From NCBI GenBank assembly GCA_018818965.1, contig JAHJQX010000026.1:1-34000 (forward strand): a stretch of DNA of 34,000 nucleotides, given 5' to 3'. Shown here piece by piece: positions 1 to 34,000 of this stretch (its first letter is position 1; each line of letters opens with the position of its first letter). A model generated the notes under the pieces. The model was not told the DNA's origin, did no database searches, and was given only the letters and a program-made list of their open reading frames with translations. Position numbers and translations under genes: made by a program. The stretch is from Patescibacteria group bacterium (GTDB lineage Bacteria; Patescibacteriota; JABMPQ01).

Positions 1-1438
1 GTTGGATCGGATAACGATTCATGTCAATTACGTTGTCGAGAAAATGGGTGGCAGTTCTGGTAACCCGCTGAAGTCGCCCCCAGTCCACTTCCCGCCGACC
101 GTTGACATCGACTACCATCTTAGAAAGATTAATTGAGCCTAGATTACAGCTTTCGTAAGGCAGGAGCGGCTGCTCGCCACAAGGGTTAGTGCTCTCGATC
201 TCACCGATGTGCGGTGTCGGATTAAATTTATTAATGCGGTCAATGAAAATAACTCCCGGTTCTCCATTTTTCCAAGCCATGGTAACAATGAGATTAAAAA
301 CCTTGCGCGCCGATAGTTTTTTAGCAACTTGGCCATCTTGAGGATTAATCAAATCATATTCTTTGTCTTCCTTGGCCGCTTTCATAAATTCGTCAGTAAT
401 GGCAACTGAGATGTTAAAGTTAGCTAAAACCCCTTCTTTTTCTTTGCAAACGATAAAATCTAAGATGTCAGGATGATCAACCCGCAGAATACCCATATTG
501 GCGCCACGTCGGGCACCTCCTTGTTTAATCACGTTAGTAGCACTATCAAAGACTTGCATAAAAGAAATTGGTCCGGAAGCTACTCCACCGGTAGTCTTTA
601 CTCGACCACCTTGCGGTCGCAGACGAGAAAAGGAAAAGCCAGTGCCACCCCCACTTTGGTGGATCATAGCTGTTTGTTTGATTGTTTCAAAAATCCCCTC
701 TAAATCATCCTCTACCGGTAAAACAAAGCAAGCTGCTAGCTGCTGCAAATCTCGTCCGGCGTTCATCAAGGTTGGTGAATTGGGGACAAATTCCAAATTA
801 GTCATGACGTCATAAAATTCTTGAGCTGTCTTATTAACATCAACGTCCTGATTATAGAGGGTTTTATACAAATTATCAGCGTGGGCAATATTGTGAGCCA
901 CTCGCTCAAACATTTCTTTTGGCTTCTCCTTTGGTTCACCATTGGCATCCTTGGCTAAATAACGCTTCTTTAATACTGTCAGCGAATTAACCGACAGCTT
1001 GATTTCGGAAGGGAGACCAAGCAGTGCTTGTTTTATTTCCCGCAAACGTTTATGGCGCTGGCGGTAGAGAATATAGGCTTTAGCTGTTTTGGCCTGATCA
1101 GTGTTAATCAGAACTTCTTCTACCACATCTTGAATTTGTTCCACCCCCGGAATTTTATTGGCACTAAATTTCTTATTGAGTTCTTTAACCACCTGGTCAG
1201 ATAATTCTTTAGCCTTACGCTTACTGCCAACGCCAGTCGCCACCATCGCTTTATGGATAGCGGTGGTAATTTTTATTTGCGCAAAAGACACTTCACGTCC
1301 GTCACGTTTTTTGATGTGACGGATAATACTTTTGTTTGGTCGGCTGATTTTCCTGGTTTTCTTGACTTTCCCAGTGAGACGAGTCCTTTTGATCTTTTTA
1401 CTAGTGGGTTTTTTCTCCCGGGGGGTTTTAGAAATCAT
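1..1438 (-). CDS. nrdJ: Adenosylcobalamin-dependent (class II) ribonucleotide reductase, N-terminal part
   Basis: This gene reduces ribonucleotides to deoxyribonucleotides using adenosylcobalamin. The frame is open from an ATG at 1438 through to the window edge, about 479 codons, so the C-terminus is missing. After a Lys/Arg-rich leader of about 36 residues an ATP-cone begins (VKKRDG-like motif [17 protein letters not shown]). It is followed by the reductase core: [13 protein letters not shown], the [19 protein letters not shown] loop and the active-site motif [20 protein letters not shown], with the Asn-x-Cys-x-Glu catalytic set. The motif style is that of class II enzymes (NrdJ) rather than class I NrdA. 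The gene lies 142 bp downstream of nrdR, which should co-regulate it. Only a weak AGGA-like ribosome site precedes the ATG. B12 would have to come from elsewhere; no B12 genes are visible. The family is certain and the class very likely. Confidence 0.93.
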
Positions 1439-1580
1439 CGTTTAATTTATCCTGTTATTTATTTTTTATAATAAATTGTTTGTTTGCTCGTTCCGCCGAG
1501 GCGAAGTCTTGTTTGCTGCTCGCTTTGGTTGCCCGGGAAATTTTCTGACCCACCCCGACTCGCGTGGTGAGGCAAACCTT
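1439..1580 (-). other. nrdR-nrdJ spacer with short inverted and direct repeats
   Basis: This 142-bp gap holds no open frame with a plausible start. It contains a direct repeat (TTGTTTGCTCG at 1480-1490, TTGTTTGCTGCTCG at 1509-1522) around a small GC hairpin (TTCCGCCGAGGCGAA). It also has an imperfect inverted pair, GGTTGCC near 1528-1534 and GGCAAACC near 1571-1578, that would fold in the nrdR-nrdJ transcript. There is no T-run, so it is not a clear terminator. No cobalamin-riboswitch B12 box (GCCACTG) is visible. Confidence 0.35.
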
Positions 1581-2033
1581 TTACTTGCCCTTTTTTAGGT
1601 TAGCGGCTTCTTTCTTGAAGCTTTCCGCATTTTTGAACGATTTGTAAACTGAGGCAAAACGCAGATAAGCTACTTCATCTATTTTTTTCAGGTGATCAAT
1701 CACTAAGTCGCCGATTAACTTACTGGGCACGACTTCCTTTTTCCGATCCTGAATACGCTGTTCCACCGAACTAGCTAGCTTGAAAATATCTTCCTGAGTA
1801 ACTGGTCTTTTCCCGCAAGCGTAGGTAACTCCAGCAATCAATTTTTCTCGATCGTAGGGTTCAACTTGACCATCCCTTTTTTTCACTGACAGGGTTAACA
1901 ACTCTAGCTCCTCATGCGTACTAAAACGGAACTTGCACCAACGACAAGACCGACGACGTCTGACAATCATGCCATCACTAGCTAAACGAGAATCAATTAC
2001 TTTAGTGTCTTTGTGACAAATAGGGCATTTCAT
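1581..2033 (-). CDS. nrdR: Transcriptional repressor NrdR
   Basis: NrdR is the nucleotide-sensing repressor of ribonucleotide reductase genes. The 150 residues match the normal family length. The N-terminal zinc ribbon is intact (CPIC at residues 3-6, then CRWC near 30-33), with the Arg-rich RRRRSCRWCKFRF DNA-binding segment typical of NrdR. An ATP-cone follows from about residue 49 (VKKRDGQVEPYDREKL) to about 137, ending in the conserved VAYLRFASVYKSF stretch. The protein ends in a Lys-rich tail. The gene is first in a unit with nrdJ. Two NrdR boxes overlap its own promoter, so it should be autoregulated and should control nrdJ. The ATG at 2033 is the natural start because the zinc ribbon begins two residues later. 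Confidence 0.97.
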   Translation of the reverse strand: MKCPICHKDTKVIDSRLASDGMIVRRRRSCRWCKFRFSTHEELELLTLSVKKRDGQVEPYDREKLIAGVTYACGKRPVTQEDIFKLASSVEQRIQDRKKEVVPSKLIGDLVIDHLKKIDEVAYLRFASVYKSFKNAESFKKEAANLKKGK

Positions 2034-2058
2034 GAATAGTTGTGACTTTTGTTTTATT

Positions 2059-2074
2059 TTACTATATATTGTAC
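2059..2074. promoter_or_regulatory. NrdR box 1 (at the transcription start)
   Basis: The 12-bp core ACTATATATTGT (2061-2072) matches the NrdR-box core fully. Its centre is 32 bp from that of box 2, about three helical turns, the tandem spacing known for NrdR operators. It covers the predicted start region of the nrdR transcript. Confidence 0.78.
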
Positions 2075-2084
2075 GGTGCTTACA

Positions 2085-2112
2085 ATTTTACTACAATATA
2101 TTGGGTTGTCAA
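2085..2112 (-). promoter_or_regulatory. Promoter of nrdR-nrdJ
   Basis: Read on the minus strand: a perfect -35 TTGACA (2107-2112), a 16-bp spacer and a -10 TAAAAT (2085-2090). The predicted start of transcription is near 2078, about 45 nt before the nrdR ATG. Both NrdR boxes lie on or beside it. Confidence 0.75.
2091..2106. promoter_or_regulatory. NrdR box 2 (in the promoter spacer)
   Basis: The 16-mer contains ACAATATATTGG, which fits the NrdR-box core (ACwATATwTwGT type) with one departure at its end. It occupies exactly the 16 bp between the -10 and -35 hexamers, so a bound repressor would block RNA polymerase. Confidence 0.75.
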
Positions 2113-2208
2113 ATTTTAGAGAACTGGCTTAAATTGGCGGATAAATAGAAACAGGGCTAAGTCTGTCACGGTGTTGTGGATAATATTAGTTGAACTATGC
2201 TTCCAAAT

Positions 2209-2240
2209 AAAAAAGGACTGCTTGATTAACAGTTCTTTTA
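2209..2240 (-). terminator. Rho-independent terminator after scpB
   Basis: On the minus strand, AAAGAACTG and CAGTCCTTT pair as a 9-bp stem with one G-T pair around a 9-nt loop, followed by a T-rich tail. It starts 16 bp after the scpB stop and closes the rmlC-to-scpB unit. Confidence 0.75.
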
Positions 2241-2256
2241 TTAATAAATATGATAA

Positions 2257-2877
2257 TTACACGCTGTTGCTGTTTTCTTTTTCTTTATCTTGTGTCACTT
2301 CTTCTTCACCACCGGCTCCCGATTCATTATCACTATTATCTTCATTCTTCACTATTTCAATTTTTTCTCGCAACTCTCTGTAATTGGGTAATTCCTCTAC
2401 CTTGCTCACTCCCAAATGCTTGAGAAAATCGAACGATGCCTCATAAACTGAAACCCGCGCGTCCTCTTGGCTATCTTTTTTCGTTATCAGCCCTCGTAGT
2501 AATAGATTACGAAGGATGTAGATACAATTGACCCCTCGAATCATTTCCACTTCTGCCCGTGTAATCGGGCTGCGGTAAAGAATAATCGTCAATGTCTCCA
2601 AAGCTGCCTTGGAAAGATCGCCTTGTAGTTCCTGAATTACTAATTTTTGGACAAAGCCGGCATTGGCCGGTGCTGAAACCAGCTGAGCGCTATCGCGCTT
2701 GATAGCCATGCTCAAGCCCCGTTCCTGCTCCCTATATTCCTCGTTTAATTCATTGATAGCCTCTTTTACTTCTTTGGTCTTAGCTTCTAATACCTTAGCT
2801 AATTTTTGATACTTTACGGGTTTGCCAGATATAAAAAGCAGGCTTTCAATTTGTGATTTTAGTTTTTTGTCGGACAT
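2257..2877 (-). CDS. scpB: Segregation and condensation protein B
   Basis: ScpB is the winged-helix (kite) subunit that binds the kleisin ScpA and, with SMC, compacts and segregates the chromosome. The 206 residues match the family. Two winged-helix parts are recognisable: residues about 6-85 (IESLLFISGKPVKYQKLAKVL) and about 90-165, with the family signature LETLTIILYRSPITRAEVE and IRGVNCIYILRNLLLRGLI. The last 35 residues are a highly acidic, low-complexity tail, common in ScpB. The gene is last in a seven-gene unit, 8 bp after a methyltransferase gene that separates it from scpA. smc is not in the window. Confidence 0.95.
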   Translation of the reverse strand: MSDKKLKSQIESLLFISGKPVKYQKLAKVLEAKTKEVKEAINELNEEYREQERGLSMAIKRDSAQLVSAPANAGFVQKLVIQELQGDLSKAALETLTIILYRSPITRAEVEMIRGVNCIYILRNLLLRGLITKKDSQEDARVSVYEASFDFLKHLGVSKVEELPNYRELREKIEIVKNEDNSDNESGAGGEEEVTQDKEKENSNSV

Positions 2878-2885
2878 ATAAATGA

Positions 2886-3506
2886 TTATTTATCTTCTTT
2901 AATTTTTCTCGTCGCCACCACAATCGAATGTTCTTCTTCCCGTACCCGACTATCAATAACTTCCAGTCCATGTTGAGCAAGTAATGCTTCCAGTTCTTCT
3001 ATTTTTCTAAAAAGCATTTTATGATCAGGACTTCTCTGGCCTAGATACTTCTCTTGAGGTACGGCAAATACGATTGTGGCATTTTCAGTTGTAATTCTCT
3101 TAGCTTCGTTCAAAAATTCCGTCGGATCCTCAAAATGCTCTAGAACATGAGAAGCAACAAATTTGGTAAAATGTCCGTCTGGATAATTGGCTTCTTCGAC
3201 CGTCTGCCGCGAAAACGTTACTTCTCCACTATCTGGCCTCTGGCCTGCCTTGGCTCTTTTCTGAGCTGTTTTCAAAACTAAATCACTGGGATTAGTATCA
3301 TGTCCCACTATTTCACAACCAGCCCGGCGCTGCATCCGACCAGCCATATAGCCCATATTACTGCCAACCTCAAGAACCCGGTCATTATCTTGGAGATCCA
3401 AAAGATCCAATATCTCTACTGTCTCCAGCCCACGCCCCAGACGCTGGGTGGCTTCCACCTTGGCTGCCGCAACAAACGAACCATAATATCCTCTCTCGCT
3501 TGGCAT
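2886..3506 (-). CDS. Class I SAM-dependent methyltransferase between scpA and scpB
   Basis: This is a 206-residue soluble methyltransferase of the Methyltransf_11/25 type. Motif I is VLEVGSNMGYMAGRM (about residues 44-58, with Ser in place of the usual second Gly) and the acidic end of strand 2 is VGHDTNP. The VASHVLEHFEDPTEFLNEAKRI segment is typical of family-11 enzymes acting on small molecules or lipids, but the substrate cannot be read from the sequence. The gene sits 5 bp after scpA and 8 bp before scpB, so it is translated from the same message. scpA and scpB are usually adjacent, so an enzyme inserted between them is unusual. A role in sugar or lipid modification (with rfbB upstream) is as plausible as one in chromosome biology. 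Confidence 0.85.
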   Translation of the reverse strand: MPSERGYYGSFVAAAKVEATQRLGRGLETVEILDLLDLQDNDRVLEVGSNMGYMAGRMQRRAGCEIVGHDTNPSDLVLKTAQKRAKAGQRPDSGEVTFSRQTVEEANYPDGHFTKFVASHVLEHFEDPTEFLNEAKRITTENATIVFAVPQEKYLGQRSPDHKMLFRKIEELEALLAQHGLEVIDSRVREEEHSIVVATRKIKEDK

Positions 3507-3511
3507 AATTT

Positions 3512-4210
3512 TTAAACTGATTTCCTAACCTCGATTTCCCCAAAATGTTTATTCTGTACCACCGATACTAAGCGTTGTTTCATTAATTCCAGGAGTGCTA
3601 AAAATGACACGATTGCCTCTGATTTATTCTCTGCTCCCGCTAATATACTACTAAACTTACACTGCACCTCTTGCGATATTAAATTCTGAATCTGTATAAT
3701 CTTTTCTTTGATCGAAACTACCTCTTTTATGGTTTTCCCCCGCAAAGATCTAAACTGATCGAGGGCTGTTACTAAAGAACCAGCTGCTTCTAATAAATCA
3801 TCGGTCGTGATATCGCCCGGATAAAATGTTCGCCGCATATCAGCATTAATTGGCCGTTCAAAAGCAACCTGACCATTTCCATATAGGGTTTTTATCTTTT
3901 CGGCTGCTTCCCGAAAACGCTTGTATTCAACTAATCTAAACTTTAAATCTTCAATACTTTCTTCGTCCTCTTCGTCCACCTGCAACTCTGGTAATAACGT
4001 TCTCGATTTAATTAAAATTAACTTAGCCGCTATCACCAGAAAATCAGCCAGCTGCGTCGGATCAATATTGTTAGTTCTTTCTAAGTACTTTAAATACTGA
4101 TCGGCCACCTGAGCAAGCGACACTTCAGTAATATCTAGCTCCTCCTTCTCGATTAAGTCGAGCAGTAAATCAAGCGGGCCGGCAAATTTTTCTAACTTAA
4201 CTTTGTACAT
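3512..4210 (-). CDS. scpA: Segregation and condensation protein A (kleisin)
   Basis: ScpA is the kleisin that bridges the SMC heads and binds ScpB. The 232 residues are near the usual length. The N-terminal signature is clear: VKLEKFAGPLDLLLDLIEKE followed by DITEVSLAQVADQYLKYL and the DFLVIAAKLILIKSRTLLP helix. An acidic stretch (DEEDEESIEDL) follows, and the C-terminal winged helix (IVSFLALLELMKQRLVSVVQ, about residues 198-217) carries the FxALLEL motif. It starts 36 bp after rfbB, the widest gap inside the unit, so a weak internal promoter is possible. Confidence 0.95.
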   Translation of the reverse strand: MYKVKLEKFAGPLDLLLDLIEKEELDITEVSLAQVADQYLKYLERTNNIDPTQLADFLVIAAKLILIKSRTLLPELQVDEEDEESIEDLKFRLVEYKRFREAAEKIKTLYGNGQVAFERPINADMRRTFYPGDITTDDLLEAAGSLVTALDQFRSLRGKTIKEVVSIKEKIIQIQNLISQEVQCKFSSILAGAENKSEAIVSFLALLELMKQRLVSVVQNKHFGEIEVRKSV

Positions 4211-4246
4211 ATAAAAAGTTTTATCCTTTGTTTTCCTACAATGTCT

Positions 4247-5263
4247 CTATTTCTGATACTGCTTGTCGTAATATTTTTTAAACTCACCTGACTTGATCTT
4301 TCCCCACCACCATTTATTATCTTTATACCACTGGATGGTTCGCTTGATTCCCTCGTCAAATTCTACTTCTGCTTGCCAACCTAACTCCTTGATTTTGGCT
4401 GTATCTACCGCATACCGCTGATCGTGGCCAGGACGGATGCCTTCTACTGGTTCAATATAGCTTTCATCTTTGTCACACATCTTGATCGCCTGCTTAGTAA
4501 TTTCTAGATTGGTAATTTCCGGATCATTATTAGCGCCAACATTATATATCTCGCCCAATTCTCCTTTATGTAATACCAAATCGATCGCGCTGCAGTGGTC
4601 ATCAACGTAGAGCCAGTCACGGATCTGGGTGCCACCATCATAAAGCGGTACTTTCTCGTCTTCTAGTAAATTGGTGACGAAGAGTGGAATAAGCTTCTCC
4701 GGATATTGATAGGGGCCATAATTGTTAGTACAACGAGTAATCACTACTGGTAGACCAAAAGTTCGCCGCGCCGCCATTACTTGCAAATCTCCTCCGGCCT
4801 TGGAGGCTGAATAAGGAGAAGAGGGATTTAATATATCACTCTCTTGGGAATAGCCAGGCGCTTCAATATCACCGTAGACCTCGTCAGTGCTAATCTGGAT
4901 AAAGCGCTCAAGCGGCTGCTTAGCGTTTTTCATGGCCTCCAGAAGGGTAAAAGTTCCAAAGACGTCCGTCTGAATAAAATCGCCGGGATTATGGCCAATC
5001 GAACGATCAACGTGTGAGTCGGCCGCAAAATTGACAACAACATCGACATCCTTGATATTTTCCGCCACTTTATCATAATCACAGATATCTCCCTGAACAA
5101 ATTTATAGTTCGGCTGGTCAGCGATATCTTTGAGATTATCTAGATTGCCAGCGTAAGTCAATTTATCATAATTGACAATCTGGTAATCCGGATATTTTTT
5201 TAGCAGGTAGCGGATAAAGTTGCTGCCGATAAATCCTGCTCCACCGGTAACTAAAATTTTCAT
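4247..5263 (-). CDS. rfbB: dTDP-glucose 4,6-dehydratase
   Basis: This enzyme converts dTDP-glucose to dTDP-4-keto-6-deoxyglucose, the branch point for rhamnose and other deoxysugars. The 338 residues are full length. The Rossmann NAD motif GGAGFIGSNFIRYLL begins at residue 7. The catalytic set is intact: STDEVYGD (Thr-Asp-Glu, about 125-132) and YSASKAGGD with the Tyr/Lys pair near 151-155. Family signatures NYGPYQYPEKLIPLF and RDWLYVDDHCSAI are present. The rmlC-like gene three genes upstream in the same unit could carry out the next step; rmlA and rmlD are not in the window. It begins 4 bp after the HIT gene. Confidence 0.96.
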   Translation of the reverse strand: MKILVTGGAGFIGSNFIRYLLKKYPDYQIVNYDKLTYAGNLDNLKDIADQPNYKFVQGDICDYDKVAENIKDVDVVVNFAADSHVDRSIGHNPGDFIQTDVFGTFTLLEAMKNAKQPLERFIQISTDEVYGDIEAPGYSQESDILNPSSPYSASKAGGDLQVMAARRTFGLPVVITRCTNNYGPYQYPEKLIPLFVTNLLEDEKVPLYDGGTQIRDWLYVDDHCSAIDLVLHKGELGEIYNVGANNDPEITNLEITKQAIKMCDKDESYIEPVEGIRPGHDQRYAVDTAKIKELGWQAEVEFDEGIKRTIQWYKDNKWWWGKIKSGEFKKYYDKQYQK

Positions 5264-5267
5264 ATAA

Positions 5268-5678
5268 TTATTTTAAAGCTTGTTTTATTTTGTCCGCTAC
5301 CTTTTCATTTTCGCTCTCAGCGTATTCTCTACTCGGCCAGTGCTTCAAGCCATCATTAGACAGCCGCGGGATAACGTGAAAATGCACATGATCAACTTCC
5401 TGACCAGCTGCTCTGCCGTTATTTAAGCCTATATTGAAACCGTCTACTCTTAAGCCAGCCATTACGGCCTGACCTATTCTTTTAACCTGCAATATCACTT
5501 CTTGAAGTAGATTATCAGATAAATCAACTACTGTCTCATGATGTTCCTTGGGGATTACCAAAGTGTGACCGTAATTAATGGGGTGGATATCTAAAAAAGC
5601 CAGCACCGCATCGTCCTCGTAGACTTTGCTGCTAGGAATTTCGCCTTTGATAATTTTACAAAATATGCAATCGGACAT
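5268..5678 (-). CDS. HIT family hydrolase (Hint-like)
   Basis: A 136-residue histidine-triad protein of the Hint/YcfF type, which hydrolyses nucleoside phosphoramidates and similar adenylated compounds. The hallmark HVHFHVIPR triad is near residues 97-105, and the N-terminal CIFCKIIKGEIPSSKVYEDD carries the two Cys of a zinc-type pair. The helix AFLDIHPINYGHTLVIPKEH is typical. The gene directly abuts the upstream cupin gene and ends 4 bp before rfbB. HIT genes often lie in mixed operons, so the neighbourhood does not identify a substrate. Confidence 0.93.
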   Translation of the reverse strand: MSDCIFCKIIKGEIPSSKVYEDDAVLAFLDIHPINYGHTLVIPKEHHETVVDLSDNLLQEVILQVKRIGQAVMAGLRVDGFNIGLNNGRAAGQEVDHVHFHVIPRLSNDGLKHWPSREYAESENEKVADKIKQALK

Positions 5679-6158
5679 TTATTTCACTTTTATTTTATTT
5701 AAGATCTCTTGGTTATATTTAAGACCCGCTGCCCATTCTGCTTCGCTAGGGGCAAAGTTTGCGAATGTTTTGTCTTGCCCCTTGTCATATGGCCCTTCCT
5801 TTATCTCGTACAACACTGCTATCGGTGACAATGGAATCAACGAATGATAAGTTTTAGGCTTGATTTCCACCCCCGGTTGTCCCTGCTTGGCATCCAAAAT
5901 AACGTGATTTTTCATCTTCCCAGCGGAAGTATATTCCACTACCACTGCCCTACCCGCTAGAACAATGAATACTTCAACCTTCGGCGGGGTGAGATGAGCA
6001 TGCGGCTGGGCATAAGTATCGCGGCACATCACATTTAACATCCGTTGCACTCGCTCCTGATAAGTGCGATGAAAGTTATAATTAACTCGCCGTCGCTTAC
6101 TTGCTCGCGCCCTGTCTTTTAATCTACTAAGCAAATTTCCATCAATCGGTAGTAGCAT
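5679..6158 (-). CDS. WbuC-like cupin fold metalloprotein
   Basis: A 159-residue single cupin. The segment RMLNVMCRDTYAQPHAHLTP followed by EVFIVLAGRAVVVEY resembles the WbuC family found in O-antigen and surface polysaccharide clusters; the two His of PHAH are the expected metal ligands. A second cupin motif (GVEIKPKTYHSLIPLSP) supplies a third His. The biochemical role of WbuC is not established, so none is assigned. An AGGA ribosome site precedes the ATG at 6158. The position between a sugar-epimerase-like cupin and a HIT gene upstream of rfbB agrees with sugar metabolism. Confidence 0.75.
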   Translation of the reverse strand: MLLPIDGNLLSRLKDRARASKRRRVNYNFHRTYQERVQRMLNVMCRDTYAQPHAHLTPPKVEVFIVLAGRAVVVEYTSAGKMKNHVILDAKQGQPGVEIKPKTYHSLIPLSPIAVLYEIKEGPYDKGQDKTFANFAPSEAEWAAGLKYNQEILNKIKVK

Positions 6159-6175
6159 TTCCTATTACTTAAAGC

Positions 6176-6655
6176 CTATTTATTCTTCCCCCAATCATAG
6201 CCAATCTTCGGATCATCATAGGGCAGTCGTTCCTCGTCTGGACTCTCAACATTGTATGGCTCGGTGGTGTGATAGAAAAGGGATACTGGCTTGTCACCCA
6301 GCACTTTATAACCATGCGCTACTCCCACCGGGATCAATACTAGCTGCGGATTGCTCTCATCAGTAATAATCGTCTGCGTTTCGCTCTTAGTCTCTGAATC
6401 CTCGCGCAAGTCGTGGAGGACTATTTCTGCTTTACCACTAGCCACAAACCAAAGATCATCTTGCTTCTGATGCCAGTGGAACGCCTTAATCGTACCCGGA
6501 TGAGCAACGGTAAAGATAGATTGGCCAAACTTGCTCATTAGGCCTTCATCGGCGCGCAATACCTCCATCAGATGCCCGGGCTTTTCCATCGGGTCATCAG
6601 TGTCAGAAATATCTTGGTGGATCTTTAACTCCTTAATTTTTACGCCTTGGATCAT
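6176..6655 (-). CDS. RmlC-like cupin (dTDP-4-dehydrorhamnose 3,5-epimerase-related)
   Basis: A 159-residue cupin related to dTDP-4-keto-6-deoxyglucose 3,5-epimerases. PGTIKAFHWHQKQDDLWFV sits where RmlC has its catalytic His segment, IVLHDLREDS matches the following VDLRxGS strand, and VAHGYKVLGDKPVSLFYHTT matches the AHGF loop. The end (DDPKIGYDWG) mimics the DPxIGIxW signature. It is about 20 residues shorter than typical RmlC, and the FHWH variation means catalytic epimerase activity is likely but not proven. It is the first gene of the seven-gene unit with rfbB and follows a clear promoter. Confidence 0.78.
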   Translation of the reverse strand: MIQGVKIKELKIHQDISDTDDPMEKPGHLMEVLRADEGLMSKFGQSIFTVAHPGTIKAFHWHQKQDDLWFVASGKAEIVLHDLREDSETKSETQTIITDESNPQLVLIPVGVAHGYKVLGDKPVSLFYHTTEPYNVESPDEERLPYDDPKIGYDWGKNK

Positions 6656-6678
6656 GATTTTATTATTAATTGTTTTTA

Positions 6679-6707
6679 ATTATAGCGAGAAAAGTGGGCT
6701 GATACAA
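6679..6707 (-). promoter_or_regulatory. Promoter of the rmlC-to-scpB unit
   Basis: On the minus strand: -35 TTGTAT (6702-6707), 17-bp spacer, consensus -10 TATAAT (6679-6684). Transcription would start near 6672, about 17 nt before the ATG at 6655. Confidence 0.75.
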
Positions 6708-6785
6708 GATGAGATTTTGCCTACATCTGTCCTAACAATGAAAATACTTTGCTCTCTTACAATTATCCCCAGAAATTTCTGGATC

Positions 6786-6813
6786 TTAACAAATTATCAA
6801 CGAATAATATATT
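6786..6813 (+). promoter_or_regulatory. Possible promoter of the + strand coiled-coil gene
   Basis: TTAACA (6786-6791), 16-bp spacer, TATATT (6808-6813), about 70 nt upstream of the ATG at 6883. AT-rich surroundings make chance matches easy. The rest of the 228-bp gap between the divergent genes shows nothing further. Confidence 0.4.
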
Positions 6814-6882
6814 GAGGTTGATCGATTGCTATGTTAATTTACTAAAGCGAGCGTAAAAGATAACTAAAAGAAGAGGACAAAA

Positions 6883-7341
6883 ATGGATCGAGGAACAAAA
6901 GGTGAGTTTATCAAGACCAGAAGCGAGCTTGCCCGAACCAGGGCTGAAATTTCCGAAACTAACCAGAAAATGGATAGCGAATTTATTAAAACCAATCAAA
7001 AAATGGACTCTGGATTTGAGAAAGTAGATGAAAGATTAAACAAAATAGACAAGGGATTTGAAAATCTCGCAACTATGATTAAAGCCGGCTTTGATAATGT
7101 TGTGACCAAAGATCAACTAAAAGAAGAACTGACCGTTGAACTCAACAAGCATCGACTGAAAACGCAAGATTTCATCGAGGATAAGATTGCCGACCTAAAA
7201 GGCGAGTTAGTGTTGCTGACCAGAGGAGTGGATAACAAACTGTTTTGTATGGTAGATAAACTAGGCCAGAAGAAAATATTAGGCAAAGGCGATACTGACA
7301 AACTTGCTAGCATGGAGTCATTTCCCCGGACGGTAGCTTGA
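6883..7341 (+). CDS. Small coiled-coil protein, unknown function
   Basis: I do not recognise a named family. The 152 residues are highly charged and soluble, without signal peptide or membrane segment. Residues about 8-75 contain imperfect heptad-like repeats: TNQKMDSEF and TNQKMDSGF follow one another, then VDERLNKIDKGFENL, the pattern of a long parallel coiled coil. Residues about 85-135 form a second helical stretch (DQLKEELTVELNKHRLKTQDFIEDKI). Such proteins usually oligomerise, but no partner is suggested. The gene stands alone on the + strand behind a weak promoter, has a GAAGAGG ribosome site 7 nt before the ATG, and ends at its own terminator. It may be accessory. Confidence 0.7.
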   Translation: MDRGTKGEFIKTRSELARTRAEISETNQKMDSEFIKTNQKMDSGFEKVDERLNKIDKGFENLATMIKAGFDNVVTKDQLKEELTVELNKHRLKTQDFIEDKIADLKGELVLLTRGVDNKLFCMVDKLGQKKILGKGDTDKLASMESFPRTVA

Positions 7342-7363
7342 ATAAAGTAAATTCCGCTGCTAA

Positions 7364-7396
7364 ATAAAAAACCACCACCACTGTTGAGTGGTTTTT
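7364..7396 (+). terminator. Terminator after the coiled-coil gene
   Basis: AAAAACCAC pairs with GTGGTTTTT around a short loop and ends in six T. It starts 22 bp after the stop codon. Confidence 0.8.
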
Positions 7397-7443
7397 TGGA
7401 GGATTAGAATTTATCTCTCCACCCTTCGTCTGACTGGATTTAC

Positions 7444-7517
7444 AGCTGGCTGACTGTAACCATTTTAGCGAACCCTGTTCTGACTTAGGTGAGCGAAATG
7501 ACTATAGTCGGTCAGCT
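7444..7517 (+). other. 74-nt imperfect hairpin in a non-coding gap
   Basis: The 308-bp gap 7342-7649 holds no gene. Between the two terminators lies a long inverted repeat: arm 7444-7466 (AGCTGGCTGACTGTAA...) and arm 7495-7517 (...TATAGTCGGTCAGCT), with pairing continuing inward to an ACC/GGT pair. Of the first 23 positions, 17 are Watson-Crick pairs. As + strand RNA, four more are G-U pairs and two are mismatches; as minus strand RNA only two would be G-U. It could be a small structured RNA or the remains of a miniature inverted-repeat element. It has no clear promoter of its own. Confidence 0.45.
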
Positions 7518-7527
7518 ATGAACCCAC

Positions 7528-7558
7528 AAAAAAAGAAGCCACATAGTAGCGTGGCTTC
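7528..7558 (-). terminator. Terminator of the glycosyltransferase gene
   Basis: On the minus strand: GAAGCCAC, an 8-nt loop, GTGGCTTC (perfect 8-bp stem), then seven T. It lies about 90 nt after the stop at 7650. Confidence 0.88.
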
Positions 7559-7608
7559 CTTCTGGAAGATAGATCCTGAAAATTTTGTCAGAATTTACCT
7601 CCTCAATT

Positions 7609-7634
7609 GGTGACCCCTGTAATTAGAGGTCACC
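7609..7634. repeat. Short inverted repeat in the glycosyltransferase 3' region
   Basis: GGTGACC and GGTCACC form a perfect 7-bp inverted repeat around 12 nt, with two more pairs after a mismatch. There is no T-run. It lies between the stop codon and the terminator and may protect the 3' end, or be an operator; I cannot tell which. Confidence 0.4.
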
Positions 7635-7649
7635 TATGAAGAGATAGTC

Positions 7650-8825
7650 TTAGGACTTTTGTAAACTTTCGGCTAGAGACAGGCTTTTGGCTTGAGCGGC
7701 TGGGACTTCTTGATAAAGCTCTAGTGTCTTTTTAACAATATCTTCCCAGTTATAATTGACGCTAACGTATTTCTTAGCTTTCTGTCCCACTTCCTTAACC
7801 AGCTCGGCATTAGCAAGTAATAGTTCCAATTTGTACTGCAAATCCTCGACATTACCTGAAGCAAACATGTAGCCATAACCGGCAAAAGCTTCTACATTCT
7901 CTGGGATATCGCTAACTAACACTGCCTTGCCATATTTCATAGCTTCCAAAACAGTTATCGGCAAACCTTCCGCCTCCGAAGGATGAGCATAAAGATAAGC
8001 ATTCTGGAACAGTTGGGCTAATGTTTTCCCCGACTGAAAGCCGGTAAAAACAATATCGTCATTTTTCTCCGCCATATCTTTAAGTTCTTTGACATACTGG
8101 TCGGTGTAAACAGAATCACCGACAATCGCCAATTTCAATCCCTTAAGACTCTCGGGATTAGCTGCTTTAAGCTTATCGAAAGCCTCAATAAGATAATGAA
8201 TGCCTTTATGTCGCACCAAGCGCGCGCAAGTCATGATGTACTTGCCTGGCTTTAAGCCAAACTTATTGAGTGTCTCCGAACCAGAGTATTCTTTGATCAT
8301 CACTCCGTTAGGAATCCGTTCAGCCGTCGGAGAATTATACTGCTCTACGCATACTTTCTTAATAGAGTTGGAAACCGTAATGGTCTGGTGTGGGAATTTA
8401 GCCGTTGCCCATTCACCAAAGCGCAAATATAGCTTGGCTAGAAGACTCCACTTTTGGTGAAACTGATCACGACAGTGAAAAGTAGTCATTATCTTAGTCT
8501 TTCTTTTTAAAAGACGTGGTAACCAAGCTAAAGTCGATGGACCAACACCATGATAATGAATCACGTCAAAGCCACGACGGAGAGCATCAAGAGTGGCCAA
8601 GAAAGAATGAGTGATGGCCTCTAAATTTTTAGTTTTCAGTGCAGGTAGGTAGATTAAATTAACGCCCTGGTATTTGCTCTCGTTATAGCCAGTATAATGC
8701 TTACGCGAATAGACGTAGACTTCATTATCAAGCTTAGCTAAACGAGTAGCTAATTCCTCAACGTGGCGCTCTACCCCACCACCTTTGGCCGGGATACCTT
8801 TTTGTCCAATAAAAGCTATTTTCAT
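7650..8825 (-). CDS. Glycosyltransferase family 4 (GT-B fold)
   Basis: A 391-residue retaining GT4-type glycosyltransferase that probably adds a sugar to a lipid-linked or surface glycan. The N-terminal domain opens with KIAFIGQKGIPAKGGGVERH, the Gly-rich acceptor loop. The C-terminal donor domain has ARLVRHKGIHYLIEAF and the E-x7-E motif in EAEGLPITVLEAMKYG near residue 300, which binds the nucleotide sugar. No membrane segment is seen. The frame can be extended to a TTG at 8852, but the family begins at MKIAFIGQ, so the ATG at 8825 is preferred. It has its own strong promoter and terminator and is not tied to the rfbB unit. Donor and acceptor are unknown. Confidence 0.92.
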   Translation of the reverse strand: MKIAFIGQKGIPAKGGGVERHVEELATRLAKLDNEVYVYSRKHYTGYNESKYQGVNLIYLPALKTKNLEAITHSFLATLDALRRGFDVIHYHGVGPSTLAWLPRLLKRKTKIMTTFHCRDQFHQKWSLLAKLYLRFGEWATAKFPHQTITVSNSIKKVCVEQYNSPTAERIPNGVMIKEYSGSETLNKFGLKPGKYIMTCARLVRHKGIHYLIEAFDKLKAANPESLKGLKLAIVGDSVYTDQYVKELKDMAEKNDDIVFTGFQSGKTLAQLFQNAYLYAHPSEAEGLPITVLEAMKYGKAVLVSDIPENVEAFAGYGYMFASGNVEDLQYKLELLLANAELVKEVGQKAKKYVSVNYNWEDIVKKTLELYQEVPAAQAKSLSLAESLQKS

Positions 8826-8872
8826 ATTTTTAGTTAAGGTTTCGTTATGCAATTTATTCTGTAAAACGTCAA

Positions 8873-8901
8873 ATCATATCATATATTTAAATTTATGTCA
8901 A
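8873..8901 (-). promoter_or_regulatory. Promoter of the glycosyltransferase gene
   Basis: On the minus strand: perfect -35 TTGACA (8896-8901), 17-bp spacer, -10 TATGAT (8873-8878). Transcription would start near 8866, giving a 5' leader of about 40 nt. Confidence 0.85.
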
Positions 8902-8930
8902 GGGGTTTTGGTTATATTTTTCAAGAAAAT

Positions 8931-8958
8931 AAAAAAGTGGCATAAATACCACTTTTAG
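8931..8958 (-). terminator. Terminator after tsaC
   Basis: On the minus strand: AAAAGTGG, an 8-nt loop, CCACTTTT, then further T. A second inverted pair (GCAACTA 8971-8977, TAGTTGC 8998-9004) lies just upstream in the same 3' region. Confidence 0.82.
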
Positions 8959-9027
8959 GCTTTAAATAAAGCAACTAATCTAGACTGTTTCTCAAGCTAG
9001 TTGCCTATTTGTCCACATCCCTTTGAA

Positions 9028-9645
9028 TTAGAGCGGGAATTCTCCTGAGCCCTTCCGCAAAATTTCTGGTGGATCACAAGTAAGATCAACAACAGTAGAG
9101 GGCTGATTAGGCAGCAGATCGCCTAGATCTACTAACAGATCCGGTTGAGAATCACGTCCGCTAAATTCCTCCACTAAATCTTGAATCGAATAGATAGCCT
9201 TACTACCGGAAATATTGGCGCTGGTAGCTGTTAACGGAAAACTAACTTTGGACATTATTTCATGGATTAAAGAAAAACTCGGTATTCTCACCCCTATCGT
9301 GTTACCGCCGCCGCTTACTAGACCGGGAATTATTTCTTTTTTTGGTAAAACAAAAGTAAAAGGACCGGGTAAATATTTCTGGGCAATTTTCAGTTCCCTC
9401 TCTCCTATCTTCGCAACCTCGCCTAGCATAATTAGATCACGCACTATCACTGATAAGGGCTTATTAGCTGGTCTTTGTTTAATGGCAAGGATTTTCCTGA
9501 CTGCTTCTTCATTATAAGCATTGGCGCACAAGCCATAGGAAGTATCAGTGGGCAAAACAACCACCTTACCTCCTTTTAGTTGATCGACAGCAGCAGCAAT
9601 CTTGGATTTATCCAGTACGCTTTTATCTATTTTAACTATTTTCAT
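9028..9645 (-). CDS. tsaC: Threonylcarbamoyl-AMP synthase (Sua5/YrdC/YwlC family)
   Basis: This enzyme makes threonylcarbamoyl-AMP from threonine, bicarbonate and ATP, the first step of the tRNA t6A37 modification. The 205 residues form a single YrdC domain without the extra C-terminal Sua5 domain. Seen motifs: VVVLPTDTSYGLCANA near residue 30, IKQRPANKPLSVIV (the KxRxxxKPLSV nucleotide loop), FPLTATSANISG near 140, and PSTVVDLT near 187. The ATG at 9645 overlaps the end of the upstream nucleotidyltransferase gene by 4 bp, so the two are translationally coupled. The partner tsaB, tsaD and tsaE genes are not in the window. Confidence 0.92.
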   Translation of the reverse strand: MKIVKIDKSVLDKSKIAAAVDQLKGGKVVVLPTDTSYGLCANAYNEEAVRKILAIKQRPANKPLSVIVRDLIMLGEVAKIGERELKIAQKYLPGPFTFVLPKKEIIPGLVSGGGNTIGVRIPSFSLIHEIMSKVSFPLTATSANISGSKAIYSIQDLVEEFSGRDSQPDLLVDLGDLLPNQPSTVVDLTCDPPEILRKGSGEFPL

Positions 9646-10382
9646 TTATTGTTCTGGCGGGCAATCTGATCAGCCCTAGCTAGGTCAGCTTGACTGTTAA
9701 TGCCAATAATATTCTTATAATCCTTAGTAATGACCGAGACCACCTTTTGCCCCTGCTCACTCAATATCCCTATGACATCGGTTAAATAATATTCCTCCTG
9801 TTTATTACCAGCACTGACTTTTTTCAAGGCGGCAAAAAGAGGTTGGGCTCTAAAGCAATAAAAACCAACGTTTTTTTCTTTACTGGTCGCAATTTCAGGT
9901 GAAGCATCTTTAGCTTCTACAATATCCTTAACATCGCCATCTTCTGTTCTTACTATACGGCCCCAGTCGGTATATTCATCACTTTTAACAGTCAACAAAG
10001 CAGCGTCAGCTGTCTGCTCCTGACAAGCCCGGTGTAGCTCCACAAACATTTCTTTAGTTAAAAAGGGGTGATCACCGTGGGAAATAAAAACGTAGCCACC
10101 GTAATCAAACAGCAACTTTTCCGCTTGCTGGACAGCGTGGCCAGTACCAAGCTGCTTTGCTTGTTCAACATATTCCACTCGATCGCCTAAAACTTCACGC
10201 ACTAGTTCTTGTTTGTGTCCCACTACTACAATCAACCGTTTGACATCAAGTTGTTCAACCGTTTCCACACAACGCTCGACTAAAGTCTTACCGCCAATTT
10301 TGTGCAACACCTTGGGTAACTCTGATTTCATCCGCGTGCCTTGACCGGCAGCGAGAATGATGGAGATTAAATTATTGCTCAT
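9642..10382 (-). CDS. Sugar nucleotidyltransferase, GlmU N-domain type
   Basis: A 246-residue stand-alone pyrophosphorylase domain. It begins with the nucleotide-binding signature LAAGQGTRMKSELPKVLHKI of the GlmU/NTP-transferase family. Further GlmU features are QLGTGHAVQQAEKLL, the HGDHPFLTKEMF metal-site region (GDxP) and the WGRIVR strand. It matches the uridylyltransferase half of GlmU (UTP + GlcNAc-1-P to UDP-GlcNAc) but lacks the left-handed beta-helix acetyltransferase half, so full GlmU function would need another protein. It is first in a two-gene unit with tsaC. The 108-bp region upstream is shared with a divergent + strand promoter. The exact sugar substrate is uncertain. Confidence 0.88.
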   Translation of the reverse strand: MSNNLISIILAAGQGTRMKSELPKVLHKIGGKTLVERCVETVEQLDVKRLIVVVGHKQELVREVLGDRVEYVEQAKQLGTGHAVQQAEKLLFDYGGYVFISHGDHPFLTKEMFVELHRACQEQTADAALLTVKSDEYTDWGRIVRTEDGDVKDIVEAKDASPEIATSKEKNVGFYCFRAQPLFAALKKVSAGNKQEEYYLTDVIGILSEQGQKVVSVITKDYKNIIGINSQADLARADQIARQNNK

Positions 10383-10457
10383 TGCTTATAAGTTGTTATT
10401 TAGTATCATATTACCATAAATAACGGCGGCGCTTTAGTCGACTTAATAGTAGGTTCA

Positions 10458-10486
10458 TTGATTTTTCGAGAAACTTCTAATATGAT
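10458..10486 (+). promoter_or_regulatory. Promoter of the small membrane protein gene
   Basis: TTGATT (10458-10463), 17-bp spacer, TATGAT (10481-10486). The predicted start near 10493 leaves a leader of about 43 nt before the ATG at 10536. Confidence 0.7.
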
Positions 10487-10535
10487 AAAATGATGTTTCG
10501 TACCTTCTGTTCACCGACCCATTGAGGAGGACGTG

Positions 10536-10742
10536 ATGAGACATATGGGATTCGAAGTATATGCGATTTTTGGTTTGGTGGGTCTGATTTTGTTCGCCTT
10601 GACTATGTTTATGTTCAAGGTAAATGCTGCCCAGCCACCGGAGCGCAAAGTTACGCCAGTGTGTTTCTTCATGTTGTTGCTAAGTCTGGGCTTTCTGCTC
10701 GGGCCTTACATCAAACCAGCCATTGACTACCTGCGTAGCTAA
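10536..10742 (+). CDS. Small two-helix membrane protein, unknown function
   Basis: No family is recognised. The 68 residues hold two hydrophobic helices: about 7-26 (VYAIFGLVGLILFALTMFMF) and about 41-58 (VCFFMLLLSLGFLLGP), separated by a polar turn (AAQPPERKVTP). There is no signal-peptidase motif, so it should stay as a hairpin in the membrane. A textbook GAGGAGG ribosome site (10524-10530) lies 5 nt before the ATG at 10536; an in-frame GTG at 10533 is too close to that site. Such a strong site is unusual among the genes here. It stands alone between a good promoter and a terminator. Confidence 0.75.
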   Translation: MRHMGFEVYAIFGLVGLILFALTMFMFKVNAAQPPERKVTPVCFFMLLLSLGFLLGPYIKPAIDYLRS

Positions 10743-10805
10743 GCCCCCGCTCTTCACCTCGCCGCAAGCTGAGTGTATTACACTGCAAACTTGGGGCTTT
10801 TTTTG
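10741..10805 (+). terminator. Terminator after the small membrane protein gene
   Basis: AAGCCCC (10741-10747, overlapping the stop codon) pairs with GGGGCTT, followed by a run of T. The long loop contains a second small hairpin (AGTGT/ACACT). Confidence 0.65.
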
Positions 10806-10823
10806 TTTATAGTTTCCGACCAT

Positions 10824-10850
10824 AAAAAAACTGACTGTAGCAGTCAGCTT
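10824..10850 (-). terminator. Terminator of the minus strand unit ending at 10884
   Basis: On the minus strand: CTGACTG, a 3-nt loop, CAGTCAG, then seven T. It lies about 35 nt after the stop at 10884. Confidence 0.82.
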
Positions 10851-10883
10851 CTGGACACAAAAGGGCAAAATAACTCAGGAGAA

Positions 10884-11315
10884 CTAGAGAAGCTTCCTCA
10901 CGGCCCGGTAGGCTCCCCGTTCTCTTTCTCGCTGGGCGCGAAACTCGGCTTCCTCATCTACATTATAGCCGTGATCTTCCTGACCCAAAACTTCTCGCTC
11001 GTGCTGATCAACATCAGCCAGGTGCCGGTCGAGCTGTTCCGGGGTACCGGGGGAGAGAGCCTGCATAGCTATGCTACTGGGAATGTCGATGGTAGCATGT
11101 ACGAACAGCAATGTACCCGCCAGCCTCACCAACGCCCAGCCGACTGCAATGTCACCACCACTGACCTTAATCTCAGTTCCCTCCACCCCGACTTCCAGCT
11201 CGCCTTCGGACGAGTAAGTGAAGAGTACCTCTGTTTCCACTTGATCTTGAGCCACTGTGAATTTTCCTCCGTAAATAGAACGTGATCCCCTAAAGAACTC
11301 CTCAAGTCTAATCAT
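10884..11315 (-). CDS. Hypothetical protein, GC-richer than neighbours
   Basis: I do not recognise this 143-residue protein. The first 75 residues look like beta strands (TEVLFTYSSEGELEVGVEG, TEIKVSGGDIAVGWALVRL), followed by one mildly hydrophobic stretch (about 58-78). The last 50 residues are charged and helical (VDEEAEFRAQRERERGAYRA). There is no signal peptide. The ATG at 11315 overlaps the TGA of the 887-aa gene as ATGA, which suggests translational coupling. An alternative is GTG at 11255, which follows a GGAGG site at about 10 nt; a TTGTTC/TATGAT promoter-like pair lies just upstream of the ATG. One sampled 60-bp line (11101-11160) is 60% GC. It ends before a good terminator. Confidence 0.6.
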   Translation of the reverse strand: MIRLEEFFRGSRSIYGGKFTVAQDQVETEVLFTYSSEGELEVGVEGTEIKVSGGDIAVGWALVRLAGTLLFVHATIDIPSSIAMQALSPGTPEQLDRHLADVDQHEREVLGQEDHGYNVDEEAEFRAQRERERGAYRAVRKLL

Positions 11316-13975
11316 AACAACCAAATAGTCAAGAACAAAAACGACCAAGCAGACTCATTTAGCTGATGTAAATATTGATAAAAATTAAAAGTGAGCACAT
11401 TTGACTTGCTGGCAACACTGGCAATAACCAAAAAAATTGACAGCAGCAACCCACTCAATATCCCCGCCCCAACCGCTGGGATTTTCCCTTCCTCGCCGGT
11501 GGCTGCTTTTCCCGTCTGTAAATCTTCCTGATAACGTGGCAACACTCGCAACCCCGCAGACGTCTTTCCCACAACACCCGTAATTGTCACCCAATCTTCC
11601 TTTTTCCACTCCGGCTTTTTGAGGTTAGCTGACTTTTGTAGAGAGATTTTTATTTCACCACTGCCATCATTGATATAGAAAGTGGTGCCAGAGGATTTGG
11701 TAAGCTGCCCAGTTACTTTTATCAACTGTCCGACGAATTGTTCTTTGACACCTCCGGTCGATAAAAACGCTGGTGACGGTAAATCCCCCAACCCCGTCAC
11801 CAACACATCCTTTTGCTCAGCAATGTTAATTTTCTTTTCCCCACTACTTTCCGAAACTTTGCCACTTACTTTCACTTGGTTTCCTAGCTTCAAGTCAGGA
11901 AAATCTTTCTTTGAGAAATAAATCTGAATCCCACCTGTTTTGTCCTGGATATAAATATAGGTGTCGCCCAGTATCTTTGGCGGAACAGTCACGACACCGG
12001 CCACCACCACCTTAGTATTTTTGGCTTGGGTTTTAGCTTGCTTGATGGTTAATATTTCAGCTTCAGTCGATTCTTTGTCTTTATCGGTCGTTTGCGTCGG
12101 GGTAGAATCTTTACTTGGAGTATCTGACTCGGTTGAGTCGGTCGAAGTGTCAGAATCATCTTTGTCCTCGTTCTCCGACTGGTTTATCTGATTGGCCTTT
12201 CCCGGAGTAGGACTAGTCGTCCACGTCCACTCGCTTTGTTCATCGCGCGCATAAGCTTGGTTCTCTTCCGCTTTACCTTCATAGGTCACTGAATCAGCCA
12301 CTTTACCATCGGGATGTAAAATACGTACCGAATCGCCGCTGTTGTTAATCGAAAGCTTAGTCTCACCGCGGTAAAAGGCTAAATACTCGCCCGGTTTAAT
12401 AACCGTGTCATCTGGAATAGTATGAGGGCTACTCCCGCCTTCTTCATCGTCTAACTGCCAACTAGCTAAATCAACGGTGGTGGCTCCTTTATTGTGTATT
12501 TCAACAAATTCGCCTTTATCATCCGTATCTGAGCCGGCGGGATTTGGGAGAAATTCAGTAACAATCACCTCCCACGAGAATGGTCCAGTTGGCTCTTTAG
12601 TTTCAGTACTGTCGTCACTGCTGTCATCACTGTCCGAATCGCTGTCATCATCTTTTCCATCGTCATTTTCTTCCGAATCCTTGTTGGTCGACACCGTAAT
12701 TTTGACCGTATCACTATCGCTGCTACCCCGGCCATCGCTGACAGTCAGCTTAGCCGTGTAGCTACCGGCTTTGGTATAGGCGTGTGTGATTGTGCAGCCA
12801 TTGCCCTGCCCATCGTCTCCAAAATCCCAAACGCAAGTTAGCTGGTCGTCATCGGGGTCGGAAGAATCGGTACCATCCAAGGTCACTTTTTCACCAACTT
12901 TAACGCTTTGATTGCTACCGGCCTCAGCTCGTGGCACATTATTCGGGGTTTCAACCTGATTAGCTGCTCCGGGCGTCAGCTTAGTGCTCCATTGCCAAGA
13001 ATTGGCGGCGAAATTATACGAGACATCGTCTTTGGCACTTTCCACATAAGTCACTGAATTGAGTAGATTTTGATCGGGCTGGTAAAGCTTAACTGAGTCG
13101 CCGCTATTGTTGAGAGCTAGTCTGCTTTGGGCGCGGTAGATGGTGAAATAGCCACCGGCCGCTACAGTCGTCAAGTCAAAGTCAGTGCCGGCAATCGTGT
13201 AAGTGGTGGTACTGGCGTCGCCCAATATCCAGCCCGCCAAATCAACTGCGACGTCACCAGCGTTATAAAGCTCGATAAACTCTTTAGTGCTCTCGTCAGT
13301 TGCCGGGTTTGGTAAAATCTCGTTTAGTCTAATTTGATCCGAATATTCTATTATGGCATTGACATTAGTCTCGCCAGGTGTCGCCGGCGAAAATATTCGC
13401 CAGTCGGCCGAAGTATCATTGTCCTGGCCATCGGCGACTAATCCAATCGACTCGCCCGCTTTTAGGTCGTCCGTATCCACGTAATCATCCTCCGTCCATA
13501 AATCAACTTCGGCGGCGGCGGCGATATCTATCCCGGCTGGGCTGCCCCAGGCCACAAAGTCAACTATCTGACTTGCCCCATCGTACAAAGCCACTTGATC
13601 ACCGCTATTGGCATAATCGCTGCCGTGGTTAGCGTAGATCACCCCCTGCCCATCAGAAAAATCATTGTCGTCAGTGCCTTCGTCCGAGCGGATTACTAGG
13701 TAGCTGTCACGCGGCAGCTCGAGCGCCGCCGGAAACGTATACTCCGCTCCACCGTCTTCGTCACTCAACGACCAGCTCGCCAGATCCACGCTGGCCAATC
13801 CACCATTGTACAGCTCCACCCATTCGACCGAATCGCTCGGTGCAAACATCACCTCGTTGATTTTTACATCGCTGTCCGCCGCTCGAACAGCTCCAAAACC
13901 AACAAAAAACTCCCCGCTCAAAAACAGCCCAGAGAGTGTTGCGGCCAAAAAACGCCGCCGAAAGATACTCTTCAT
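11312..13975 (-). CDS. Secreted or membrane-anchored lamin-tail/PKD/OB-fold protein
   Basis: A large 887-residue envelope protein. A signal peptide is at residues 1-32 (RRR, hydrophobic core, cut after VRAAD). Lamin-tail domains follow at about 36-205, 214-338 and 468-594, each with the I-N-E-x-x-x-x-P and EFIELYN / SWxLxDE pattern; repeats two and three share LNNSGDSV/INNSGDSV. A PKD domain lies at about 346-428 (VWDFGDDGQ, AGSYTAKLTVSDG). Asp/Ser and Thr/Ser linkers flank LTD3. Two OB-fold domains follow at about 652-728 and 745-822 (ILGDTYIYIQDKTGGIQIYF; TTFYINDGSGEIKISL). A transmembrane helix is near 833-854, then a short hydrophobic tail. LTD proteins with OB folds are frequent in CPR genomes and are suspected, not shown, to act in surface attachment or nucleic-acid handling. 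An AGGAGG site precedes the ATG. Confidence 0.9.
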   Translation of the reverse strand: MKSIFRRRFLAATLSGLFLSGEFFVGFGAVRAADSDVKINEVMFAPSDSVEWVELYNGGLASVDLASWSLSDEDGGAEYTFPAALELPRDSYLVIRSDEGTDDNDFSDGQGVIYANHGSDYANSGDQVALYDGASQIVDFVAWGSPAGIDIAAAAEVDLWTEDDYVDTDDLKAGESIGLVADGQDNDTSADWRIFSPATPGETNVNAIIEYSDQIRLNEILPNPATDESTKEFIELYNAGDVAVDLAGWILGDASTTTYTIAGTDFDLTTVAAGGYFTIYRAQSRLALNNSGDSVKLYQPDQNLLNSVTYVESAKDDVSYNFAANSWQWSTKLTPGAANQVETPNNVPRAEAGSNQSVKVGEKVTLDGTDSSDPDDDQLTCVWDFGDDGQGNGCTITHAYTKAGSYTAKLTVSDGRGSSDSDTVKITVSTNKDSEENDDGKDDDSDSDSDDSSDDSTETKEPTGPFSWEVIVTEFLPNPAGSDTDDKGEFVEIHNKGATTVDLASWQLDDEEGGSSPHTIPDDTVIKPGEYLAFYRGETKLSINNSGDSVRILHPDGKVADSVTYEGKAEENQAYARDEQSEWTWTTSPTPGKANQINQSENEDKDDSDTSTDSTESDTPSKDSTPTQTTDKDKESTEAEILTIKQAKTQAKNTKVVVAGVVTVPPKILGDTYIYIQDKTGGIQIYFSKKDFPDLKLGNQVKVSGKVSESSGEKKINIAEQKDVLVTGLGDLPSPAFLSTGGVKEQFVGQLIKVTGQLTKSSGTTFYINDGSGEIKISLQKSANLKKPEWKKEDWVTITGVVGKTSAGLRVLPRYQEDLQTGKAATGEEGKIPAVGAGILSGLLLSIFLVIASVASKSNVLTFNFYQYLHQLNESAWSFLFLTIWLL

Positions 13976-13988
13976 TTGTTTCCCTCCT

Positions 13989-14012
13989 AATAAAATTAAT
14001 ATTAATTTTATT
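13989..14012. repeat. 24-bp perfect palindrome upstream of the LTD gene
   Basis: AATAAAATTAAT followed directly by its exact reverse complement. It is all A/T except at no position, lies 14 bp upstream of the ATG at 13975 and abuts the AGGAGG ribosome site (13984-13989). It could be an operator or a cruciform/hairpin that masks the ribosome site. Confidence 0.6.
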
Positions 14013-14127
14013 TTACCAGGCTAGTAACAATTTTTGGAAGGGAATGATGTCCAGAGGCTAAGCACAAGTTGGGCACCGAAACGCCGAGAATCACTCAAAA
14101 TTACCCGAAAAAAACATCCAAAGACCA

Positions 14128-14156
14128 TTGACAATCATAATTTACAATGCTACACT
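14128..14156 (+). promoter_or_regulatory. Strong promoter of the 14.2-kb RNA
   Basis: Perfect -35 TTGACA (14128-14133), 17-bp spacer, -10 TACACT (14151-14156). The expected start is near 14163. No gene starts for the next 170 bp. Confidence 0.78.
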
Positions 14157-14162
14157 GCAACC

Positions 14163-14306
14163 TCTCAAGGTAGACATTTGAAAACTGAATACTATTCCTG
14201 GCAAATGAAAGTTTTGTGACAAACTTTTGGGAAAAAGCTGTTATATGCCAAGAATAACCACAACTTTAAAAAGACCGCATCCCTAGGGACAATGCGGTCT
14301 TTTTTT
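14163..14306 (+). ncRNA. Candidate structured small RNA or regulatory leader
   Basis: The 355-bp gap 13976-14330 has no convincing gene, but it has a strong promoter followed 105 nt later by a strong terminator, so a transcript of about 145 nt is expected. It has internal structure: TATTCCTGGCA (14193-14203) pairs with TGCCAAGAATA (14246-14256) with one mismatch. Inside lies a 7-bp hairpin AAAGTTT/AAACTTT (14208-14214, 14221-14227). A competing pair CATTTG/CAAATG (14175-14180, 14202-14207) overlaps the long helix, so two folds are mutually exclusive. It may be an independent RNA, or an attenuator/riboswitch for the gene at 14331. It matches no RNA family that I can name. Confidence 0.55.
14268..14306 (+). 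terminator. Strong terminator upstream of the 14331 gene
   Basis: AAAAAGACCGCAT (14268-14280) pairs with ATGCGGTCTTTTT around an 11-nt loop containing CCCTAGGG, ending in a run of T. It ends 25 bp before the next start codon, the layout of an attenuator. Confidence 0.92.
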
Positions 14307-14330
14307 AGTTCACCGAAAGAAGGAGAAAAA

Positions 14331-14594
14331 ATGAAAGCACTTTGGGGAAAAATTTGGATTGCTGCTTATAAAAGAGAGGTGCGGATACTATATCGAGATC
14401 TTGAAATTCATAAGGAGATTATAAGCGGGTTAGGATACGAGTTCGAAGAGATAAAGGTGAATATTCATACTCTCAACGGCCTCCACCGGGGAATCATTCG
14501 CAGCATTCAGATTAAGATAGCTTTCTGGGTTGCTGTCTTCTCGATGGTGGCGTGGATAATAGGCACACTCTATCACTGTCCTAAGTTCTTTTAA
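14331..14594 (+). CDS. Small C-tail membrane protein, unknown function
   Basis: No family is recognised. The 87 residues begin with an amphipathic basic helix (MKALWGKIWIAAYKREVRIL), continue with a charged segment (about 21-55) and end in one transmembrane helix at about 62-80 (IAFWVAVFSMVAWIIGTLY). This gives a tail-anchored layout with the N-terminus probably in the cytoplasm. The frame runs back to an ATG at 14292, but that codon is inside the terminator stem. The ATG at 14331 has an AAGGAG site 6 nt upstream and is preferred. Expression probably depends on read-through of the preceding terminator, since no other promoter is obvious. It is flanked by terminators on both sides. Confidence 0.72.
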   Translation: MKALWGKIWIAAYKREVRILYRDLEIHKEIISGLGYEFEEIKVNIHTLNGLHRGIIRSIQIKIAFWVAVFSMVAWIIGTLYHCPKFF

Positions 14595-14599
14595 ATCCT

Positions 14600-14637
14600 A
14601 CAGGAAACACCATGTTATGCGTGTTCCCTGTTTTTTT
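14600..14637 (+). terminator. Terminator after the 14331 gene
   Basis: ACAGGAAACAC pairs with GTGTTCCCTGT (11 bp, one A-C mismatch) around a 10-nt loop, then seven T. It separates this gene from convergent rnhA. Confidence 0.88.
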
Positions 14638-14638
14638 G

Positions 14639-15052
14639 TCACCCCGTCTCCCCATCAATCGCCTCATTCACTAGCCTATCCGCTTCTTCGTTCTTCTCCC
14701 GCACCACATGAGCATAAGAAATCTGCTCAAAATATTTGACTAATTCTACCACCTCCGCGTAGAGAGGCTTTAATTTAGCGTTTTTTACTCTATATTTCCC
14801 TTGCATCTGTTTTACAACCAATTCGCTGTCTAGATAACACTCAACTTCGTCTGCGCCGAGAGTTTTAGCTCTGACTAACCCCAAAATCAACGCTTTATAC
14901 TCGGCCTGATTATTGGTCTGCTCGCCAATATATTCACCCAGCTTTTGAACAACTATTTTGTTCATGTCGTAAATTACTACCCCTACCCCCGCTGGACCGG
15001 GATTGCCGCGGGCACCACCATCGGTATAGATTATTAACTTTTTGTATCTCAT
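14639..15052 (-). CDS. rnhA: Ribonuclease HI family protein
   Basis: This enzyme cuts the RNA strand of RNA-DNA hybrids. The 137 residues cover a complete type 1 RNase H fold of the compact, basic-protrusion-lacking kind common in archaea and CPR (RVT_3 class). The catalytic acidic set is visible: Asp in IIYTDGGARGNPGPAG (residue 11), Glu in NNQAEYKALILGL (about 51), Asp in CYLDSELVVKQMQG (about 74), and Asp in REKNEEADRLVNEA (about 127). The stop TGA at 14639 shows that TGA is not recoded. It lies 108 bp downstream of recJ and may share its transcript. Confidence 0.92.
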   Translation of the reverse strand: MRYKKLIIYTDGGARGNPGPAGVGVVIYDMNKIVVQKLGEYIGEQTNNQAEYKALILGLVRAKTLGADEVECYLDSELVVKQMQGKYRVKNAKLKPLYAEVVELVKYFEQISYAHVVREKNEEADRLVNEAIDGETG

Positions 15053-15078
15053 ATTTTCTATTTATTGTGGGGCCAATT

Positions 15079-15168
15079 AAAACTAGATCGGCCATGGTTG
15101 ACGAACGAACCCGGCTCCGCCGAAAGCGGAGCTATGGTGAGTGAGTCAATTATGGCTGATCTAGTTTT
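15079..15168 (+). other. 90-bp inverted-repeat element, 24-bp helix with inner GC hairpin
   Basis: Arms 15079-15102 (AAAACTAGATCGGCCATGG...) and 15145-15168 are reverse complements at 21 of 24 positions. All three differences are G in the left arm opposite T in the right, so + strand RNA forms an unbroken 24-bp helix with three G-U pairs; minus strand RNA would have three A-C mismatches. Inside sits a perfect 7-bp GC-rich hairpin (GCTCCGC, CGAAA loop, GCGGAGC; 15114-15132). The recJ stop codon (15161-15163) lies in the right arm. It may be a + strand RNA structure, a recJ 3'-end structure or a degenerate mobile repeat. Confidence 0.65.
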
Positions 15169-16903
15169 GTTTGTCACCCACCCTTATATCTTCTACTTTC
15201 AACTGCAACGTCTTCGTCCCGTTCCAAACATTACAATCAATTTGACCAGCCAGATCAATCTTGTCCCCGATATTTAAATCAGCTGCGTACTTACCTAGTC
15301 GAAAACCTATCACGTCACGACTTATTGTATCTTTCTCATCGCCTACTTTCATTTTCAAATGACTCCCCTGCTTACCAATCGCCCGCACGTCCCGTATATA
15401 CACGCTCGGTACAACAAACAACGGCTGCCTATTATCCGCTCCAAAAGGCTGAAAACGCAACAGCGAATTATATAAATCCCAGTCGACTTTTTTAATATCT
15501 AGCTCGGCATCGAGCGCTAGAGTCGGCACTAAATCTTCATCCTTAATTTGCTCCTCGGCTAATCTCTGCAAACGCTGGTAAAATTCATCGACATTCTCCT
15601 TTTTTAAACCAAAACCAGCCGCCATCTTGTGCCCGCCGAACTCGAGTAAAATGTCCTTACAAGAGAAAATCGCCTCTATTAAGTTAAACTGCTCAATACT
15701 CCGCCCCGAGCCAGTACATTGCTTTTCCCCTTCCTCCAACACCAAAGTCGGACGAAAAAATTCTTCGGTGAGTTTGCCGGCGACAATCCCCACCACCCCG
15801 AGCGGCCAGTCCTGACCTTTGGCGAGCAGGATTTTATTCTTGGCAACGTCATCTTTAATCTGCGTTCGCGCCGCCCGAAATATTTTATCCGTCACCCGCT
15901 GGCGTTGATAATTAGTCTGCTGCAGCTGCTGGGCATAATTTTGCGCTTCGGCCATCGTCTGGGTCGTAAAAAGCTTGAAGGCGACATTGGCGTGATCAAG
16001 TCGGCCGGCAGCATTGATTCGCGGTGCCAGAAAAAATCCAACCGCTTCCGTATCAACTTTGTCCCGCTCTACTCCCGCTACTTCAAAAAGCGCCCGCAAA
16101 CCCACCCGCTCGCTGTCACGTAAGATGTCGAGGCCGTATTTCACCAGTGTCCTGTTCTCTGAAATAATCGGTGAACAATCGGCGATGGTGCCGATAGTAA
16201 CTAAATCCAAAGCTCGCTTGACAAACCGCTCATCGACCCCCGGCCGCAGAATATCTGGCTTGGATTTTATTATTGCCTGGACTAATTTGAAAACTATCCC
16301 TACTCCGGCTAGTTCCTTGAAGGGATATTTGTCACCTTCCCGCTTGGAATCCACTACAATATACTGGCGAGAAAATTTATGGGCGACATGGTGATGATCA
16401 GTAACAATGACATCAATACCCTTTTTCCGCGCATAATCAATTTCCTTCTTATTAGAAACGCCACAGTCACAAGTTACAATCAGATCTACTTTCTTGTCAG
16501 CTAACCAGTCGATCGCTTTATTATTCAAACCATAGCCCTCACTTACTCGATCAGGAATGTAAACCTGTCCGGTTAAGCCAAGCGCATCGCGAAAAAGCTC
16601 CATTAGCAATACTGAAGACGTCACCCCGTCCGCATCATAGTCGCCGAAAATCCCTACTCGCTCTTTTTTCTTAACGGCTTGTTCAATCCGCTCCACCGCC
16701 CGATCCATGTCTTTGAGCAAAAAAGGGTCAAACAAATCCTGCGAGTAATCCGGATTAAAAAACTCGTCTACTTTTTCCTGGGTGTCGAGACCACGATTAT
16801 ATAGTAGTTGGGAAGTGCGTACGTCAAACTCGGGGAATTTGCTAACAAAACTCCGCGGTGCCCTGTCCGCTACCCGCCATTTTTTACCTGAAAGTGAAGT
16901 CAT
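15161..16903 (-). CDS. recJ: Single-stranded-DNA-specific exonuclease RecJ
   Basis: RecJ degrades 5' single-stranded DNA ends in recombination and repair. The 580 residues match the usual core length. The DHH domain has VGIFGDYDADGVTSSVLL (about 83-100), VTCDCGVSNKKEID and VTDHHHVAHK, the metal-binding motifs. The linker LAPRINAAGRLDHANVAF follows at about 290. The DHHA1 domain has GSGRSIEQFNLIEAI and FGGHKMAAGFGLK (about 405-440), then a C-terminal OB fold to the end. It overlaps the phosphatase gene upstream by 4 bp (ATG at 16903 within its end). All catalytic motifs are intact. Confidence 0.96.
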   Translation of the reverse strand: MTSLSGKKWRVADRAPRSFVSKFPEFDVRTSQLLYNRGLDTQEKVDEFFNPDYSQDLFDPFLLKDMDRAVERIEQAVKKKERVGIFGDYDADGVTSSVLLMELFRDALGLTGQVYIPDRVSEGYGLNNKAIDWLADKKVDLIVTCDCGVSNKKEIDYARKKGIDVIVTDHHHVAHKFSRQYIVVDSKREGDKYPFKELAGVGIVFKLVQAIIKSKPDILRPGVDERFVKRALDLVTIGTIADCSPIISENRTLVKYGLDILRDSERVGLRALFEVAGVERDKVDTEAVGFFLAPRINAAGRLDHANVAFKLFTTQTMAEAQNYAQQLQQTNYQRQRVTDKIFRAARTQIKDDVAKNKILLAKGQDWPLGVVGIVAGKLTEEFFRPTLVLEEGEKQCTGSGRSIEQFNLIEAIFSCKDILLEFGGHKMAAGFGLKKENVDEFYQRLQRLAEEQIKDEDLVPTLALDAELDIKKVDWDLYNSLLRFQPFGADNRQPLFVVPSVYIRDVRAIGKQGSHLKMKVGDEKDTISRDVIGFRLGKYAADLNIGDKIDLAGQIDCNVWNGTKTLQLKVEDIRVGDKQN

Positions 16904-17682
16904 GTTTTAGATTTTCCTATCATATCCAGTACTTGCTCATGCACTAGTCCGTTTGTAGCTACTAGCCCATTGCACTTTTCATCATAGCGCTGATCATTGC
17001 CATCGAGATCCGTCACCTTGCCTCCCGCCTCTTCGACCATTATCTTTATCGTTGCGCTATCATGAGCAGTATCTTTGAGAAATATAGCCCCACTAAATCC
17101 GCCAGCTGCTACCAACATCCCTGAATTAATAATTGAGTAAAATTTAAATACTTTGCTATTCTGCTTTCTGAGATTATCAAAAATTTTGATAAAATTATAA
17201 TTTGGTAAAACATCGCCATCGCCGTCAACATTAAATACCGCATGCTTAAGAGATGACTGCTTATTTACTTCGATTTTCTGATCATTTAAAAATGCGCCCT
17301 TACCCTTTTCAGCTGAATACATTCTATCAGTGATGGGGTCATAAACAACTCCCAATATCGGCTCACCATCTTTGACAAGTGCGATAGAAAAAGTAAAAAT
17401 CGGCACCCCAAAGGAAAACGGTAACGTGCCATCGAGAGGATCACAGACCCAGACATATTCTGCATCAGATTTCATATCACTTTCTTCTTCCGCCAGCACT
17501 GAGTGAGTAGGATATTTTCCCCCTATCGTCTCCAAAACTAGCTTGTTTATCGCGTAATCAACTTTGGTTACGGGAGTATTATCACCCTTCCATTCATTAT
17601 CAATATTAGGAACAAAATTGTCCCGCATAATCTTGCCTGCTGCCTTGGCTAGTTTTAAAGCTGTTTGTTTATAGTTTTTCAT
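16900..17682 (-). CDS. Inositol monophosphatase family phosphatase
   Basis: A 260-residue Mg2+-dependent phosphatase of the SuhB/HisN/CysQ superfamily. Metal-binding motifs are present: AEEESD near residue 66, VWVCDPLDGTLPF (about 78-90, the DPxDGT signature) and AHDSATIKIMVEEAGGKVTD (about 206-225, the WDxAAxxxxxxEAGG region with His in place of Trp). The substrate is undecided between inositol phosphate, histidinol phosphate and related sugar phosphates; the PLDGTLPF variant is closer to HisN-like members, but no histidine genes are nearby. It lies 17 bp after a methyltransferase gene and overlaps recJ by 4 bp. Confidence 0.88.
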   Translation of the reverse strand: MKNYKQTALKLAKAAGKIMRDNFVPNIDNEWKGDNTPVTKVDYAINKLVLETIGGKYPTHSVLAEEESDMKSDAEYVWVCDPLDGTLPFSFGVPIFTFSIALVKDGEPILGVVYDPITDRMYSAEKGKGAFLNDQKIEVNKQSSLKHAVFNVDGDGDVLPNYNFIKIFDNLRKQNSKVFKFYSIINSGMLVAAGGFSGAIFLKDTAHDSATIKIMVEEAGGKVTDLDGNDQRYDEKCNGLVATNGLVHEQVLDMIGKSKT

Positions 17683-17699
17683 ATTATTCCTCTGATATA

Positions 17700-18704
17700 C
17701 TATTTCTTATCGGCCGTGATCAATACATATCCACCTTCAACAAACTTTCTTTTCACATTCTTAAACTTGCAGCTTTGCAATAATTTTTTCTGTTCCGACC
17801 CAGTAATATGCTCCGTGCCCCAAATAATTTCATAGAATTGGTCATACAAGCCCATAGCAAAACGAGGGTCAGAAAATTCCTGATCAGCTTCAGGATAAGG
17901 AAATTCCAAGACGATTATCTGGCCACCGGGTCGCAAAGCTCGATATATGCTTTTTACAATTATTTTTCTTAATTGAGGATTTATTTCGTGCAATACTAAA
18001 TTCATAGTAACAAAATCAAATTCATTCAAATAATTTATCTCGTCACCGCTCTGACAAATAAATTTTGTTCTATCAGTTAGCTTCTCTTTCTTAGCTAACT
18101 TTTTTGCTAAATCAACTGAAGTTTTGTCAATCTCTACTCCAATGAATTTTGATTTCTTAAATTCTTTTGCCAAAGTAGTAATAAAACTACCCCCACCACA
18201 GCCAAAATCTAATAAAGACACGCCTCTTTCGAGACCTTTTTCCAGCTGATTAATCTGGGGAATAATATTTTGTAAATAAATATTACCTCGTCGCTCACCC
18301 CTTTGAGTAACTAATTCGATAAATTCCTTATCATGTTGACCAAAAGATAATTTTTTATTTCCCCTAATATATTCATACTGCTTTTCCATATCCGGACCAA
18401 GATAGCTGGCCATAAGCCGAATATAATCTCCTAAATACTGAGTTGACTTTTTGTCGCCCAAAATTGGCTCTAGGTTTTTCTTGAGTGAATATTTAACACC
18501 TTCTTTATTTAACAAGCCAAAAGAATAAGCTACATCACACCACATCTTCATATACTTAACAGGCATTTTTGTTTTCTGGGATAGTTGCTGTAAACTAGAT
18601 AACTTTGCTTTATGCAAAAAAGAAAATATGCCGAATTTTTCTCCGGTATTAATTAAATAAATTTCCATAAACCCGCGGATGCTTTTGTTGATATCTAATA
18701 CCAT
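17700..18704 (-). CDS. SAM-dependent methyltransferase with N-terminal winged helix
   Basis: A 334-residue protein arranged like small-molecule O-methyltransferases. The N-terminal part (about 1-75) looks like a dimerising winged helix (FGIFSFLHKAKLSSLQQLSQ, MWCDVAYSFGLLNKEGVKY). The C-terminal Rossmann domain has motif I LLDFGCGGGSFITTLA (about 164-179), the acidic FIGVEIDKTSVDLA and the post-I motif FDFVTMNLVLHEI. RPGGQIIVLEFPYPE is the typical post-III strand. The substrate is unknown. The gene lies 3 bp after ackA and 17 bp before the phosphatase gene. Its coding sequence is more AT-rich, with more Lys and Ile, than that of its neighbours. Confidence 0.85.
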   Translation of the reverse strand: MVLDINKSIRGFMEIYLINTGEKFGIFSFLHKAKLSSLQQLSQKTKMPVKYMKMWCDVAYSFGLLNKEGVKYSLKKNLEPILGDKKSTQYLGDYIRLMASYLGPDMEKQYEYIRGNKKLSFGQHDKEFIELVTQRGERRGNIYLQNIIPQINQLEKGLERGVSLLDFGCGGGSFITTLAKEFKKSKFIGVEIDKTSVDLAKKLAKKEKLTDRTKFICQSGDEINYLNEFDFVTMNLVLHEINPQLRKIIVKSIYRALRPGGQIIVLEFPYPEADQEFSDPRFAMGLYDQFYEIIWGTEHITGSEQKKLLQSCKFKNVKRKFVEGGYVLITADKK

Positions 18705-18707
18705 AAT

Positions 18708-19760
18708 TTAAATAAATTTAATTACTTCCTGTGCGATCATTTTCTCCTCATCTGTCTTTATCGCCAGCACTGGCACCCCTTTAAGAAATGGTAGTCCAGC
18801 GCAAATTTTCCGCCGGGTAGTGACGTCACCAGAGCCAATGGCGCCAGTGAAAATTAATCCATCCAATCCACCGAGGGCTGCATAATATGCTCCAATATAT
18901 TTCCTGATTCGATAACAAAACATGTCAAAGGCCAACTGAGCTTTTTTATTGCCTTGGCGCTTTTTTTGCAGCAGACGCAACCAGTCCTTCTCACCCGCCA
19001 GACCGTAAATACCGCTTTCCTTATTGAGTAACTGATCGACTTGGTTCGCCGACATCTTAAGCTCGCCCTGTAAAAATAGCACTACCCCCGGATCAATATC
19101 TCCCGAGCGACTCATCATAATCAGACCCTCAAGCGGTGTAAATCCCATCGAAGTATCAATCGACTTACCACCGATAGAGGCTGAAATTGAACAACCGCCG
19201 CCGAGATGGCAAGCGATGATTTTTGCCCGCGGCTTTCCTTTTAATTTTGTCTGCAATGCTTGCCCAATCACATACTGATAAGATATTCCGTGAAAACCAT
19301 AACGCCTGATCTTGTGCTGTCGATAATATTTCTCCGATAAAGCATAGCGAAAAGCTTTGGCTGGTATGCTCTGATGAAAACCAGTGTCGAAGACAGCGAT
19401 ATTGGGTACGCCAGGCAATAACTTCAAGCAAGCCTTGATGCCCTGGATATTGGCGGGGTTGTGGAGGGGCGCTAGTTTGCTACACTGCTCTATTACACTT
19501 AATACTCTTTGATTAATTTTAATCGGATCAGTTAGGCTCTCACCACCATGCACTACGCGATGGCCAACGGCCACAATAGAGTTTAAGTCGCCAATTCCTT
19601 GCAAGGCAATCTTTAAAGCCTGATTATGATTTTTCACTTTGCCCACCCCAATATTCTCGATATAGCCAGATTGCAATTCACGCAAATTTTTGCCCGCCGC
19701 AAAAAGCTTATATTTCAATGAGGTTGAACCAGAATTGATTACTAAGATTGTTTTTTTCAT
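18708..19760 (-). CDS. ackA: Acetate kinase
   Basis: AckA converts acetyl phosphate and ADP to acetate and ATP. The 350 residues are about 50 fewer than in well-known AckA proteins. Key segments remain: LVINSGSTSLKYKLF at the start, VGHRVVHGGESL near residue 65, FDTGFHQSIP near 123, RRYGFHGISYQYV near 152 (the usual second His is Tyr), CHLGGGCSISASIGGKSIDT, the SRSGDIDPGVV arginine loop and KTDEEKMIAQE with the late conserved Glu. It overlaps pduL by 4 bp, so the acetyl-CoA to acetate pair is co-translated. Propionate or butyrate kinase activity cannot be excluded. Confidence 0.93.
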   Translation of the reverse strand: MKKTILVINSGSTSLKYKLFAAGKNLRELQSGYIENIGVGKVKNHNQALKIALQGIGDLNSIVAVGHRVVHGGESLTDPIKINQRVLSVIEQCSKLAPLHNPANIQGIKACLKLLPGVPNIAVFDTGFHQSIPAKAFRYALSEKYYRQHKIRRYGFHGISYQYVIGQALQTKLKGKPRAKIIACHLGGGCSISASIGGKSIDTSMGFTPLEGLIMMSRSGDIDPGVVLFLQGELKMSANQVDQLLNKESGIYGLAGEKDWLRLLQKKRQGNKKAQLAFDMFCYRIRKYIGAYYAALGGLDGLIFTGAIGSGDVTTRRKICAGLPFLKGVPVLAIKTDEEKMIAQEVIKFI

Positions 19761-20329
19761 ATAATTAATTCTCCAAAATCTCCACTCTGCACACTGGCAG
19801 CATTTCCCTCATCCGTATCCACCTGGAATGACAGCCGAAAATCCGGATCAACTCGCACGACTACATCATTAAAGGTTAAATCGCGTTCACCAAATATTTT
19901 CACAGACACTTTTTGCTTGTTCACCACGCCAAAATCCTTCGCTTCATCAGGTGAAATATGAATGTGACGTCGGGCACAAATCAAACCCTGCTCCAGCTCA
20001 ATCTCGCCCGCTGGTCCGACTACTTTTATTCCCGGTGACCCCTCTATATCCCCTGAAGTTCGTACCGGTGGCACAATACCAATCATATAACCATCAGTTT
20101 TTGAAATCTCGATCTGAGTATGCTCCCGCAGCGGCCCCACCACCCGCACACCATCAATCTCCGCTTTGGGACCAATAATTTTTACTGTTTCCTTCGCCGC
20201 ATATTGACCTTTCTGTGAAAGACTTTTAAATTCTTTCAACTCATAGCCAATGCCAAACAGCTTCTCTAAGTCCGCTTGGCAAAGATGGATGTGGCGAGCC
20301 GAGATTTCAATTAAGACTTTATTTTTCAT
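19757..20329 (-). CDS. pduL: Phosphate acetyltransferase, PduL type
   Basis: PduL transfers the acetyl group of acetyl-CoA to phosphate, feeding acetate kinase. The 190 residues show the two PduL halves: EISARHIHLCQADLEKLFG from residue 8, and LICARRHIHISPDEAKDFGV near 114, with the paired His clusters that hold two zinc ions. VVGPLREHTQIEISKTDGY and PPVRTSGDIEGSPGIKVVGP are family segments. The protein begins right at the catalytic domain, with no N-terminal microcompartment-targeting extension, so it should be a free cytoplasmic enzyme. It is not the common Pta family. It is coupled to ackA by a 4-bp overlap and follows gpmI by 45 bp with a hairpin between. Confidence 0.94.
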   Translation of the reverse strand: MKNKVLIEISARHIHLCQADLEKLFGIGYELKEFKSLSQKGQYAAKETVKIIGPKAEIDGVRVVGPLREHTQIEISKTDGYMIGIVPPVRTSGDIEGSPGIKVVGPAGEIELEQGLICARRHIHISPDEAKDFGVVNKQKVSVKIFGERDLTFNDVVVRVDPDFRLSFQVDTDEGNAASVQSGDFGELII

Positions 20330-20345
20330 GATAAATAGGCTTAAA

Positions 20346-20372
20346 TTTCTTCTCTGGTGTACCGAGAAGAAA
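20346..20372 (-). other. Hairpin between gpmI and pduL
   Basis: TTTCTTCTC pairs with GAGAAGAAA, with a further GGT/ACC pair inside after one bulged base. It begins 2 bp after the gpmI stop and lacks a proper T-run on the minus strand. It may be a partial terminator or an RNA processing/stability element that sets expression of the acetate genes apart from the glycolytic genes. Confidence 0.55.
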
Positions 20373-20374
20373 AC

Positions 20375-21943
20375 TTATATTACCTCTCGCAAACTCATCC
20401 CCGTCATCTCTTCCGGTCTGTCAACTCCCATCAGGTCTAACACTGTTGGAGCCACATCAGACAATACACCTGTAGGTGTATTCGTACTTAAATCCACTCT
20501 ATTGTCAGCAGCTAGATGTTCGCTCCGCTTACTTTCGTCTACTATAATACACGGAACCGGATTAACAGTATGCTCTTTCATCACTTCGCCTGTTTGTAAA
20601 TTAAGCATAACATCAGCATTGCCGTGGTCAGCCGTTACAATTAATGCTCCTCCCAAAGACTGCACTTTGTTAACAATTTTCCCTAGACACTTATCCACAG
20701 CCTCGATTGCCTTAGTGGCAGCGGGAATGTCGCCAGTGTGACCTACCATGTCGGCGTTGGCAAAATTAAGTAGGGCAAAATCATAGCCGCTGATTTTTTC
20801 TAAAAACTTGTCCGTCACTTCGTAGGCGCTCATCTCTGGTTTTTCTGCATACGACTTCACACCCGGTGAAGGAATCAGTTGTCGATCCTCGCCCGCAAAG
20901 GGATCCATCTGTCCGCAGTTGAAAAATATCGTCACGTGGGCATATTTTTCTGTTTCCGCAATCCGCAGTTGCTTTAACCTCTGCTGCGATAGCACTTCGC
21001 CGAGAGAATTTTTTATTTTCTCCAGCGGAAAGGCGATATGAACTGGTAATAAAGTTGGTAAACCAAAATCAGTGAAAGTAACAAAATACAAATTAGAAAA
21101 ATCTTGCCCGCGCTCGAACCCGGAAAATTCTGGATCGACAAATATTTGCGTCAGCTGCCGCCCCCGATCGGAACGATAGTTAAAGTGAATAATGGCGTCG
21201 TCGTCACCAATTGTTTGACCACCGGCAATCATCACCGGCTCAAATTCCTCGTCGTAGACTTTCTGTCCGTAAGACTTTTCAATCGCGGCGACGGCTGAAT
21301 CGGCTGTTGGACCCCGCCCAGTAACTATAACATCGTAGGCCTTTTTAACCCGGTTCCAATTCTCATCTCGATCCATACCATAGTAGCGGCCAGAGACAGA
21401 AGCAATTTTGCCCACTCCTAGCTCTTTCATTTTAGCCTCCAGCTCTTGGATAATCTCCAGCCCTGATTGTGGCGGCATATCCCGACCATCCAAAAAAGCA
21501 TGAATGTATATTTCTGGTAATCCTTCCTTATACGCCAACTCTAACAGAGCATACAAATGACGGAGGTGACTATGTACTCCCCCCGGACTTACTAGTCCCA
21601 TCAAATGTAGTCGGGAGCCTTTTTCCTTAACTCGTTTAACTGCCTCCTGTAAGACTTCATTAGAAAAAAACGAACCGTCCTGAATCGCTTTGTCGATGCG
21701 CGGCAGATTCTGATATACTACCCGCCCCGCTCCAATGTTCATATGACCTACCTCAGAATTACCAAACTCACCCCAGGGTAGACCAACTACTTCACCAGAA
21801 GCTTCTAGTAAGGTATGAGGGTAGTGCTTAACTAAATCATCGATAACTGGCTTTTGCGCCAACGAGACAGCATTGCCCCTTGAAGGCAAGGTTATCCCAT
21901 AGCCATCGAGGATAACAAGTGTCACTGGTTTAGTGGCTTTCAT
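20375..21943 (-). CDS. gpmI: 2,3-bisphosphoglycerate-independent phosphoglycerate mutase
   Basis: GpmI interconverts 3- and 2-phosphoglycerate using two Mn2+ ions. The 522 residues are full length. The alkaline-phosphatase-like core has LVILDGYGITLPSRGNAV at the start and GNSEVGHMNIGAGRVVYQ with the phosphorylated Ser near residue 62. SPGGVHSHLRHLYALLELA, HAFLDGRDMPP and SGRYYGMDRDENWNRVKKAY are typical of the phosphotransferase domain. NFANADMVGHTGD and VTADHGNADVM carry the C-terminal metal ligands. It lies 27 bp after eno. Confidence 0.97.
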   Translation of the reverse strand: MKATKPVTLVILDGYGITLPSRGNAVSLAQKPVIDDLVKHYPHTLLEASGEVVGLPWGEFGNSEVGHMNIGAGRVVYQNLPRIDKAIQDGSFFSNEVLQEAVKRVKEKGSRLHLMGLVSPGGVHSHLRHLYALLELAYKEGLPEIYIHAFLDGRDMPPQSGLEIIQELEAKMKELGVGKIASVSGRYYGMDRDENWNRVKKAYDVIVTGRGPTADSAVAAIEKSYGQKVYDEEFEPVMIAGGQTIGDDDAIIHFNYRSDRGRQLTQIFVDPEFSGFERGQDFSNLYFVTFTDFGLPTLLPVHIAFPLEKIKNSLGEVLSQQRLKQLRIAETEKYAHVTIFFNCGQMDPFAGEDRQLIPSPGVKSYAEKPEMSAYEVTDKFLEKISGYDFALLNFANADMVGHTGDIPAATKAIEAVDKCLGKIVNKVQSLGGALIVTADHGNADVMLNLQTGEVMKEHTVNPVPCIIVDESKRSEHLAADNRVDLSTNTPTGVLSDVAPTVLDLMGVDRPEEMTGMSLREVI

Positions 21944-21970
21944 TTCTTAAATTATTCCCCATTGTAACAA

Positions 21971-23224
21971 CTACTCCCCTATCATTCTTTCTATCCGCAT
22001 CAGACGATTATACTTGACCGTCCGCTCGCCGCGGGAAACCGAGCCCGTTTTAATTTGCCCCGCCGCTGTTCCAATCGCTAAGTCAGCAATAAAAGCATCG
22101 CTCGTCTCGCCTGAGCGATGAGAAACTACATTATTATAACCAGCCTTCGTCGCTTTTTGCATACAGTCTAATGTTTCCGTTAATGAACCGATCTGATTAA
22201 GCTTGATCAGAATAGCATTGGCCGCTTTTTCCTCGATACTTTTTTCTAGCCGCTTGATATTTGTCACCAACAAATCATCACCCACAATCTGGATTTTATC
22301 ACCACATTCTTCCGTAAAAACCTGCCAATTCTCCCAGTCATCTTCGGCCAAGGGATCTTCAATGCTTACTAGCGGGTATTTATCCATCCATTCTTTATAA
22401 ATATTCATTAATTCCTTAGCTGACAATGTCTTTTCCCCTGATTCTAAAAAATAAACGTCATTTTCCTTTTTATAAAAAGAAGAAGCAGCCACATCAAGAG
22501 CTAAATTAACGTCCTGGCCAGGCCGAAATCCCTCCCGGTTAATCGCTTCTATAATCAACTGGAGAGCCTCCTCATTACTTTTCAGCTCAGGGGCAAAGCC
22601 ACCTTCATCCCCTACTCCCGTTGAGTAATTTTCTTCCTTGAGGATTTTTTTCAAAGTATGAAAAATCTGACAGCCGACCCGAATCCGCTCGGCCATTCCG
22701 TCCACTTCGGGAATAATCATAAACTCCTGCACATCTACTTTATTGTCGGCATGTTCGCCACCGTTTAAAATATTCATCATTGGCCGGGGCATTACCAACT
22801 CTTTAGTACCATAAACATCAGCTAAATATTGATACAATTCAACCTCCTGCGCTGCTGCTGCTGCTCGCGCAAAAGCCAGCGAAACACTCAAGATCGCGTT
22901 AGCACCTAATTTGGATTTGTTATCGGTACCGTCAAGCTCAATCATCATTTCATCCAACTCGCGTTGGTCTTTCAAGCCTTTCCCCACTATCGCATCATTA
23001 ATGGTAGTGTTTACGTTTTCACAAGCCTTCAACACTCCCCGACCACCCCGACGTTTTTCATCACCATCACGAAGTTCGAGCGCTTCGTGAATACCAGTCG
23101 AAGCACCAGAAGGAACAGCCGATTTACCATAAGATCCATCTTCCAGCCACATTTCGGCAAAGACTGTAGGGTTGCCTCGAGAATCTATTATCTCCTGGGC
23201 ACGAGTTTTTTTGATTTTAAACAT
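21971..23224 (-). CDS. eno: Enolase
   Basis: Enolase converts 2-phosphoglycerate to phosphoenolpyruvate. The 417 residues are normal. Seen: AQEIIDSRGNPTVFAEMWL at the N-terminus, SGASTGIHEALELRDGD, the catalytic Glu region GDEGGFAPELKSNEEALQL, Mg2+ ligands in LVSIEDPLAEDDWENW and VGDDLLVTN, the catalytic Lys in ILIKLNQIGSLTETL and the loop VVSHRSGETSDAFIADLAI. It is second in the pgk-eno-gpmI unit, 7 bp after pgk. Confidence 0.98.
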   Translation of the reverse strand: MFKIKKTRAQEIIDSRGNPTVFAEMWLEDGSYGKSAVPSGASTGIHEALELRDGDEKRRGGRGVLKACENVNTTINDAIVGKGLKDQRELDEMMIELDGTDNKSKLGANAILSVSLAFARAAAAAQEVELYQYLADVYGTKELVMPRPMMNILNGGEHADNKVDVQEFMIIPEVDGMAERIRVGCQIFHTLKKILKEENYSTGVGDEGGFAPELKSNEEALQLIIEAINREGFRPGQDVNLALDVAASSFYKKENDVYFLESGEKTLSAKELMNIYKEWMDKYPLVSIEDPLAEDDWENWQVFTEECGDKIQIVGDDLLVTNIKRLEKSIEEKAANAILIKLNQIGSLTETLDCMQKATKAGYNNVVSHRSGETSDAFIADLAIGTAAGQIKTGSVSRGERTVKYNRLMRIERMIGE

Positions 23225-23231
23225 AAAATTG

Positions 23232-24410
23232 TTATTTATCTTGCTTTTTCAGTGGTTCCAGCGCCGGTAAATCACCCTTTTCCATAAATTCCAACATTGC
23301 CCCTCCACCAGTAGAAACAAAAGAAACTCGATCAGTTAAGGCCAACTTAGAAACAGCTTCTAGCGTCTCACCACCGCCAATTACCGACTTATTATCACCC
23401 TCCGCCACTGCTTTGGCCACACTATTAGTACCGTTAGCAAAGTTAGATTGTTCAAACATACCCATCGGTCCATTCCAGATAACTGTTTTGGCCTTCTTAA
23501 TAATTTCGGTATACTCCTTAATCGTCTCAGCGCCAATGTCAAAAATAGCTTCTTCTGGTTTAATATCATTAATGTTAGAAATTCTAGTTCTAGCTGTATT
23601 ATTAGCCTCTTGAGCCACGACAACGTCCACCGGAATCTTTAGTTTACTGTCCTTTTTCTCGCTCAGTTGTTTGGCCTCAGCAAGCATCTCTTCTTCTACC
23701 AAGGACTTACCAACCTCCACCCCAGCCGCTTTAACGATAGTGTTGGCTAAACCCCCTCCCAGCAGTAAATTATCAGTTTTTTCGAGTAGCTTATTGATCA
23801 CACCCATTTTAGTGGAAATCTTGGCGCCACCAATAACAGCTACAAAAGGCTTGGCTGGATCAGACATCACTTCACTAAGAGTTTTTATTTCTTTTTCTAG
23901 TAATAGACCAGCGGCGGCCGGAATAAGATGAGCTACTCCTTCAGTAGAAGCATGGGCTCGGTGCGCCGCCCCGAAGGCATCATTAATATAAACATCAGCC
24001 AACTCTGCTAGCTGATGGGCAAATTCTTTCTTATTTTCTTCTTCGGCGGCGTAAAACCGTAAATTTTCTAGCAAAACCACATCACCCTCCTCCATTCCCT
24101 CCACTGCTCGCTGGACCTCTTCGCCAACACAGTCGGTCAAAGTCAAAACGTGATCATCAATTAATTCTGCCAAACGATGCCCAACTGGCTCCAGCCGCAA
24201 TTCTTCAACTACCTTGCCCTCTGGCCGTCCCAAGTGAGACATCAAGATAACCTTAGCTTCCTGCTCCCGTAAGTAATTAATAGTTGGTAAAGCTTCAGTA
24301 ATACGAGTATCATCTACTACTTTGCCATCTTCTAAGGGTACATTGAAATCAACGCGAACTAACACACGCTTATTTTTCACATCGAGATCTTTGAGAGTTT
24401 TTAGATTCAT
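23232..24410 (-). CDS. pgk: Phosphoglycerate kinase
   Basis: Pgk transfers the phosphate of 1,3-bisphosphoglycerate to ADP. The 392 residues match a single-domain Pgk without triosephosphate isomerase fusion. Motifs: RVLVRVDFNVPLEDG, ILMSHLGRPEGKV with the substrate-binding HxxRP, LLENLRFYAAEEENK, INDAFGAAHRAHAST, PFVAVIGGAKISTKMGVI, TVIWNGPMGMFE and the C-terminal VSFVSTGGGAMLEFMEKGD. It is the first gene of the glycolytic unit and follows a TATAAT promoter with a small leader hairpin (CCTGTA/TACAGG, 24438-24453). Confidence 0.98.
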   Translation of the reverse strand: MNLKTLKDLDVKNKRVLVRVDFNVPLEDGKVVDDTRITEALPTINYLREQEAKVILMSHLGRPEGKVVEELRLEPVGHRLAELIDDHVLTLTDCVGEEVQRAVEGMEEGDVVLLENLRFYAAEEENKKEFAHQLAELADVYINDAFGAAHRAHASTEGVAHLIPAAAGLLLEKEIKTLSEVMSDPAKPFVAVIGGAKISTKMGVINKLLEKTDNLLLGGGLANTIVKAAGVEVGKSLVEEEMLAEAKQLSEKKDSKLKIPVDVVVAQEANNTARTRISNINDIKPEEAIFDIGAETIKEYTEIIKKAKTVIWNGPMGMFEQSNFANGTNSVAKAVAEGDNKSVIGGGETLEAVSKLALTDRVSFVSTGGGAMLEFMEKGDLPALEPLKKQDK

Positions 24411-24467
24411 TTGCTTTTATTACTTAAAACAAACCACCCTGTATCCCTACAGGACTATTTCTCGCTA

Positions 24468-24495
24468 ATTATATCATAAATAGGAGTCGTGACTA
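24468..24495 (-). promoter_or_regulatory. Promoter of pgk-eno-gpmI (and perhaps pduL-ackA)
   Basis: On the minus strand: -35 TAGTCA (24490-24495, 4 of 6), 16-bp spacer, perfect -10 TATAAT (24468-24473), about 55 nt before the pgk ATG. Confidence 0.6.
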
Positions 24496-24521
24496 GTCTC
24501 GATATTCGTTCCTTACGGGAT

Positions 24522-24556
24522 AAAAAAACACTCTACGTGTAGAGTACACGAGAGTG
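24522..24556 (-). terminator. Terminator of the GC-rich lipoprotein-like gene
   Basis: On the minus strand: CACTCT, then a nested CGTGT/ACACG hairpin, then AGAGTG and seven T. The double stem makes it one of the strongest terminators in the window. It starts 34 bp after the stop at 24591. Confidence 0.9.
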
Positions 24557-24590
24557 CTAGCAAAGATCAGATCGCTCTGGACGTCGGCAG

Positions 24591-25463
24591 CTAGTAGACC
24601 TTGGTCATCCAGCTGCAACCATACCAGGCGAAGCAGTGCTTGCCGGCTCCGTCCTGGCACATGTTCGTCCCCACCAGATCCATCTTGCAACTGGGGATCG
24701 GCAGGGGGAAGAGTTCGAAGGGAAAAATGAAAAATTGCACGAACCCGTAGCGGACGGTTACGGGCTGCCAGGAGTTGGTGGTCGTGTCCCAGTAGGTGGT
24801 GACCACGTCCGATGGGATACCAAACGTGCACTCCGTGCTCCCGCAGACTCCGGTCACCGCCACATTGCCCGCCTGCACTCCCGGCACCTGATGGAAGAAA
24901 ACGGCTTGCTGGTACCAGGCAAAGCCACCTTGGGAGGTGACAATCTGGTTGCCCACCTTGGCCACCTTGAGACAGCTTGAGCCGGCCGCGTCGGAGGTGA
25001 CTGCCACGGTGTCCTGCGTCGGCGCCAGGAAGTCCGGCAGATCGGGCAGAACCAGAGCGTCGGGCGTGGCAGTGTCCGGTGCAACCAGGTCAGGGGTGGG
25101 TCCATCGGGCGTGGCAGTGTCCGGTACAGCCAGGTCAGGGGTGGATCCATCGGGCACGGCAATGTCCGGGGCAACCGCATCCGGAACCGCGCTGTCCGGC
25201 ACACCCGCATCCGGTACCATGCCCGCCTCACTGGCCAACGTCTGGAACGAGCCACCTTTGATCAGCGGGTCGATCCACTTACTGGGATCGATCGGCTTGG
25301 CCTGCTCCGACCGGTTCTTGCCAGTCGCATCCAGCGTCTCCACCCCGCAGCCCTCCAGCAGGGCGATGACCGTCGCCAGCACAAACACCACGGCTATCAA
25401 CAATACCCCCCGCAAGACCTTCCACTTCAGCTCATCACCGGACATCAGCTTCTGCATCAACAT
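24591..25463 (-). CDS. Putative Cys-rich secreted lipoprotein with Pro-Asp repeats
   Basis: No family is recognised. The 290 residues start with an 18-residue basic/polar leader, a hydrophobic helix (about 19-37) and ALLEGCG, an imperfect lipobox (Glu at -2 is atypical), so it is either a lipoprotein or a membrane-anchored exported protein. Residues about 83-145 are a Pro-Asp repeat tract (VPDTATPDGPTPDL-like, 15-residue period). The C-terminal part (about 160-290) holds eight Cys, suggesting disulfides outside the cytoplasm. The gene is far richer in GC than its neighbours: 42 of 60 bases in 25021-25080, against 27 of 60 in pgk at 23641-23700. Pro-Asp spacer tracts of this kind resemble those of myxobacterial and other deltaproteobacterial surface proteins, which suggests transfer. 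A GGAGGA site supports the ATG at 25463. Confidence 0.75.
   Translation of the reverse strand: MLMQKLMSGDELKWKVLRGVLLIAVVFVLATVIALLEGCGVETLDATGKNRSEQAKPIDPSKWIDPLIKGGSFQTLASEAGMVPDAGVPDSAVPDAVAPDIAVPDGSTPDLAVPDTATPDGPTPDLVAPDTATPDALVLPDLPDFLAPTQDTVAVTSDAAGSSCLKVAKVGNQIVTSQGGFAWYQQAVFFHQVPGVQAGNVAVTGVCGSTECTFGIPSDVVTTYWDTTTNSWQPVTVRYGFVQFFIFPFELFPLPIPSCKMDLVGTNMCQDGAGKHCFAWYGCSWMTKVY
25074..25208. repeat. 45-bp tandem repeat in the Pro-Asp tract
   Basis: GTCCGG recurs at 25074, 25119 and 25164, marking a 45-bp (15-codon) period; the first two copies are nearly identical over most of their length, the third decays. The repeat encodes the Pro-Asp spacer and can change length by slippage or recombination. 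Confidence 0.8.
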
Positions 25464-25522
25464 CGCACTCCTCCTGTTTGATCCCTTGTTTCTGTTTCCT
25501 TTTTCTAAACTACTTTTTACAT

Positions 25523-25551
25523 AAAAAAGATCCTGCTCACAAACCTGAGCA
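25523..25551 (-). terminator. Possible terminator of gap
   Basis: On the minus strand TGCTCA and TGAGCA form a 6-bp stem around 6 nt; a run of six T follows after a 5-nt interval. It is weaker than the other terminators because of the interval. Confidence 0.5.
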
Positions 25552-25555
25552 CTTC

Positions 25556-25584
25556 AAAATAGTATATAAAAGCTATTTAGTCAA
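25556..25584 (-). promoter_or_regulatory. Promoter of the GC-rich lipoprotein-like gene
   Basis: On the minus strand: -35 TTGACT (25579-25584), 17-bp spacer, -10 TATTTT (25556-25561). The start would fall near 25549, inside the gap terminator hairpin, so transcripts from this promoter would lack the full hairpin and escape termination. Confidence 0.5.
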
Positions 25585-25602
25585 TATTTAGCTGGACAAA
25601 AT

Positions 25603-26610
25603 CTACTTCGCCTTCCCACCCACATATTCTGCCATTTTAGCCAATCCATAAGCATAACCCCATTCGTTGTCATACCAAGCGTAAACTTTAACCAAATTTT
25701 TTATAGCCATGGTGGCTAGTAAATCAACTGTTGCCAAACAACTGCTTTGCTTAAAGTCATTGGAGACTAGCGGTTCTTTGGTAACACACAAAATATCTTT
25801 CAATTCACCAGCTGCTGCTTTGGTAAAAGCAGCGTTGATATCCTCAACTATCACCTCTTTGTCTAAAATAGCTACTAAGTCTACCAGCGAGACCGTTGCT
25901 GTTGGCACCCGCACCGATCGCCCATCAAATTCATTATTTAAGCTCGGAATAACTTTACAGGTCGCCTCAGCCGCGCCGGTGCTAGTTAAGACCAGATTTT
26001 CGGCAGCAGCTCTTCCTCGCCGCATATCTTTGGCGCTCGGTCCGTCCACTACACTCTGAGTGCTGGTATAGCTGTGGATAGTGGTCATCAAACCTCTTTG
26101 TACGCCAAAAGTATCCTCCAACACTTTAGCCACCGGCGCCAGGCAATTAGTGGTACAAGAAGCATTAGATATCACTTTGTCTTGATCAGGGTCAAATTCT
26201 TGCTCATTTACTCCCCGCACAAAAGTCTTGATGTCTCCCTTGGCCGGTGCTGAAATAATAACGGTCTTCGCTCCAGCCTCAATGTGTTTACTTGCTCCTT
26301 CTTTATCAGTAAAAAATCCGGTACACTCCAGCACCACATCTACTTCTAACTCTTTCCAGGGTAATTGCGTGGGATCTTTCTCGCTCAAAACTTGATATTT
26401 TTGCCCGTCAACTGTCAACTGATCGTTAGCGATATTAACCTCCTGACCGTAGTGACCATAAATAGTATCGTACTTCAGTAAATAGACCATATTATCATTG
26501 GCCATTAGATCGTTAACGGCTACAATCTCGATCTCGGGAATTTCATGGGCTATTTTGAAAGCAGCTCGACCAATCCGGCCGAAACCGTTAATCGCAATTC
26601 TTGTCGGCAT
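25603..26610 (-). CDS. gap: Glyceraldehyde-3-phosphate dehydrogenase, type I
   Basis: Gap oxidises glyceraldehyde 3-phosphate to 1,3-bisphosphoglycerate with NAD(P). The 335 residues are normal. The NAD-binding start is RIAINGFGRIGRAAFKIA; AVNDLMANDNMVYLLKYD has the Asp typical of NAD preference. The catalytic Cys lies in SNASCTTNCLAPVAKVL near residue 155, and VYAWYDNEWGYAYGLAKMAE closes the family signature. It follows gatB by 15 bp and is separated from pgk only by the GC-rich gene, so an ancestral gap-pgk-eno-gpmI order was probably interrupted there. Confidence 0.98.
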   Translation of the reverse strand: MPTRIAINGFGRIGRAAFKIAHEIPEIEIVAVNDLMANDNMVYLLKYDTIYGHYGQEVNIANDQLTVDGQKYQVLSEKDPTQLPWKELEVDVVLECTGFFTDKEGASKHIEAGAKTVIISAPAKGDIKTFVRGVNEQEFDPDQDKVISNASCTTNCLAPVAKVLEDTFGVQRGLMTTIHSYTSTQSVVDGPSAKDMRRGRAAAENLVLTSTGAAEATCKVIPSLNNEFDGRSVRVPTATVSLVDLVAILDKEVIVEDINAAFTKAAAGELKDILCVTKEPLVSNDFKQSSCLATVDLLATMAIKNLVKVYAWYDNEWGYAYGLAKMAEYVGGKAK

Positions 26611-26625
26611 ATTTTTTATATTTAA

Positions 26626-28113
26626 TTATTTAATTTTCTCTTTGAATAATTCCTGAACTATTTGGGGATCGGCTTTGCCCTTAGTCTCTTTCATCGCTTG
26701 GCCAACCAAAAATTGCAGAGCACTTTCTTTACCAGCCTTAATATCACTTACTGGATTAGGATTATCCTCAATAACTTTCTTAATTATTTCATTCAGTTCA
26801 CCCTTGTTGCCAATTTGTCCCAGATCCATTTCATCAACCACCTGCAAAGGATCGGAGCCTTTAGCAAACATCACTGCCAGCACTTTTTCGGCGGCTGATG
26901 AATTTACCTTACCCTGCTCAATCATCGCCATCAGCTCCGCAAAATTCTCTGGCGTTATTTTGCACTCATCTAGCGTAATGCCTTCTTTATTCAATAATTT
27001 AAACAAGGGGGAAGTTATCCAGTTGTAGGTCTGTTTAATAACTTTTTGCGCCTCTGAAGTTAAAACTTCGTCTTTCCCCTCAAAGCTTTTAATCCATTCC
27101 CGCGCCTCTGAGATCACTTGCTCGAAGAACTCCCCAACTGTACGCTCACTCACTAGCAGGCTAGCTTCATCAGAACTGAGACCAAATTGTTCAACCAATC
27201 TACGCTGACGAGCTTCCGGCAATTCAGGCAACTTTGTCTTAATTTTTTTAAGTTGTTCTTTAGTAAACGATAAGGGCGGTAAATCCGGATCGGGGAAATA
27301 GCGGTAATCGGCTTCTCCTTCTTTGGTGCGCTGTTCAACTGACTCCCCTAGACTCTCATTCCAGCCTCGGGTAGCTTGGTGCAACTTTTGGCCAGCGTCC
27401 AAAACTTCTGCCTGGCGACTAACTTCATATTTCAGCGCCTGCTCGACAGCCTTAAATGAATTCATATTCTTTAATTCTGTTTTTGGCAACAATTCTTCTA
27501 CGCCCACGGGACGCAGGGAAATATTAGCATCACATCGTAGTTGACCTTTTTCCATATCAGCGTTAGAAACTCCGATGTAGCGTAAAATTTGTCGCAGTTG
27601 TTGCAAAAATATTCGTGCTTCTTCCGGCGAACGCAAATCAGGCTTGGTGACTATTTCCATCAAAGGCGTACTAGCTCGATTGTAATCTACCAAGCTGTAA
27701 TTTGCTCCGGTGGGATGTAGTAATTTCCCCGCGTCCTCTTCTAAGTGAATTCGTTCTAATCTGACCTTCTTCATCTCCCCTCCTATTTCGACTTCTAAAT
27801 AACCCTCACCACATAAAGGCTGATCATATTGAGAAATCTGATAACCCTTAGGTAGATCAGGATAAAAATAATTCTTGCGATCAAACTTTGACTCGGTTGG
27901 GATCTGGCAATGAAGAGCCTGACCGGTCATAATCGTCAACTCTACCGCTTGCTTATTAATAGTAGGCAACACCCCGGGATGACCAAGACAAACTGGGCAA
28001 ACATTTTTATTTGGCTCGCTCGGTTCGGCTTCATTAGGACAACTGCAGAACATCTTTGATTTTGTTTTGAGCTGGACATGTATCTCCAGCCCGATAATAG
28101 TTTCGTATTTCAT
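26626..28113 (-). CDS. gatB: Aspartyl/glutamyl-tRNA amidotransferase subunit B
   Basis: GatB, with GatA and GatC, amidates misacylated Glu-tRNA(Gln) or Asp-tRNA(Asn). The 495 residues are slightly longer than usual. The N-terminal catalytic core has YETIIGLEIHVQLKTKSKMF, FCSCPNEAEPSEPNKNVCPV with the zinc-type Cys pairs and CLGHPGVLPTINKQAVELT. GYQISQYDQPLC and MEKGQLRCDANISLRP are family motifs. The C-terminal YqeY-like tail domain (about 365-495) ends in FLVGQAMKETKGKADPQIVQ. The ATG at 28113 is preferred to the TTG one codon earlier. gatA and gatC are not in the window. Confidence 0.97.
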   Translation of the reverse strand: MKYETIIGLEIHVQLKTKSKMFCSCPNEAEPSEPNKNVCPVCLGHPGVLPTINKQAVELTIMTGQALHCQIPTESKFDRKNYFYPDLPKGYQISQYDQPLCGEGYLEVEIGGEMKKVRLERIHLEEDAGKLLHPTGANYSLVDYNRASTPLMEIVTKPDLRSPEEARIFLQQLRQILRYIGVSNADMEKGQLRCDANISLRPVGVEELLPKTELKNMNSFKAVEQALKYEVSRQAEVLDAGQKLHQATRGWNESLGESVEQRTKEGEADYRYFPDPDLPPLSFTKEQLKKIKTKLPELPEARQRRLVEQFGLSSDEASLLVSERTVGEFFEQVISEAREWIKSFEGKDEVLTSEAQKVIKQTYNWITSPLFKLLNKEGITLDECKITPENFAELMAMIEQGKVNSSAAEKVLAVMFAKGSDPLQVVDEMDLGQIGNKGELNEIIKKVIEDNPNPVSDIKAGKESALQFLVGQAMKETKGKADPQIVQELFKEKIK

Positions 28114-28132
28114 CAAATATAAAATTAGCTAA

Positions 28133-29632
28133 TTATTGGCACGCTTGGTATTCGCTGCGTAGTTGCCATAAACTTTTAGCTATCTCAAAATTAACTGCGC
28201 CGTTGCATTTATAGGTTTTGGCAATATCCGCCACTGAGTATTCACCATAGACATAAGCTTTCACCAAATTGTTCCAATTCTGCTGAGTGATACCCAAGTT
28301 AGCATAGTCATAACCTTGCTGCAGGGCTGTTTTCAGTTCATTGGCTTTGGCCTGCTCGGTGGTTAATAAAACCCGTGGCTTGCCGTAAACATAAACAATC
28401 ATCCCCCCCGTCCAGTCTTTATTAATATAGTTTTGGTAATCAGTTGTCCGGCTCCAGAGGCGATACGGGATTGAGGGATGGGTAGTTTTGCCACCATAGC
28501 GAATCGCTTGCACGATCGCCTGCACCGAGTAGTCTCCGTACAAATAAGCGTTGACTACTGTCGGCCAGTTTTCGGCCGAGATCGGAATTAATCCCGTACC
28601 GAAATACCTTTCCAATTCTGTTCTGAGTTCGGTGGCAGCCGCTTGCTCCGCTGCTACTGTCTGCCGCCACTTGTTGTAGGGGCCAATCGGCATGTCATTA
28701 TACCAACTCCAGGCCGCCCGAGGATTTAAATTAGTATCCACTAAACCAAAATTGGCTTCATACTGATCCTCGTAATCATAATTTCTGATGTTATAAACCA
28801 TAACGCGTTCAACAAAACCAGAATCCAATACTAACGGCACTGCTTCTGATAAATATTGCCTCTGGAAATCTTCCGAAATATTTGCCGGACCAGTAGAGCA
28901 ACCCATCTCCGTTACCCAAGCTTTGTTCCCCTGATATTTATTAACTACTGCTTTTAAACCATTCAGATCATTAGTTAGTCTGTCATAATTACCATCGTCC
29001 ATTCTCCAACCACAATAGTAGGCGTGAAAAGAAAGAGCATCGAATTTGTTAGTGCGGCTATATATTCCCTCAGCAAAACTAGCGTTGGGACTAGCTAGAC
29101 CCGCCGCGAGCACAGTTGCACTGGGATCAATGCTTTTTATTTTATCGTATGCCCGCTCTAAAATAGGAATATAATTGTCGGCGGTGTTAGGCTGAAGATA
29201 ATCTGGTGAATCTGGTTCGTTCCATACTTCCCAGACACTAACGTAATTCCGATACCGCCGCACCATATAATCAATAAACATTTCCCAGGCTTCTAGATCT
29301 GGACTAGTATAATTGCCTGCTTCCGGTCCGTAAGCGAGCATACCGACCACTTTGATGTTACGTGCTTGATATTCTTTGAGAATGTCTTCGTAACGATCAC
29401 CCCAAGAGTCGTTGCCACCGTAAAAAACTTGCGTATAAAAATGCTCACGCACCCAGCGGGTACGACTTTCCGTTAGCCGTTGGCCGTATAATTCATCTTT
29501 ATCAAAACCGCCGAGCGTCCAGTGAACATTAAGGCCGACTTGATCTTTGGTTGGCGTGGTGGCCGCGAACGCATTTACTACCGGTAAAAATACTAACAGC
29601 AAAACCACCGTGGTATATAATATTTTCCACAT
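28133..29632 (-). CDS. Secreted glycoside-hydrolase-like protein with duplicated C-terminal module
   Basis: A 499-residue exported protein. A signal peptide covers residues 1-24 (MWKILYTTVVLLLVFLPVVN). Residues about 30-320 form a clan A TIM-barrel similar to GH39/GH5 enzymes: WEVWNEPDSPDY carries the Asn-Glu-Pro acid/base near residue 139, FHAYYCGWR the substrate loop, and WVTEMGCST the probable nucleophile Glu near 242. Two copies of an unnamed module of about 68 residues follow (about 326-394 and 423-489), each with EQA, an ENW/QNW and AYxYGxYSV. The frame extends to a TTG at 29677, but the signal peptide argues for the ATG at 29632. The substrate is unknown; remodelling of its own or a host's surface glycan is possible. 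Confidence 0.85.
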   Translation of the reverse strand: MWKILYTTVVLLLVFLPVVNAFAATTPTKDQVGLNVHWTLGGFDKDELYGQRLTESRTRWVREHFYTQVFYGGNDSWGDRYEDILKEYQARNIKVVGMLAYGPEAGNYTSPDLEAWEMFIDYMVRRYRNYVSVWEVWNEPDSPDYLQPNTADNYIPILERAYDKIKSIDPSATVLAAGLASPNASFAEGIYSRTNKFDALSFHAYYCGWRMDDGNYDRLTNDLNGLKAVVNKYQGNKAWVTEMGCSTGPANISEDFQRQYLSEAVPLVLDSGFVERVMVYNIRNYDYEDQYEANFGLVDTNLNPRAAWSWYNDMPIGPYNKWRQTVAAEQAAATELRTELERYFGTGLIPISAENWPTVVNAYLYGDYSVQAIVQAIRYGGKTTHPSIPYRLWSRTTDYQNYINKDWTGGMIVYVYGKPRVLLTTEQAKANELKTALQQGYDYANLGITQQNWNNLVKAYVYGEYSVADIAKTYKCNGAVNFEIAKSLWQLRSEYQACQ

Positions 29633-29701
29633 ACTCTTAACAATAACCTGCTCTTTTATTATAAAGCAAATTTGCAAAATGATAAGACGGTCGGGAGAAG
29701 A

Positions 29702-30151
29702 TTAAGGTTGTAAAGTGAAAAAAGTCTTTTCCTCAGCCAATACCTCGTTGCCCTGATAAACAGTCGCCTTTATATCATAATCTCCTTCGGGAAAACCACT
29801 ACAAGTTGAACATTCAGGTAGCGAAAAGGTATTAGTAAAAGATTCAGTAAAGGGGATTTTAATTTTTTCTCTTTTATCAATATAATTATCACCGTTACTA
29901 CTCTCTAACCCCGCTATTGCCAACAATAGATTTTTGCCTTCTCCTGAACTTTCCAAAGCTAGAGAAATCGTTAAGTCTTCTTGGGAATGATATATTTGTT
30001 TGTCGGTTTTGATTTCCTTCACGCTGACAGCTACTTCTCCATCACTATAATCAACGGCCACTTGATCACTGGGTTGGTTTTGATTAAAAGAACAACCAGT
30101 TAAGCTGGTAACAATCAACCAGACCAATATTAGACAAATATATTTTTTCAT
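29702..30151 (-). CDS. Small lipoprotein, unknown function
   Basis: A 149-residue lipoprotein with a classical signal: MKKYICLILVWLIVTSLTGC, lipobox LTGC with the modified Cys at residue 20. The mature part is a single beta-rich domain of about 110 residues, with alternating hydrophobic strands (DLTISLALES, EGDYDIKATVYQGNEVLAEE) in the manner of an immunoglobulin-like or transport-associated fold. It contains a CSTC pair near 116-119. No family is named. It lies 13 bp after the polyprenyl synthase gene and 69 bp before the glycoside-hydrolase-like gene, probably in the same transcript. Confidence 0.82.
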   Translation of the reverse strand: MKKYICLILVWLIVTSLTGCSFNQNQPSDQVAVDYSDGEVAVSVKEIKTDKQIYHSQEDLTISLALESSGEGKNLLLAIAGLESSNGDNYIDKREKIKIPFTESFTNTFSLPECSTCSGFPEGDYDIKATVYQGNEVLAEEKTFFTLQP

Positions 30152-30164
30152 AGTTGAGGCTTAG

Positions 30165-31229
30165 TTAGTAATCACGAGTCTGAAAAAAAATGAGTAGATC
30201 AAGAAAAATGGCCTTGGTCTTATTATTCATCAACTTTGACCGGTTGATAACTTTTTCTGCTTGAGTAAGTTGTCGGTCAACATCCTGAGAAACTTTATCT
30301 AAGGCGCCACTATTTTTCAGGCTGGTTTTCAGTTCAGTTACTTCCCGACGAGTGGCAACATTATTGCCCCAAGTTTTCTTTAAAAGTAGTGGCGGCAAGT
30401 GTCCTGACCGTAGGGCATAATACATTAAAAGCGTCATCTTCCCCTCTTCGATATCCCCACTGACTGATTTACCAACCGCGCCTTGTTTGCCAAACACTCC
30501 TAGAATATCATCTCGTAGCTGAAAAGTCAGCCCCAAAGGTTCAGCTAGAGTATCAAAAAGTCCTTGGTACTTCTGCTTTTGGTTTTCCAGAGCTGCCCCC
30601 ATTAACATCGGCTTGGCCACCGAGTAATGAGCTGATTTCAGCAAGGCGGCTTTGATAATGCGCTGACGCGTTGGAATTTTGTTGATTTTGCTTAAAAAGA
30701 TATCCTCCGCTTGGCCAATCATTAACTCACTTTTCATCTCTTGATAGATATCGAGAATTAAGGGTCGTTTAAGATTATTGATAAGTTCATCGGCCCAAGC
30801 CAATAGTATGTCACCAGCCAAAATAGCCATTCCTATCCCAAATTCTTGGCTGTCCCCTCGCCACTTCCGTTGCTGATGCCACTTCGCCAACTGTCGGTGC
30901 AGAGTGGGTCGTTGTCGTCGTAAATCAGCTCCGTCCATGAGATCATCGTGGATCAAAGCGAAATTATGAAACAATTCCAAAGCGATACCCACCTGATTAG
31001 CTTGGGCATTATTCTTTCCCCCAGCAATTTGGAAACCTTGTTTTAACAAAAACGGTCGCAGTCGCTTGCCACCCGCCTGCAGATAAGCAGATAAAAACTT
31101 TACCAACTGAGTATACTCGCTACTGACCGATCTGGCTTTGACTAATTTCTGAATAAAATATTTACTCAATTGGCTATTAAATTTTGACTGGAAAGCAGCT
31201 AATTCTTTAACGAATAAATTTTTGGACAT
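30165..31229 (-). CDS. Polyprenyl (geranylgeranyl-type) diphosphate synthase
   Basis: A trans-prenyltransferase that elongates allylic diphosphates with isopentenyl diphosphate. The 354 residues carry both aspartate-rich motifs. The first is HDDLMDGADLRRQRPTLHR near residue 95 (DDxxD followed by RR and RPTLH). The second is FQLRDDILGVFG near 240, with Gly instead of the last Asp, followed by GKSVSGDIEEGKMTLLMYYA. An upstream GGKRLRPFLL binds the diphosphate. Product length (C15, C20 or longer) cannot be deduced safely. It begins 2 bp after the membrane methyltransferase gene, in the long minus strand unit. Confidence 0.93.
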   Translation of the reverse strand: MSKNLFVKELAAFQSKFNSQLSKYFIQKLVKARSVSSEYTQLVKFLSAYLQAGGKRLRPFLLKQGFQIAGGKNNAQANQVGIALELFHNFALIHDDLMDGADLRRQRPTLHRQLAKWHQQRKWRGDSQEFGIGMAILAGDILLAWADELINNLKRPLILDIYQEMKSELMIGQAEDIFLSKINKIPTRQRIIKAALLKSAHYSVAKPMLMGAALENQKQKYQGLFDTLAEPLGLTFQLRDDILGVFGKQGAVGKSVSGDIEEGKMTLLMYYALRSGHLPPLLLKKTWGNNVATRREVTELKTSLKNSGALDKVSQDVDRQLTQAEKVINRSKLMNNKTKAIFLDLLIFFQTRDY

Positions 31230-31231
31230 TG

Positions 31232-31765
31232 CTATTTTTGGTAGACTAATATTCTAGCTTCTTTTATAACCGGTTGCCAATTAGGGAAAGAAAAACCATG
31301 TGAGACAACTTTGACACCGGGACGCAGTTCTCGTTGTAGTTTCTTTTCCATGCGCTTCATTTTGTAGGGAATGAGGAAAATAAAAACGGTGTCAAAATCT
31401 CGCATATTAACTGACCAGTAACTCTGACGGTATATCTTTATTTTATCACCTAGACCAGCTTTTTTCACCTTAATTTTTGACCAGAGATACAAGAAAAGAT
31501 CAAGTTCGTAACCGATACCTTCAATATCAGCCGCCCGAGCAGCAGCAATTAAGATACGACCGTCGCCTGAACCGAGATCAACTACCCTTTGCCCATCTTG
31601 GAGATTAGCCAGCTCGATCATTTTATTGACTCGGACTTTCTTAGTTCCCGCATAAGGCGCACCTGATATCATCGCGTAGGTACGATAAAACATGAAAACA
31701 GCGCTGCCGAGAAGGAACGCAAGAGCGAGAAATAAAAGAATGTAACTGATTATTATATTAAACAT
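31232..31765 (-). CDS. Membrane-anchored methyltransferase, FAM173/ATPSC-KMT-like
   Basis: A 177-residue SAM-dependent methyltransferase with an N-terminal transmembrane helix (about 5-28, IISYILLFLALAFLLGSAVF). The rest lines up well, from memory, with the FAM173 family of eukaryotic mitochondrial lysine methyltransferases: GAPYAG after the membrane segment, VVDLGSGDGRILIAAARA (motif I), GIGYELDLFLYLW, FIFLIPYKMKRMEKKLQREL, and VVSHGFSFPNWQPV near the end. Known eukaryotic members methylate ATP synthase c subunit or the adenine nucleotide translocase. The bacterial substrate is unknown. The start overlaps the stop of the 546-aa gene as TAATG, so they are coupled. Confidence 0.85.
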   Translation of the reverse strand: MFNIIISYILLFLALAFLLGSAVFMFYRTYAMISGAPYAGTKKVRVNKMIELANLQDGQRVVDLGSGDGRILIAAARAADIEGIGYELDLFLYLWSKIKVKKAGLGDKIKIYRQSYWSVNMRDFDTVFIFLIPYKMKRMEKKLQRELRPGVKVVSHGFSFPNWQPVIKEARILVYQK

Positions 31766-33405
31766 TAATTGGTGCTTCGCCCCTCTTGGCTACTTTCATA
31801 TCTCGCCCGATATTTTTTCCATGGCTCTTTCGCCCTGCCAAGCATCATCGAGTCAAAATAATCCAGTTTGTCTTTTAGGCTTATCCCAAAGCTCTGATGA
31901 TCTCTCTCCAGCACCTGCCCGATGACATCAGATATAACTAGTTCGGGATCATCGCTATCTTCCATATCCCACTTGATTTTATCTCTCAAGGTCATACGCA
32001 AAGCGCCGTTAGAGTTATCAACTGTCCATTCGGGGAATCCTCCTTTTTTCCAAGCGCCACTATTCATTATCAGGTGAATTTCAAATAAATCAGCGAGCCC
32101 GGCTTCAGTAAGATGTTCGATTCTTTCTGGACCTAATTCTGTTCCTTCCACATCAGAAATTTCAGCCCTACCCCTAGAAGCATCTTTCACTTTCCAGTCC
32201 AGAACTTCTTCATTTGTGAGATCATCGAGATAATCGATCAAATCATTCAAATGGCTAGCTATTTTTATATAATCAACCTGCGCACGCCCCCGCCAGGTTT
32301 CGGTATCTCCTCGCGGTGGCTTTTCAGTCTTGAAATAATCCAGGCAAGCTCGCATTACATGGTCAGGATGAGTACCTAATCTTTCCATATCCTCCAGAAA
32401 CGCATTAAAATCTTGCGGCATTTCATGTGGAAGCCCAATAAAATCACCATCCTCAGTCCTCTCCGGCAATGCCTCCACGCCATAATGTTTTTGATAATCT
32501 GCTACGCTCCTGGTTGCACCTCTTTCCCCAATCTCGGTATCTCTTCTTAACATCTCACCCGTAAAACGATGACGGATAATATTATTAAAAGCCATCACTG
32601 CCTGCGAGTTATCAACATTATCCAAATAATCCTTTTTGGCCTTTTCCAAAACATAAAAAACCTCACCTAAAGTTACTGGCAATTCAGCCTCCTGGATCCT
32701 TCCACTTTCATCTCTTTGCACTAGACCAGCAATGGTTCTATTCTCCTGAACATGATATCTCATGCGTCTTTCAGTAATGTTATCCACTCGTAAACCTTGG
32801 ATAAAGGCATCCATGGATTGTTCTAGTGTCTGAGTTTCCTCAAATTTCTTTAATTCTTGACGCCTCAATTCTTCTAGCCTACTGCGAGTATAATCGCCAG
32901 GAAGTCCCGTCTGTTCAACTATACCAGTCGCGGCAGCAGTAAAGTCTTGATCATTTACTAAGGAAAAATCTTGCCCGCGAAAATTTCCTAGAGCTTGTTC
33001 GAATAGACCATCCTTCACATAATCATCAACCTCTTGACCTATTCGCCTTTTAATATCTTTGATGTTGTCTTCCACTGCCTTGGCATCATAATCCAACTTC
33101 TTACCGGCCTCAATTTCTTGATCAGTATGTGCCTCCTCTCTATACTTCCTAGCTACTGCCAATCCTTCTTCCAACATCTCCTGCCAATCTTCCATCGCTT
33201 CTTGATAGCTAGACTCCGAACTTACCTCGCCCATCGCGTCCAGAGACTCGTAGATTATTCTATTCATCTCGTCATAGGTCACATTCCCACCTTCACCTAC
33301 TTTATCCGCCTTTTGTTGCCAAAAAGATTTTGGCTCTTCGTCTGCTTCCTCCACTATTACTCTTTGTATTTCTTCAATTGGTGCTGGGTTTCTTTCGGGA
33401 CTCAT
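31765..33405 (-). CDS. Large acidic cytoplasmic protein, unknown function
   Basis: I do not recognise any domain in these 546 residues. There is no signal peptide or membrane helix, and the protein is strongly charged with Glu/Asp excess. Most of it looks helical (MEDWQEMLEEGLAVARKYRE, LEELRRQELKKFEETQTLEQ), with the middle part at about 175-260 resembling a coiled coil. No nucleotide-binding loop, zinc cluster or catalytic signature is visible. The gene is first in the run continuing into the methyltransferase and polyprenyl synthase, overlapping the former by one base. No Shine-Dalgarno-like sequence precedes the ATG at 33405. Probably a CPR-specific protein. Confidence 0.75.
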   Translation of the reverse strand: MSPERNPAPIEEIQRVIVEEADEEPKSFWQQKADKVGEGGNVTYDEMNRIIYESLDAMGEVSSESSYQEAMEDWQEMLEEGLAVARKYREEAHTDQEIEAGKKLDYDAKAVEDNIKDIKRRIGQEVDDYVKDGLFEQALGNFRGQDFSLVNDQDFTAAATGIVEQTGLPGDYTRSRLEELRRQELKKFEETQTLEQSMDAFIQGLRVDNITERRMRYHVQENRTIAGLVQRDESGRIQEAELPVTLGEVFYVLEKAKKDYLDNVDNSQAVMAFNNIIRHRFTGEMLRRDTEIGERGATRSVADYQKHYGVEALPERTEDGDFIGLPHEMPQDFNAFLEDMERLGTHPDHVMRACLDYFKTEKPPRGDTETWRGRAQVDYIKIASHLNDLIDYLDDLTNEEVLDWKVKDASRGRAEISDVEGTELGPERIEHLTEAGLADLFEIHLIMNSGAWKKGGFPEWTVDNSNGALRMTLRDKIKWDMEDSDDPELVISDVIGQVLERDHQSFGISLKDKLDYFDSMMLGRAKEPWKKYRARYESSQEGRSTN

Positions 33406-33491
33406 TTTATGGAGGTTAATTTTATAAATCTATAGCTAAAATTTACTCTGGTATCATGCGTCCGGCCGGTCCATTTTTCCTTCACGCAAAA

Positions 33492-33671
33492 TTACTCTAA
33501 CGTCTTTTTAATATCCGTGATCTTTCTCTGCTCTAACTCTTTGATAAAATCATCAATGATCCTGGCTTGCTCTACTTTAAGCTCCTTTAACTTCACCAAA
33601 TATGAATTATAAATTTGTTGGATTTTTCGAGCCTTTGCTTTAATTTCTGCTTTTGAGAGCTCTTTTGGCAT
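33492..33671 (-). CDS. Small charged helical protein (59 aa), unknown function
   Basis: A short gene in the gap between 33405 and 33705. It runs ATG to TAA and encodes 59 residues, beginning MPKELSKAEIKAKARKIQQI and ending DIKKTLE. It is rich in Lys and Glu with a hydrophobic residue every three to four positions, so a single long helix or two-helix coiled coil is likely. No membrane segment or known family is seen. Codon use is like that of the neighbours. No strong ribosome site is seen; 86 bp separate it from the 546-aa gene. Confidence 0.55.
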   Translation of the reverse strand: MPKELSKAEIKAKARKIQQIYNSYLVKLKELKVEQARIIDDFIKELEQRKITDIKKTLE

Positions 33672-33704
33672 AACGCTATATTAAATAATGCATAACAATT
33701 TATG

Positions 33705-34000
33705 TCACCCAAACATCAATAGATCCGGCCGGAGCAGCAATAATATTCCCAGAATCAAAATTACAATTCCGCCCACTAAACTGGAAAAGCGACTGTATTT
33801 CTTACTGATTCCAACCGCCCGCAAGGTGATCATAGCAATAAAGAAGACGATCAAATCATCCAGCATGAAGATAAAAATATAGAGCAAGAGATAGGAATAA
33901 TATTGCCAGGTTGATAACTCAGATGAGCTAAGAATATTAGTGTAAATAGCTGGCAAGCCCGCTGAACAAACCAGCTCAACTAGATTGATAGCAAATGCTA
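33705..34000 (-). CDS. Polytopic membrane protein, C-terminal part (DsbD/CcdA-like)
   Basis: The frame is open to the right edge, so the N-terminus is missing; 97 codons are visible. Three hydrophobic segments are seen: one ending in NLVELVCSAGLPAIYTNIL with a Cys beside Gly-Leu-Pro, YLLLYIFIFMLDDLIVFFIA with an acidic pair inside the membrane, and GGIVILILGILLLLRPDLL at the C-terminus. The Cys within a membrane helix followed by Gly/Pro resembles the CcdA/DsbD electron-carrier superfamily, which passes reducing power across the membrane. The assignment rests on this partial resemblance; a LysE-type transporter is an alternative. Confidence 0.6.
   Translation of the reverse strand, partial: AFAINLVELVCSAGLPAIYTNILSSSELSTWQYYSYLLLYIFIFMLDDLIVFFIAMITLRAVGISKKYSRFSSLVGGIVILILGILLLLRPDLLMFG

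Follow-up and report, generated by a model that had tools for sequence, protein, structure and literature searches.

Type III toxin-antitoxin loci are ordered as a promoter, an RNA, a partial terminator and a small downstream gene. Parts in the same order occur at the locus described here (positions 14128-14594), but its RNA has no tandem repeats, on which ground the assignment to this class was rejected. Its protein is helical and membrane-type, without a family match; as a predicted single long helix without a Pfam or PADLOC match, it was rejected as an endoribonuclease of the ToxN, CptN or TenpN type. ToxIN and CptIN are described as type III toxin-antitoxin loci (e.g., PMC8860590, PMC4627078).

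The locus also resembles attenuation and riboswitch leaders, having an intrinsic terminator between a promoter and the Shine-Dalgarno sequence of a single downstream gene; it differs from them in lacking a conserved aptamer, a computed antiterminator and an Rfam match. Rfam returned zero matches for the leader RNA at the gathering cut-off. The best sub-threshold match was Thr_leader (RF00506; 23.5 bits, with the cut-off at 55 bits; E 0.058), which shares a terminator hairpin with A-tract and U-tract; the terminator contributes most of this score. A brief literature search on regulatory RNAs of Patescibacteria found next to nothing. The segment TTTGAAAACTGAATA (14177-14191) resembles a sequence of Firmicute rRNA spacers. 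The genome contains no second exact copy, and a link to rRNA leaders was rejected because the organism's own 16S leader lacks it.

The locus lies in a window of 34,000 nt (the whole stretch of DNA that was analyzed) from the 1.2-Mb genome of an ultrasmall bacterium that its relatives place in the Patescibacteria, and the features of the locus are listed in Table 1.

Table 1. Positions in the window of the leader locus, its predicted elements and the flanking genes.
Feature	Positions	Strand	Basis or remark
Lamin-tail/PKD-domain (LTD) surface protein gene	11312-13975	-	
Sigma-70-like promoter, TTGACA-17-TACACT	14128-14156	+	10/12 match; TGn before -10
-35 element, TTGACA	14128-14133		17-nt spacer to -10
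-10 element, TACACT	14151-14156		
Predicted short terminated RNA (leader or small RNA), about 144-145 nt	14163-14306	+	Promoter and terminator positions
Long imperfect hairpin	14193-14256	+	TATTC/GAATA, TGGCA/TGCCA, ATGA/TTAT and inner pairs
Candidate RNA helix arms			TATTCCTGGCA/TGCCAAGAATA
Inner inverted repeat, AAAGTTT-TGTGAC-AAACTTT	14208-14227	no strand	7-nt arms; read from sequence
Intrinsic terminator, 12-bp stem and U7	14268-14306	+	Folding, sequence
Shine-Dalgarno sequence of downstream ORF, AAGGAGAA	14320-14327	+	Read from sequence
Orphan 87-aa coiled-coil/membrane ORF	14331-14594	+	Predicted single long helix, hydrophobic C-terminal segment
Terminator after ORF, CAGGAAACAC...GTGTTCCCTG-T7	14600-14637	+	Sequence/fold scan
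rnhA-recJ	14639-16903	-	

To the leading explanation we give roughly an even chance: a lineage-specific plus-strand unit whose transcripts mostly end at the first terminator as a leader RNA of about 145 nt and only occasionally extend into the orphan gene. RNA polymerase would start near 14163 at a promoter whose activity is predicted and which looks constitutive. Most transcripts would stop at 14300-14306, leaving the leader RNA with its single long hairpin, and a presumed minority would read through and end at 14637; if translated from the Shine-Dalgarno sequence of the ORF, these would yield the small orphan membrane protein. The terminator would act mainly as a fixed attenuator that holds expression low, and it may additionally halt antisense transcription from recJ-rnhA; the short RNA might have a separate role. 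Regulation of the read-through step is possible, and nothing computed supports a switch.

The order of promoter, hairpin, terminator, Shine-Dalgarno sequence, ORF and second terminator can fairly be read as supporting a transcription unit. Against it stand a promoter match not above chance, a weak coding score of the ORF and the conservation of no part. The gene upstream of the leader runs the opposite way and only the short RNA lies upstream of the terminator on the plus strand. Both promoter elements and the 17-nt spacer were located where a first-pass annotation of the sequence had placed them. That annotation called the promoter strong; the motif is present, but promoter-like sites in the region number 2, against 2.2 expected from shuffles, and the match is thus not above chance expectation. 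Exact TTGACA with at least four of six -10 positions occurs six times in the 34 kb, several of these within genes.

To reach the ORF, a plus-strand transcript that starts at this promoter has to cross the first terminator, which was borne out as a strong one. Its arms, AAAAAGACCGCA (14268-14279) and TGCGGTCTTTTT (14293-14304), form a 12-bp stem with a small inner CCC/GGG helix, and the U-run spans 14300-14306, as in the GC-rich hairpin followed by a U-run of intrinsic terminators. The fold beats its shuffles (z -5.6, 0 of 500 as good). In a simple scan for hairpins followed by a T-run, the site ranked among the most stable of the 34 kb; another simple scan, whose rule limits loop size, reported none here. 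The reverse complement ends in T5 and the terminator is therefore possibly bidirectional. The annotated spacing also held (25 nt between the last U of the run and the ATG at 14331), as did the ribosome site and start of a small membrane protein: a GGAG Shine-Dalgarno sequence precedes the ATG, and GGAG is meaningful because the 3' end of this genome's 16S retains the anti-Shine-Dalgarno sequence CACCTCCTT (CCTCC). The annotated layout, with a short transcript that terminates ahead of an ORF for a small membrane protein, is a fair reading. The annotation's probable new structured RNA is at present a candidate only, no relative having turned up in the collections searched, and the two-state attenuator or riboswitch attached to it is disfavored, no antiterminator having been found. 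As a separate observation (C39:20880-24500, about 1-885), the 16S gene is interrupted directly after TTGTACA by an insertion of about 900 nt and resumes at ACACCGCCCGTCA. The insertion gives a match of 52.9 bits to a group II intron domain (RF01998) and carries a 148-aa ORF (378-824 within C39:20880-24500) whose sequence suggests a LAGLIDADG homing endonuclease.

The downstream ORF may not be a gene, because its coding score is low: among the six frames it has the highest codon score, which is only 1.3 sd above shuffled sequence and lies below that of 98.6% of 87-codon pieces from the window's own genes. AlphaFold, run on the single sequence, gave one long helix (mean pLDDT 84, pTM 0.40), a model that, for one helical sequence, is not strong evidence. 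Relatives of the ORF were found in none of 380 Patescibacteria genomes, one congener, phages, plasmids and viral contigs. Three weak matches in the phylum were rejected, two because they overlap the reading frames of other genes and the third as 32 residues inside a 713-aa frame. Two further ORFs in the window were recorded: a lipoprotein-like ORF of 290 aa (24591-25463) that contains a Pro/Asp/Val repeat (PDxAVPD...) and matches nothing in Pfam, and a coiled-coil ORF of 152 aa (6883-7341, plus strand), not confidently assigned to any family and flanked by minus-strand genes.

The weak coding score would suit a free-standing, trans-acting small RNA with the ORF incidental or not a gene, and the locus does form a complete small transcription unit with its own terminator. 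We nevertheless consider this unlikely. The ORF has a good Shine-Dalgarno sequence and its own terminator, and no homologue of the RNA was found in the 380 Patescibacteria genomes, one congener, phages, plasmids and viral contigs. Nor did antisense pairing of the leader with its neighbors, sought for four targets, yield anything convincing. Pairing with the start regions of the orphan and LTD genes was equaled by 24 and 94% of shuffled leaders, respectively; for the recJ start, 3% of shuffles were as good, in one of the four tests.

When 58 relatives were searched at the DNA level for the RNA, the only hits besides the locus were three short matches at chance level, and seven genomes of the class, phages, plasmids and E. 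coli added nothing further. A whole-RNA, single-sequence covariance model run on the 380 phylum genomes gave two weak non-self matches, both rejected as relatives because a terminator accounts for most of each match. A model built likewise for the hairpin found only itself among 38 relatives, and an exact-pattern search of viral contigs found no relative. The single congener in the comparison has a completeness of 79%, and searches of it recovered neither recJ nor rnhA, so the absence of the RNA there says nothing.

Between promoter and terminator, the structure of the leader bears on the remaining explanations. The predicted RNA (14163-14306) folds with a z of -4.1 with the terminator and -1.8 without it; for the 106-nt leader before the terminator, 29 of 500 shuffles were as good, so its structure is marginal against chance. 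The long hairpin alone reached z -3.5 to -4.1 (0-1 of 500 shuffles), with limits chosen after folding, and of 1358 pieces of 65 nt taken from the window, 53 equaled or exceeded its folding strength, the top ones being mostly richer in G+C. The 11-nt long-range helix of the first-pass annotation is present as this hairpin, whose outer repeat is complementary at 10 of 11 positions, but on the plus strand it is broken by a C.A mismatch (C14198/A14251), whereas on the minus strand it is continuous with a U.G pair. That pattern is unlike selection for a plus-strand RNA helix, although one position proves little; total folding energy is better on the plus strand than on the minus strand. The annotated inner hairpin corresponds to the 7-nt inverted repeat AAAGTTT/AAACTTT, which pairs in the minus-strand fold and in plus-strand prefixes. 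The competing helix is probably CATTTG (14175-14180) with CAAATG (14202-14207), an early alternative seen in short 5' prefixes; in prefix folding it forms first, followed by the long hairpin once the 3' arm of the latter is made. It is a rival to the hairpin but has no contact with the terminator.

An outer helix continuous only on the minus strand is what might be expected if the region were decayed or rearranged intergenic DNA, holding a chance promoter, inverted repeats, a bidirectional terminator of recJ-rnhA and a part-duplicated gene start. In three of five relatives from the same order, rnpB directly follows recJ-rnhA, and here it is on another contig; one of the two lineages has therefore undergone a rearrangement at the rnhA end. 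Moreover, leader positions 14203-14245 (AAATGAAAG...ACTTTTGGGAAAAA...GCTGTTATA) align with the start of the downstream ORF (14329-14371), sharing ATGAAAG...ACTTT-GGGAAAAA, at a post hoc p of about 0.005-0.02 (0.0065 against shuffles, 0.0045 against other pieces of the window, 0.018 with other gap costs). The leader segment may thus have arisen by duplication of the gene start followed by decay, a weak reading because the alignment was found after looking. Two U-tailed, same-strand terminators around an ORF with a Shine-Dalgarno sequence are hard to explain by decay alone, and we regard this explanation as quite unlikely.

A regulated attenuator or riboswitch, in which the terminator ahead of the membrane-protein gene responds to a ligand, a protein or the translation of a leader peptide, is clearly improbable as well, even with the terminator in the 5' leader just ahead of the start codon. 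The first-pass annotation had suggested two exclusive folds, and the computed folds go against this: the best fold with the terminator has -39.3 kcal/mol, against -20.9 kcal/mol with the terminator forbidden, and the 5' arm is then left unpaired. Since forbidding it costs 18.4 kcal/mol and the arm has no alternative pairing, the terminator should form by default. The best upstream partner of the 5' arm reaches -8.5 kcal/mol, against -18.3 kcal/mol for its own 3' arm, and in prefixes the arm forms no strong helix. A riboswitch-like, two-state switch is disfavored in these models since the terminator arm is not captured by any other part of the leader in the computed folds and prefixes; computed without ligand or protein, they weigh only against a switch encoded in the leader alone. 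Leader-peptide translation would draw on a 13-codon frame at 14245-14286 (ATG CCA AGA ATA ACC ACA ACT ... CCC TAG), which has three consecutive Thr codons and lacks a clear Shine-Dalgarno sequence. Because it runs into the 5' arm of the terminator, a translating ribosome would open the terminator, a point to which we attach low weight. That a novel cis-regulatory RNA of one Patescibacteria lineage controls the orphan membrane protein, perhaps through translation of this 13-codon leader, is highly unlikely.

The mostly terminated unit with occasional read-through thus remains the explanation that we prefer, and the transcribed segment is, judging from its elements, probably a short terminated leader or a small RNA. 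The layout is ordinary in kind and uncharacterized. At present its value is mainly that of a candidate for comparison with RNA data from Patescibacteria; if true, a confirmed leader would be one lineage-specific example of a regulatory RNA in these bacteria.
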